DNA of 38,313 nucleotides, from positions 1 to 38,313 of IMG/VR virus record IMGVR_UViG_3300018041_000019. One strand, 5' to 3'. Source of the stretch: a virus. Below the pieces are notes generated by a model. That model had not been told where the DNA came from. It saw only the letters and a list, made by a program, of their open reading frames with translations, and made no database searches. The translations under genes and the position numbers were made by a program. Shown here piece after piece: positions 1-38,313 of this stretch. The stretch's first letter is position 1. Each line of letters opens with the position of its first letter.

Positions 1-503
1 ATAGAACCACCTGAACCTACTTGAACATATTTACCTACATCAGAGGTGGTTAATGAATAAGATGTTGTTTTTGTACCAACTGCTGGTATGTTTGGATAAC
101 CTACTGTAGCTCCAATATCAGAATCTACTAAAACATTAGAACCACCATTTTGAAGTGTTCCTGTAACATCAACATTTCCAGTAAAATTGGCTCCAGTTAA
201 ATCTGCTTTATCTGATAACGAAGCAATAGTAGCATATGAAGACAATGAAGCAGTAGTGGCATATGATGATAACGAAGCAGTAGTAGCATATGAAGATAAT
301 GCTGAAGATAATGCATCAGTAGTAGCATATGATGATAACGAAGCAGTAGTAGCATATGAAGATAACGAAGAGGTTAGCGACGTTTGTGTTACTGCAGTAG
401 ATTCTACAACACCAAGTCTAGTATCTAATGTAGTAAAATTATAATCCAAATCGCCTAATAAGACTGATCCAGATTTATCTCCAAAGGTATGGGGTATACT
501 CAT
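1..503 (-). CDS. Tail fibre-like protein, N-terminal part (cut by window edge)
   Basis: The reading frame opens at an ATG at 503-501 and runs off the window at base 1, so only about 167 N-terminal residues are visible. The ATG overlaps the TGA of the upstream 188-residue gene (ATGA), implying translational coupling. After a short leader (MSIPHTFGDKSG) the protein has repeated SLSSYATTA-type nonapeptides at about residues 45-95, then a beta-rich part with LTGANFTGNVDVTG. Repeats of this kind are common in trimeric phage tail fibres, and the position next to the gp5/gp27 baseplate genes fits. The plus-strand frame over the repeats is a shadow caused by the repeat. Receptor-binding function is inferred; the C-terminus is not in the window. 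Confidence 0.75.
   Translation of the reverse strand, partial: MSIPHTFGDKSGSVLLGDLDYNFTTLDTRLGVVESTAVTQTSLTSSLSSYATTASLSSYATTDALSSALSSYATTASLSSYATTASLSSYATIASLSDKADLTGANFTGNVDVTGTLQNGGSNVLVDSDIGATVGYPNIPAVGTKTTSYSLTTSDVGKYVQVGSGGS
214..369. repeat. 27-bp tandem coding repeat in the tail fibre gene
   Basis: Roughly five to six copies of a 27-bp unit, read on the plus strand as gataacgaagcagtagtagc followed by atatgaa, with small variations and one 18-bp interruption. On the coding (minus) strand each unit encodes a nonapeptide of the SLSSYATTA type. Such repeats expand and contract easily and may tune fibre length. Confidence 0.8.
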
Positions 504-1066
504 AAGTTATTTTTCCATGATAGTAAATCGTTGCTATTTGCTCTCCAAGAAACAATAACATTTAAATTATTGTTCCAAATGACAGTAGATCCAGGAATGA
601 TTTCCTCTTGAGGAGGAAGCTCAAGCTCTGGTTCTGGCTCAGGTATTGGCTGTAATAATACATATTCCGCTAATTTTTGTTTATCATAATCTAAACTATT
701 GTTAACAATAATATTGTAAGTTTTTGATTCTCCATTAGCAAAGGCTGTAAAAGACTTTGTAAGAGTAGTTCTTACATCTTGAATAAAGTGATATATACCA
801 TATAATTCATCAAGATTGACGTCATTCCATTTTTGTACTTCAACAAATGAATCATTCAGTGTTCTGTATTTAATTGTTTGGTCAAATATATCTTCATAAA
901 AACCTGTTATATTATTTGAACTAATAAGTACATTACTATTTATGTCATTAGCAATTATAGTAACTACCGATGATTCACCAAACTCATCTGTATATGTAAT
1001 AGAATGATTAAAGCTTTCTCCTTCATCCACAGTTGATAATGTAGCATTTTCTGGAAGAAACGGCAT
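500..1066 (-). CDS. Virion structural protein of unknown role
   Basis: A 188-residue protein between gp5 and the tail fibre gene, coupled to both: its ATG abuts the gp5 stop at 1066 and its TGA overlaps the fibre ATG. The middle part is mixed alpha/beta, there is an acidic proline/glutamate stretch near residues 140-155 (PEPEPELELPP), and the C-terminal 30 residues are rich in tryptophan and asparagine. I do not recognise a named family. Its position in the baseplate/fibre operon makes a tail or fibre-attachment role likely. The PE-rich stretch looks like a linker to a small C-terminal domain. Confidence 0.6.
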   Translation of the reverse strand: MPFLPENATLSTVDEGESFNHSITYTDEFGESSVVTIIANDINSNVLISSNNITGFYEDIFDQTIKYRTLNDSFVEVQKWNDVNLDELYGIYHFIQDVRTTLTKSFTAFANGESKTYNIIVNNSLDYDKQKLAEYVLLQPIPEPEPELELPPQEEIIPGSTVIWNNNLNVIVSWRANSNDLLSWKNNL

Positions 1067-3306
1067 TATGTCACCAATACTAATGAACCTGTATCACTAA
1101 TCTTTTTATGATCTCTCATAGTGAATGCTACAAATCTATTAGCGGTATATTTAAATGATACATGAATCCATACCGTATTTTTACCAGAATATTCTAATAA
1201 TATTTGATCATATGGTACAAGTTTAGCAATCTGACAAGCAGCATCTAAATGTTGTTGTCTACTAAATCCTGGTATAACAATATCTGCTGCTTGGCCAAGA
1301 TAATGTTGTGATGTATTACTAGAACCTCTTACATCTCCAGGTCTTCTAAATCCAGAAGTAATCACCATACCAGGAAACATTTCAGCTATAGGTTCTAATA
1401 CATTTTCACATAATCCTTTAAGATTACATACAATTTGTTGTGGTGTTAAGCTCTTTTGTGCAACTGGCATTCTTGTGCCATTCTTTGTTAATGCGCCTAA
1501 AGTAAAGTGCTTGCTTAAATATAAATCAGAACTAAATTTATCTAAAGCATTAATCAATGTACAACTTTGGGGCAATGCTACAGACGTATTAGTTGTAATT
1601 GTACAAACATTAGATATATCTCCATAGTCTTGATCAGTAGCATCTAATGTGCCTTCTGAAATACGTTTGGCAATATATTCTGTTGCGTCACCTTCTTCTG
1701 GTGTTTCATAATGTGCCGCAGCTTCTACGCCTCGAGTAATAATTTGTAACTCTTTAAATGTTGGCATTGATGTTGTATAAGCACTAGGAATAGATAATCC
1801 AGTAGCAGATGATACTCCACTGTTAAAGTCAACTCTTGTTGCATCACCACTTATATTACCTGCAGCTAACATATTAATGTTGCCAGTATGTGATTCAATG
1901 TTGACGCTATTAGCTTTAAGATTATATGAACCTCTTACTGATGTATTCATATTACCATGAACATCAATGTTAGCATTACCCATTACTTTTACATTAAGAG
2001 CATTATTAATTCGTACGTTATGGTTACCATCAATAGTAACATGACCTGAACCTTTAATATAAAGGTGACCATTTCTTTCTAATATCTCATACTTATCACC
2101 AACAATCTTTTCTACTTTAGTACCATTAGCATCAATTTCAAAGAAAGTACCTTTTGTATGATATAGATTAATACGTTCAGAATTCTTTGTATCATCAAAT
2201 TCAAATGTGTGACCAGATTCTGATTGATATACGTGATTGAATGGATACGCAGCATTATATGGTATAGGTGGTTGATCCCACAAATAAGAACCTGCAGTAA
2301 TAACACCTTTAGTTCGAGTTAGTTCTTTTTTACGAACAATAGTTTTCTTTATATCTTCATGTCTTGCAAGTTTGTTAGTATCTGGTTCAAATTGATAAAG
2401 TGGATATTTACCATTTGGATCTCTAAAACCAAGAGACATTTTTAATCCATTATCAAGTTGTCCAGTTGCAGTTAATGAGGTATCAATGGTAGGTATTGCA
2501 GCTTTAACTGGGATTAAATCACCAGTAGGACCAGGAATACCTTCAGCAATAAATAAATCTTTTTCGTTTAATCGTTTTCTTAATTCTGCTCCATCAAATT
2601 CACCATCAATTTTACCAAACTCAGCAAATCCAGTTGCAGCACTAAGATAATCATTATTATTAATATCTTTTAGTATAGACGAATTTTGTAGTACCGTTGT
2701 TCCATTATCATTAATAAATGTAACGAGTGAATCATACATACCTTGAGTTAAATCAGTTTTAATATTAGCATCAAGGAATGGTTTAATAGTATTAGTATAA
2801 GTATCTTCGTCAAACGATCCTTCTGTTTCAATAAGATCTCTACCTTTTTGAGACAAAGTAAATGTAGAAGGTAATGATAACGCAGAGGATGCTAAGTTAG
2901 CATCTCCAGTACTATTTGATATAGTATCACCATCATTTGTAGTTGAAACTTGTTGGCTAGAAGCAGGAAGATATCCGTCTTCTTTTAATATCAGTTCATT
3001 ATCATCACTGTCAATAGCACCATCTGCTTGAGGTATACCCCCAATAGAACCTAATAAAACGGGTTGTTGTTTGTCGTCATCTCTGAACATAACAATAACC
3101 CAAGATCCTTCAACAAAACCTATAGGTGAATGACCTATACCAGAAATACCAGCAGAAGTAATTGGTTGTAGCGGATAAGCCCAAGGAAGATCTTCTGTTT
3201 TAATAAGATTTTTATCATGTGTATGTAAACCAACAACACGTACTTGACAACGTCCTAGTTTAAGAGGATCTTGACGGTTTTCTACTACACCACTATATAA
3301 TTGCAT
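1066..3306 (-). CDS. 5: Baseplate central spike gp5-like with degenerate lysozyme and C-terminal M15 peptidase
   Basis: A 746-residue protein; T4 gp5 is 575. Residues 1-95 look like the gp5 OB-fold. Residues about 148-255 resemble a GH24 (T4 lysozyme-type) domain: LTQGMYDSLVTF, then SSILKDINNNDYLSAA. Only about 20 residues lie between E162-G163 and LTQ, so the segment carrying the catalytic GYGHT-type motif is missing. Residues about 400-500 are short repeats of the triple-stranded spike helix. Residues about 598-746 form an M15 peptidase with the expected zinc ligands H668 (SQH), D675 (GQAADI) and H715 (VWIHVS). The spike therefore seems to have swapped a muramidase for a peptidoglycan peptidase. 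It is followed by gp27 upstream, as expected for a hub pair. Confidence 0.88.
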   Translation of the reverse strand: MQLYSGVVENRQDPLKLGRCQVRVVGLHTHDKNLIKTEDLPWAYPLQPITSAGISGIGHSPIGFVEGSWVIVMFRDDDKQQPVLLGSIGGIPQADGAIDSDDNELILKEDGYLPASSQQVSTTNDGDTISNSTGDANLASSALSLPSTFTLSQKGRDLIETEGSFDEDTYTNTIKPFLDANIKTDLTQGMYDSLVTFINDNGTTVLQNSSILKDINNNDYLSAATGFAEFGKIDGEFDGAELRKRLNEKDLFIAEGIPGPTGDLIPVKAAIPTIDTSLTATGQLDNGLKMSLGFRDPNGKYPLYQFEPDTNKLARHEDIKKTIVRKKELTRTKGVITAGSYLWDQPPIPYNAAYPFNHVYQSESGHTFEFDDTKNSERINLYHTKGTFFEIDANGTKVEKIVGDKYEILERNGHLYIKGSGHVTIDGNHNVRINNALNVKVMGNANIDVHGNMNTSVRGSYNLKANSVNIESHTGNINMLAAGNISGDATRVDFNSGVSSATGLSIPSAYTTSMPTFKELQIITRGVEAAAHYETPEEGDATEYIAKRISEGTLDATDQDYGDISNVCTITTNTSVALPQSCTLINALDKFSSDLYLSKHFTLGALTKNGTRMPVAQKSLTPQQIVCNLKGLCENVLEPIAEMFPGMVITSGFRRPGDVRGSSNTSQHYLGQAADIVIPGFSRQQHLDAACQIAKLVPYDQILLEYSGKNTVWIHVSFKYTANRFVAFTMRDHKKISDTGSLVLVT

Positions 3307-4592
3307 TATGTTCCATCCTTATCTAAATCCATTAAGAATGTGTCTTTAATTAACTCTAATTTACATTCATGGCTATCACGAGTTATATTATGATGTATTG
3401 CACTAATAATATAGTTACCCGATAGTATTTTATCAGTTATATCAATATCTTTTTTTGTTATTTGTTCAAGCTTAGTTATATCCATATATATTTTATCACC
3501 TACAGTATAATCCGTTCTACCAGGAACAGTTATCTCAACTATGGTTGATTCGAGTTGTTTCATAATTGATATTCTATGTTGACTACTTGCACTATTTGTA
3601 GCATCAATAATACCATTATATGAACCCCAATGATCAGTAGCTCTAAGCACCAATGCACTAGAACGTGAAACTACATTCTGAGAAGCACTTGCAAATTTAT
3701 TTAAATGGTCGTCATTTTCAAACGATTCAAACATATTATAGGTATTAACTTTATATTTTTTAGTGACTAAATCATATGATATTTGTTTAGATCCAAACTT
3801 ACCTGATATGATATTATCTAAATAATCAAATACTGTTGGTACATTGATATCAATAATACGTTTATATTCTTTTTCAATGTTTCTCATTGAAGAGCCATCA
3901 CTTCTAAAATCTCTTAAGTTTTCATCTTGAATAAACGTTTGAACAATATCTTGATTGTATAATGTTTTAGTTGATATAAAATTAAATCCGCGTCTATTTT
4001 CAAAGAATAGATAACTAGGATTACCCTTTGCGTTCTTAGCTCTATCAAGAATATAATTTAATGAAGTAACTGGTGACCAATAGTTTGAAATAAATTTTGT
4101 TGAATTAATTGTTTCTTCAATAAGAACAGGTTTAATGGTTTCTAATCCAGCGTACTTATCAGTTAATAATGTATTTGCTATATCTGATATTTTACCTTGG
4201 TATGATTTACTTATTTTTTTATTAACATCAACTAAAGCTTCTCTGGAAAAGAAATGTAATTCGTAGACAGTAGAACGAGTATTAGTTTGTATTCTATTTG
4301 TTACCTTATATATATAGAATTGATCCTTAATAACTTTATCTCTACCTTCAAAAGTAGGCGTGTGAATACTAAGGTTAATGTATTCTTCACCAACAAATGG
4401 AAACAAATTAGTAAGATCTTGAGAGTCTCGTATACCAATAACACCAGTAATAAACGGAGAAAACATATCTTCGTATATTTCTATACCCGCTACTTGTGCA
4501 GTAACATTTTGTGAAAATCCATTTGCTGAGATAACTTCTGCTGTATCAATAGCAATATCACCAGCAAATCGTATTACTTCAGCTTGTTCCAT
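3306..4592 (-). CDS. 27: Baseplate hub protein gp27-like
   Basis: A 428-residue protein directly upstream of gp5 on the same transcript, with start and stop overlapping at 3306. T4 gp27 (391 residues) trimerises, holds the gp5 spike and connects it to the tail tube. The N-terminus (about residues 30-200) has the tube-like beta-barrel pattern of this family, with phrases such as ISANGFSQNVTAQVAGIEIYEDMF. The later part (IEITVPGRTDYTVGDKIYMD) matches the second hub domain of gp27/VgrG-like proteins. No frameshift or truncation is seen. Assignment is from overall pattern plus strict synteny. Confidence 0.82.
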   Translation of the reverse strand: MEQAEVIRFAGDIAIDTAEVISANGFSQNVTAQVAGIEIYEDMFSPFITGVIGIRDSQDLTNLFPFVGEEYINLSIHTPTFEGRDKVIKDQFYIYKVTNRIQTNTRSTVYELHFFSREALVDVNKKISKSYQGKISDIANTLLTDKYAGLETIKPVLIEETINSTKFISNYWSPVTSLNYILDRAKNAKGNPSYLFFENRRGFNFISTKTLYNQDIVQTFIQDENLRDFRSDGSSMRNIEKEYKRIIDINVPTVFDYLDNIISGKFGSKQISYDLVTKKYKVNTYNMFESFENDDHLNKFASASQNVVSRSSALVLRATDHWGSYNGIIDATNSASSQHRISIMKQLESTIVEITVPGRTDYTVGDKIYMDITKLEQITKKDIDITDKILSGNYIISAIHHNITRDSHECKLELIKDTFLMDLDKDGT

Positions 4593-5086
4593 TATATACT
4601 ATCTTTAAAGTTTTTAATAATTATTTGTAATAATCCAGGAGATATTAGTTTAATACGACGTTTAGTTTCATTTAACGCTATTTCATAATCATAATTAGAA
4701 ACTGATGTTATATTTGCTTGAGAAGCATCAACAATATTTCCATTTGTATCTATATAGTGATGAATTGCATACTCATTACCAGTACCATATTTCTCAGTAA
4801 CATGAGCTTCTAATTCAAAGATAGGTAAAGGAAAGTCATCGATATAATTATATTTTTCATTACATAACATAATAACCCAATGGTATAATGGACTTCCATA
4901 TACTTTTTCTGCAATAATTTCAGGAGTTTCTCCATCACGTATATCATATTCATCATATAAAGAAATATTAGCTAATATTTCTTTTCGCACTCTAACATTT
5001 TGTGATATATCTTTAACTAATAGATATTGAGTATGATCTCCAACGTTAAAATCATAAGTAAATGTAGGAAAGTTATTAAAATACAT
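4592..5086 (-). CDS. 53: Baseplate wedge protein gp53-like
   Basis: A 164-residue protein of the gp53 baseplate wedge family. Diagnostic stretches are the N-terminal MYFNNFPTFTYDFN, the LysM-like stretch around residues 50-75 (DGETPEIIAEKVYGSPLYHW) and the following WVIMLCNEKYNYIDDFPLP. In T4, gp53 is the last protein added to the wedge and lets six wedges join around the hub. The ATG at 5086 lies 4 bases after the gp48 stop, and its stop overlaps the gp27 start, so gp48-gp53-gp27-gp5 is one structural operon. Confidence 0.88.
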   Translation of the reverse strand: MYFNNFPTFTYDFNVGDHTQYLLVKDISQNVRVRKEILANISLYDEYDIRDGETPEIIAEKVYGSPLYHWVIMLCNEKYNYIDDFPLPIFELEAHVTEKYGTGNEYAIHHYIDTNGNIVDASQANITSVSNYDYEIALNETKRRIKLISPGLLQIIIKNFKDSI

Positions 5087-5089
5087 AAA

Positions 5090-6142
5090 TTAAAATCCTT
5101 TGCGAATTTGATCTTTCGTAAGAAGAGCAAGTTCTTTAAACGTTAATACTAAATTAATTTGAGTTGGTGTTCCGTCTTTAAATGCAGTAAACTGACCTTG
5201 CGGAGAGTAATTGACAGTTAATTCAGTTAATACACATGATGTGTGTTTATTAATACTTTTATTTTCATCTGACCCATGATAATATGCTATATCAAATTCT
5301 GATGGATATGTATATAAGAAAGCGTTTTCATCTTTAAATTCTGGGTGCATGTGATATTTAAATTCTTTAATAATATTTTGTACATACTGAGCTTCTTGTG
5401 CATTTCTTGGATAAAACTGATAATCAAATTGAAAAGTTCTAAAATCTACATTTTTAAATATAACTTCTTTACGTGGGTTTGTTGCAATTCTAGTTAGTCT
5501 AGAAATTCCACCACCAACTCCTGCAATATTTGCAGTACCTAAAGCAAATGCAGTACCAGCAGCAGAACCAGCTTTTCCAACGTCTGCTAATCCTTTGCCT
5601 ACATCACCGCCTTTAATAGCTTCTCCTAGTGCAGATCCACCAGCTATAGCACCTCCAAGAAGTGCTGTATTCTCTTCATCATATCCAACAGAATATCTAG
5701 ATGATAATAAATTAGGCATATGTAAAGCTATAGCAGTTTTAATACGTTTTGTTGCATTAGTAAACGTAAGATCTTTAGTACCTTCAGCAATGGTGTTAAC
5801 TACTGTATTTTCCGATACTGCAGAGCCTGAAAATAAGTTTGATATAGAGGTAGCACCTCTTGATGCTGTTCCAGCTAAAGCACTTTGCTCTCTGGGAGGT
5901 ACATCTTTAACAAATTGATATTGATTTCCGCTACTATCTTTATTTAATGTAGCATCAGTTGTAACGTTAATGTAAAACATAACATAGTTATTACCATAAT
6001 CTTCGCGATCTGCAGTAAGATCACTAGGATATTGTAGTTGAGTAATATCATATGCATTAGAGGATTCATTAGGATCATATCCACCAGTGCCTGATCCGTT
6101 ATCAGCCCACCCTCCTGCATTCCAATTTGGTCCTATTTCCAT
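5090..6142 (-). CDS. 48: Baseplate tail tube cap gp48-like
   Basis: A 350-residue protein, close to T4 gp48 (364). The family binds the top of the baseplate and templates tube polymerisation. There is an alanine/glycine-rich hydrophobic stretch at about residues 160-210, and a C-terminal half with tube-like beta strands (VIFKNVDFRTFQFDYQFYPR, then LTFKELALLTKDQI near the end). It is the first gene of the minus-strand structural operon and starts 29 bases downstream of the minus half of the palindromic late promoter at 6171-6184. Confidence 0.82.
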   Translation of the reverse strand: MEIGPNWNAGGWADNGSGTGGYDPNESSNAYDITQLQYPSDLTADREDYGNNYVMFYINVTTDATLNKDSSGNQYQFVKDVPPREQSALAGTASRGATSISNLFSGSAVSENTVVNTIAEGTKDLTFTNATKRIKTAIALHMPNLLSSRYSVGYDEENTALLGGAIAGGSALGEAIKGGDVGKGLADVGKAGSAAGTAFALGTANIAGVGGGISRLTRIATNPRKEVIFKNVDFRTFQFDYQFYPRNAQEAQYVQNIIKEFKYHMHPEFKDENAFLYTYPSEFDIAYYHGSDENKSINKHTSCVLTELTVNYSPQGQFTAFKDGTPTQINLVLTFKELALLTKDQIRKGF

Positions 6143-6170
6143 TTCACATTCCTGTATTAGTCTTGTATAT

Positions 6171-6184
6171 TATTTATATAAATA
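6171..6184. promoter_or_regulatory. Overlapping divergent T4-type late promoters (perfect palindrome)
   Basis: TATTTATATAAATA is a perfect 14-base palindrome. It contains the T4 late promoter octamer TATAAATA on the plus strand (6177-6184) and on the minus strand (6178-6171), sharing two bases. It lies between the divergent gp48 (ATG at 6142, minus) and gp4 (ATG at 6208, plus), so one element can fire structural genes both ways. The phage encodes gp33, a T4 late coactivator, which supports use of such promoters. The octamer is AT-rich, so chance hits occur; position is the main support. Confidence 0.72.
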
Positions 6185-6207
6185 GAATTGAATTCTATTG
6201 AGTATTT

Positions 6208-6642
6208 ATGTACCATAAAAGACTATATAAACCTAAACATCCTGAAAAATATACAGGAGATCCAACCAATATTGTTATGAGATCCAGCTGGGAGACTCGT
6301 TTTGCAATATGGTGTGATACTAATCCTGCTGTTATTAAATGGGCATCAGAAGAAACTATTATACCATACAAATGTCATACAGATGGCAAGATTCATAGGT
6401 ATTATATTGACTTTAAAATTAGAGTTAAACAAACTGATGGTTCTACTAAAACCTATTTAATAGAAGTAAAACCGCATGGCCAGACTCTTCCTCCACAATA
6501 TCCTGGTAGAAAAACAAAACGATTCTTAAATGAAAGCTTTACATTTATTAAAAATCAATCAAAATGGAAAGCAGCAACCGAATGGTGTGCAGACAGAGGA
6601 TATGAATTTAAAATCATTACCGAAAAGGAATTAGGGTTATAA
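6208..6642 (+). CDS. 4: Head completion nuclease gp4-like
   Basis: A 144-residue protein; T4 gp4 (also called gp50/gp65) is about 150. It matches the family through MYHKRLYKPKHPEKYTGDPT at the N-terminus, the RSSWETRFAIWCD stretch, and IDFKIRVK...YLIEVKPHGQT. The E of SWE, the D of IDF and the E-x-K of IEVKP form a TnsA/PD-(D/E)XK-like nuclease pattern. In T4 it finishes DNA-filled heads before tail joining. It is the first gene after the divergent late promoter on the plus strand. Confidence 0.9.
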   Translation: MYHKRLYKPKHPEKYTGDPTNIVMRSSWETRFAIWCDTNPAVIKWASEETIIPYKCHTDGKIHRYYIDFKIRVKQTDGSTKTYLIEVKPHGQTLPPQYPGRKTKRFLNESFTFIKNQSKWKAATEWCADRGYEFKIITEKELGL

Positions 6643-6645
6643 GTA

Positions 6646-6653
6646 TATAAATA
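6646..6653 (+). promoter_or_regulatory. T4-type late promoter 5 bases before an ATG
   Basis: TATAAATA lies here, followed by ATAGT and the ATG at 6659. T4 late transcripts start about 6 bases after the octamer, so the mRNA would begin at or next to the A of the start codon. No Shine-Dalgarno sequence is seen in the gap between gp4 and this gene. Confidence 0.55.
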
Positions 6654-6658
6654 ATAGT

Positions 6659-7240
6659 ATGGCAAATTTAAAAGACATTTTTACTAAAAACCAATATGAC
6701 TTAGGTGCTGCAGCTAAACAATCTAAGACATGGTTTCAGCGACAAGCAAGGTTATTAGGACAGCAAAGAGCTACTCCTAATGCTATGCTTAAAAGCGATC
6801 CATCTGCTATGCGAGCTAGTATTAGACCTGGTAATTTATATATGTTCTTATATGATGCTAAAACTAAAGATACATTACCATTTTGGGATAGATTCCCATT
6901 AGTATTTCCATTTAAAAAAACTGCAAATGGCTTTATTGGATTAAATATGCACTACCTTCCATATCAAGGAAGAATACAATTATTAGATAGATTAATGGAT
7001 TTTGCAAATAATAAACGTATGGATGAAACAACTCGTCTTAATTATTCGTGGAGACTAATAAATGGAGTTTCTAAATTTAGATTGGCACAGCCATGTGTTA
7101 AACAATATTTAGCAGATCATGTACGATCATCACTTAGACAAGTGAATTCCTCAGATTGGGCAACAGCGATGTTATTACCAGTAGAACAATTTACTGGTGC
7201 TGCAAAACAATCAGTTTGGGCAAATTCACTAAGAGGATAA
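6659..7240 (+). CDS. Conserved head/tail assembly protein, possibly gp2-like DNA end protector
   Basis: A 193-residue basic protein with PGNLYMFLYDAKTKDTLPFW and GFIGLNMHYLPYQGRIQLLD at about residues 58-112. I recognise it as a conserved neighbour of gp4 in marine T4-like phages but cannot place it in a family with certainty. In T4, gene 2 (the DNA end protector) lies beside gene 4, so a gp2-like role is the best guess from synteny. A late promoter octamer ends 5 bases before the ATG and there is no Shine-Dalgarno sequence. Its stop is one base from the ATG of the tube-initiator gene. Confidence 0.6.
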   Translation: MANLKDIFTKNQYDLGAAAKQSKTWFQRQARLLGQQRATPNAMLKSDPSAMRASIRPGNLYMFLYDAKTKDTLPFWDRFPLVFPFKKTANGFIGLNMHYLPYQGRIQLLDRLMDFANNKRMDETTRLNYSWRLINGVSKFRLAQPCVKQYLADHVRSSLRQVNSSDWATAMLLPVEQFTGAAKQSVWANSLRG

Positions 7241-7241
7241 T

Positions 7242-7946
7242 ATGGCACAATTAAACGACTTTATATCACAGATAAAAACCGAAGGGTTGATGCGGAATAA
7301 TAGATATGCCGTAGATTTTTCATTGCCTACTGGTTTAGCAAACCCAGGGATAGATTTAAGAAAAGTATTACTATTTTGTGATAGTGTATCTATACCAGGG
7401 ATTAATATATCTACAACTCCAGCTAGAACTTATGGTGAAATACGTGAAATGCCGTATGAAAAATTATTTTCTCCGATAACCATGTCATTTTATGTTGATA
7501 GTTCTATGCAAGTCAAAAAGCTTTTTGATTCATGGCAAGGTATTATACAAGATCCTGATAGCAGAAATATAGGATATTATGACGATTATAGGACTGATAT
7601 AACTATTACTATGTTTGATATTAATAATAACGCAAAATATTCGGTTACAGCATATGAGTCTTTTGTAAAAGATATATCAACAATACAATTAGATTATTCA
7701 AATAGAGATGTTATGAAATTAAATGTCACTATGGGGTACAAATATTGGAAGTCTTCAGAACAACAAAGTTCTGTTAGTACTCCTGATAATAAAGGATTCT
7801 TTGATAGAATTGGCGAATTTATAGGGGATGCTATTCCTGTACCTTCACAATATTATAATGATTTTGATGGGTTTCAAAAAGAATATAACAATTACGTGCC
7901 ACAGCTTGGTGGTTTGAATTTAGCGGGAGCTACATTTAATTTTTAA
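7242..7946 (+). CDS. 54: Baseplate tail tube initiator, gp54-like (tail tube fold)
   Basis: A 234-residue protein with the pattern of the gp19/gp54 tube fold: an N-terminal helix and RNNRYAVDFSLP, then CDSVSIPGINI, REMPYEKLFSPITMSFYVD, a helix with KKLFDSWQGII, and later ITITMFD. T4 gp54 (320 residues) binds the gp48 cap and starts tube growth; the tube protein gp19 itself is about 163 residues. Extra length beyond the tube core and its place beside gp48/gp4/gp16 favour gp54 over gp19. It could also be a second tube-like protein. Confidence 0.68.
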   Translation: MAQLNDFISQIKTEGLMRNNRYAVDFSLPTGLANPGIDLRKVLLFCDSVSIPGINISTTPARTYGEIREMPYEKLFSPITMSFYVDSSMQVKKLFDSWQGIIQDPDSRNIGYYDDYRTDITITMFDINNNAKYSVTAYESFVKDISTIQLDYSNRDVMKLNVTMGYKYWKSSEQQSSVSTPDNKGFFDRIGEFIGDAIPVPSQYYNDFDGFQKEYNNYVPQLGGLNLAGATFNF

Positions 7947-7955
7947 AGGTATATT

Positions 7956-8387
7956 ATGAGTGCTGATGATAATCTATCTAAGATCTTTGACATAGATCCA
8001 ATGGATAAAAATGAAGTAATTAAGGCCAATGGTGAAGTATTGCCACCTAAGTCTAAAAAGATAGAAGAAAATATTAACTATGATTACGATAAGACTCGTG
8101 ACAATTTACATGGTCTATTGAATCAAGGACAAGATGCACTTTATAATGCACTAGAGATTGCCAAACAATCAGAGCATCCTAGAGCATTTGAAGTTGTAGG
8201 GAATTTAATCAAGCAGCTTTCTGAAGTGAATGCCCAACTGCTTGAGTTGCATGATAAGAAGCAAAAATTAGATACACCTAAAGGTTCAGATAAAAATGAA
8301 TCTAAGCAAGTAACTAATAATGCTATATTTGTGGGCAGTACTAGCGAGTTGAATAAACTCATTAGTGATATTAATAAAGGAGATTGA
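7956..8387 (+). CDS. 16: Terminase small subunit gp16-like
   Basis: A 143-residue mostly helical protein; T4 gp16 is 164. Two stretches match: DYDKTRDNLHGLLNQGQDAL leading to the helical pair with QSEHPRAFEVVGNL and QLLELHDKK, and near the C-terminus NNAIFVGSTSELNKLI, parallel to the T4 NATVFMGSPTEL segment. The protein binds DNA and regulates the gp17 packaging motor, whose gene is not in this window. Translation is set by an AGG-type site about 6 bases before the ATG. Confidence 0.85.
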   Translation: MSADDNLSKIFDIDPMDKNEVIKANGEVLPPKSKKIEENINYDYDKTRDNLHGLLNQGQDALYNALEIAKQSEHPRAFEVVGNLIKQLSEVNAQLLELHDKKQKLDTPKGSDKNESKQVTNNAIFVGSTSELNKLISDINKGD

Positions 8388-8389
8388 TT

Positions 8390-9103
8390 ATGGCTTTGCC
8401 AATTAATAATACGTTGACCTATACGTTAACAGTGCCGTCAACAGGCCAGGAAATAAAATACAGACCGTTTTTAGTGAAAGATGAAAAGACTTTATTGTTA
8501 GCACATCAGTCAGAAGACGTTAAAGTAATGATTGATTCACTAAAGAATGTTATTACATCATGCGTTAAAGATGATATTAATGTAAACGATTTGGCCACAT
8601 TTGATATTGAGTATATTTTTACTCAAATTAGAGCTAAATCTGTAGGTGAAATAGTGGAATTATTTCTCAAGTGTGATACATGTGAAGATGAAAAGGCAGT
8701 TACTAAAATAAACTTAGATATATCTAAGATACCTGTAACTAAAAATGAAAAACATAAAAGCGATATAATATTATACGATGATGTTGGTATTACATTAAAA
8801 TACCCATCATTTTCAATTGTTAATAAATTAGGTGGAGTTGAAGCTAAAGGTGTTGATGATTTATTTAACATTATTATAGAGTGTATTGATACAATTTATA
8901 ATTCAACTGAAGTGTTTCATGTTAAAGAGCAAACAAAAGAAGAATTAACTGATTTCTTAAATAATCTAACATCAGATCAGTTTAAGAAAATACAAGAATT
9001 TTTTGAAACTTTACCAGTTATGAAACAAGAAATTGATTATAAATGTCCTGTTTGTAATAAAGAACACCATAAAGTATTGGAGGGATTACAAAGTTTTTTT
9101 TAA
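8390..9103 (+). CDS. 26: Baseplate hub/tail assembly protein, gp26-like (zero-frame product)
   Basis: A 237-residue protein of the T4 baseplate hub gp26 type (the T4_baseplate family). The ATG at 8390 (MALPINNTLTYTLTV) follows AAAGGAG at 8376-8382. A TTG six bases earlier also keeps the frame open but is poorly placed. Conserved stretches are YRPFLVKDEKTLL near residue 24 and two CxxC pairs (CDTC, CPVC), a likely zinc site. The gene ends TTT TTT TAA on a run of eight Ts, just before the tape measure gene, where tail assembly chaperones of other phages frameshift. Confidence 0.82.
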   Translation: MALPINNTLTYTLTVPSTGQEIKYRPFLVKDEKTLLLAHQSEDVKVMIDSLKNVITSCVKDDINVNDLATFDIEYIFTQIRAKSVGEIVELFLKCDTCEDEKAVTKINLDISKIPVTKNEKHKSDIILYDDVGITLKYPSFSIVNKLGGVEAKGVDDLFNIIIECIDTIYNSTEVFHVKEQTKEELTDFLNNLTSDQFKKIQEFFETLPVMKQEIDYKCPVCNKEHHKVLEGLQSFF

Positions 9104-9282
9104 TTAATCTCTCACATGAATCATTACAAAATTTTTATAAAATGAATTTTGCAATGATGCAATATCATAAGTATAGTTTAGAAGATTTAGAAAATATGAT
9201 ACCATTTGAGAGAGAGATTTATGTTACAATGTTAATTAATCATTTAGAAGAAGAAAAGAAAAAATACGAGAGCAAAAACTAA
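8390..9282 (+). CDS. Predicted -1 frameshift fusion of gp26-like protein with a 60-residue extension
   Basis: If ribosomes slip back one base on the T run at 9094-9100, the zero-frame TAA at 9101 is bypassed and translation continues through LINLSHESLQNFYKMNFAMM to a TAA at 9280-9282, giving about 297 residues. The extension is helical and charged (SLEDLENMIPFEREIYVTML, then a KKKYESKN tail). The only ATG that could start it alone (9142) has no Shine-Dalgarno sequence. The -1 frame stays open from before the slip site to the next gene, whose ATG overlaps its stop. This mirrors lambda gpG/gpGT. In T4 the matching role may be filled by gp26 plus gp51. Confidence 0.7.
9094..9100 (+). promoter_or_regulatory. 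Slippery heptamer T TTT TTT for -1 frameshifting
   Basis: In the gp26 frame the codons are AGT TTT TTT TAA, which is a perfect X XXY YYZ heptamer with X=Y=Z=T, immediately followed by a stop codon. Both tRNAs can re-pair fully after a -1 slip. I see no strong downstream stem-loop. Confidence 0.7.
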
Positions 9283-10979
9283 TGGCACTTAAAGACCTTA
9301 TAAAAGTTAAAAAAACTAAAGTCAATTCGTCTAAATCAGGCGAAATTGAAGTTAAACTACAAGTACTTTCATCAATAGATGACAAGTTGAGTAAAAGTAT
9401 TACTCTTTTAACTATGGCTTTAAATAAAAGTAATAAACTTAATTCTATAAAAACAAAGAAAAATCAGAAAGGAGTGATGGAACTATTTTCATTTTCAAAA
9501 AAATCTAAAGAAAATGATAAGCCTAAAAAGTCTAAGAAGGAACAAGAACTTGAGCAACTGAAAATTAATGAAAAAATGCTTAAGTTTATGGAAGGCATTT
9601 TCAATAATACGTTAGCATCTAAACCTAAAAAAGCAAAAGATTTTAATTTAGGTACAATTGGCGCAGTATTGGCTATGGCATTTGGCGCATTAGTTGGTGC
9701 AGTCCAAGGTTATACTAAAGCGGTTGTACTAAGTTTAAAAATAGCTATTAAAAGTATAAAGTCAATTGGAACATTATTTGCTAAAGTATTTACAGGTTTA
9801 GCTCCTACATGGGCAGCTCTTATTAAGAAATCTATGCAAAATTTTGCTAAAGGTATAGCAAGTCGTTTAGCAGGTTTGTCAATGCAATTTGATTTAGTTG
9901 TTGATTCAATAAAAACATATTTTAAAAAATTAGGAAGTAAAGTAAAAATTGAATTACCAAAACCAATTTTGGACTTTATGAAAACGGTAGGTAGTAAAGT
10001 ATCAGCAGCAGTTAAAGCAGTATCAGCAGCAGTTAAAGCAGTTCTTACATTCTTACAACCTATAACTAATTTGGCAGCAAGCCTCGGTAAAATATCTATT
10101 GCCCCAATTGTTCGCGTAGTTGAAAAAATAGCCAATTTCTTTAAATCTATGTTTGGGTATATGAGTAAATTTGGTGGTTTGGCTAGTAAAATATTGCCAT
10201 TAGTTAGTAAATTGTTTCTTCCATTAACAATTGTTATTACAGCATTTGAGTCTATTAAAGCTGCTATTCAAGGATATGCTGACGGAGGTATTTTAGGAGC
10301 ATTAGAAGCAGGTATTTCTACATTTTTTACAACATTAGTTGGAGCTCCATTAGATTTACTTAAAGACATGATATCCTGGGTATTAGATAAGTTTGGATTG
10401 GAATCTGCTTCTGATATGCTTGATAGTTTTAGCTTTTCTGATATAATATCTAAATTTTTTGAAGCAATATTCCATCCTATAGAGACTCTTAAAAATATAT
10501 TTACTAGTGTAATGAATGCATTAGCTAAAATAGAAATTGGGCCATTTAAGATACTTGGCAAACAATTTGGGCCATATAAACCATTTTCAGGTTTAGCAAT
10601 AGAAAGCCCATCTGAAACGAGTGATGGTGGCAGCCCATCTGAAACGAGTGATGGTGGCACAACTGAAAAACCTATATATTCAGAAACCGTATCTCCGCAG
10701 TTAAATAATGCTACTGCTGAAGAATCAGATCGGATAAGAGATGCCATAAAAAGACAAGATATCAATAAAAATATTAATAAAGGAAATAATGTTGATGAGG
10801 CATCATCTGAGGTAGAAATGATTAAAGGATCTCCCTCTCCACCAAAAGTTGATAACAATATAGTTAATAATGCTCCTACAAATATTGCTAATAATACTAA
10901 TAATAACTACCAGCAAGATATAAGAAATAGAGATCATTCTCTAGGAAAATATAACGAAAGTAGATATTTGTTTGGATAA
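9282..10979 (+). CDS. 29: Tail tape measure / baseplate hub protein, gp29-like
   Basis: A 565-residue protein; T4 gp29 is 590. The N-terminal 110 residues are lysine-rich and helical. The centre (about 120-410) is dominated by long alanine/glycine-rich hydrophobic helices (TIGAVLAMAFGALVGAVQGY and others) typical of tape measures, which set tail length and later line the DNA channel. The C-terminus is low-complexity with many Asn (NNTNNNY). Its ATG overlaps the stop of the frameshift extension, matching the chaperone-tape measure order of most long-tailed phages. Two internal tandem duplications are present. It ends at a strong bidirectional terminator. Confidence 0.8.
   Translation: MALKDLIKVKKTKVNSSKSGEIEVKLQVLSSIDDKLSKSITLLTMALNKSNKLNSIKTKKNQKGVMELFSFSKKSKENDKPKKSKKEQELEQLKINEKMLKFMEGIFNNTLASKPKKAKDFNLGTIGAVLAMAFGALVGAVQGYTKAVVLSLKIAIKSIKSIGTLFAKVFTGLAPTWAALIKKSMQNFAKGIASRLAGLSMQFDLVVDSIKTYFKKLGSKVKIELPKPILDFMKTVGSKVSAAVKAVSAAVKAVLTFLQPITNLAASLGKISIAPIVRVVEKIANFFKSMFGYMSKFGGLASKILPLVSKLFLPLTIVITAFESIKAAIQGYADGGILGALEAGISTFFTTLVGAPLDLLKDMISWVLDKFGLESASDMLDSFSFSDIISKFFEAIFHPIETLKNIFTSVMNALAKIEIGPFKILGKQFGPYKPFSGLAIESPSETSDGGSPSETSDGGTTEKPIYSETVSPQLNNATAEESDRIRDAIKRQDINKNINKGNNVDEASSEVEMIKGSPSPPKVDNNIVNNAPTNIANNTNNNYQQDIRNRDHSLGKYNESRYLFG
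9999..10040. repeat. 21-bp tandem duplication in the tape measure gene
   Basis: Two identical 21-bp copies (9999-10019 and 10020-10040) each encode VSAAVKA, giving VSAAVKAVSAAVKAV. Perfect identity at the DNA level points to a recent duplication. Confidence 0.85.
10605..10658. repeat. 27-bp tandem duplication in the tape measure C-terminal linker
   Basis: Two identical 27-bp copies (10605-10631 and 10632-10658) encode SPSETSDGG twice, just after the last hydrophobic helix. Identity at all 27 bases suggests a recent slip event in a tolerant linker. Confidence 0.85.
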
Positions 10980-11010
10980 AAAAAGGGAGCCGAAGCTCCC
11001 TTTCCTTTTT
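10978..11010. terminator. Bidirectional Rho-independent terminator
   Basis: GGGAGC (10985-10990), loop CGAA and GCTCCC (10995-11000) form a 6-bp GC-rich stem. Seven As on the left give a T run for minus-strand transcripts, and TTTCCTTTTT on the right serves plus-strand transcripts. It separates the convergent tape measure and gp32 genes. Confidence 0.92.
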
Positions 11011-11033
11011 ACAATAGGTATTACAAGCTGATA

Positions 11034-11960
11034 TTAATCTTCGTCAGCAATCTTTTGGAAGTAACTCATAACATCATCGTCATCAGTACTTGCTATACTT
11101 GGTTCACTTACCACAGGAGCTGCTTTAGCTTGAGGTTCAGCCACTTCAGCAAACTGTTTAGGTTCAGCAGTAGGCATTGCATCTACTAAATCATTAGCAG
11201 AAGTATCCATACCTTCACCACTTAAAGTTACTTCAAGTTTAGTTTTAAGTTCTTCATAAGTTTTGAAGTTAGAACGATCTAAAAATTCTGATAGTTTATA
11301 TTGTTTATTAACAACTTCAAGAATCTTTTCATCTGATTCAGCTACTGGTGATGGTTCAACAAATACAGACTGATCATAGTTAGGATAACCTTCAACTCTT
11401 CTCATTCTTAATTTAAAGTCAGTGCCTTCCCATAGATCAAATACATTCACTGGTTTCTCATCTTCAAATGTAGGTCTTGCCTTATCCATAATCTTATCAA
11501 AGATCTTTTTACCATATCTGAATAGCATAACTTTGCCTTCATTTTCTGGATGTTTAGGATCCGACACAACTAATATGTTTGAATAGAAGTGTAAGCGACG
11601 TTTTTGTTTACGTGCAATTTCTTTGTTTGCTTCAGAACCTGAATTCCATAACTTAGAGTTTAATTCACCAACTGGGTCATTTTCTCCAAGTGTAGTTAAA
11701 GAGTTCTCAATATACCAACGACCTGTAGGACCTTGAAATCCATGAGAGAATACTTTTACCCATGGTAGTTCATCATCAGGATGCTTAGGTAAGAATCTAA
11801 TTGTTGCTGATGCATTACCAGCTTTATCAGCTTCTGGTTTCCAGATGCGTTCATCAACATATGATTTTGTAGTTGCTTGGGGGTTTGCGATTGTATCGAA
11901 TGCGGAAGAGATCTTACCGAAATCGTTATTGCGGGTACTTCTTAGTGTATTAATATCCAT
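11034..11960 (-). CDS. 32: Single-stranded DNA-binding protein gp32-like
   Basis: A 308-residue protein; T4 gp32 is 301. The core matches: SATIRFLPKHPDDELPWVKV, then the segment FYSNILVVSDPKHPENEGKV and RYGKKIFDKIMDKARPTF, and the WEGTDFKLRMRRVEGYPNYD block. The C-terminal tail is acidic (DDDDVMSYF...ADED), used in T4 to contact replication partners such as gp59. The cysteine/histidine zinc site of T4 gp32 is absent: that region reads WYIENSLTTLGENDPVGELN and the protein has no cysteine at all. The gene precedes gp59 and gp33 as in T4 and has a late promoter octamer 51 bases upstream. Confidence 0.93.
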   Translation of the reverse strand: MDINTLRSTRNNDFGKISSAFDTIANPQATTKSYVDERIWKPEADKAGNASATIRFLPKHPDDELPWVKVFSHGFQGPTGRWYIENSLTTLGENDPVGELNSKLWNSGSEANKEIARKQKRRLHFYSNILVVSDPKHPENEGKVMLFRYGKKIFDKIMDKARPTFEDEKPVNVFDLWEGTDFKLRMRRVEGYPNYDQSVFVEPSPVAESDEKILEVVNKQYKLSEFLDRSNFKTYEELKTKLEVTLSGEGMDTSANDLVDAMPTAEPKQFAEVAEPQAKAAPVVSEPSIASTDDDDVMSYFQKIADED

Positions 11961-12011
11961 CGTATTTTTCCTTAATATTTACGTAGTATGTTTAATGTAT
12001 GTACTGCACTT

Positions 12012-12019
12012 TATTTATA
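12012..12019 (-). promoter_or_regulatory. T4-type late promoter upstream of gp32
   Basis: The minus strand reads TATAAATA here (plus strand TATTTATA), 51 bases before the gp32 ATG at 11960 and just after the gp59 stop. T4 gene 32 also has a late promoter. In this AT-rich sequence the octamer alone is weak evidence. Confidence 0.5.
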
Positions 12020-12038
12020 TAACGATACATTAGCGTTA

Positions 12039-12641
12039 TTATAATTCTGTAATAAATTCATTAATAGTTTTCTCAAGTTTTTCTCTATCATACTTAACAA
12101 AACCTTTAAGCTTTTTAATCCTTCTTATATCTTCTTCTAATATTAAAGCTGTTGGTTCTGCTTCCCATTTAGTAATCATTGGTATGAAATCATTTAATAT
12201 ACATATTGATTCCATGCTTATTAATTTACCAAGATATAGTTTAATTATATACGGATATGTATTTAAAGTAAAATTAATTATTTGATCTAATGATAAATTA
12301 TTCTTTTCTGATTCTAATTGTAATAAGTTAAGATCATCTTTAAATGTTTTTGTAAGACTTTGTTTACGTTTAGTCCACTGAATATAATACTCTTCAGCTT
12401 CTTCCATTCCATAAACAATATTATCATTGCCGTATGCTATATTAGCAACAAGAAACTGAATTATTTCTTGATCAGTTCTATATTTACGAGCTAACTTTTC
12501 AAATAAAAATTTATCATTCCGAGCATCAAATGCCTGATACGAACCTTTAACGTTACCTCTATTCTCAAATACATTAAACTTGTCTTTAGTGAAATGTAGC
12601 TTTAATGCCACATAATATCTAAAAGCTTTGAATCCTGTCAT
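12039..12641 (-). CDS. 59: Helicase loader gp59-like
   Basis: A 200-residue helical protein; T4 gp59 is 217. Matching features are the N-terminal MTGFKAFRYYVALKLHFTKD, the FDARNDKFLFEKLARKY stretch that parallels T4 RRDKYFFQKLSEKY, and EYYIQWTKRKQSLTKTFKDD later. In T4 gp59 loads the gp41 helicase onto gp32-coated forks. Start and stop overlap with gp33 by 4 bases. The order gp33-gp59-gp32 along the transcript is the T4 order. Confidence 0.88.
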   Translation of the reverse strand: MTGFKAFRYYVALKLHFTKDKFNVFENRGNVKGSYQAFDARNDKFLFEKLARKYRTDQEIIQFLVANIAYGNDNIVYGMEEAEEYYIQWTKRKQSLTKTFKDDLNLLQLESEKNNLSLDQIINFTLNTYPYIIKLYLGKLISMESICILNDFIPMITKWEAEPTALILEEDIRRIKKLKGFVKYDREKLEKTINEFITEL

Positions 12642-12853
12642 ATATCCAACTTAGCAACTTTAGGTAAGTAGTTTTCATCCCTCATATTAACAGCTATCTT
12701 TTGTTTAAGATTCTTATTAACCATAGAACTAATATCTTCTGGGTCAATAAAATTTTCTTTACAGTATTCTAGTACTGCTTCCATATGTGTTATCTTACGA
12801 GATGATACTATTTCATCAATATAAATGGCAAACTCTTGAGTATTTTTAAACAT
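12638..12853 (-). CDS. 33: Late transcription coactivator gp33-like
   Basis: A 71-residue protein from the ATG at 12853 (MFKNTQEFAIYIDEIVSS), with AAGG five bases upstream; an ATG at 12865 in frame adds four residues and also has an AAAGGA site, so the start is not settled. T4 gp33 is 112 residues, but marine T4-like versions are about this size, with the same closing pattern (ENYLPKVAKLDI). It bridges host RNA polymerase and the sliding clamp at late promoters. It overlaps the end of the upstream oxygenase gene and the start of gp59. Confidence 0.8.
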   Translation of the reverse strand: MFKNTQEFAIYIDEIVSSRKITHMEAVLEYCKENFIDPEDISSMVNKNLKQKIAVNMRDENYLPKVAKLDI

Positions 12854-12854
12854 T

Positions 12855-13424
12855 TTACCTTGCATTATTATCCTTTAAGTAATGTAAATAACTACCGACT
12901 ATGTATTTTCTATTTGTTGATACTAAACCAGCATGCGGATACATCCATAGTGGTGGGAATACTAAACATGCTCCTTGTTTTCTAGGACTGGTTAATCCTA
13001 ATTGGGGAAATTCTGTTCCGCCATCTGCGTAATCATCTGAATCATTTAAGTAAATAAAAAACGCTAAAAATCTAATGGCAGAATTATAATCATTTACATC
13101 AGTATGATAATCAAACTTACCTTCATTTGGTTCATACCTTTTTATTCTAAATTCTTCAAAACTATATTTTTCTGGCCACTGTAGGGGTACATGAATATGA
13201 CAATCAGATTTATACTGTTCTAATAACTCTTGAAATTTAATACTAAGTATTGAATTAAATTCAGACCAATCATCTTTGTGTTGTATTAGATTAATTTGAT
13301 TGAAGTTCATTAGATCATCATTATATATTTCATGTTGATCTTCTTTACTGTCAAATAACGATATCATTCTTTCACATGTATCTTTATCTAAAACATTATC
13401 ATAAACCTTTAAGTATCTTTGCAA
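12855..13424 (-). CDS. 2-oxoglutarate/Fe(II)-dependent oxygenase
   Basis: A 189-residue protein of the prolyl-4-hydroxylase-like family. The metal triad is H107, D109 (DYHTD) and H164 (YPHAG), and the basic residue for 2-oxoglutarate is K173 (NRKYIVGSYL). The GGTEFP stretch at 135-140 is also typical. Such enzymes are frequent in marine T4-like phages, where the substrate is unknown; protein or nucleotide hydroxylation are both possible. It sits between an 87-residue unknown gene and gp33 with almost no spacing, so it is co-expressed with the late regulator. Confidence 0.85.
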   Translation of the reverse strand: MQRYLKVYDNVLDKDTCERMISLFDSKEDQHEIYNDDLMNFNQINLIQHKDDWSEFNSILSIKFQELLEQYKSDCHIHVPLQWPEKYSFEEFRIKRYEPNEGKFDYHTDVNDYNSAIRFLAFFIYLNDSDDYADGGTEFPQLGLTSPRKQGACLVFPPLWMYPHAGLVSTNRKYIVGSYLHYLKDNNAR

Positions 13425-13688
13425 CTATATCATTCCTAAATAATATTTGGCTACTTTAAGATCAGCATTAATCTTTTGCCAAACCTTATATTTGTCTTTG
13501 TAACATTTCCATACTGGAGTGTTTTGATTATTAATAGAAGCATTTAACTTTTCATCAAACACTTCTAGATATTCTTCAAAGAATACATCTAATTCATTTT
13601 TACTTTTAATTAATTCAGAAATAATTTTTTCAAGTGATTCTTTATCTCTTCTTATATACGAAGTAGATATACTGTCAATTATACTCAT
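13425..13688 (-). CDS. Small helical protein of unknown function
   Basis: An 87-residue protein, rich in lysine and glutamate, predicted mostly helical, ending in WQKINADLKVAKYYLGMI. I recognise it only as the type of small conserved ORF found in this place in marine T4-like phages. Translation is well supported: AGGAGGTACA precedes the ATG, and the ATG overlaps the TGA of the preceding 45-residue gene (ATGA). Confidence 0.65.
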   Translation of the reverse strand: MSIIDSISTSYIRRDKESLEKIISELIKSKNELDVFFEEYLEVFDEKLNASINNQNTPVWKCYKDKYKVWQKINADLKVAKYYLGMI

Positions 13689-13822
13689 TGTACCTCCTGA
13701 GCAAATCTTTCTTTTAAAAACTTCATTACTTGATGTTGTCTAGTAAAAATAAAATCTTCATTTAGATCTACATCAGTAATAATAAAACCATTCTTAACAC
13801 GTTTAATTAAAAATTCATTCAT
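13685..13822 (-). CDS. 45-residue protein of unknown function
   Basis: A short frame from the ATG at 13822 to a TGA at 13685-13687: MNEFLIKRVKNGFIITDVDL, then a helical second half ending FLKERFAQEVQ. AGGAGT lies about 8 bases upstream of the ATG, and the stop overlaps the next gene's ATG. It fills an otherwise empty gap with the same spacing rules as its neighbours, which supports it being real. Confidence 0.65.
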   Translation of the reverse strand: MNEFLIKRVKNGFIITDVDLNEDFIFTRQHQVMKFLKERFAQEVQ

Positions 13823-13834
13823 AATATAATACTC

Positions 13835-14497
13835 CTATTTTTTTGTTGCTTTTGCTTTCTTTTCCTTTTCAGGCTTAAAATCTAATAATATCTTGTTGCT
13901 TTTTGCATCCATTACTGCAAACCTTTTCTTAAGACGCTTTTGAATTTCTTCTGCATCATACCACATTTCAATACCTTGTTTAACTTGTTTCAATTCTTCT
14001 TTAGATAAGAATCCGTCGTAACAATCATCAAGTAATTTTTCAACTTGAGTTACCGTAAAGTCGGTTTGTGCTTTTACTGTTTGTGTACTACCTATACTAC
14101 CAAATGATGCTGTATGAATCATCATATAAGCTGTATCAAATACATGCACTGAATGACAATACATTGCAATGATAGAGGCAGCACTATGACAAGCACCCAT
14201 GATATGACCAGTAATTTCTGCTTTACATATTTGCATAGCATTAATAATAGCTGTGGCTGAATCTAAATTACCACCATTACAATTAATATAGAAATGAATT
14301 CTATCATGTGCTGGTACGTTAATAAGTAAAGAAATAACATTACGATAACGATGAGGTTCATCAATATCCATATCTAAAAATACTTCGTGGGTTATTAATG
14401 AAGACTGAACTGGATTAATATGCACATTATTTGTTAAATTACCTATCAAATTTGTTGCTTGATCCATTTCTTCGTCTACTCTAGTTTTATTATTCAC
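13835..14497 (-). CDS. ClpP-like serine protease
   Basis: A 220-residue protein of the ClpP/crotonase fold. The active-site serine is S105 in GACHSAAS and the histidine is H128 in MIHTAS, 23 apart (25 in E. coli ClpP). An aspartate-rich segment (LLDDCYDGFLSKEEL) matches the third catalytic site of ClpP. The IHFYINCNGGNLDSA stretch is the ClpP INSPGG-like strand. The C-terminal 25 residues are lysine-rich. It lies among replication/accessory genes, not with head genes, so a regulatory or host-proteome role is at least as likely as prohead maturation. It could form its own 14-mer or mix with the host ClpP. Confidence 0.82.
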   Translation of the reverse strand: MNNKTRVDEEMDQATNLIGNLTNNVHINPVQSSLITHEVFLDMDIDEPHRYRNVISLLINVPAHDRIHFYINCNGGNLDSATAIINAMQICKAEITGHIMGACHSAASIIAMYCHSVHVFDTAYMMIHTASFGSIGSTQTVKAQTDFTVTQVEKLLDDCYDGFLSKEELKQVKQGIEMWYDAEEIQKRLKKRFAVMDAKSNKILLDFKPEKEKKAKATKK

Positions 14498-15042
14498 ATT
14501 GTCTCCAATTTATAAAATATATGTTTTCCTATCTGTACAGTTTTTGATGCAAACTTCCATTTAGGGTTAACGTAATTTGCATGATAATACATTGCACCAT
14601 GTGTTATATCTTCTATTTCATCATAGTGCATAAAAGCATATAGTGCAATCTTTCTTATATTATCAAACATCTTTTTTTCTTTCTTGCTATACGAATACAA
14701 TGTTGCTTTGTTTCTTAACTTAGCACTACACCACCAAGTAAACTGACAGGTCTTTCTGTTTCTTTCTCTAACAATTTTACATAGATTTGTTGGATATAAT
14801 TCACTTTTAGATCTGTTTAATGTAACTAATGCAACAGCTAACTTACCTGTATCTGACTCACCTTTAGCTTCAAAAAATATATTTTGTGCTAAACACTCAA
14901 TTTCAGCTCTTTGTTCTTCTGTTATAGAAGCATAAGACATTATTTTAAGTTTCTTATATTCTGGTACATAATTTGATTTAACATTAACTACTGTTGTTAA
15001 ACTACAAATAATTACCAATAATGTTCCAAGTATTAATCTCAT
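14494..15042 (-). CDS. SleB-type cell wall hydrolase (candidate endolysin)
   Basis: A 182-residue protein. Residues 1-23 (MRLILGTLLVIICSLTTVVN) form a signal or signal-anchor helix. Residues about 45-182 match the SleB/Hydrolase_2 family: the catalytic glutamate motif is NIFFEAKGES, followed by AVALVTLNRS, TCQFTWWC and the closing GAMYYHANYVNPKW. SleB enzymes are lytic transglycosylases of peptidoglycan. The N-terminal helix suggests Sec export, possibly as a SAR endolysin. It has AAAGGAGTACC before the ATG and its own early-type promoter at 15079-15106, which is earlier than expected for a lysis gene. Its stop overlaps the ClpP gene start. Confidence 0.82.
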   Translation of the reverse strand: MRLILGTLLVIICSLTTVVNVKSNYVPEYKKLKIMSYASITEEQRAEIECLAQNIFFEAKGESDTGKLAVALVTLNRSKSELYPTNLCKIVRERNRKTCQFTWWCSAKLRNKATLYSYSKKEKKMFDNIRKIALYAFMHYDEIEDITHGAMYYHANYVNPKWKFASKTVQIGKHIFYKLETM

Positions 15043-15078
15043 TCGTTGGTACTCCTTTGATTACTTGTTTATACTACT

Positions 15079-15106
15079 ATTATATACTAATACTCTTTTA
15101 AAGTAC
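15079..15106 (-). promoter_or_regulatory. Early-type promoter, GTACTTTAA-N13-TATAAT family (copy A)
   Basis: On the minus strand GTACTTTAA (15106-15098), 13 bases, then TATAAT (15084-15079). It lies 37 bases before the SleB-type gene. The same layout with the same 13-base spacing occurs seven times in the window. The upstream box resembles the T4 early -35 region GTTTACTT. Confidence 0.8.
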
Positions 15107-15115
15107 ACATGTATT

Positions 15116-15745
15116 TTAGTCAAAACGCAACTTAACTAACTTTTCTATAAAGTCTTTACGTTTTCTTTTAAAGATTTGTGGCTGTTCACTATCTACACCA
15201 ATTAATATAACTATATTAGGTATTTTAATATTAAACAATTCTTCAAACATAATTGAATATGCTGTAGCCTGAATAAAATAGTTTTCAATCTTATTTTCAT
15301 CTTTCAATCTTGCAGATGTTTTAAAGTCAATGACAGATAATTCACCTTCATATTCACCAATACAGTCTACTGTACCAGCCAATTTAAGCTTATCTGAATA
15401 CATCATCTTTTCAAGTGCATGTATGTTATCAATCTTATCAACAAAAGGCCGCATACTGTTCCACATCTCTAAATCAAATATGTCAATATGATAATCTTCA
15501 TTAAGTAAAAATGATTCACAATAACTATGGATTTGAGTTCCACGTTGAGAAGCTCTAGAAGATACTCTATTTGCTTCTGCTTCACCTACACGTTTCTTCC
15601 AAGCTTCGATAGATTTTTGACTCATCTTACCGGTAATAGAAGTCACTGATGGATATCTATCTCCATTAGGTGTTTCATATAATCTACCTGAATCAGAATC
15701 AATACGGGTTAATGATGGGAATTCATGATCTATAAATGTTTTCAT
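15116..15745 (-). CDS. RecB/Cas4-like PD-(D/E)XK exonuclease
   Basis: A 209-residue protein from the ATG at 15745 (MKTFIDHEFPSLTRID). The nuclease core is GTQIHSYCE near residue 70, LAGTVDCIGEYEGELSVIDF with KTS at about 125-150, and QATAYS. The D of GTVD, the D-F-K of IDFKT and the Q-x-x-x-Y motif are the family's metal and helper residues. Similar nucleases are common in marine T4-like phages. An in-frame ATG at 15760 lies within the promoter and would not be in the transcript. The -10 box ends 6 bases before the 15745 ATG, so the mRNA may be leaderless. Confidence 0.82.
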   Translation of the reverse strand: MKTFIDHEFPSLTRIDSDSGRLYETPNGDRYPSVTSITGKMSQKSIEAWKKRVGEAEANRVSSRASQRGTQIHSYCESFLLNEDYHIDIFDLEMWNSMRPFVDKIDNIHALEKMMYSDKLKLAGTVDCIGEYEGELSVIDFKTSARLKDENKIENYFIQATAYSIMFEELFNIKIPNIVILIGVDSEQPQIFKRKRKDFIEKLVKLRFD

Positions 15746-15751
15746 AATATT

Positions 15752-15779
15752 ATTATACACTGATTACTGTTTAAAGTAC
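15752..15779 (-). promoter_or_regulatory. Early-type promoter, same family (copy B), leaderless arrangement
   Basis: GTACTTTAA (15779-15771), 13 bases, TATAAT (15757-15752), then AATATT and ATG at 15745. Initiation about 7 bases after the -10 box would place +1 at the start codon. Confidence 0.8.
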
Positions 15780-15788
15780 ACTGTTATG

Positions 15789-16031
15789 TTAATTAATTGC
15801 TTCTATTGTCGATACAAAATTATCATCAGGTGTAACAATAATAACAGGTAGTTCATAATCATATGAAGGAGTTGGTTCTATCATAGCCTCCAACCCCTTT
15901 TGAATCATTGGTTCTTTGTCTTCACATGATGTTACTGTAAACAATACTATAAGCCCTATAATAAATATCACGACACACTTATACATATCATAATTTTTTG
16001 CAGTTTTAAATTTATAATAGTGCTTTCTCAT
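15789..16031 (-). CDS. Small predicted lipoprotein
   Basis: Up to 80 residues. From an internal methionine (MYKCVVIFIIGLIVLFTVTS) the sequence is a textbook lipoprotein signal ending in the lipobox VTSC, followed by a short acidic exposed part (EDKEPMIQKG...). If the longer start at 16031 is used, 16 extra basic residues precede the signal. Small lipoproteins beside lysis genes can be outer-membrane spanin subunits, but no partner i-spanin is evident, so this is only a possibility. It follows the GroES gene directly. Confidence 0.6.
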   Translation of the reverse strand: MRKHYYKFKTAKNYDMYKCVVIFIIGLIVLFTVTSCEDKEPMIQKGLEAMIEPTPSYDYELPVIIVTPDDNFVSTIEAIN

Positions 16032-16032
16032 A

Positions 16033-16296
16033 TTATTTGATAATAGCTAAAATATCTTCTTCAGAAACAAGAACACGTTGTGCACCATCAATTTTTACTA
16101 ATGCAGTTTTAGACCAGTTTAAAAATACATTGTCACCAACCGCTACATTTTTAACATCAGGACCTACAGCAAGTACTGTACCAGATGAAGTATCTAATAG
16201 TGTAGTTGTTGTTTCAATAATAATACCACTATCAGTTTCTTTCTTTCTTTCATTTTCTGCTACTAATAACTTATCTTTCATTGGTATTACTTCCAT
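16033..16296 (-). CDS. GroES-like co-chaperonin
   Basis: An 87-residue GroES family protein, the equivalent of T4 gp31. Start at 16296 (MEVIPMKDKLLVAENER) because AAGGAAAA lies 4 bases upstream; a TTG at 16320 in frame lacks this. The mobile loop that contacts GroEL reads KKETDSGIIIE, and SGTVLAVGPDVKNVAVGDNV is the beta-barrel core. It would work with the host GroEL, probably to fold the major capsid protein. The start overlaps closely with the preceding DUF465-like gene. Confidence 0.88.
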   Translation of the reverse strand: MEVIPMKDKLLVAENERKKETDSGIIIETTTTLLDTSSGTVLAVGPDVKNVAVGDNVFLNWSKTALVKIDGAQRVLVSEEDILAIIK

Positions 16297-16297
16297 A

Positions 16298-16468
16298 TTA
16301 TTTTCCTTGTAAATTTTCAATCATTTCTTTAATAATTAATTTTTGTTTTTTCATTTTAGATAATTCAACATCATCTATAAAGTTGCTGTGTCCTGCTTTA
16401 ATTTTATGATCTAGTTCTATGTGTTTCATTTTAAGTATTTCTAAATCTTGCCATTTTTCTTTTGACAT
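16298..16468 (-). CDS. DUF465/YdcH-like small coiled-coil protein
   Basis: A 56-residue frame from the ATG at 16468, with AGGAGATATACT upstream. LKMKHIELDHKIKAG and ELSKMKKQKLIIKEMIENL fit the YdcH/DUF465 pattern of two short helices (H-x-x-L/D-x-x-I, then LKKxKLxxKD). This family is common in proteobacteria and of unknown function, so the gene may be host-derived. The stop lies one base before the GroES ATG, suggesting coupled expression. Confidence 0.7.
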   Translation of the reverse strand: MSKEKWQDLEILKMKHIELDHKIKAGHSNFIDDVELSKMKKQKLIIKEMIENLQGK

Positions 16469-16478
16469 AGTATATCTC

Positions 16479-17042
16479 CTAAAAGTTAAATGTTAACCCC
16501 ATTCCTACTGCATCATATGGTCCATCACCTCGCTTTATTCGGTATCGAGTATCTAGTGTAATATCATCTGCAATTTTATATCCTAGTTTAACTGCATATG
16601 TAGTATCATTCTGTTGATAGCTAGTATTATAGCTGTCACGAAAACGTACGCTAGTCCCGATTGACCAATCCGAATTAATTTTGTATTTAATACCTGGAGT
16701 TGTAACCCAATAGCCGAAGTTATTATTATTAACGTATTTCTCACCTGAACCTAGATAAAGACTGGTTGACCAATCTGAGTTGAGTTTGTGCTTTAATTTG
16801 ATTCCAGCTTCTAGACGTGTATCATTGTTATTACTTTTTTCATTCTGATCTTTTAGCCGAGTTGATACTGATACATCTAACCAATCATATACATTTTTAC
16901 CAAACTTCATGCCATATGTCATAGCATCAGTTCCGCCTTTAGCATCTTGGCTTTCAAAACGTATACCGTAAAAGTAACCTTGTTTCTCAGCTGATACGGA
17001 TGTTGAAAGTGTTAGTATTGCAATTGCTATTATTTTTTTCAT
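16479..17042 (-). CDS. Predicted outer-membrane beta-barrel protein
   Basis: A 187-residue protein with a clear Sec signal peptide (MKKIIAIAILTLSTSVSA, cleavage after SVSA) and about eight alternating amphipathic strands rich in Tyr, Trp and Asn, ending MGLTFNF. A C-terminal phenylalanine after such strands is the outer-membrane barrel insertion signal. An 8-stranded barrel of this size resembles OmpA/OmpW-like or porin-like proteins. A phage could use it to alter the infected cell's surface, for example to mask a receptor; this is inference. Confidence 0.7.
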   Translation of the reverse strand: MKKIIAIAILTLSTSVSAEKQGYFYGIRFESQDAKGGTDAMTYGMKFGKNVYDWLDVSVSTRLKDQNEKSNNNDTRLEAGIKLKHKLNSDWSTSLYLGSGEKYVNNNNFGYWVTTPGIKYKINSDWSIGTSVRFRDSYNTSYQQNDTTYAVKLGYKIADDITLDTRYRIKRGDGPYDAVGMGLTFNF

Positions 17043-17048
17043 ATATTA

Positions 17049-17549
17049 TCACTTAATAAATTTAAATTTTACTTCAGGATGGGCTCCTTGCATAACATCC
17101 CATCGCTTTCTCCATTTTGCCGCAGCAGTTTCTTGATCATCATTAGATGTATTAACATACTGATGGGTATAACTTTCAGTAGTTGATGTACCAAATTTAG
17201 TATCACAACCATATATATCAATTTCAGTATATCCTAATCCAATTAATACTTTTGCTGCTATATGTGCACTTGATTCACCAAGATGATTTTTTTCAATAAT
17301 CTTGAGTAAACACCCATCAAATAAATGGCGTTTATTAATTTCATCAGTATATCTCCATGCATTTGCTGAAGCATACATTTTAGTAATCTTTTCTGGATGT
17401 TTACTTAAATGCATGATAACTTCGATATCTACAACAATAGTAGCGTCAACTTTAGTCCATGGAATATTACAACCAAGGACATAATCATATTGCCATGGAT
17501 TTGTATATGATACTCTAGACGGTCCATTACCTAATACTGCTGCCTTCAT
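17049..17549 (-). CDS. GNGPS-motif protein, putative glycosyltransferase-like (paralogue 1)
   Basis: A 166-residue protein beginning MKAAVLGNGPSRVSY. It shares a layout with the protein at 34078-34602: N-terminal GNGPS, then G-x-N near residue 31, a serine/glycine-containing S-x-H-x-A-A-K/H motif, GCD after a strand (IDIYGCD), and S/HxYT followed by RWRKRWDVM. The GNGPS start recalls DUF115-like and some sialyl/polysaccharide transferase proteins that bind a nucleotide-sugar. No partner gene is adjacent. The -10 of its promoter ends 6 bases before the ATG and there is no Shine-Dalgarno sequence. Confidence 0.6.
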   Translation of the reverse strand: MKAAVLGNGPSRVSYTNPWQYDYVLGCNIPWTKVDATIVVDIEVIMHLSKHPEKITKMYASANAWRYTDEINKRHLFDGCLLKIIEKNHLGESSAHIAAKVLIGLGYTEIDIYGCDTKFGTSTTESYTHQYVNTSNDDQETAAAKWRKRWDVMQGAHPEVKFKFIK

Positions 17550-17555
17550 AATTTA

Positions 17556-17583
17556 ATTATACCATAATATGATATTAAAGTAC
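17556..17583 (-). promoter_or_regulatory. Early-type promoter, same family (copy C), leaderless arrangement
   Basis: GTACTTTAA (17583-17575), 13 bases, TATAAT (17561-17556), then TAAATT and ATG at 17549. Same 6-base gap as copy B. Confidence 0.8.
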
Positions 17584-17589
17584 ACTTAA

Positions 17590-18054
17590 TTACGCAATCA
17601 ATCCAGTTTTATACACAGTTCTACCATTTTCTTTCATTGCCGTTAATACTTGTTTACGGTTATCACCATTTGCTTTGTATGATACATGCACCCAACCAGA
17701 ATCAGGAATACCTGGAGTATAAAATTCTAATATCACTTGATCAAATTCTGTATGGTCTACAATCCATTGTGCTACTTCAGCATTAGGAACACCTGGTACT
17801 TCAATGTCTACTGCTTCACCTCTACAATGTTGACTATTACTCGAACCACCAACTGCTTCATTTAGTGCTGGTCCTCTGTATCCTGAGTTAATGACTGTTG
17901 GACCAAATCGATCTCTAATAGGTTGTACTACATTCTCAAATAAAGCTGTACATGCTTCTAAATGAGTATCATTTGGAGTATTGTCTATATCTAGTCTAAG
18001 TGCTGTTTGACTCTTAGTATATTCGGCTAGTGTAAAGTTTTTAGATAAATTCAT
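17590..18054 (-). CDS. M15 family zinc D-Ala-D-Ala peptidase
   Basis: A 154-residue protein with zinc ligands H76 (SQHCRGEAVD), D83 and H123 (GWVHVSYK), and N-terminal MNLSKNFTLAEYTKS typical of the Peptidase_M15_3 type. It has no signal peptide. Its layout is the same as the C-terminal domain of the gp5-like spike, so the two are probably paralogues. A free copy could be a second endolysin acting on peptide cross-links, or a cytoplasmic peptidoglycan recycling enzyme. It begins just after a terminator and has AAGGAAAA before the ATG. Confidence 0.85.
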   Translation of the reverse strand: MNLSKNFTLAEYTKSQTALRLDIDNTPNDTHLEACTALFENVVQPIRDRFGPTVINSGYRGPALNEAVGGSSNSQHCRGEAVDIEVPGVPNAEVAQWIVDHTEFDQVILEFYTPGIPDSGWVHVSYKANGDNRKQVLTAMKENGRTVYKTGLIA

Positions 18055-18066
18055 TAGATTTTCCTT

Positions 18067-18092
18067 AAAAAGAAAGGGGAGTTTGTCTCCCC
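18067..18092 (-). terminator. Rho-independent terminator (minus strand)
   Basis: On the minus strand GGGGAG (18092-18087), a 5-base loop and CTCCCC (18081-18076) are followed by TTTCTTTTT. It ends the transcript of the small membrane protein; the M15 peptidase ATG follows 13 bases after the T run, so that gene relies on read-through or its own initiation. Confidence 0.85.
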
Positions 18093-18103
18093 AATCAGGT
18101 CAA

Positions 18104-18289
18104 TTATTTTTCTTGTTTCCATAATGTCCAAGCACCCCAAGCAACTGCTGCCCATGATGCCATATGCATTAATGGGTGTGCCAAAAGACCCATTAGACCT
18201 ACTACGATTAATACAGTACCGTCCCAAGATGTTCTTTGAGCCCATTGAGCTTTAACCCAATCTACTGCCATATTTAACATATTTAACAT
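18104..18289 (-). CDS. Small membrane protein (holin-like size)
   Basis: A 61-residue protein: an amphipathic N-terminus (MLNMLNMAVDWVKAQWAQRT), then two hydrophobic segments (about 24-39 and 43-56) and a basic/acidic tail (LWKQEK). AAGGAGAAATACT precedes the ATG. The size and two-helix layout fit a class II holin, and it lies beside an M15 peptidase, but similar small proteins exist in marine T4-like phages without proven function. The overlapping frame at 18054-18245 is a shadow. Confidence 0.6.
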   Translation of the reverse strand: MLNMLNMAVDWVKAQWAQRTSWDGTVLIVVGLMGLLAHPLMHMASWAAVAWGAWTLWKQEK

Positions 18290-18304
18290 AGTATTTCTCC
18301 TTGT

Positions 18305-19057
18305 TTATAAATTTGGTTCTACTAGATCTTCAAAACGAATTTTAGCCATAATATAATCTTTCACCAAACTGGATCTGACAATATCATCAGCGGTAAATTC
18401 AATTTTTTCAAAAGATTTCATATGTTGAGCTATATCAAAAAACTTTAGAATCCCTGTTTTATCATTCAACTTTCTTAAATCAGTTTGTCTATAGTCTCCA
18501 CACCAAATAATTTTAGAGCGGTATCCAACGCGAGTCATTACTGTATCTATTTCTTCATAATTCATATTTTGCATTTCATCTACAATAATAATTGCATCGT
18601 CAAATGACATACCTCGTATAAAACTAGTAGAGATAAAACTGATGTAACCTTGTTCCTCAAGCCTTGACCAAGCATCCCTTCTACCAAAGAGCGTCTCACA
18701 GATTTGTCGGTAAGGTTGTTCATAAATTTCCATCTTTTCTGCTACATCACCAGGAAGATGTCCCATGTCACGAGATTGTACTGCTGATCTCACAACAATG
18801 ATTTTTTTAAAGAAGTTTTCTTTACTTAATACTTCTTCGATTGCTTTGTACAATGCACAGAATGTTTTACCTGTTCCTGCAACACCATGTAAAGCTATAA
18901 AATAACTACCAACTTTATATGCATCAAAAAACTTCTTTTGATTATCAGTTAGTGGTTCAAATTCTTTAAGCATATCAGCCTTGATTATTAATGAATTATT
19001 TTTTTTTGGTTTAGCTGCTACTGGCGGTTCAGTAGCATAAGTTGATTTTCTGGCCAT
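18305..19057 (-). CDS. phoH: PhoH-like P-loop ATPase
   Basis: A 250-residue protein with Walker A at residues 58-65 (GVAGTGKT) and the PhoH-type Walker B DEMQNM. The N-terminal 20 residues are a proline/lysine-rich tail. PhoH-like proteins are a hallmark of marine phages. Proposed roles include RNA unwinding or phosphate-stress response, not proven. The stop leaves 15 bases to the next gene's ATG. The protein is full length. Confidence 0.9.
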   Translation of the reverse strand: MARKSTYATEPPVAAKPKKNNSLIIKADMLKEFEPLTDNQKKFFDAYKVGSYFIALHGVAGTGKTFCALYKAIEEVLSKENFFKKIIVVRSAVQSRDMGHLPGDVAEKMEIYEQPYRQICETLFGRRDAWSRLEEQGYISFISTSFIRGMSFDDAIIIVDEMQNMNYEEIDTVMTRVGYRSKIIWCGDYRQTDLRKLNDKTGILKFFDIAQHMKSFEKIEFTADDIVRSSLVKDYIMAKIRFEDLVEPNL

Positions 19058-19065
19058 AGGTGCCT

Positions 19066-19311
19066 TTAAATATTAGAAGTTTTATCGAGCTCAGAGCCAG
19101 GAGCTCTGGAATGTATTTTTTGTAATACTTCTTTGAATCCATTATCAGGTTTACGAATACCAAGTGCTACGGGATCTATTAATGGCGGCATGCCACTAAT
19201 ATGAGACTGTATGTGTGGGTTTTCTTTTAGATATTGTTCTTTGGAGGAGATAGACATCATTTTCTCAAATACATCTCCAGTATTTGTATCTTTAAAATCA
19301 TACAGCGGCAT
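19066..19311 (-). CDS. Conserved small marine phage protein (FmdB-like N-terminus)
   Basis: An 81-residue protein starting MPLYDFKDTNTGDVFEKMMS, reminiscent of the FmdB zinc-ribbon family (MPxYxF...CG..FE) but without the cysteines. The second half (GMPPLIDPVALGIRKPDNGF, then KEVLQKIHSRAPGS) is a signature I recognise from marine T4-like phages. Function unknown. A late promoter octamer lies 28 bases upstream inside the preceding gene. Confidence 0.65.
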   Translation of the reverse strand: MPLYDFKDTNTGDVFEKMMSISSKEQYLKENPHIQSHISGMPPLIDPVALGIRKPDNGFKEVLQKIHSRAPGSELDKTSNI

Positions 19312-19870
19312 AATGTACCTCAGTCGTTTTCATATAGTTATTTATAAAGGAAGGAGCCTGTCTTTTCTTCCAAGCAAACATTCTTTGTTTTTCTCCATTG
19401 TAATAATTATGATAAGATTGTAATACGTTGCCTGGTACTTTATACTCATCTGGCATGGCAGGAGTTGGTGCAGTAAATACTGTATCTAATATATTGGTTG
19501 GAACTGCTCGTAAAGCGTTAGCTAATTCTGTACACTTATGAGTTTTTTCATACCGATATGTGTATTCTGCTAATAATTCAATAAGAAGATTGTGTAACCA
19601 TATATAATTAGATTTAGACGCTCTACACCATACAGCAGAAGGATGATTAATATGAGTAGCACTATATAATAAGGTTTCTCTTTCATCTGATAGTTTCCAC
19701 CGACGTGCTTTACGGCCAGTTTTACTACGACCTTCATATTCTTCACCATCTAATAGACGATGAGCAGTTGATAATAATTGGCATGATTCAACTATCATTT
19801 TAACACAATGTTTATCTACGTGATATTCAGCACATAGTTTTGGGTTTTCATGTAAGTAAAATATATTCAT
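19298..19870 (-). CDS. Conserved phage protein of unknown function with HVDKHCVKM motif
   Basis: About 190 residues from the ATG at 19870 (MNIFYLHENPKLCAEYHVDK). The in-frame ATG at 19936 is inside the -10 box of the upstream promoter, so it cannot be in that transcript. Conserved-looking parts are HVDKHCVKMIVESCQLLSTA near the start, HPSAVWCRASKSNYIWLH in the middle and YKVPGNVLQSYHNYY later. I recognise this as a conserved protein of T4-like and other large phages, but no function I could defend. The histidine/aspartate/cysteine-rich motif suggests metal binding. It overlaps the next gene by 14 bases. Confidence 0.65.
   Translation of the reverse strand: MNIFYLHENPKLCAEYHVDKHCVKMIVESCQLLSTAHRLLDGEEYEGRSKTGRKARRWKLSDERETLLYSATHINHPSAVWCRASKSNYIWLHNLLIELLAEYTYRYEKTHKCTELANALRAVPTNILDTVFTAPTPAMPDEYKVPGNVLQSYHNYYNGEKQRMFAWKKRQAPSFINNYMKTTEVHYAAV
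19339..19346 (-). promoter_or_regulatory. Possible T4-type late promoter inside the upstream gene
   Basis: Minus strand TATAAATA, 28 bases before the ATG at 19311, almost the same distance as the gp48 late promoter from its ATG (29). It lies in the coding sequence of the preceding gene, where codons alone could create it. Confidence 0.35.
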
Positions 19871-19927
19871 TAAATAAGTAGTCCGTATGAATGGATATAT
19901 AGCAGTGATATTGCTAGTATTACTATC

Positions 19928-19955
19928 ATTATACAATATTTCATAATTAAGGTAC
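19928..19955 (-). promoter_or_regulatory. Early-type promoter, same family (copy H, one mismatch)
   Basis: GTACCTTAA (19955-19947), 13 bases, TATAAT (19933-19928). One base differs from the consensus box. Initiation near 19921 gives a leader of about 50 bases to the ATG at 19870. Confidence 0.65.
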
Positions 19956-19957
19956 CT

Positions 19958-20365
19958 TTATTTTTCTAATGGTGGAATAAACCCTGCACCTTCCACTAAT
20001 TTACGAGTGATCTTTTTATATAGTTTAGGGATAGATTGTTCTTTAACTGCAAGCATAAGAGATGCCTCAGATGGATGCAAGCTTTCTAATAAACTAATAA
20101 ACAATTGTTCACGCTTTAATGGTTGTAAATCTGTTCGAGTAAAAACATAAAACCTTCTTAACTCTTGTCTAAGAATGGCAGGTGACATACCAATTGGAGC
20201 AGCATCTTTATTATATGGAGGTTCGCCTTCCGGTAATAAAAATTTTTGCTCTGGTATAAACGCATGTTTAAATAATATAGTTAAAGCTGAATCGCCTTTA
20301 TATTTTTCAATCAGTTTAGGATCACTATTAATTTCTTCTAATAGTTCTGGTAAATATGTTTGCAT
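19958..20365 (-). CDS. DUF6433-like conserved marine phage protein
   Basis: A 135-residue helical protein. The FTRTDLQPLKREQLFISLLE and SLHPSEASLM stretch (about 75-108) is the conserved block I associate with DUF6433 of marine T4-like phages. Function unknown. It follows RNase H immediately (stop/start abutting at 20366), so it may be tied to replication. Confidence 0.65.
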   Translation of the reverse strand: MQTYLPELLEEINSDPKLIEKYKGDSALTILFKHAFIPEQKFLLPEGEPPYNKDAAPIGMSPAILRQELRRFYVFTRTDLQPLKREQLFISLLESLHPSEASLMLAVKEQSIPKLYKKITRKLVEGAGFIPPLEK

Positions 20366-21262
20366 TTAAAATTCCTCTAAATCATCGAGTAATAATCGAC
20401 ATTTGTTTTTAATTAAATAGTTCATGATCATCATCTTATCGCCTTTAGGTTTATTCTCTTCAAACGATGTAAGTATTTCTGATCGAACATCTTTTGGAAT
20501 AAAATCAAAATTAACTAACATAAGATTGCGTTGATAATTACGTTTTTCTTCTTCAGTTTTACATGCTAATATTCCGTGTTCATAAAATTCAGTTAGACGT
20601 TTACTTGAGAATGGTTTCTGTCTATCACCACTAACAAACACATCGTCTTTACTTAATATGTTAGGTATACCGTCTCCAGTATCACCTTTTACCGTATGGG
20701 TAATAGTATATTCATGAATATCTTTTTGTGAACCCTCTACATATTTCTTTTGCATAGGACTCCACTGTCTAACATTCTTATATTTTTGTAGTTGTATAAA
20801 GTCTTTATCAGAAGATACAATCAATACTTTTTGAGGTTCACTAAATAATCCTTCTTGTATTAATTCATTCTCTTGACTCCACTTAGCTAGTGCTGCAATA
20901 ACATCATCTGCTTCAGCTCTATCTACATGTATAACCTTATACGGAAAATACGATTTTAAATCTTCTCTTAAATTACCTAGAGTAGTAAATATTAAATTCC
21001 AATCTAAATCAGATTTTTCTCTATTAGCTTTACGAGAAGCTTTATAATGTGGGAAAGCTTCTTTACGCCAATAAGATTTACCATCACACGCAATAACTAT
21101 ATCGCCATACTCTTTACCATACTTTTTCTTGTATGATTTAATACAAGCAAGTGTAGCATGTCGTATTAAGTCTACCGTTTGCTCTTCTGTATTGCGTTTA
21201 AGATCAGATTGAAATGGTAATATATTACTTAGTGCAATCTGACTGTAATCTAGAATAATAAT
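20366..21262 (-). CDS. rnh: RNase H / 5'-3' exonuclease (FEN family), apparent ATT start
   Basis: About 298 residues; T4 RNase H is 305. It removes RNA primers of lagging-strand fragments. The alignment to T4 RNase H is clear: LDYSQIALS (T4 IDFSQIALS) with the first metal-binding aspartate, IVIACDGKSYWRKEAF, HVDRAEADDVIA, SSDKDFIQLQKYKNVRQWSP, and KGDTGDGIPN. The frame is open upstream to a TAG at 21277-21275, but it contains no ATG, GTG or TTG before a TTG at 20824 (residue 147). The only plausible start is one of three ATT codons at 21262, 21259 and 21256, with AGGAG 9 bases before the first. Starting at 20824 would delete half the active site. Confidence 0.85.
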   Translation of the reverse strand: MIILDYSQIALSNILPFQSDLKRNTEEQTVDLIRHATLACIKSYKKKYGKEYGDIVIACDGKSYWRKEAFPHYKASRKANREKSDLDWNLIFTTLGNLREDLKSYFPYKVIHVDRAEADDVIAALAKWSQENELIQEGLFSEPQKVLIVSSDKDFIQLQKYKNVRQWSPMQKKYVEGSQKDIHEYTITHTVKGDTGDGIPNILSKDDVFVSGDRQKPFSSKRLTEFYEHGILACKTEEEKRNYQRNLMLVNFDFIPKDVRSEILTSFEENKPKGDKMMIMNYLIKNKCRLLLDDLEEF

Positions 21263-21263
21263 T

Positions 21264-22379
21264 TTAAAATGCTCCTATAATAATACAATCAGTATTTACT
21301 CTACCACTTGGTTCAGATGGTTTAGTTTTTAAATCAGTAAAGAGTTTATTCATAGCCCGTTTACCTAAATCAAGTTTCTTAAAGAAGTCTTCTGGTTTAC
21401 GTATCGTTTTAGAGTCTGAATTACTAACTGAGTAATTAATGATAGTGGTACCTTTTACTGATAAGGTTTCACGATCATCAGCTTCATACCGAGATAACTT
21501 TCTTGTCTTAGTATTATATATATAAGCAACATCCGCATTAACAATCTCAGCAGGATTGATTGATCTCATATTTAATTCTTTAAACTCTATCATATACTTC
21601 ATTTTTTTAACAAGCACACCTGCGGGTTTAGGTTTAACTATTCTAGGTTTCTTAACTATCACTGCATGTTGTTTACAATCATTAACAATACTTTGTAAGA
21701 AGTCTCTGAATTTTTTTAATTCTGCTTTAGTAAAGAATGAATAACCTTCTGATAACTGATCACATGTACCTGCAATTGCTTCATTAATTTCGTTAAGTGG
21801 ATTTTGATAATATTCACCTATACGTTTTGCAACAGCTCCTGATATACTATTTTTCAGCAGCATTGCTTTAGTGGAGAAAGTAGAAGACTTTTCATTAATA
21901 TACTCATCGATCGCATAATCAATTTCTTCACTCTGAGCTCTAGCCGAATCGATAATTCTTTGTTCGATTGATACAGCGGGAGCCTTAGGCTTTTGCTCAG
22001 TATTTTCATCTTCTACTTTCATTGACTGGATATTTTTATATTTGATATAAAGTTCATTTAACTTAGTCTCTAAATATACATAATCTTTTTGTTGGATCCA
22101 ACTTCCGTCATTAATCACACATATAACTTTACCTATAGTTAATAGTTCCCAATCAGGAACTTTCTTAATAACAGAAACATATTCGGTATTATTCTTTTTG
22201 AGATATGCATAAACAGCTTTAGCAAGTTGTTTCTTTTCTTTATTTAATGCATGATATGCCAAGGCTCTTGGAAACTCTAACCGATAATTTTCTTCAGTTA
22301 CTAAAGGAGCAGAACCTCCTTTATATCTTGCATTAACTTTTTCTACAAAAGCTAAGTGTTTTGCTGATGATTTTGCCAT
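21264..22379 (-). CDS. Conserved protein of unknown function upstream of RNase H
   Basis: A 371-residue protein. The first half is helical with a lysine-rich start (MAKSSAKHLAFVEKVNARYK), a linker near residues 125-135 (EQKPKAPAVS), a helical middle, and a C-terminal part with short beta strands (VNADVAYIYNTKTRKLSRYE). I recognise it as the size and layout of a marine T4-like phage protein in this place, not by function. The SD is AAAGGTTACC and promoter D lies 31 bases upstream. Its last codons overlap the RNase H leader, so translation of the two may be coupled. Confidence 0.6.
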   Translation of the reverse strand: MAKSSAKHLAFVEKVNARYKGGSAPLVTEENYRLEFPRALAYHALNKEKKQLAKAVYAYLKKNNTEYVSVIKKVPDWELLTIGKVICVINDGSWIQQKDYVYLETKLNELYIKYKNIQSMKVEDENTEQKPKAPAVSIEQRIIDSARAQSEEIDYAIDEYINEKSSTFSTKAMLLKNSISGAVAKRIGEYYQNPLNEINEAIAGTCDQLSEGYSFFTKAELKKFRDFLQSIVNDCKQHAVIVKKPRIVKPKPAGVLVKKMKYMIEFKELNMRSINPAEIVNADVAYIYNTKTRKLSRYEADDRETLSVKGTTIINYSVSNSDSKTIRKPEDFFKKLDLGKRAMNKLFTDLKTKPSEPSGRVNTDCIIIGAF

Positions 22380-22409
22380 TGGTAACCTTTTAATTTAATT
22401 ATTAATACC

Positions 22410-22437
22410 ATTATACATTGAATATGAATTAAAGTAC
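22410..22437 (-). promoter_or_regulatory. Early-type promoter, same family (copy D)
   Basis: GTACTTTAA (22437-22429), 13 bases, extended TGTATAAT with the hexamer at 22415-22410. The spacer is nearly the same as in copy F (TTCATATT at its start), which suggests the two copies share recent ancestry. Confidence 0.8.
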
Positions 22438-22441
22438 AATA

Positions 22442-22687
22442 TTATTTTGTAACAGATTCGTAAAGAGTTTGGAATTCATCATTATTCGCTATCTCTTCAT
22501 TGAAGTTTTGTTTGTGATAGACCTTGATCATTCTATTCAAAGTCTTTTTAGGAATTTTAAATTGTTCGAATAAGTCCTCAACAATAGTTTTTATTAAGTC
22601 TCTTTCAGCTTCCATTCTAATTAATGAATTAGAAGCTTCTTGCATTGCGTCTCTGATTTTCTTTTTGTCTTGATCAATTAATTGCAT
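22442..22687 (-). CDS. dsbA: DsbA-like double-stranded DNA-binding protein
   Basis: An 81-residue helical protein; T4 DsbA is 89. ERDLIKTIVEDLFEQFKIPK and KTLNRMIKVYHKQNF match the T4 block ending LGVDGKMFNRLLALYHKDN, and both end with a short acidic-aromatic tail (ELYDTVFSK / TLYESVTK). T4 DsbA binds near late promoters and supports gp33/gp55 function. Here it is separated from gp33 by about 10 kb rather than adjacent. Confidence 0.75.
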   Translation of the reverse strand: MQLIDQDKKKIRDAMQEASNSLIRMEAERDLIKTIVEDLFEQFKIPKKTLNRMIKVYHKQNFNEEIANNDEFQTLYESVTK

Positions 22688-22696
22688 AATATATCC

Positions 22697-22984
22697 TTAA
22701 AATTTAACTACGTTGATTGAGTCGTATCTGAAAGATCTCCACTCGGATTTTTCGGTGTCGAAGACTCTGATGGCTTCTTCGGAAAAGGTTTTAACAGTGC
22801 CGGTACCTGATTCTTTAGGTAACTGTTCTCCGGGAATTCTGGCAGCTGATAACGTGCATTGCATTGCTCGCTCAGAACCATCCCTTTTGGTGAAAGTAAC
22901 GCTGACTTCATTTTCGTGTAATTTTTCCCTAAGTAAGGTTTTAAAATCGCTATCGGTAAAGTCAATTTTTTCATAGATCTCCAT
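22697..22984 (-). CDS. WYL_2 (DUF2693)-like small beta-barrel protein
   Basis: A 95-residue protein resembling the phage WYL_2/DUF2693 family: VSVTFTKRDGSERAMQCTLS, then an acidic linker and DTEKSEWRSFRYDSINVVKF. The Sm/SH3-like fold may bind nucleic acid or a small ligand. It is the first gene after the structured RNA and terminator at 23004-23188; GAAGGATATATT precedes its ATG. So its expression may depend on read-through of that terminator. Confidence 0.65.
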   Translation of the reverse strand: MEIYEKIDFTDSDFKTLLREKLHENEVSVTFTKRDGSERAMQCTLSAARIPGEQLPKESGTGTVKTFSEEAIRVFDTEKSEWRSFRYDSINVVKF

Positions 22985-23003
22985 AATATATCCTTCAGTT
23001 AAT

Positions 23004-23055
23004 AAAAAAAGTGCTAATCGTATTCCTGTAATTGCTACAGGTCGGAAAGATTAGC
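23004..23055 (-). terminator. Terminator at the end of the structured RNA
   Basis: Minus strand: outer stem GCTAATC (23055-23049) with GATTAGC (23019-23013), inner stem CCTGTA with TACAGG around a GCAAT loop, then AC and seven Ts (23010-23004). Confidence 0.8.
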
Positions 23056-23188
23056 TATTCCTCCTGAGCTCGTTTTGAGGTTACCTACCTAAACCGCCAG
23101 TTCGTATAAGGCTCGTTACGTTCCGCTTGAATCGGTTCCAGACCTCTCTGGTTATAGGACTTAAGCTACCTATAATTAGCTGTACTAT
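23004..23188 (-). ncRNA. Structured RNA with own promoter and terminator (small RNA or leader attenuator)
   Basis: About 185 bases without a protein frame. Promoter E lies just upstream and a strong terminator ends it. Predicted stems on the minus strand: TTATAGG with CCTATAA; CCAGA with TCTGG around a GAGG loop; AACCG with CGGTT enclosing about 38 bases. A perfect AGGAGG (23065-23060) occurs but no start codon follows. GCTAAT near the 5' end (23180-23175) is a copy of the terminator's 5' arm and could pair with its 3' arm, so the element could switch termination. It is not a tRNA, and I see no match to riboswitch cores I know. Either a free small RNA or a riboswitch/attenuator for the next gene is possible. 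Confidence 0.6.
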
Positions 23189-23194
23189 AATAGT

Positions 23195-23222
23195 ATTATA
23201 TCACAATTAATATTTAAAGTAA
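23195..23222 (-). promoter_or_regulatory. Early-type promoter, same family (copy E)
   Basis: Minus strand GGTTTACTTTAA, then 13 bases and TATAAT (23200-23195). The upstream box here contains the exact T4 early-promoter word GTTTACTT. It overlaps the stop codon of the preceding gene and drives the structured RNA. Confidence 0.78.
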
Positions 23223-23453
23223 ACCATTATAAACTGCCATTTGATATTCCCAAATGCCTGGAATTAAAACAGCCTTGTCACATGACAACATCCATTCATG
23301 TGTTTGAATACCATGCTCACGTTTCATTCTAAATATTGCTTCACTCATACCGTGAGTTTGAATTAAGTATGCTGTGTTATCTACTATCATAGCAATAGTT
23401 TCACCATCTTCTGGACCACTTATTACTACTTGTTTTAATTTTGAAATATCTAT
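23214..23453 (-). CDS. 79-residue protein with apparent ATA start
   Basis: An open frame reading (M)IDISKLKQVVISGPEDGETI and on through a helical/amphipathic part (HGMSEAIFRMKREHGI) to WEYQMAVYNGLL. AAGGAG lies 6 bases before an ATA at 23453, and this ATA overlaps the upstream stop as TAATA, the exact place where other genes here use TAATG. No ATG, GTG or TTG occurs before an ATG at codon 22 that lacks an SD. The protein looks intact from the ATA. It may be a real ATA start or a recent point mutation. Family not recognised. Confidence 0.6.
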   Translation of the reverse strand: MDISKLKQVVISGPEDGETIAMIVDNTAYLIQTHGMSEAIFRMKREHGIQTHEWMLSCDKAVLIPGIWEYQMAVYNGLL

Positions 23454-23731
23454 TATGCTCTCCTTAAAAATAATTTAACATCAAAGTTTTTAATGCTTGG
23501 TGGCACATAGCCTTTTGTAGCCAAGGCTTGTAATGGTGCCAAATTAAGTTTGTTTGTAAAATCTCTATATTCTTCAACTGTGAAGTTTTTAATTAGAAAT
23601 TTAAGGAAGCTAGGTTTGTCTGATTTGTTGTATTTAAATCTAGCAACAAATTCAGGACGGGTTTTAATGTCGGTTCTATATGTTAACCAACCGTCACTAT
23701 AATCAAAATTTTGTTTTATAAATTGTGTCAT
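23453..23731 (-). CDS. Small conserved phage protein of unknown function
   Basis: A 92-residue protein from the ATG at 23731 (MTQFIKQNFDYSDGWLTYRT), because GGAGAGAG lies 4 bases upstream; the ATG at 23743 lacks a site. The N-terminal segment (YSDGWLTYRTDIKTRPEFVARF) looks like a short beta domain that may bind nucleic acid, and the rest is helical. The gene follows promoter F and is coupled to the ATA-start gene. Function unknown. Confidence 0.6.
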   Translation of the reverse strand: MTQFIKQNFDYSDGWLTYRTDIKTRPEFVARFKYNKSDKPSFLKFLIKNFTVEEYRDFTNKLNLAPLQALATKGYVPPSIKNFDVKLFLRRA

Positions 23732-23761
23732 TTCTCTCTCCATTTAATCAATCTATAATTA

Positions 23762-23789
23762 ATTATACACTAAATATGAATTAAAGTAC
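23762..23789 (-). promoter_or_regulatory. Early-type promoter, same family (copy F)
   Basis: GTACTTTAA (23789-23781), 13 bases, extended TGTATAAT (hexamer at 23767-23762). It lies right after the terminator that ends the secretion cluster, so it starts a fresh unit. Confidence 0.8.
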
Positions 23790-23823
23790 ACTCTTTTATG
23801 CTATTTTTTGATGTTTTTTATGT

Positions 23824-23853
23824 AAAAACACACCTCTGGGAAGCTCTCAGAGG
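23824..23853 (-). terminator. Rho-independent terminator after the secretion/signalling cluster
   Basis: Minus strand CCTCTG (23853-23848) with CAGAGG (23838-23833), a 9-base loop, then TGTGTTTTTAC. It closes the long transcript that includes the curli-like genes and the cyclase. Confidence 0.75.
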
Positions 23854-23882
23854 CAGTTTATATTCGGATATTAGATCTATTA

Positions 23883-23907
23883 CGACAAGGTTTCTTAGCG
23901 ACCTTGT
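23883..23907. other. 8-bp inverted repeat spanning a stop codon
   Basis: GACAAGGT (23883-23890) and ACCTTGTC (23900-23907) form a perfect 8-bp hairpin with a 9-base loop that holds the TAA of the basic 47-residue gene. No T run follows, so it is more likely an mRNA-stabilising or recoding structure than a terminator. Confidence 0.5.
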
Positions 23908-24038
23908 CCTCTATATTTTTTGTAAGAGGCTTTCTTACTCTTATTCATTGTTTGCATCTTAGGTTTTTTGCCACCTTGTGATGTTCTCTTATGAGTAGTA
24001 AAGTGTGCCGTTTTTTCTAGTGATTTTGATTTAGCCAT
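23895..24038 (-). CDS. Small basic protein (47 residues) conserved in marine T4-like phages
   Basis: From the ATG at 24038, with AAGGAAAACATT before it: MAKSKSLEKTAHFTTHKRTS, then GGKKPKMQTMNKSKKASYKK and YRGQGR. It is very rich in lysine and arginine, as expected for a nucleic acid-binding or DNA-packing protein. I recognise the closing MNKSKKASYKKYRGQGR pattern from marine T4-like phages. Function unknown. It is the last gene before the terminator. Confidence 0.75.
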   Translation of the reverse strand: MAKSKSLEKTAHFTTHKRTSQGGKKPKMQTMNKSKKASYKKYRGQGR

Positions 24039-24071
24039 AATGTTTTCCTTTTCAAATCAGTTTATCGTTTA

Positions 24072-24401
24072 TTATTTATTAGGGGTATTTTTGCTTTCGT
24101 ATGCAGTCTTACCAAAGAATGCCATAACAATTGCAGCTACAGAAACAAAATATGTTGCTGCCATATCTCCTAATATTTTACTTGCAGAATCTAATCCAGA
24201 TAATATTGCTAGTATAACAGCAACTGGGTATAATAACATGCCAAATAATGCGAACCATGTCATTTGTCTTTGAGCATCTCTCATTGCATCTTCGTCTTCA
24301 AGCTTTTTACGCTTAAATTCCATATACATTTTATGCTCTTCAGTTGAAACTTTACCATCCCCGTTGGTATCTGCTGGGTGAAATTCTTTCTCTTCTGACA
24401 T
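24072..24401 (-). CDS. EF-hand membrane protein (two transmembrane segments)
   Basis: A 109-residue protein from the ATG at 24401 (MSEEKEFHPADTNGDGKVST), with GGAGAGAG 5 bases upstream. DTNGDGKVSTEE is a canonical calcium-binding EF-hand loop. Two hydrophobic segments follow (about residues 43-63 and 72-94). Similar EF-hand/two-helix proteins occur in marine T4-like phages, where a holin-like role has been suggested but not shown. Here it lies directly downstream of a membrane adenylate cyclase, so a calcium-sensing role in the same pathway is also possible. Confidence 0.7.
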   Translation of the reverse strand: MSEEKEFHPADTNGDGKVSTEEHKMYMEFKRKKLEDEDAMRDAQRQMTWFALFGMLLYPVAVILAILSGLDSASKILGDMAATYFVSVAAIVMAFFGKTAYESKNTPNK

Positions 24402-24469
24402 TTTTACTCTCTCCAATAAAAAATAATTTTACTTTAATTCCAACTTATTATAATATAACTGTATTGGGT

Positions 24470-26479
24470 TTACTTACTAGTTGCTTTATAAACACCATCC
24501 CAATTAATAGGTGGTACAGAATACATTCTCTCTGCCATATTCTCATAGTATGTAATAAGAAATGGATTAGATTCTTTTAGTTTAGTTGTTAATAAAGAAG
24601 CTGCTCTCCATTCTCCTGCATAGTAAGCACGAAGAAACTTTTTATGAGAAGCAAGATCATCTATATCTGCAATGGTAAATATTTTAACACCAATCGATTT
24701 ACCTTTTACTGCAATGGTATCTAACTCAACTACATTATATTTATATTTTACTAGATTTGCAGTATTCTCACCTATAATGATTCGAACACCATAGTTTTTA
24801 GATTGGCCTTCAAGTCTAGCAGCGAGATTAACGTGATCACCAAGGCATGTATAATCAAACCGCTGATCAGAACCCATATTGCCTACCACAACATTTCCTG
24901 TATTGATTCCCAATCCCATTCCAAATGCAGGAATACCTTCTTGAGTAATTTCAGCATTAAATTTATCTAAATCCTTAAGCATTTCTAAACCAGTTTTTAC
25001 TGCATTTATTGCATGTTCAGTATCATCAATGGGTGCATTCCAAAAAGCCATCTGAGCATCACCGATATATTTATCTATAGTACCATTATTCTCTAGTATC
25101 TTTTTAGTCATGGCTGTCATGTATCTATTCATGATCTTAGTTAAACCTTGTACATCTTCACCATAATGTTCTGATATTGTAGTAAAGCCACGAACATCAG
25201 TAAACATAATAGATAGTTCTCTTGTTTCGCCACCCAATCGTAATAATTCAGGATTCTTTTGTAGTTTTTCAACTAAAGCTGGAGATAGATAGGTACCAAA
25301 TTGTTTTTTAATCTGTTGTTTCTGTTTAAATTCTGATATGAACTTAACTCCATATGCATGAAGCATAATAAGTATACCACCGCCTAATATCAATGTTGCA
25401 TCAAATAAGAATAAGTGTTGACTATATACATAACTTGTAATAGGTACCACTGAAGCTAATAATAATATACCAGTACCTAATCCTACATATACCCATCGAG
25501 ATAAGACTAATAAGATAACAGTCAATAGTATCAATGTTATTAGTTCGGCTCCAGCAGCCCAATCTGGTCGTTGTATATTGATACCACTTGATAATGTAGC
25601 TATAACAGATGCTTGTACTTCGTGTGGCCAAGTTTCACCTCTACTAGTTGCTATAGGATTGGCAATACCTGCAGCTGTGGTTCCTACAATAACTATACTA
25701 CTATCAAATGTTTCGGGTAATTCAGTTAAACTATAAGATACTGGTCTTTGTTGGTAATCAATCCACACTCTACCAATAGGATCAGTAGATAGTATTCCAA
25801 ACTGAGGCACTCTGAGTTTATCAATACCTATATCACTAAACTTTATTTGAAAACTAGGATCACCTGCTAATATTCTTAGCACTTCTAATCCCATACTAGG
25901 ATATAATGTATCACCACTTCGTATAACCATTGGCATTCTTCGAGTAACACCATCTACTTCAGGGAATGTTGTAGCAATACCTGTACCATATGCACGACTT
26001 TCTAATGCTTCAATTGATGCAACGATACCTGGGTATTCTACGACCTTACCAGTAGGATCACCAATCATTACAGCGCCTGGATTACGTGGATGGTTTTTTG
26101 TTTTATCACTACCAAAGTTTGGAAGTACCACTGGATATTCTTCCATAGTTTTAGCTAGTATAGAATCTTTTCCTAATCTATCTGCTTCAGGCATAAGCAC
26201 ATTGAATACAACTAATCCAGCACCTTTTGCATATAACTCTTTAATGATATCAGCATAGATATCTCGACTAAATGGCCATTGACCATATTTTTCTAACGAA
26301 GCTTCGTCTATATTAACAGTAGCGATAGTGGTTTGTTGTTCAGGTGCAGATGTAATGAGTGTATCAAAGTACCGCAATTGCATACTTTCAACAAACATTG
26401 GAGATTGTATTTTAATGAACACTAATATACATAAAGTAATAAGTGCTGACCATGGAGTAAATAGATTTATTTTTTTCAT
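24470..26479 (-). CDS. CHASE2-domain membrane adenylate cyclase (class III)
   Basis: A 669-residue protein. An N-terminal membrane helix (about 11-27) is followed by an extracytoplasmic CHASE2 sensor (about 30-300: FDTLITSAPEQQTTIATVNI, VVFNVLMPEADR, SSIVIVGTTAAG), three helices (about 311-329, 333-352, 359-377) and a class III cyclase (about 420-605). Active-site residues are intact: metals D428 (FTDVRGFT) and D474 (YIGDAQMAF), purine selection K470 and D542 (FDYT), transition state N551 and R555. K plus D predicts ATP, not GTP. The tail (610-669) is helical. A phage-borne membrane cyclase implies cAMP made in response to an outside signal. No SD is visible before the ATG. The gene follows the PA14/curlin gene. 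Confidence 0.92.
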   Translation of the reverse strand: MKKINLFTPWSALITLCILVFIKIQSPMFVESMQLRYFDTLITSAPEQQTTIATVNIDEASLEKYGQWPFSRDIYADIIKELYAKGAGLVVFNVLMPEADRLGKDSILAKTMEEYPVVLPNFGSDKTKNHPRNPGAVMIGDPTGKVVEYPGIVASIEALESRAYGTGIATTFPEVDGVTRRMPMVIRSGDTLYPSMGLEVLRILAGDPSFQIKFSDIGIDKLRVPQFGILSTDPIGRVWIDYQQRPVSYSLTELPETFDSSIVIVGTTAAGIANPIATSRGETWPHEVQASVIATLSSGINIQRPDWAAGAELITLILLTVILLVLSRWVYVGLGTGILLLASVVPITSYVYSQHLFLFDATLILGGGILIMLHAYGVKFISEFKQKQQIKKQFGTYLSPALVEKLQKNPELLRLGGETRELSIMFTDVRGFTTISEHYGEDVQGLTKIMNRYMTAMTKKILENNGTIDKYIGDAQMAFWNAPIDDTEHAINAVKTGLEMLKDLDKFNAEITQEGIPAFGMGLGINTGNVVVGNMGSDQRFDYTCLGDHVNLAARLEGQSKNYGVRIIIGENTANLVKYKYNVVELDTIAVKGKSIGVKIFTIADIDDLASHKKFLRAYYAGEWRAASLLTTKLKESNPFLITYYENMAERMYSVPPINWDGVYKATSK

Positions 26480-26489
26480 TTATTATTTA

Positions 26490-27842
26490 TTAGTTCTGAG
26501 TAACCGTGGCTGAGCAACCACCAATAGTATAGCAAGTTTGTTCCAGACTGTATGATTGGTCTAGTGAACTGTTTTGATCTAGTGTTACTGAACTGGATGC
26601 TGATCCGTATGTTAACGAGATTGAAGCATCATGATTTCCTAAACCTTGTTGTGTTAAGTCAACTGAATGTCCGTTACCTATTAATTCAATCTCAGCATAC
26701 TTACTGCTATCACCTTTTTGTATTACATTAATTAAATTTGAATTACCTGTTACTGTTGAGAATAGTTTTTTGCTATAGTCGTTTGCCTGGAATACATCTA
26801 TAACATTACTATCACCTATTAGGTCAATGCCTACATAATGTCCCTGATTGACGGTATTATTACTTTGTACAACATCAATGTCATTTAAGTCACCAAACAA
26901 ATCTAAACTTATGGTATGTCCTCCCGTAGCGACAGTATCTATTGCACCTGTACCATTAACTCTATCCTGATATAATAATATATCATTTGTACTACCAACA
27001 ACTGATAGTTCTATTAAATTGGGATCAGTGGTATTTGGAGACCCTTGCATAATCTCAATGGTATTTGAATCGCCTGTGATAACACCAGCACTGGCTCCGT
27101 CAATACCTCTTATATGATTGCCTGCTGTGCCTTGTTGTGTTATAGTAACAGTATTATTATCACCTGCTTGATCTATATAAACTGAGTTGTCACTATTTGA
27201 ATTGTATGTGCTGGCTCGTGTTCTTGCTGAAGTAATTTCTGTTGATTGACTACCACTAATACCTGGACTGGATCCAGTTACAGTTGATGTTGAGGGCGGT
27301 GTGTATGTTGTAGCATAAACTGAAGTTGGAACAATAGCAACTGAACCTGTTTGGTCCCAATATAACTTAACTGCGGCACCTCCACCGTTTTCATACATCC
27401 ACATATCTAGGTAATATGTAGACCCACCTGTTAATGTTTGATCTGTTGAAACGTAATTCCAAGTTCCAGCGCCTTGTTCTTGCCAATCATCAATTACAAC
27501 TGTGCTGTCCAATTTCATGTAAACGCCATCATCAGCATAGAGATAGAATTGTATGTCCTGACTGCCTGTATCTGGTATAGTAATGTAACCATAGAAGTGT
27601 ACGATAACTCGATCAGTCTGACCGGAATCTAACACAGCACCACTGCTCCAATTGAAATCTATGCCTGTGACAGTACCTGAACTTAACGCAGTGGGATAAG
27701 TTAAACTTCCACCATTGCCTGGAAATGTGGGATAGGCGCCTGTGCCCTGATAGGTATCGTAGTATAAATCAGCTTCGGCTTTTGTTGCGAAAAAATGCGA
27801 CACGATTAACACTAAGAATGCTATGAATATTGATTTATACAT
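26490..27842 (-). CDS. Secreted PA14-lectin/curlin-repeat fusion protein
   Basis: A 450-residue protein with a signal peptide (MYKSIFIAFLVLIVSHFFAT, cleavage near KAEA). Residues about 28-180 match a PA14 domain (FYLYADDGVYMKLDS, STYYLDMWMYENGGGAAVKL), a carbohydrate-binding module. After a Ser/Thr-rich linker come curlin-type repeats from about residue 220: VYIDQAGDNNTVTITQQGTA, IDVFQANDYS, INVIQKGDS, VDLTQQGLGN, each with N-x-(I/V)-x-(I/V)-x-Q-x-G spacing. This suggests an amyloid-type fibre subunit tipped with a sugar-binding head. Its ATG overlaps the FecR stop (TAATG), so the two are made together. Confidence 0.85.
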   Translation of the reverse strand: MYKSIFIAFLVLIVSHFFATKAEADLYYDTYQGTGAYPTFPGNGGSLTYPTALSSGTVTGIDFNWSSGAVLDSGQTDRVIVHFYGYITIPDTGSQDIQFYLYADDGVYMKLDSTVVIDDWQEQGAGTWNYVSTDQTLTGGSTYYLDMWMYENGGGAAVKLYWDQTGSVAIVPTSVYATTYTPPSTSTVTGSSPGISGSQSTEITSARTRASTYNSNSDNSVYIDQAGDNNTVTITQQGTAGNHIRGIDGASAGVITGDSNTIEIMQGSPNTTDPNLIELSVVGSTNDILLYQDRVNGTGAIDTVATGGHTISLDLFGDLNDIDVVQSNNTVNQGHYVGIDLIGDSNVIDVFQANDYSKKLFSTVTGNSNLINVIQKGDSSKYAEIELIGNGHSVDLTQQGLGNHDASISLTYGSASSSVTLDQNSSLDQSYSLEQTCYTIGGCSATVTQN

Positions 27843-28945
27843 TAGTTCTGTCTCGTAGTGATATTGGTAGTACCTTCACTATTAACTCTGTTAGTTATAT
27901 CAACCGCACCTTGTATTTGACGTATAGTTGTTTCTTGCGTTGTAGGTACGTTAACACAAGATATATCACTACCTGTTGTATTCATACACAGTTCAATAGA
28001 TATGCTATCAGTAGTATATGTTACACCTTGGTCAGGAATAAAATCTGGAAGCAATTCATTCTTATCTGAAGTGGATAGTGTTCTTGATTGTGACATAGCT
28101 AGTTGTAGATCTAGTATGTCTAATACATTCTTTAAGAAGTCTCTATCTAACAAGTTTTCACTAAGTCTATCTGTATATATCTCAGATAGGTCTTTGTCTA
28201 ATTCATTTTCTAATAGGTTTTGATCTAAGGCATTGTCATCTAATAGACTAATTGTAGTATTATCCATTTCTTCATCTTTAAATTCTTTTGGCGGTCCTAC
28301 GATAATGATTTGTCTAATCATTTCTTCTGTTAGATCAACAATGACTGGTGAAGTAGGCTTTGCTTCTAGGTTAGGTACGCGAGTAGCTTCAAATGGTTTA
28401 TTCATTAAGACACTACCGCCTAGACTAGCAACTTCAATAGAACCTGTAACGCAATCACGTTCAATGTCTAACCAACCAGGAGGACAACTTGGCAATAGAA
28501 TAACTGTGGTACTACCTATCTCATCTACTGTGGCGGTAAAATCAGTACCACGAACGGATACTGTGGCACTTGGTGTTCTAATTTTAACTGATTGTGGATT
28601 GTTTTTTGCGATTTGACCTGATGCGTAACGAGCTGTACCAGATGCTATTTTGATTGATAGTTTACTTGCATCTGCATTTTTTGGATCGTAAACAAAGTCA
28701 TCAATGATTAACTTTGCTGATTCTGTCATTTGAACCTGAGTAAAATCTTCAAATGTAATTTCTAAAGTACCTTGACCAGTACGTAGAGTATCTAACATCT
28801 CTACATTGGTACCCATAATACCTTCTAATGTTAAATTTTTTCTTTTAATACTTGCAGGATCATGTTTTTGATCACTAATAGTTCCTATAGCACTATGAGA
28901 TATTATTGGTACAATTGTCAGTAGTGCTATTAGTAACTTTTTCAT
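27842..28945 (-). CDS. Exported FecR-domain protein
   Basis: A 367-residue protein with a Sec signal peptide (MKKLLIALLTIVPIISHSA). A FecR domain fills about 38-145: GTLEITFEDFTQVQMTESAK, SIKIASGTARYASGQIAK, SVKIRTPSATVSVRGTDFTA. The centre has an acidic helical region (about 230-290: LLDDNALDQNLLENELDKDL). The end (TTIRQIQGAVDITNRVN) resembles a curlin repeat. FecR domains act in the periplasm in signal relay or surface-polymer binding, and in bacteria often neighbour CHASE2 proteins, as here. AGGAAAGAAT precedes the ATG. Confidence 0.82.
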   Translation of the reverse strand: MKKLLIALLTIVPIISHSAIGTISDQKHDPASIKRKNLTLEGIMGTNVEMLDTLRTGQGTLEITFEDFTQVQMTESAKLIIDDFVYDPKNADASKLSIKIASGTARYASGQIAKNNPQSVKIRTPSATVSVRGTDFTATVDEIGSTTVILLPSCPPGWLDIERDCVTGSIEVASLGGSVLMNKPFEATRVPNLEAKPTSPVIVDLTEEMIRQIIIVGPPKEFKDEEMDNTTISLLDDNALDQNLLENELDKDLSEIYTDRLSENLLDRDFLKNVLDILDLQLAMSQSRTLSTSDKNELLPDFIPDQGVTYTTDSISIELCMNTTGSDISCVNVPTTQETTIRQIQGAVDITNRVNSEGTTNITTRQN

Positions 28946-29042
28946 ATTCTTTCCTATGTAACTCTATTTCATAAAGTGTTTGAGCATTGAATGCATTAAC
29001 ATATTTATTCCATAGTTCATTTTTTTTCAAGATAGTTTCCAT
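28893..29042 (-). CDS. Possible 49-residue protein between curlin and FecR genes
   Basis: An ATG at 29042 overlaps the stop of the curlin gene (TAATG) and opens a frame METILKKNELWNKYVNAFNA, then QTLYEIELHRKEYEKV, which overlaps the FecR start and ends at 28893. The helical charged first 35 residues look coding; the last part, read in the FecR leader, does not. It may serve mainly to couple FecR translation to the curlin gene. Confidence 0.4.
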   Translation of the reverse strand: METILKKNELWNKYVNAFNAQTLYEIELHRKEYEKVTNSTTDNCTNNIS

Positions 29043-29953
29043 TAGTCTGACTGTATCAAACTCCAAGTATTACTTGAGCCTGTTATATTAATATTAGCAT
29101 CATTATCTTGAGCACCTGTTTGAGATGAAGATACAGTGTTACTTCCGCCTGTAATATCTAACTCAATGTTGTGTCCAGCTGTACCAGTACTACCATTTTG
29201 TGTGGCTGTAACCAGGTTACTCGAACCAATAATACCAATATTCATAATGTGATCACCAACATCAGTTTGTGATGTTGTTACAACGTTGCTTGATCCATTT
29301 ATATCTAGATCGAAGAACATACCACCTACACCACCTATACCACTTTGTGTAACACCAACATTATTAGCTGAACCAATTACATCAATATCAAGGATAGCAT
29401 TGTCGCTAGACAAGTTAAGTGTTGCAAGGTTAGCACCACCGCCACTTATAGCTACACCTACTGTGGTTGTGTCAGCGTTGATGGTAAAGTTAAAGTCATT
29501 GTAACTACCACCTGTTGCTGTTGCAATTAGACTGTTGCCAGTACCTAGTAGATCAAACACTAGATCGTTGTTATCACCAGTCATTTGTATGTCAGCAGTG
29601 TTATTGGCTGCAACTCCTAGTCCGTCACCATTAACATCAATACTTGCTACAGAGTTTGAACCTGTAATGTAGTAAGTTAAATCAATACCAACACCTGATG
29701 CTACTGTTGTGTTTAAATCAATACCTAACAAGTTACTACCACCAATTTGCTGTATGTCAACAGTTTGACTACTACCAGTAATCGTAGCTGCTGTTCCTTC
29801 TGTATCACCAATACCGTAGATCTTGTTTCCACTACCGTCTTGTTTTAGATCGATGGTAGATGAACTACCAATTTGATCAATATAGATACTATTGTCTGCA
29901 CTAAAAGCTAATGATATAGTAAATAATGAATATAAAAAGATTATATGTTTCAT
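29042..29953 (-). CDS. Curlin-like fibre subunit (CsgA/CsgB-type repeats)
   Basis: A 303-residue secreted protein from the ATG at 29953 (MKHIIFLYSLFTISLAFSAD), with AGGAGTAAAA upstream; a longer in-frame start at 29983 lies inside csgG. After the signal peptide (cleaved near AFSA) come many repeats of the curlin kind: IYIDQIGSSSTIDLKQDGSG, VDIQQIGGSNL, VGVTQSGIGG, VVTTSQTDVGD, LVTATQNGS, TVSSSQTGAQD, with glutamine/asparagine ladders. Size is twice E. coli CsgA (about 151), so it should form a longer beta-solenoid. It is encoded directly after CsgG. A nucleator, CsgB, is not separately seen; the PA14 fusion could fill that role. Confidence 0.85.
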   Translation of the reverse strand: MKHIIFLYSLFTISLAFSADNSIYIDQIGSSSTIDLKQDGSGNKIYGIGDTEGTAATITGSSQTVDIQQIGGSNLLGIDLNTTVASGVGIDLTYYITGSNSVASIDVNGDGLGVAANNTADIQMTGDNNDLVFDLLGTGNSLIATATGGSYNDFNFTINADTTTVGVAISGGGANLATLNLSSDNAILDIDVIGSANNVGVTQSGIGGVGGMFFDLDINGSSNVVTTSQTDVGDHIMNIGIIGSSNLVTATQNGSTGTAGHNIELDITGGSNTVSSSQTGAQDNDANINITGSSNTWSLIQSD

Positions 29954-29964
29954 TTTTACTCCTA

Positions 29965-30750
29965 TTATGTGGCGAAATCCCAAATATCTTTGCGTTCGCC
30001 TTCTTTTATTAATTCAACTACAGCTGCTTCAATTGTAGTTTTTACTGCTAATGTAGCTGGTTCATTTAATGTTATACCAGACTCAAATTCAAATATTTGT
30101 GTTGCATTATCATAAAATTTTAATATAGCCATACTATCAGCGGTAGAGTAAATTGTTTTTTGTACATTTACCGCAGCTAATACTGCTCCTGTATTAACAC
30201 TTACTGCTCTTAAACTTACCGTAATAATATCTTCACTAAACTGTGTTTGTGGTCCAATACCTAAAACTCTCATTCCTACACCACCACTTCGTGTAGATGA
30301 ATCATATCCTGTTATACCACCTTCAATAATCATACCAGCAAATTTCATTGGCATAAGTTTCTTAGCATTAGGACCATCATATGCTTCACGCATTTGTCGT
30401 ATAATCTGTCTTTCTTGAGTTAAACTTGCAAGACCAACCCGTTCTACGACATCAAACCATTTACTGTTACCAACATCTTTTAATGCTTTAATTAAGAAAC
30501 TTTCTGCTCCTTGTGTAACAGCAGTACTAAAACTTGCCTGAGTATCACTAGGTCTTCTTTGACCTGTTTTATCAGTAAAACTATATACAGCAACCGTTAC
30601 TTTACCGAGTGCTGGCTGGTTTATTGTATCAAATTCTTTAGCAGTCGACTTTTCAACAAGTACAGGTGGTTCGTATTTACCATTAATAGTCTGTGTAGTA
30701 GCACATCCGTTTAATAATATAAAGGATAGTAATAAAATTAATGTTTTCAT
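29965..30750 (-). CDS. csgG: CsgG curli secretion pore, outer-membrane lipoprotein
   Basis: A 261-residue protein; E. coli CsgG is 277. It has a lipoprotein signal (MKTLILLLSFILLNGC, lipobox LNGC). Alignment to CsgG is clear through KVTVAVYSFTDKTGQRRP, FSTAVTQGAESFLIKALKD, WFDVVERVGLASLTQERQII, MIIEGGITGYDSSTRSGGVG and LGIGPQTQFSEDIITVSLRA. CsgG forms a nonameric outer-membrane channel that exports curli subunits. In the constriction loop, E. coli Y51 and N55 are not conserved here (PSDTQASF), while F56 is. Its start overlaps the CsgF stop (TAATG). CsgE is not seen in the window. Confidence 0.93.
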   Translation of the reverse strand: MKTLILLLSFILLNGCATTQTINGKYEPPVLVEKSTAKEFDTINQPALGKVTVAVYSFTDKTGQRRPSDTQASFSTAVTQGAESFLIKALKDVGNSKWFDVVERVGLASLTQERQIIRQMREAYDGPNAKKLMPMKFAGMIIEGGITGYDSSTRSGGVGMRVLGIGPQTQFSEDIITVSLRAVSVNTGAVLAAVNVQKTIYSTADSMAILKFYDNATQIFEFESGITLNEPATLAVKTTIEAAVVELIKEGERKDIWDFAT

Positions 30751-31202
30751 TAAAATGTAAAGTCACCCAATGGTATAGTCAATGATGTTGTAGTTCCTGC
30801 CATATCAGTTACACCTAACACTATATCACCTGAACTTTTATCCCAAGTAATAATATTACCTTCAAAGTTTAATGTTCCAGATGTTGGACTAGTGCCATCA
30901 TCATTAAACATTGCTGTAGCTACGTCTTGTGAAATTTGTGCGTAGATACGTGATTCCAAATTGCTCATGAATTTTTTAACGTTTGTACTTTCTGCTTCAC
31001 GTTCTGCTTCTTTTAATGCAGATTCTATCTTATCAGATATAGCTTTTTTACGAGAGTGTTCTTGATTTTCAATTGTTAAGACGTGTGCGGAATAGCCATT
31101 CCCATTAAACGCTGGACTTTTAAAATTAAAGTCACGTAATGGTTGTGCTAATGCAATACTACTAAATACAAGACTAAGAATCAGTATCTTTTTTGCGAAC
31201 AT
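30750..31202 (-). CDS. csgF: CsgF curli assembly factor
   Basis: A 150-residue protein with a signal peptide (MFAKKILILSLVFSSIALAQ). The mature N-terminus (PLRDFNFKSPAFNGNGYSAH) corresponds to the CsgF segment that plugs into the CsgG vestibule (E. coli FQFRNPNFGGNP...). A helical stretch (about 50-90) and a beta-rich C-terminus (ITWDKSSGDIVLGVTDMAGT) follow, as in CsgF (138 residues in E. coli). In E. coli CsgF anchors the nucleator to the pore exit. Its start overlaps the preceding holin-like gene by 29 bases. Confidence 0.9.
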   Translation of the reverse strand: MFAKKILILSLVFSSIALAQPLRDFNFKSPAFNGNGYSAHVLTIENQEHSRKKAISDKIESALKEAEREAESTNVKKFMSNLESRIYAQISQDVATAMFNDDGTSPTSGTLNFEGNIITWDKSSGDIVLGVTDMAGTTTSLTIPLGDFTF

Positions 31203-31443
31203 TTTTTTCCTCTTTCTCTCTTAAAGACAAAATAACATTCACTTTCTGATTTAATCTAATCAAATCATTATCTAACATTCTAATGCGATCTATAAGTTCT
31301 ATCAATACTTTATTTGATTCACTTAATACTGGGTCTATTTCATTAGTAACCCATTTCCATATATAAAATACAAAATATCCTAGTCCACCAGCAGCAAGTA
31401 TAGGAAATCCATATTGATTAACTATAACAGTTATATTATCCAT
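31174..31443 (-). CDS. Holin-like membrane protein (paralogue 2)
   Basis: An 89-residue protein: short N-terminus (MDNITVIVNQYGFPILAAGG), one membrane segment (about 12-31), then a long amphipathic helix (VLIELIDRIRMLDNDLIRLN) and a charged tail. It has the same layout as the protein at 31952-32230 (GFPI..A..GYFVF, then LDxRxxxMxxDxIRxxxKV). This layout resembles BhlA/UviB-like holins. It overlaps csgF, so a role as a membrane partner of the secretion system is also possible. Confidence 0.6.
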   Translation of the reverse strand: MDNITVIVNQYGFPILAAGGLGYFVFYIWKWVTNEIDPVLSESNKVLIELIDRIRMLDNDLIRLNQKVNVILSLREKEEKNVRKKDTDS

Positions 31444-31532
31444 GATAGTATAAGTCCAACTACAACTCCAATAACAAAGGATATAAACATATCTTTATCA
31501 TACCATATTGGCATATAAGGTAATTTTTTCAT
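31431..31532 (-). CDS. 33-residue single-pass membrane peptide
   Basis: From an ATG at 31532 that overlaps the TGA of the nuclease gene (ATGA) to a TAA at 31431-31433, overlapping the next gene's start. MKKLPYMPIWYDKDMFISFV is followed by IGVVVGLILSWII: one hydrophobic helix of about 18 residues. Tight overlaps on both sides support translation. Function unknown. Confidence 0.55.
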   Translation of the reverse strand: MKKLPYMPIWYDKDMFISFVIGVVVGLILSWII

Positions 31533-31948
31533 AGTTTTACTTTACCTTCTTTGATTAATCGGTTTCTGTTTAATAGATGTTTTTCTTCAACATCATCTTT
31601 ACTTCCACCAAAGTATGCAACAGCGTAACCTTCATTAATCATAATGTCAGTAACCATTTCTGTTCCATCATTAGTAGTAAAGTCACCTAATATTCTGCCA
31701 AATTTACCTTTAGCATCATACTTGGCGCATTTAAGAATAGACTTCTTACCTAATAATTGTTTGAGTTTTTCTTTTGCAGCTAGACCAAATACTTTTTCTA
31801 CTTTGTCTCTTGTGCGTGATTCTGGCGTATCAATGCCGACGATGCGAACTCTCTCATTTGCTAATACAACTCCAAATCCTAAATCAATATCAACGTCAAC
31901 GGTATCGCCGTCGACTACTCTTTTAATAGTAACGTAATATGTAAACAT
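31529..31948 (-). CDS. Staphylococcal nuclease-like (thermonuclease) protein
   Basis: A 139-residue protein of the SNase family. Motifs are VVDGDTVDVDID near the N-terminus, RIVGIDTPESRT (the catalytic R and metal-binding D with the E), and KYDAKGKFGRILGDF with the second catalytic R. There is no signal peptide, so it probably works in the cytoplasm, for example on host DNA, unlike many bacterial secreted forms. Embedded between two holin-like genes. Confidence 0.85.
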   Translation of the reverse strand: MFTYYVTIKRVVDGDTVDVDIDLGFGVVLANERVRIVGIDTPESRTRDKVEKVFGLAAKEKLKQLLGKKSILKCAKYDAKGKFGRILGDFTTNDGTEMVTDIMINEGYAVAYFGGSKDDVEEKHLLNRNRLIKEGKVKL

Positions 31949-31951
31949 GGT

Positions 31952-32230
31952 CTAGTCCCTTCTAGCATCTGTCTGTTCAGCACGTGCAATTCTATCTAAA
32001 TCTGGAGGTATACCTAATGCGTGGCTTACTTTTGTATCAATGCGGATAACATCATGGTTCATTGTAGACACTCTTTTATCGAGTGCTTTAATGATTCCTG
32101 ACATACCTTTAACTGATCCAGTTACTCCCTCTAAGATAAACCGAACTGTTAAGAATACAAAATAACCTGCTGCACATGCTCCGGATATAGGAAAACCGAC
32201 GTCGCCTATAAATTGGAAAATCTCTCTCAT
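31952..32230 (-). CDS. Holin-like membrane protein (paralogue 1)
   Basis: A 92-residue protein: MREIFQFIGDVGFPISGACA, one membrane segment to about residue 34, then a helix with IIKALDKRVSTMNHDVIRID and a charged C-terminus (RIARAEQTDARRD). Same architecture as 31174-31443. A late promoter octamer ends 5 bases before the ATG and no SD is present, so the mRNA may be leaderless. Lysis holin, or membrane adaptor of the curli-like cluster, are both open. Confidence 0.6.
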   Translation of the reverse strand: MREIFQFIGDVGFPISGACAAGYFVFLTVRFILEGVTGSVKGMSGIIKALDKRVSTMNHDVIRIDTKVSHALGIPPDLDRIARAEQTDARRD

Positions 32231-32235
32231 ACATC

Positions 32236-32243
32236 TATTTATA
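32236..32243 (-). promoter_or_regulatory. T4-type late promoter 5 bases before an ATG
   Basis: Minus strand TATAAATA, GATGT, then ATG at 32230. This is the same spacing as at 6646-6653, which predicts a transcript starting at the start codon. It could drive the whole curli-like cluster late in infection. Confidence 0.55.
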
Positions 32244-32250
32244 TGGAAAC

Positions 32251-33333
32251 TTACTTCAAATTGCGGACTTTGGATTCTCTTTTGATTCTCTCGATTTCTA
32301 AATCTGTTTCATATCTACCAAGATTTTTACCAACTGGGTCATTTTTGGGCTCAATTGGATCAACCACAGGTTCACTTTTCGGGTCTGGATCTAACCATTT
32401 CCTTTTAGTTTTTTGTGGTACTCTTATTTTAGCATTACTTTTAATGCTACCCAAATCTTTTTTCTCAGGAATTATTAAAGATTCGGGCTGTTGCTTTTTT
32501 ACAATAGGTTCTTTTCTTATTGGTGCATTAATCGGTGCTCGAGGTGGACTTGGATGTGATTGTTTCCATGACCAGTTAGCAGCAATAAGCATCAATACAG
32601 CTAAAGGATCAAATACAATAACAATCATTATAATCATTCCTCTTACAGCTTTTTCTAAAAGGTTCTTATCAGGATTATTACCATATATTAATGCTGCAAT
32701 ATATTTAATAGGTCCAACCTCAGCTTCAAGTTCACGTAAGTTTTTAGATATAGGTGCTTTTGATTGTTGTAGTTCAATAATCTTATCTTGTGACTTTTTA
32801 ATATCAGCAGTAAATCTAGCCCGATCTCTTCCTTGTGATCGTCGTATTTTTAATGCTCTTTCAGCAACATCTTCAACATAAGTATTATTTTGTTTATCCT
32901 TTAGTGTTCTACCTTCTGATTCCATTTTACGATTAACAACATCATCCATTTGCTTGATAAGAGACTTATTATTCTTAATAGTTTCTCTTTCAATATTGAT
33001 TTGTTCATCGATGAATACAATCTTTTCAGCAATATCACCAGTTGGTATAGCTTGATCTAAATGAGCTTTAGATAAGAAACCAAATATACCCATTGAAGTA
33101 ATAACCATGAGTATAATAACGGCAAAAGTTAAATAAGTTTTGAGTAAGAATGGAGCAGGCCTCCAGTTTCTATATAACCAAGATGCTACTACTAATTTAG
33201 AAACTTCTAATACACTACCCATAACAAGAATAGGAACTACAGCTGCAGCAAAGATAGCAGCTAATCCCATTAAAGAATAAAACGCAGCAATAACCGATAA
33301 GGTTAATGCGGATATAAACATTAGAATTGTCAT
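32251..33333 (-). CDS. Membrane protein with central coiled coil and proline/lysine-rich tail
   Basis: A 360-residue protein. Three hydrophobic segments lie at about 5-28, 30-52 and 66-88 (TYLTFAVIILMVITSMGIFG), followed by a coiled coil (about 105-205, IDEQINIERETIKNNKSLIK and similar), a fourth hydrophobic segment (about 230-255, MIIMIVIVFDPLAVLMLIAA) and a proline/lysine-rich cytoplasmic tail (260-360). I recognise this as a membrane protein found in marine T4-like phages; no function is established to my knowledge. It is coupled by a 4-base overlap to the pyruvyltransferase-like gene. Confidence 0.65.
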   Translation of the reverse strand: MTILMFISALTLSVIAAFYSLMGLAAIFAAAVVPILVMGSVLEVSKLVVASWLYRNWRPAPFLLKTYLTFAVIILMVITSMGIFGFLSKAHLDQAIPTGDIAEKIVFIDEQINIERETIKNNKSLIKQMDDVVNRKMESEGRTLKDKQNNTYVEDVAERALKIRRSQGRDRARFTADIKKSQDKIIELQQSKAPISKNLRELEAEVGPIKYIAALIYGNNPDKNLLEKAVRGMIIMIVIVFDPLAVLMLIAANWSWKQSHPSPPRAPINAPIRKEPIVKKQQPESLIIPEKKDLGSIKSNAKIRVPQKTKRKWLDPDPKSEPVVDPIEPKNDPVGKNLGRYETDLEIERIKRESKVRNLK

Positions 33334-34121
33334 AATGTTTCCTTGTATTGTTGTATAGTAGATTCACAATAATCAAATAAATCATTAAATTGACTATCGT
33401 ATTTTCCACTTAAAACATCATCTGGTATCATACTAGTTGATAAACCAAATGGTTTAATTAATCCTTCATTTTTCCATGAATTGCCTTTAGTCACGATAAA
33501 TTTACACCGTGCTTTTATAGAAGCATACATTTCATGGTGTCTACCTGTTATAAGTAGATCACTATTACGCAATCGATTAACAATCTCATCCCAATCTTGT
33601 TCAAATATGTTTATCCGTGGGTAATCATTATGTTTATGAGAATTGTTACTATTAAAATATTGTCCTCGATATATAGTTATGTGTGGGTATTTTTGTTCTT
33701 CAACGGAATGCATTAAGCATCGATCGGGGACTATTTCTGAATCAATATTATTTATATGTAAGGCAGATTGTGAAAGTGGTTCTCTAACAGTAATTCTACT
33801 ACATCCAGCTAATGCTTTATGATTTGGCATATCTTGCCAAACAGTATTTAATAACTCAGTTTCACATCCAAATTGTTGTGCTCGATATAAAGCATCTAAG
33901 AATGTTAAACCTATAGAAGATGAATGATGCATTGTACCTTCACCATTCAATATAACCTTGTCATACTTCTTGTAGTTTACACTATCAGCTGAAGCGTATT
34001 CATTTGTTTTTATACTACCATCAAATACAAACGATTCTACTACCTTTTTGCATCCAAAGTGATAGTCTGATGTATCATTAAGTAAAAGTGTGGAATATGA
34101 ATGTGGTGTCTTTGTATTCAT
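33330..34121 (-). CDS. Polysaccharide pyruvyl transferase-like protein
   Basis: A 263-residue protein of the CsaB/WcaK-type pyruvyl transferase family. Hallmarks are VILNGEGTMHHSSS, ITVREPLS, VPDRCLM, SDLLITGRHHEMYAS and FIVTKGNSWKNEGL. The family adds pyruvate ketals from phosphoenolpyruvate to surface sugars. With the GNGPS-motif gene that overlaps its start by 44 bases, it probably remodels host surface glycans, for instance to block further adsorption. That role is inferred. Confidence 0.78.
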   Translation of the reverse strand: MNTKTPHSYSTLLLNDTSDYHFGCKKVVESFVFDGSIKTNEYASADSVNYKKYDKVILNGEGTMHHSSSIGLTFLDALYRAQQFGCETELLNTVWQDMPNHKALAGCSRITVREPLSQSALHINNIDSEIVPDRCLMHSVEEQKYPHITIYRGQYFNSNNSHKHNDYPRINIFEQDWDEIVNRLRNSDLLITGRHHEMYASIKARCKFIVTKGNSWKNEGLIKPFGLSTSMIPDDVLSGKYDSQFNDLFDYCESTIQQYKETL

Positions 34122-34602
34122 CTGTCATTTTCTCCCATGCTTTTCTCCACCTTTCTGCACATTGTTTCATTACAATAGCTTTCATTTTTGATGGATGTTT
34201 TACTAATTCATCTGTATAAGAATGAGTATTATCTTTTACTAATGAATCACATCCCCATATGTGTAGTTCTTTTGGATTATATTTTCTTATTGCCCAATGA
34301 GCAGCATAATGTCCTGATGATAATTCAAGTGGTGATACATCAGGAAACCTTACCTGTATATCAAATATTTCTAATATAGGATTCTTTAATAGATAATTTT
34401 TTACGTGTTGATTTACTACAACTGGAATATCAATCTTGGCTCGACCTTCACTAATCTTTTCACAGATATTAATATCAGACAATAATGTTACATTAGCTTC
34501 TTTCACTCTAGTTACATTTGTTCCTATAACATAATCATCTGCATCAATCTTTTTAAAATTAATCCAACTTGGACCATTGCCAACAATGTGTATTCTATTC
34601 AT
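34078..34602 (-). CDS. GNGPS-motif protein, putative glycosyltransferase-like (paralogue 2)
   Basis: A 174-residue protein starting MNRIHIVGNGPSWINFK. It shares with 17049-17549 the GNGPS loop, an G-x-N turn (VIGTNVTR), SSGHYAAHWAIRK, the LHIWGCDSL strand, THSYTDE and ERWRKAWEKM. Distantly related bacterial proteins bind nucleotide-sugars. The tail of the gene runs 44 bases into the pyruvyltransferase-like gene. The start overlaps the GIY-YIG gene end by 8 bases. Confidence 0.62.
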   Translation of the reverse strand: MNRIHIVGNGPSWINFKKIDADDYVIGTNVTRVKEANVTLLSDINICEKISEGRAKIDIPVVVNQHVKNYLLKNPILEIFDIQVRFPDVSPLELSSGHYAAHWAIRKYNPKELHIWGCDSLVKDNTHSYTDELVKHPSKMKAIVMKQCAERWRKAWEKMTDEYKDTTFIFHTFT

Positions 34603-35008
34603 AGGTATTCTTTAAATGAGCGGAATGGATTTTAGCTCCGACAAACTCATTGTAATATTCGTCTTTAAGAAGTACATGATTAACCATTTGATAATATAGT
34701 TCCCAATAAGAACAATCACCTTTACGTTCACATAATTTTAAGATTTCGCGTTTATAATTATCTTTACCGTTTTGTTCAACCAAAAGTTTTACTTCTTTAC
34801 TTGAACCATAATAGTCACGCCAATCAGACTCAACTCGAGTTTTGATTTTTCTTTTTCGTTTTGAATTTTTAGGTAAAGTTTTAGGTTTCCAAAAGAATTT
34901 TTTACCGATATACATTTTACCAGTACTTAATTCTGTTATGAGATAAACAAATCCTTGATAGTTTTCAGGAGTATCTTCATATGGTACTCCGTTGTATTCC
35001 CAGATCAT
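34595..35008 (-). CDS. GIY-YIG-like endonuclease
   Basis: A 137-residue protein. The motif GFVYLITELSTGKMYIGKKF corresponds to GIY-(x10)-YIG, followed by a lysine/arginine-rich loop (about 43-60) and WRDYYGSSKEVKLLV with the expected glycine/serine turn. The second half is helical (CSYWELYYQMVNHVLLKDEY). Similar genes occur beside nrd genes in T4-like phages, sometimes as free-standing homing endonucleases. No intron is visible here. Its start overlaps the stop of the zinc-ribbon gene. Confidence 0.75.
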   Translation of the reverse strand: MIWEYNGVPYEDTPENYQGFVYLITELSTGKMYIGKKFFWKPKTLPKNSKRKRKIKTRVESDWRDYYGSSKEVKLLVEQNGKDNYKREILKLCERKGDCSYWELYYQMVNHVLLKDEYYNEFVGAKIHSAHLKNTYE

Positions 35009-35151
35009 TATTCGTCTAAATCGTCTTCATCAAATATATCACTGCCACATACTGGACAAAAGACAATATCTTCTACTGTGACATCATTAGTTTTTACTGA
35101 GATATTACCAATCGATTCACAGTTATCGCATTCAAAATATTTTTTAGCCAT
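35008..35151 (-). CDS. 47-residue zinc-ribbon protein
   Basis: From the ATG at 35151 (GGAGCATAAT upstream): MAKKYFECDNCESIGNISVK, then VFCPVCGSDIFDEDDLDE. Two CxxC pairs (C8/C11 and C33/C36) form a zinc ribbon, and the tail is acidic. Its stop overlaps the GIY-YIG ATG as TAATG. Position right after nrdB in the operon is shared with marine T4-like phages. Role unknown, possibly a transcription or redox adaptor. Confidence 0.78.
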   Translation of the reverse strand: MAKKYFECDNCESIGNISVKTNDVTVEDIVFCPVCGSDIFDEDDLDE

Positions 35152-35152
35152 A

Positions 35153-36142
35153 TTATGCTCCTGCCTGTCCCCAAACATCTTCCCAAGATCCTTTCATCGC
35201 ACCTTTAGCATAGTCTGTAACTCTATTTTCAAAGAAATTTCCATGAACTGGAGCATTAATCATTTCTTCAACCCATGGTAGAGGATTCTTTTTCACTTTA
35301 AATATACCTTTCATACCTAAAGCAATTAATCTTCTATCAGCAATATATCGTATATATTTCTTAACGTCAACTGAAGTAAGATCTCTCATATCACCTTCTG
35401 CAAATGCTAAGTCAATAAACTTATCTTCTAATTCTACCATCTTTTCAGCAATAGCATAGATCTTTTCTTTAAGAACATCATTCCAAATCTCTTTGTTTTC
35501 TTCGATATAGGTTCTAAATAATTTAATCATTGATTCAGCATGCATAGTTTCATCAACAATAGACCAAGTAACTATTTGACCCATACCTTTCATTAAACCA
35601 TGACGAGGAAAATTAAGCAACATAATAAAAGAACTAAACAACTGCATACCTTCGGTAAAAGCTGAGAATACTGCAATATGTGCTGCTGTCGCTGATTTAG
35701 AACCATTTTTTGAACTGAGTTCGGTAACATAGTCGTGTTTATCCTTCATTTCTTGGTATTCTAGGAATTCATTATATGTTGACTCAGGCATACCTAAAGT
35801 CTCAATCAAGTGTGAATAGGCAGCAATATGTAATGCTTCTCTTGCAGCAAATCCCATTAACATCATTCTTATTTCAGGCTGTGGGAAATATGGTAAATAG
35901 TTCTTAACATATCCACCAGCAACATCAATATCACCTTGAGTAAAGAATCTAAAGATATTAGTAAGAAACTGTTGTTCAGCTTTAGTTAATTTCTTTTTCC
36001 AGTCTTTCACATCTTCAGCCATAGGAACTTCTGAATGTAACCAATGTGCTTGTTCGTGTTTCAACCAGGCATCATATGCCCATGGATAGTTAAATGGTTT
36101 GTAGAATGTTCTTTCGTCGGTCAGGGTTAATTTATTATCCAT
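35153..36142 (-). CDS. nrdB: Ribonucleotide reductase class Ia beta subunit
   Basis: A 329-residue protein; T4 NrdB is 388. Iron ligands and the radical tyrosine follow the class Ia layout: E102 and H105 with Y109 (AREALHIAAY), then VDETMHAESMI with a second E and H. The C-terminus (VWGQAGA) is the tail that docks NrdA. With NrdA it makes deoxynucleotides from ribonucleotides for phage DNA synthesis. The operon order nrdA-nrdB-zinc ribbon is plain. Confidence 0.93.
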   Translation of the reverse strand: MDNKLTLTDERTFYKPFNYPWAYDAWLKHEQAHWLHSEVPMAEDVKDWKKKLTKAEQQFLTNIFRFFTQGDIDVAGGYVKNYLPYFPQPEIRMMLMGFAAREALHIAAYSHLIETLGMPESTYNEFLEYQEMKDKHDYVTELSSKNGSKSATAAHIAVFSAFTEGMQLFSSFIMLLNFPRHGLMKGMGQIVTWSIVDETMHAESMIKLFRTYIEENKEIWNDVLKEKIYAIAEKMVELEDKFIDLAFAEGDMRDLTSVDVKKYIRYIADRRLIALGMKGIFKVKKNPLPWVEEMINAPVHGNFFENRVTDYAKGAMKGSWEDVWGQAGA

Positions 36143-36204
36143 TTACTACCTTTATAATTAAATTTATGAAATGTTTTGAAATACTATTTATTAAATTAGA
36201 AATT

Positions 36205-37995
36205 CTAGCCTTGACACGACAAACATTCTTCATCGTTAACCAAAGCACTAAAATCAATCTCTTTCATAATATCACGTTCAATACGTTTAGAGACCTTATC
36301 TGCTTTTGCTATCTTATCTGATCTACAATAGTACATAGTTTTAAGTTTTTGTTTCCATGCCATAAAGTGCACTGCATGAATATAACGAATGTCACTGTCA
36401 GGTCTAAAGAATACATTAACACTTTGTGCTTGATCTATATACTCTTGTCTATCAGCAGCGTGTTGTATTAACCATCGTTGATCAATTTCCATTGATGTTT
36501 TAAATACATCCTTTTCCCAGTCAGATAGTATATCTAAATGTTGTACACTACCATCATTAGCAATAATAGATGACCATAGTTCATCATACTTATCTGGATC
36601 TGATGTCTTAGTCATAATAAGCTTATTAAGATACTGATTCTTATGTAAATGAGAACCTGATAATGTATCTTGTCGATACGCATTAGCTCTGAATGGTTCT
36701 ATCGAAGGTGATGTATTACCCATAATAATAGAGCTGGATGCATTAGGAGCAATTGCCATAAGATGTGAAAATCTTAATCCCGCATCAACCGCGTCAGGAG
36801 CTGGTCCCCTTTCTTCACCAAGTTTTTTATTGGCAGTGTCCAATCGGCGTCGAACAGTTTGAAAAATTTCTTTGTTAAGTCCTGTTGCCATGGCTGATTC
36901 CCACGGAATATTTTTTCGTTGCAGTAAAGCATGCCAGCCAAGAGCACCAATACCAATGCTCCGCTCCATAGAAGCAGAGTAAATAGCACGAGAAATGGTA
37001 TCTGGAGCATTATCAATAAAATACTGTAACACGTTATCCAACATTTCCGCAACATCTTTAAGAAATTTTTGATTTCCTTTCCATTCATCATAGTACTCCA
37101 AATTTAAACTTGATAGACAGCATACCGCAGTACGCTTTTCATTAGTAGGTAATATAATTTCAGAACAAAGATTTGATTGATTAATCTTTAATCCTTGATC
37201 TTTTAACCATTTAGGCATTTTACGATTTGATTCATCAATAAAATGTAAGTATGGTTCACCTGTTGTTAATCGTAATTCTAATATCTTTTGCCACAATTCT
37301 TTTGCAGAAACTTTGTCTACAACTTCACCTGAATGAGGATCTTTCAGTTCCCATGAATCATCTGCATCTGAATCAATCATACTTCGCTCAATGATTTCCA
37401 TAAATGTATCAGGAATATTAATACCATGATGTAAATTTAAACATCTCATGTTCTGATCACCAGTAGGCTTTCTCATTTCAAGGAACATAAGAATATCAGG
37501 ATGAGATATATTTAAATATGCTGCATAAGAACCTCGTCTTGTACGGCCTTGTCTAAATGCTAGTGATGATGCATCATACATTTTAAGATGGGGCATAGCA
37601 CCAGTTGACTTATCACCAGCAGAACGAATACCAAACCCAATACCAACGCCTCCACCTAACATAGATAGCCAGTTAGTTTCACTTAAGTTCTCCACGAGAC
37701 CTTCGGCGGTATCGTCTATAAAATTTAAAAAACATGATATTGGTAAACCTCGTTTAGATCTACCGAAAGATAAGATTGGTGTTGAATAACTTAACCAATG
37801 CTTACTTGAATATTCATATAACCGTTGTGCGTGTTCTGGATTTGACCCAAACATATTTGAAACATAGGCAAATCTTTGTTGAGGGCTTTCCTCATTATCC
37901 ATCATATATGATTCTTTTAGTCTTGTAAGACCAAGAGCATCAAATAGAGAATCACGAGAATAGTCAACCTTGATGCCATTAACTACATCTTCCAT
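36205..37995 (-). CDS. nrdA: Ribonucleotide reductase class Ia alpha subunit, short form
   Basis: A 596-residue protein, much shorter than E. coli (761) or T4 (754). The N-terminal ATP cone is absent; the protein starts near the barrel at about residue 50 (YSTPILSFGRSKRGLPISCF). Catalytic residues are there: the cysteine in PISCFLN, NLCSEI (N, C, E), the cysteine in TAVCCLSSLNL, the radical-path tyrosines in TMYYCRS, and the C-terminal redox pair CLSC. Without the cone the enzyme should escape dATP feedback inhibition. The ATG at 37995 has GATGGAGTCGGT upstream. Confidence 0.92.
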   Translation of the reverse strand: MEDVVNGIKVDYSRDSLFDALGLTRLKESYMMDNEESPQQRFAYVSNMFGSNPEHAQRLYEYSSKHWLSYSTPILSFGRSKRGLPISCFLNFIDDTAEGLVENLSETNWLSMLGGGVGIGFGIRSAGDKSTGAMPHLKMYDASSLAFRQGRTRRGSYAAYLNISHPDILMFLEMRKPTGDQNMRCLNLHHGINIPDTFMEIIERSMIDSDADDSWELKDPHSGEVVDKVSAKELWQKILELRLTTGEPYLHFIDESNRKMPKWLKDQGLKINQSNLCSEIILPTNEKRTAVCCLSSLNLEYYDEWKGNQKFLKDVAEMLDNVLQYFIDNAPDTISRAIYSASMERSIGIGALGWHALLQRKNIPWESAMATGLNKEIFQTVRRRLDTANKKLGEERGPAPDAVDAGLRFSHLMAIAPNASSSIIMGNTSPSIEPFRANAYRQDTLSGSHLHKNQYLNKLIMTKTSDPDKYDELWSSIIANDGSVQHLDILSDWEKDVFKTSMEIDQRWLIQHAADRQEYIDQAQSVNVFFRPDSDIRYIHAVHFMAWKQKLKTMYYCRSDKIAKADKVSKRIERDIMKEIDFSALVNDEECLSCQG

Positions 37996-38013
37996 ACCGA
38001 CTCCATCTTCTTT

Positions 38014-38313
38014 TTATTTGTATTGTTTTTCTGCGACCAATTGTCTAAGAGAGCTAGTTGAGAACCGATGATCTCTCTTATTAAAGTGTAATTGGATTCC
38101 ACGTTTTTTACATATATCTTTGCCCGTAAAGTCTTTGTCACGATACTCATCACCCAGTATACGAACATCAATATGAAACATCTCCAATATATCTTCTAGA
38201 TCCCTCTCCGTCAAGTAAACTATTATTTCATCAACATATTTGACTGCTGATAGTTGTACATAGCGTTCAACGATAGTTTGTGCAGGAGAATTCTTTTCCT
38301 TACGATCTAATGA
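38014..38313 (-). CDS. TagD-like cytidylyltransferase, C-terminal part (cut by window edge)
   Basis: The frame runs from the window end to a TAA at 38014-38016 (99 residues seen, N-terminus missing). It reads KNSPAQTIVERYVQLSAVKY, then ILEMFHIDVRILGDEYRDKD and HFNKRDHRFSTSSLRQLV. The R-x-x-Q/R-V..K-Y-VD pattern, the LGD-Y--KD-G stretch and the final STSSLR match the TagD-type nucleotidyltransferase (CDP-glycerol) family, whose N-terminal HxGH would lie beyond the window. It starts the run of nrd genes. A role in surface glycan or lipid chemistry is likely but inferred. Confidence 0.72.
   Translation of the reverse strand, partial: SLDRKEKNSPAQTIVERYVQLSAVKYVDEIIVYLTERDLEDILEMFHIDVRILGDEYRDKDFTGKDICKKRGIQLHFNKRDHRFSTSSLRQLVAEKQYK

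Follow-up and report, generated by a model that had tools for sequence, protein, structure and literature searches.

A probable -1 frameshift linking two forms of a tail assembly chaperone in a T4-like phage sequence, with a likely SD-like stimulator upstream

Results

The sequence analyzed here is the IMG/VR virus record IMGVR_UViG_3300018041_000019, and "the window" denotes this whole record of 38,313 bases; the features mapped between 8390 and 10979 lie on its plus strand. A gp26-like gene, predicted to encode a short tail assembly chaperone (TAC-N) of 237 aa, starts at an ATG at 8390, ends at 9103 and falls into PF12322 (T4_baseplate) at 5e-64, far above the cut-off, and into phrog_150 at 3e-67. 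Its 3' end reads TTG GAG GGA TTA CAA AGT TTT TTT TAA, which contains an SD-like GGAGGG (9079-9084), the candidate slippery heptamer T TTT TTT (9094-9100, within a run of eight T's at 9094-9101) and, directly 3' of the heptamer, the 0-frame stop TAA (9101-9103). In the -1 frame, 60 codons (9100-9279) can be read before a TAA at 9280-9282. This extension (9100-9282; TAC-C, gp51-like) matches phrog_634 ("baseplate hub assembly catalyst", gp51) at 1e-25, as well as the C-terminal part of phrog_150, and its stop overlaps the ATG of the next gene as TAATG, with one base (9282) in common. The next gene (9282-10979) encodes a putative tape measure protein of 565 aa, a name that is largely positional because the PHROG matches are weak (best 7e-5). 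The neighboring genes are T4-like and encode tail tube, small terminase, DNA end protector, head closure and baseplate proteins.

Gene content around the locus varies among relatives. The window has a small terminase-like gene (7956-8387) between the tail tube gene and gp26, unlike HTVC008M and phiM7, in which the tail tube gene itself directly precedes gp26. In HTVC008M (L082 1711-2043), Melnitz (L090 1725-2054) and phiM7 (L084 1705-2124), the extension and the putative tape measure gene are separated by an additional ORF without a name, about 110-140 codons long; the window is without such an ORF. The gp26-like protein (8390-9103) also carries two CxxC pairs, CDTC and CPVC, which suggest a zinc-binding site; similar pairs are found in T4 gp26 and gp51 and are missing from many relatives (for example L036 and L059).

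The presence of an in-register heptamer at the 3' end of gp26 is far beyond chance. We compared 170 unique gp26 genes taken from IMG/VR and from named phages; 169 of them have T TTT TT(T/C/A) in register at this position, with C as the last base in 138, T in 27 and A in 4, and the lone exception (L194) is a frame-broken gp26 copy in which the slip site is still present. The stop follows the heptamer at a distance of 0, 3, 6 or 9 nt across relatives. Elsewhere in gp26, an in-register TTTTTT occurred at 1 in 8,100 other codon positions of 36 representative genes, and none of their 42 other Phe-Phe pairs had the form T TTT TT(T/C). The window and its close relatives have eight T's; only six, usually ended by C, are present in 142 of the 170 unique relatives. 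For L079 and L080, TTTAAAC was considered as the slip site and rejected, the in-register reading being T TTT TTA.

A tblastn search with the extension found a homolog in 594 phage records, mainly from cyanophages, with further carriers among Vibrio, Pelagibacter, Methylophilales, Sinorhizobium and Pseudomonas phages. Scanning the -1 frame of the window revealed no ATG, GTG or TTG until 14 codons past the 0-frame stop, where the first ATG is found, and the extension is thus without a start before its conserved part. Purifying selection acts strongly on the -1 frame and extends to the 13 codons that precede the first possible start: among nine members of the window's clade that align without gaps, pN/pS is 0.17 overall, 0.18 for the stretch of 13 codons ahead of any ATG and 0.16 for the codons that follow. 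The same DNA read in frame 0 gives 2.2, and ratios exceed 1 in the other frames. The low pN/pS on both sides of the first ATG supports translation from the slip site onward. A preliminary description of this DNA had pointed to a perfect heptamer with the stop directly after it, to a -1 frame open for 60 more codons up to the tape measure ATG and to an extension with no good start of its own, all of which are confirmed; it had also proposed to look for the T run and the -1 frame in related phages, and both are kept there.

In T4, genes 26 and 51 lie side by side on opposite strands. By profile comparison, T4-type gp26 aligns with the short form only (E 2e-17), and T4-type gp51 aligns along its length with the short form plus the extension, that is, with the predicted fusion. 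The extension alone is homologous to the C-terminal part of gp51, both through its phrog_634 match and through alignment to the end of gp51 from T4, Pm5461 and 44RR (hhalign, E 1e-8). These alignments equate gp26 with the short form and gp51 with the long form, with T4 producing each from a gene of its own. An AF2 model of the short form (pLDDT 87) has as its best PDB match the HK97 tail assembly chaperone 2OB9, although the match is weak (prob 0.87, E 0.67).

The arrangement resembles lambda gpG/gpGT in that a -1 frameshift would take place near the end of the short form and in that the extension lies directly before the tape measure gene. The slippery heptamer at the end of the short form is in register and conserved, and the -1 frame continues as open coding sequence until it reaches a gene whose assignment as tape measure is itself weak. 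Unlike in lambda, the slip sequence here is T TTT TTT, immediately followed by the stop, and the sole structural link found between gpG/gpGT and gp26 is the weak fold match to the HK97 chaperone. Site conservation, the constraint on the -1 frame and the domain architecture of T4 gp26 and gp51 together argue for the programmed -1 frameshift in a gpG/gpGT-like layout that had been proposed.

Public annotation treats the extension differently, as a small gene (gp51) that stands alone and has a start codon of its own; in the HTVC008M, phiM7, S-CRM01 and Melnitz records it appears as a separate small CDS under names such as baseplate hub assembly catalyst. We consider this very improbable and reject it on the constraint before the first start and the homology to T4 gp51: the first start codons in the window are 14 codons inside the conserved part, the 13 codons before them are equally constrained, and in T4-type phages the extension domain is fused to a gp26-like domain. 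In addition, immediately 5' of the slip site the -1 frame of Melnitz and ACG-2014i is closed. The same fusion could also be obtained if RNA polymerase slipped on the T run to give mRNAs with one extra U, for which the eight T's of the window and its close relatives would be suitable. However, runs of six T's are too short for efficient polymerase slippage, and transcriptional slippage is disfavored because most relatives have only six, usually ended by C; the SD-like motif, moreover, would act on ribosomes. We regard this origin of the frame change as very improbable.

A ribosomal frameshift would be favored by the GGAGGG at 9079-9084, which lies 9 nt upstream of the heptamer. Its pairing with the anti-SD is predicted at -9.8 kcal/mol, among the best in the gene, with the anti-SD of the host assumed. 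There is synonymous selection on the motif, seen at the L-E-G codons of 46 representatives, which are mutually related so that the p-values are somewhat optimistic. The Glu codon has a GAG:GAA ratio of 26:8 against a background of 269:772 (p 2e-9), the Leu codon preceding it ends in G in a ratio of 23:12 against 242:659 (p 3e-6), and the Gly codon is biased toward GGG (p 0.01). As controls, the next Leu codon is unbiased (p 1.0), and at other conserved Glu positions GAA is the preferred codon. Across the representatives the motif is mostly GAGG ending 10 nt before the heptamer, with nearly fixed spacing, and it is weak or absent in some relatives (for example Vibrio nt-1, pf16, Astolliot and L019).

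These features are those of the 5' SD stimulator of E. coli dnaX, namely an SD-like motif at the right distance and under synonymous-site selection, with the host anti-SD assumed; the SD spacing reported for stimulated -1 shifting is 9-14 nt (review, PMC5009743). The dnaX -1 signal likewise has its SD-like element upstream of a homopolymeric heptamer at 9-14 nt, but the heptamer is A AAA AAG rather than a U run, and no strong downstream hairpin is shown here. GGAGGG is thus likely to be a 5' frameshift stimulator resembling that of dnaX, and possibly an undescribed one. More tentatively, cyanophages, pelagiphages and related T4-like phages may share a conserved dnaX-like signal for tail chaperone frameshifting, with an SD-like element placed some 9-10 nt ahead of T TTT TTY, that was previously undescribed for phage tail chaperones; this wider proposal is plausible, with the balance tilted slightly against it. 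Polycistronic mRNAs often carry SDs ahead of gene ends (PMC5009743), and GGAGGG could instead serve re-initiation or coupling to the next gene, which would be compatible with the frameshift. Such a role appears unlikely, given that there is no start codon at SD distance from GGAGGG, that the start of the next gene is 198 nt away and that the motif keeps an almost constant distance from the heptamer.

Downstream of the slip site, a common RNA structure was sought across relatives and none was seen. The fold energy z of the 60 nt just downstream of the heptamer has a mean of -1.26 versus about -0.4 elsewhere, and the window has a predicted hairpin at 9120-9158 that is modest (-9.6 kcal/mol, z -1.9), begins 19 nt from the heptamer, is not conserved in shape and is of doubtful role. 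A downstream RNA stimulator is only weakly supported, and with no common structure and a hairpin this far away we do not claim a pseudoknot or hairpin stimulator.

Discussion

Judged from sequence comparison, the locus very probably encodes two forms of one tail assembly chaperone through a -1 frameshift on T TTT TTT. Most ribosomes would stop at 9101 and release the 237-aa short form (TAC-N, gp26). The upstream GGAGGG would pair with the anti-SD of 16S rRNA, as assumed for the host, and a minority of ribosomes would slip one base back on T TTT TTT. A point against the frameshift reading is that, in E. coli, U UUU UUU and U UUU UUA reportedly shift less readily than A AAA AAG (PMC5009743). Ribosomes that slip would add the 60-residue helical C-terminal part and thereby produce the long form (TAC-NC). 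If the division of labor in lambda gpG/gpGT applies here as well, the tape measure protein would be coated by the short form, and tail tube subunits would be brought in by the long one. The slippage itself, its rate and these chaperone roles are what we infer.

Frameshifting is reportedly conserved in several T4-like groups, but not in T4's own. Vladimirov, Gautam and Davidson (Virology 2022, doi 10.1016/j.virol.2021.11.003) identified the tail assembly chaperones of T4-like phages. Their work is cited in the PRFect paper (PMC10885494) for T4-like phages with short and long chaperones as separate genes, and in the paper on phage Adele (PMC12846349) for -1 frameshift signals of the poly-T kind in the TAC-N genes of T4-like phages. 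The preliminary description had presented the link of T4 gp26/gp51 to the frameshift mechanism as new; going by the title of the 2022 paper and the two papers citing it, that link had already been made and the statement is out of date. With this published precedent in T4-like phages the claim of novelty fails, while the mechanism stands, and the window provides another example of the arrangement, with a possibly undescribed stimulator. The gp26/gp51 chaperones of that study belong to the same protein family and follow the same two-form logic. T4 itself differs in that the two forms are encoded as separate genes, gp26 and gp51, a layout that shows frameshifting to be replaceable by two genes.

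Each of the nine frameshift-type records examined either lists the extension as a gene of its own or omits it. Most likely, however, the extension forms the end of a chaperone with two forms, and joining it to gp26 would correct the annotation in hundreds of genomes. The SD-like element offers a testable handle on the ratio of short to long form in T4-like phages. The large gene directly after the extension, in tape measure position (L089 1727-3156; L091 1695-3177), is named lytic transglycosylase or endolysin in public cyanophage annotation.

Follow-up and report, generated by a model that had tools for sequence, protein, structure and literature searches.

We identified a curli-type (type VIII) secretion and fibre module in a 38 kb viral record. 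The phage curli system is real and conserved, and its outline was already described. The new parts are a curlin strand at the end of the FecR protein, lectin-type heads on the second curlin, a late promoter box in front of the unit, a correction to a published 'histidine kinase', copies in bacteria, and a missing receiver for cAMP. Our best reading (probability roughly 0.4) is that the phage makes a tethered, sugar-binding fibre late in infection and that the state of this fibre would be reported to an adenylate cyclase. Curli genes carried by phages are common among aquatic viruses and lack an explanation. Our data turn loose proposals into testable ones, with regard to the location of FecR, the role of its curlin tail, the sugars bound by the heads and the existence of a cAMP target.

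Genome context and gene layout

The DNA analyzed (the window, 38,313 nucleotides) corresponds to positions 1 to 38,313 of IMG/VR record IMGVR_UViG_3300018041_000019. It carries T4-like genes (baseplate, gp32, helicase loader, PhoH and ribonucleotide reductase), and its gp32 is ~50% identical to those of its nearest relatives, HTVC008M and Melnitz. The T4-like gene set, nearest to that of HTVC008M, places the window with the pelagimyophages; the contig carries no host link, and SAR11 is a possible host. The features discussed below are as follows.

24072..24416, minus strand: protein with an EF-hand loop and two TM segments; neighbour from a lysis-cassette family, outside the curli unit
24470..26479, minus strand: CHASE2 adenylate cyclase (Pfam CHASE2 2.2e-37; cyclase 1.3e-20)
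26490..27842, minus strand: PA14 lectin-type head plus Curlin_rpt, candidate fibre adhesin (Pfam 3.7e-10; 7.1e-7)
27842..28945, minus strand: FecR-domain protein with a C-terminal curlin strand (Pfam FecR 1.7e-10)
29042..29953 (alternative start 29983), minus strand: curlin-repeat fibre subunit (Pfam Curlin_rpt 8e-4)
29965..30750, minus strand: CsgG outer-membrane pore lipoprotein, lipobox LNGC (Pfam CsgG 2.7e-49)
30750..31202, minus strand: CsgF-like exit factor (Pfam CsgF 1.6e-12, 48.1 bits against a cut-off of 25.8; phrog_35372)
31174..31443, minus strand: small membrane protein 1, 89 aa (phrog_18771), overlapping csgF
31529..31948, minus strand: staphylococcal-nuclease-like protein (Pfam) encoded between small membrane proteins 1 and 2; not regularly present
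31952..32230, minus strand: small membrane protein 2, 92 aa (phrog_18771), with a single TM and an amphipathic helix
32236..32243, minus strand: TATAAATA, T4-type late promoter -10 box, 13 nt ahead of the start codon (ATG) of the unit's first gene

Pfam matches confirm the coordinates of the tight minus-strand run (CsgF, CsgG, curlin, FecR, PA14 with curlin, and CHASE2 cyclase) that the initial annotation had read from the sequence. The TAATG overlaps it described are exact (CsgF/CsgG at 30750 and FecR/PA14 at 27842). The nuclease-like gene occurs at this position in only a few relatives.

Comparison with described systems

Zaragoza-Solas 2020 reported csgF and csgG with unnamed companions in phage and proposed sibling capture (PMC7029224). 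Buchholz 2022 found curli genes in Melnitz, saw no clumping of infected cells, and proposed a role in lysis (PMC9004378). The papers on HTVC008M and Melnitz called the fibre genes missing (PMC7029224, PMC9004378). Wittmers 2022 listed CsgF, CsgG, CsgA/B, FecR, a second curlin, adenylate cyclase and a 'histidine kinase' in pelagiphage Podoviridae and Myoviridae (PMC9599517). The link to the cyclase and FecR, which had been thought possibly new, was thus already published, and the window is a new member of this module. It has the same genes in the same fixed order, with one or two small genes upstream followed by csgF through the cyclase. To that description we add the lack of a kinase in the 'HK' gene, the FecR curlin strand, the lectin-type heads and the T4 late box.

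The clusters of HTVC008M and Melnitz resemble that of the window (csgF-csgG-curlin-FecR-curlin-cyclase, with CsgG 45-47% identical; PMC7029224, PMC9004378), but lack the inserted nuclease gene and have the EF-hand gene beside tail genes, on the opposite strand. Bacterial curli operons (csgBAC/csgDEFG and the alphaproteobacterial versions) share the CsgG pore, CsgF and curlin repeats with the phage module, to which FecR and the cyclase are added.

Linkage of csgG, FecR and the cyclase

The gene order is identical in HTVC008M, Melnitz and dozens of IMG/VR contigs, and thus the cluster is not due to chance. The cyclase and FecR travel with csgG in related phages, as the initial reading requires. 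The csgG gene lies near the cyclase in 57/58 well-flanked viral contigs from two cyclase-seeded samples; each sample comprises the best 80 matches of a larger set, near-duplicates included, so distant exceptions could exist. In the first sample, 28/29 fully flanked contigs have csgG, csgF and FecR at the locus, and in the sole exception (L086) csgG is ~14 kb off on the same contig (L010). The Melnitz cyclase, a distant one, served as the seed for the second sample, in which all three genes are present in 29/29 contigs (47/47 if only the upstream flank is required). Non-redundant viral loci found using csgG as the seed and having enough flank encode FecR in 41/41 cases and the cyclase in 25/25. 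In nine loci from the first sample, csgG and the cyclase are on opposite strands yet near each other; thus, the linkage is independent of a single operon. The initial reading of these genes as a curli secretion and fibre cluster carried by a phage is supported.

Small membrane proteins and late promoter box

Upstream of csgF, two ~90-residue paralogues (phrog_18771) are encoded, each with a single TM and an amphipathic helix. These are constant companions of the curli module: of the 30 fully flanked viral loci found via small membrane protein 2, all have the cyclase no more than 10 kb away and 25 have csgG. A histidine kinase among the small upstream genes was considered and rejected, as the proteins have 89-92 aa and one TM and no kinase domain. 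Because position and number fit, this pair is probably the 'HK' of Wittmers 2022, for which the label looks wrong but the module membership does not. Three of 12 members weakly match a holin family (best 5.5e-5).

The late box TATAAATA has the same spacing as the one ahead of the gene at 6659. Among relatives, a late box precedes the second phrog_18771 gene in 36/127 cases and csgF in 8/145, and it was found before none of the 666 HK-like-1, csgG, curlin, FecR or PA14-curlin genes (background 0.35% per window of sequence and 2.7% of other ORFs). If a small-membrane-protein gene is upstream, the box is located there in 29/94 loci and at csgF in 1/94; if not, it is at csgF in 7/41. At the level of sequence, this distribution supports a single late unit. 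A single transcription unit had been proposed from the TAATG overlaps, and the presence of the box only at the unit head agrees with this. Predicted sigma-70 promoters in the window do not exceed those in shuffled sequences, and no structured RNA or riboswitch in the window matched Rfam.

Secretion pore and fibre subunits

The window encodes CsgF and a CsgG of the structurally solved family: a profile of CsgG relatives matches 3x2r/6l7a at 7e-70. The single CsgF sequence did not match solved structures, and no gene of the unit has a Pfam match to the CsgE gate or the CsgC chaperone. The first curlin has eight curlin-type strands, with a Curlin_rpt match slightly below the family cut-off. The ATG at 29953 is the more likely start of this gene; the TTG at 29983 would make it overlap csgG.

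The heads of the second curlin are varied. Among 48 proteins encoded between FecR and the cyclase, we identified Curlin_rpt in 22, PA14 in 11, F5/8C in two and GLEYA in two; the set includes glycosyltransferases and other insertions that are not curlins. The PA14 domain in the window retains the D-D metal motif (sequence ADDGVYMKLD), and PA14 domains are known as sugar-binding modules at the tips of bacterial adhesins (PMC6650083). The PA14-curlin protein is a candidate fibre adhesin. A structure predicted for it from the single sequence was discarded (pLDDT 46).

FecR protein and its curlin tail

In the FecR of the window, a signal-peptide-like stretch opens the chain, the FecR domain begins at about residue 22, and a linker then leads to a C-terminal curlin strand ending TTNITTRQN. 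The tail is a curlin-type strand in 44/47 of the representatives taken at 60% identity (5.3 expected by shuffling), whereas a loose curlin motif matches 4/29 Caulobacterales FecR from outside curli loci (Fisher p 8e-13). Using a matrix built from curlin strands alone, the tail is the best window in 40/47 proteins and in 2/29 controls. Q366 is invariant in 39 sequences. An AF2 model (from an alignment that excluded two phage-collection rows) has a FecR domain at pLDDT ~90, a low-confidence helical linker and a C-terminal beta unit at 80-89.

The initial annotation treated FecR as a classical signal relay. The periplasmic domain of an anti-sigma FecR is present, and the modeled fold matches the PupR signalling domain. 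However, the N-terminal cytoplasmic sigma-binding part and TM are absent from the FecR of the window, in which the domain directly follows the signal-peptide-like stretch, and this architecture speaks against a classical relay. The model also resembles 5ix9, the cell-surface anchoring domain of an antifreeze adhesin (TM 0.72 to the target; weak by sequence profile, E 0.15). Periplasmic retention modules of this LapA type keep adhesins in the outer-membrane pore (PMC13090378). They differ from phage FecR in using type I secretion and in having tether and adhesin in one chain; the two may be used in a similar way. Given the curlin strand that ends phage FecR (44/47 vs. 4/29), we infer that these proteins are probably fibre tethers or nucleators rather than anti-sigma regulators. 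The Hyphomonas FecR lacks the curlin tail, which counts against a tether. A literature search for FecR combined with curlin gave nothing relevant.

Cyclase and cAMP

The cyclase is of class III, with a CHASE2 domain and a complete active site (D428, K470, D474, T544, N551 and R555); in relatives, two of the catalytic residues vary (T/D/S and N/S). A cNMP-binding domain was not found in HTVC008M, Melnitz or six large related contigs, and a weak one is present in 5/61 genomes of Pelagibacter (the genus of one assembly). The cAMP output suggested initially is therefore doubtful. The same 61 Pelagibacter genomes have no class III cyclase (0/61). CHASE2 cyclases of S. meliloti respond to an outer-membrane barrel protein (PMC13001267).

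FecR and the cyclase could instead be a plain signalling pair that adjusts host physiology, with the curli genes as its output or input and FecR acting as a regulator, as in iron-citrate signalling (Wittmers 2022). FecR adjoins a CHASE2 cyclase in seven Caulobacterales loci and in Campylobacterota (PMC9239204), as in the phages but without curli genes. Thus, FecR may signal independently of a fibre. The PupR-like fold and the intact cyclase active site are also consistent with this explanation. We nevertheless consider it unlikely, with a FecR that lacks the sigma-binding part and carries a curlin tail, and with no cAMP receptor domain found in the tested phages or most Pelagibacter.

Copies in bacteria

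Among the csgG loci of bacterial assemblies (80 in all), three contain csgF-csgG-curlin-FecR-cyclase but no small membrane pair. The carriers are two Caulobacteraceae assemblies and Hyphomonas TMED17, and ordinary metabolic genes are present on the contigs. Loci L166, L167, L171, L176, L194 and L210 were excluded because they are probably phage contigs that had been binned with bacterial genomes. The three bacterial CsgG nest in a supported phage clade (99/97) and are separate from other bacterial CsgG (100/99). This tree, in which the root is not fixed, is more simply read as movement of the five-gene core from phages into bacteria. FecR and the cyclase are absent from 10/10 canonical curli loci of Hyphomonadaceae.

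These copies also bear on the proposal that the CsgG/CsgF pore serves lysis or uptake of large molecules rather than fibre export (Buchholz 2022; Zaragoza-Solas 2020), in which case the small membrane pair would be holin-like. The late-type promoter box, the constancy of the small pair and its weak holin matches point in this direction. However, the bacterial chromosomal copies have pore, curlins, FecR and cyclase but lack this pair, and the phage pore is consistently accompanied by curlins, lectin-type heads and a FecR with a curlin tail, which makes such a role improbable.

Proposed function of the module

The tethered-fibre reading would work as follows. Late in infection, the phage would make the secretion pore (CsgG in the outer membrane, with CsgF as its exit) and a fibre with sugar-binding heads. 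Both curlins would be exported and then stack, the PA14-headed curlin supplying the fibre lectin. FecR may act as both tether and nucleator: its folded domain would be kept in the periplasm, with the flexible linker passing through the pore and the curlin strand at the C-terminus providing the first rung of the fibre. The FecR domain would face the periplasmic CHASE2 domain, so that the state of pore or fibre could be signalled over the inner membrane as a cyclic nucleotide. The fibre may hold neighbouring host cells near the burst, or mask the surface. Observations that count against this scheme are the lack of clumping in Melnitz infections (PMC9004378), a unit without CsgE or CsgC, and tested phages without a cNMP receiver.

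Fibres that serve to exclude superinfection by masking receptors, rather than for aggregation or retention, would suit a surface fibre with lectin-type heads and phages of a group that carries other genes thought to alter the host surface (PMC7029224), but are very improbable because late expression would postdate most superinfection attempts.

The stronger proposal is that FecR has a dual role, as curlin-strand tether and nucleus and as periplasmic reporter to CHASE2, in an adhesin spread by phages, the core of which some Alphaproteobacteria acquired. We regard this as rather doubtful. If true, it would be a contact-sensing amyloid adhesin of a type not described before. The tether itself, if confirmed, would represent a new way for an amyloid fibre to be anchored and sensed, and the published readings of FecR and 'HK' would change.

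Neighbouring EF-hand gene

The EF-hand gene had been included in the unit, and this assignment is rejected. It is near the module in only 2/17 csgG loci and 3/29 cyclase loci, and its relatives in roseophages and a Limnohabitans phage adjoin genes for endolysin, spanin, holin or peptidase. We class it as a neighbour of the lysis-cassette type. The EF-hand Pfam match scores 18.2 bits against a family cut-off of 25.9, although the loop DTNGDGKVSTEE keeps the canonical Ca-binding pattern.

Chromosomal loci comprising csgF, csgG, curlin, FecR and cyclase genes occur in two Caulobacteraceae assemblies and in Hyphomonas TMED17 (L168, L169 and L173). Their CsgG sequences are nested among phage sequences, and each of these genomes encodes only one CHASE2 protein, the cyclase of the locus itself. 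Six contigs (L166, L167, L171, L176, L194 and L210) that were binned with assemblies of Flavobacteriaceae, Rhodobacteraceae, Pirellulales or Pelagibacter look like phage contigs; the phrog_18771 pair of small membrane proteins was identified on four of them. OR851715.1, a 1,499-bp "Salmonella phage" record with a csgG-like stretch, is probably a bacterial fragment. The module is also present on the very large viral contigs L090 (337 kb) and L098 (328 kb), which are probably jumbo phages.

The cyclases vary at the active site. D and S occupy the positions of T544 and the catalytic N551 of the window protein in 31 of 155 cyclases (including those of L007, L017, L021, L026 and L027). The activity of these variants may differ.

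Other genes of the window include:

17590-18054, Peptidase M15 domain protein (domain match 8e-19), a candidate endolysin
32251-33333, protein of 360 aa that contains TM helices and weakly matches tetraspanin

The EF-hand-loop two-TM protein (24072-24416) is a candidate lysis protein. Its family (also L162-L165) occurs in roseophage lysis cassettes. About 30 relatives have a gene for the 360-aa protein upstream of the module.

Follow-up and report, generated by a model that had tools for sequence, protein, structure and literature searches.

Genomic context and gene content of the curli cassette

The window analyzed here is the whole 38,313-nucleotide stretch of IMG/VR record IMGVR_UViG_3300018041_000019 (positions 1 to 38,313) and derives from a T4-type phage, of whose genome it covers 38 kb. 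Its minus strand carries, at positions 24470 to 31202, six genes in the order csgF-csgG-curlin-FecR-PA14/curlin-cyclase, with the cyclase gene last. The first two encode a CsgF curli chaperone/gate (30750 to 31202; 150 aa; E 2e-12) and a CsgG outer membrane curli export pore (29965 to 30750; 261 aa; E 3e-49) with the lipobox LNGC recognized by eye. They are followed by a curlin-repeat protein of the CsgA/B-like subunit type (29042 to 29983; 313 aa), whose Curlin_rpt match (E 8e-4) falls just short of the Pfam cutoff and whose homologues in HTVC008M and Melnitz are annotated as curlin. The fourth gene (27842 to 28945) encodes a FecR-domain periplasmic protein (367 aa; E 2e-10) with a signal-peptide-like N terminus and a curlin-like strand at the C terminus. 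The fifth (26490 to 27842) encodes a secreted protein of 450 aa with PA14 (E 4e-10) and curlin-repeat (E 7e-7) domains and, by eye, a signal-peptide-like N terminus, annotated as a second curli-like subunit or adhesin. The genes overlap or are closely packed, and only 10 bp separate the stop of the PA14/curlin gene from the start of the cyclase gene. The six genes are kept as one unit on which purifying selection acts; among the pairs that allowed an estimate, most dN/dS values of the non-cyclase genes were below 0.3.

With CsgF, CsgG, curlin repeats, FecR, and the cyclase adjacent and collinear, the locus belongs to the phage type VIII secretion system (T8SS)/curli cassettes with FecR and cyclase. 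Both curlin repeats and CsgG, which are curli biogenesis genes, were identified with Pfam, and the formation of functional curli fibers through CsgG by the window phage is putative. Inspection by eye placed ORFs at 31529 to 33333 upstream of the cassette, and a sigma-70 scan of the sequence gave matches below the chance level. On the other side, the cyclase gene is adjoined by a gene (24072 to 24416) for an EF-hand-like protein with membrane helices, which has homologues of about 69% identity elsewhere in HTVC008M and Melnitz.

The sequence-only reading had treated the cyclase as a phage gene, and the T4-type surroundings agree with this. The window encodes a baseplate hub/tail lysozyme and ribonucleotide reductase (RNR), both matched in PHROGs, and a PhoH protein with thousands of phage relatives. 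In addition, T4-type Gp23 and/or terminase was present in 9 of 28 tested IMG/VR records that carry this cassette, and among these nine are records 328 and 337 kb long; jumbo-size carriers of the cassette are not mentioned in the cited literature on phage curli genes. The possibility that the IMG/VR matches are mostly bacterial contamination is ruled out for these nine records, the others being fragments. The baseplate hub protein (1066 to 3306), in its C-terminal part, and a separate small protein (17590 to 18054) appear by eye to have a peptidase-like domain in common, with tblastn cross-hits of 34% identity.

A CHASE2-class IIIb adenylate cyclase

The last gene of the cassette, spanning exactly 24470 to 26479, encodes a 669-aa CHASE2-class IIIb adenylate cyclase with an ATG start, as identified by Pfam, catalytic residues, an AlphaFold2 (AF2) model, and PDB matches. 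The intact CHASE2 class III cyclase claimed from the sequence was confirmed by the ORF and Pfam; it lies on the minus strand, and the plus strand is full of stops in this interval. The CHASE2 domain (residues 19 to 323; E 2e-37) and the Guanylate_cyc domain (residues 420 to 595; E 1e-20) both match well beyond the Pfam curated cutoffs. In the confident AF2 model (mean pLDDT, 86.6), a first transmembrane helix (residues 9 to 25) precedes a folded CHASE2 domain (residues ~28 to 305), three further helices fitting membrane spans (residues 308 to 326, 330 to 355, and 361 to 394), the catalytic domain (residues 418 to 603), and a C-terminal helical domain (residues 609 to 653), which agrees with the earlier description of a complete sensor and four membrane helices. 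The model thus has the predicted layout of a CHASE2 receptor cyclase, with an N-terminal transmembrane helix, an extracytoplasmic CHASE2 domain, three transmembrane helices, and a cytoplasmic output domain, where membrane insertion is suggested by the helices. Pseudomonas aeruginosa CyaB ranks among the closest solved folds; CyaB (3R5G) and Spirulina platensis CyaC (1WC1) have the same catalytic fold and the same Lys-Thr, Asn, Arg, and two-Asp motif, and the window cyclase differs from both in having CHASE2 as its sensor.

The class III (IIIb) residue set, D428, D474, K470, T544, N551, and R555, is complete. All 80 phage homologues have D428, K470, D474, and R555, and 78 of them also have N551. 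The sequence-only reading had numbered D428, K470, D474, N551, and R555 correctly and had in addition assigned base selection to D542. This last assignment is ruled out by the homologue alignment and by the Thr of 3R5G and 1WC1, both of which point to T544, a residue located seven positions N-terminal of the catalytic Asn and occupied by Thr in 77 of the 80 homologues. A Lys-Thr pair is characteristic of class IIIb cyclases, and ATP is therefore still the predicted substrate, so that the product is predicted to be cAMP rather than cGMP. The dN/dS values of the cyclase (0.03 to 0.14 in the pairs where they were estimable) support purifying selection on the catalytic apparatus.

Distribution of the cassette among phages

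CsgF and CsgG have been described in such phages previously (PMC7029224, PMC9004378), and the full cassette, including FecR and the adenylate cyclase, was published in 2022 for pelagic myoviruses and podoviruses with an alphaproteobacterial affinity, with podovirus versions reported to have a histidine kinase ahead (PMC9599517). The cassette being already published, neither the phage cyclase nor its link to a phage FecR is new; what is new here is the bacterial operon counterparts, the curlin-like FecR tail, and the sensor/cyclase recombination between phages. The term CHASE2 is absent from PMC9004378 and PMC9599517, and the cited literature reports neither cyclase activity, a cAMP receptor, nor a curli fiber for these phages; cells infected by Melnitz showed no clumping (PMC9004378).

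The sequence-only reading had called the cyclase very rare in phages, which does not hold, since a scan of IMG/VR found relatives encoded on at least 598 stretches and the gene is annotated in two cultured phages, the Pelagibacter phage HTVC008M (KC465899) and the methylophage Melnitz (MZ577098). The cassettes of these two phages consist of the same six genes in the order csgF-csgG-curlin-FecR-curlin-cyclase, as in the window, and the window proteins share 39% and 38% (cyclase) and 47% and 45% (CsgG) identity with those of HTVC008M and Melnitz, respectively. Unlike in these two phages, the second curlin of the window has a PA14 domain. The Melnitz-type cyclase has D544 and S551, whereas the window cyclase has T544 and N551.

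Of the fetched viral loci, 33 had flanks of at least 7 kb each when copies of the window were left out, and 32 of these have CsgF, CsgG, and FecR next to the cyclase. The proposal that FecR and the cyclase form a pair was therefore right in that the two travel together, but the unit is a six-gene curli/T8SS cassette, and the cyclase is part of a surface-amyloid cassette that is widespread among aquatic phages rather than being a lone hijack of host signaling. The exception, L005, has a 72% identical cyclase and lacks CsgF, CsgG, and FecR within 10 kb. Listed before the cyclase in this locus are a 61% homologue of the small outer membrane (OM) barrel-like product of window positions 16479 to 17042 and a PA14/curlin match. 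The barrel-like protein could possibly be an alternative OM partner.

Bacterial counterparts and possible origin of the cassette

Bacterial T8SS operons have been stated to be without FecR and cyclase (PMC9599517). Consistent with this, both genes were missing from 20 of 22 inspected alphaproteobacterial T8SS loci. Two Caulobacterales genomes (L084 and L233), however, contain a chromosomal csgF-csgG-curlin-FecR-CHASE2 cyclase operon with bacterial flanks, so that T8SS operons including both genes are found in bacteria too. The L233 operon, which was found with a phage-FecR profile across 398 Caulobacterales genomes, sits within a 706-kb contig of even GC content. L084 was also considered as a mis-binned phage contig, which is ruled out by its flanks, bacterial by eye (glycosyltransferases, TonB receptor, and peptidase), by the GC content of its cassette (51 to 57%, versus about 33% in the window), and by the presence of the operon in the second genome.

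In the CsgG tree, L084 and L233 grouped with the phages (SH-aLRT, 99), apart from the 20 operons without FecR and cyclase, and the cyclase tree, which of the two bacteria held L084 only, agreed; both trees were obtained by quick searches and contain some long branches. The CsgG of one viral contig, L013, grouped with the L084 and L233 operons rather than with other phages. In line with the alphaproteobacterial placement considered earlier, the nearest bacterial relatives found are nearly all alphaproteobacterial. Given the two Caulobacterales operons, the whole cassette could come from an alphaproteobacterium, and as part of our best explanation as a whole, we consider it somewhat probable that the phage cassette was taken from, or is shared with, alphaproteobacteria.

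FecR and its curlin-like tail

The AF2 model of the window FecR matches the cell-surface signaling domain of PupR (6OVK; E 6e-5). The tail motif was chosen after inspection and its 62 sequences share ancestry; with these qualifications, Gln occurs within the last four residues of all 62 phage cassette FecRs (background, 20%), and a curlin-like terminal strand occurs in 82% of phage FecRs (background, 9.5%; PA14/curlin proteins, 95%) and in 0 of 48 bacterial FecRs outside T8SS operons. Of the bacterial T8SS-associated FecRs, that of L084 has a curlin-like tail and that of L233 does not. Because the motif is post hoc and the sequences are related, the curlin-like tail is a lead, not proof. A speculative and rather doubtful extension is that the T8SS-associated FecR is a hybrid sensor which docks curlin subunits or fibers via this strand, with the operon forming an amyloid-export-sensing cAMP circuit common to phages and some Caulobacterales, and with phages swapping its sensor and cyclase modules.

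Proposed role of the cyclase and alternative explanations

Related arrangements of FecR and cyclase are known in bacteria. Sinorhizobium meliloti CyaK is a CHASE2 cyclase (36% identity) and is encoded directly 3' of a gene for a protein of 1197 aa with FecR and TPR domains. From its position, product size, and domains, we take this FecR gene to be nsrA. NsrA is reported to be an OM-associated receptor needed for CyaK-dependent cAMP signaling (PMC7529298; PMC13001267), and many Bradyrhizobium relatives likewise have a long FecR protein directly upstream of the cyclase. The window resembles NsrA-CyaK in encoding a FecR-domain protein near a CHASE2 class III cyclase but has the PA14/curlin gene between the two. 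In addition, whereas NsrA is described as an OM barrel, the 367-aa window FecR has neither a TPR nor an OM β-barrel in Pfam or the AF2 model and is accompanied by CsgG/CsgF and curlins. The Campylobacterota CHASE2 cyclase-PDE-FecR-OMP-TPR clusters also have FecR and a CHASE2 cyclase as neighbors but differ from the window in that curli genes are absent from the described cluster, which includes a cAMP phosphodiesterase (PMC9239204).

Based on the CyaK analogy and the position of FecR upstream of the cyclase in Bradyrhizobium, we infer that CHASE2 is informed of the state of the curli machinery by the phage FecR. The cyclase would thus probably be the signaling end of the phage curli cassette, reporting the state of the surface system via cAMP. 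Gene content, gene order, conservation, and predicted folds are as described above; a FecR-CHASE2 contact is suggested by the gene neighborhood and one bacterial analogue, and curlin sensing and the cAMP output and target are inferred. In this model, the infected cell would display curlin fibers or adhesins via CsgG/CsgF, and FecR, with its anti-sigma cell-surface signaling fold and curlin-like C-terminal strand, would sense curlin export or back-up in the periplasm and pass the signal to the CHASE2 domain of the inner membrane cyclase. The dimeric cyclase would then convert ATP to cAMP, which would adjust the infected cell through a receptor of the host, either CRP-like or of another type. 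The wiring would be that of NsrA (FecR-TPR-OM barrel)-CyaK, with the T8SS replacing the barrel. A phage-encoded receptor was sought as the cNMP-binding domain PF00027, which was found in 0 of 30 phage records encoding the cyclase or the whole cassette, 28 of which may be incomplete, and a host receptor is accordingly the likelier cAMP target. The route from FecR through CHASE2 to cAMP is a specific model and an alternative to reading FecR as an iron regulator.

The cyclase may instead alter host cAMP physiology generally, affecting metabolism or a CRP-driven replication program, and merely be cotransported with curli genes, with FecR and the curlins providing no input. Independent travel of the cyclase is compatible with this idea, as seen in the locus L005 described above, in the exchange of cyclases separately from their cassettes (L065 and L073), and in several loci where the cyclase is divergently oriented. 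The association with CsgF, CsgG, and FecR in all but one of the well-flanked loci, together with the proximity of cyclase and FecR in bacteria also, speaks against it, and we regard it as possible but on the unlikely side. Less probable still is that the cassette serves mainly as a modified OM pore, for uptake or for the timing of lysis as has been proposed for Melnitz, in which case the cyclase would time the pore and amyloid would not be sensed. Phage CsgG/CsgF have been modeled as structurally altered and a lysis-timing role has been argued (PMC9004378); that study counts CsgA/B as missing, but curlin-repeat proteins are present in the window and in pelagiphages (PMC9599517), so a CsgG substrate exists.

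It is highly improbable, given the purifying selection, that the cassette is a piece of host DNA that is merely carried along or decaying, with no function under selection. The Ser that replaces N551 in Melnitz-type cyclases could lower activity, and nothing in the window favors decay; the genes are full length with low dN/dS, their order is kept across very divergent phages, and viral curli components are expressed in metatranscriptomes (PMC9599517). Signaling of the curli export state by the cyclase remains the reading that we prefer.

Module exchange and a standalone C-terminal domain

The cyclases of L065 and L073 are 92% identical, whereas their cassettes otherwise share 34 to 54% identity, with 44 to 54% for CsgF, CsgG, and FecR. 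In L007, CHASE2 (residues 61 to 300) is 83 to 93% identical to that of the window, and the cyclase domain (residues 421 to 600) is 77 to 95% identical to that of Melnitz and 40 to 60% identical to that of the window. These sequence comparisons indicate that phages exchange the sensor and cyclase halves by recombination. The L007 gene (L007:9959-12034) has the form of a chimera with a window-like sensor and a Melnitz-like output, including Ser at position 551 and Asp at position 544, and may be an assembly artifact rather than a real chimera.

An extra match to the cyclase HMM beside the cassette proved to be a separate gene for the C-terminal domain of the cyclase alone, with no catalytic part. 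This gene, encoding ~105 to 130 aa, shares its locus with the curli cassette (L007:3373-3744, L009:4643-5011, L021:3341-3736, L025:17761-18132, L027:4041-4436, L031:4965-5285, L036:15012-15407, L047:17974-18360, L066:4806-5114, and L072:9464-9775), and two versions of it were unmatched among INPHARED phages. The encoded protein is possibly a regulator of, or a decoy for, the cyclase.
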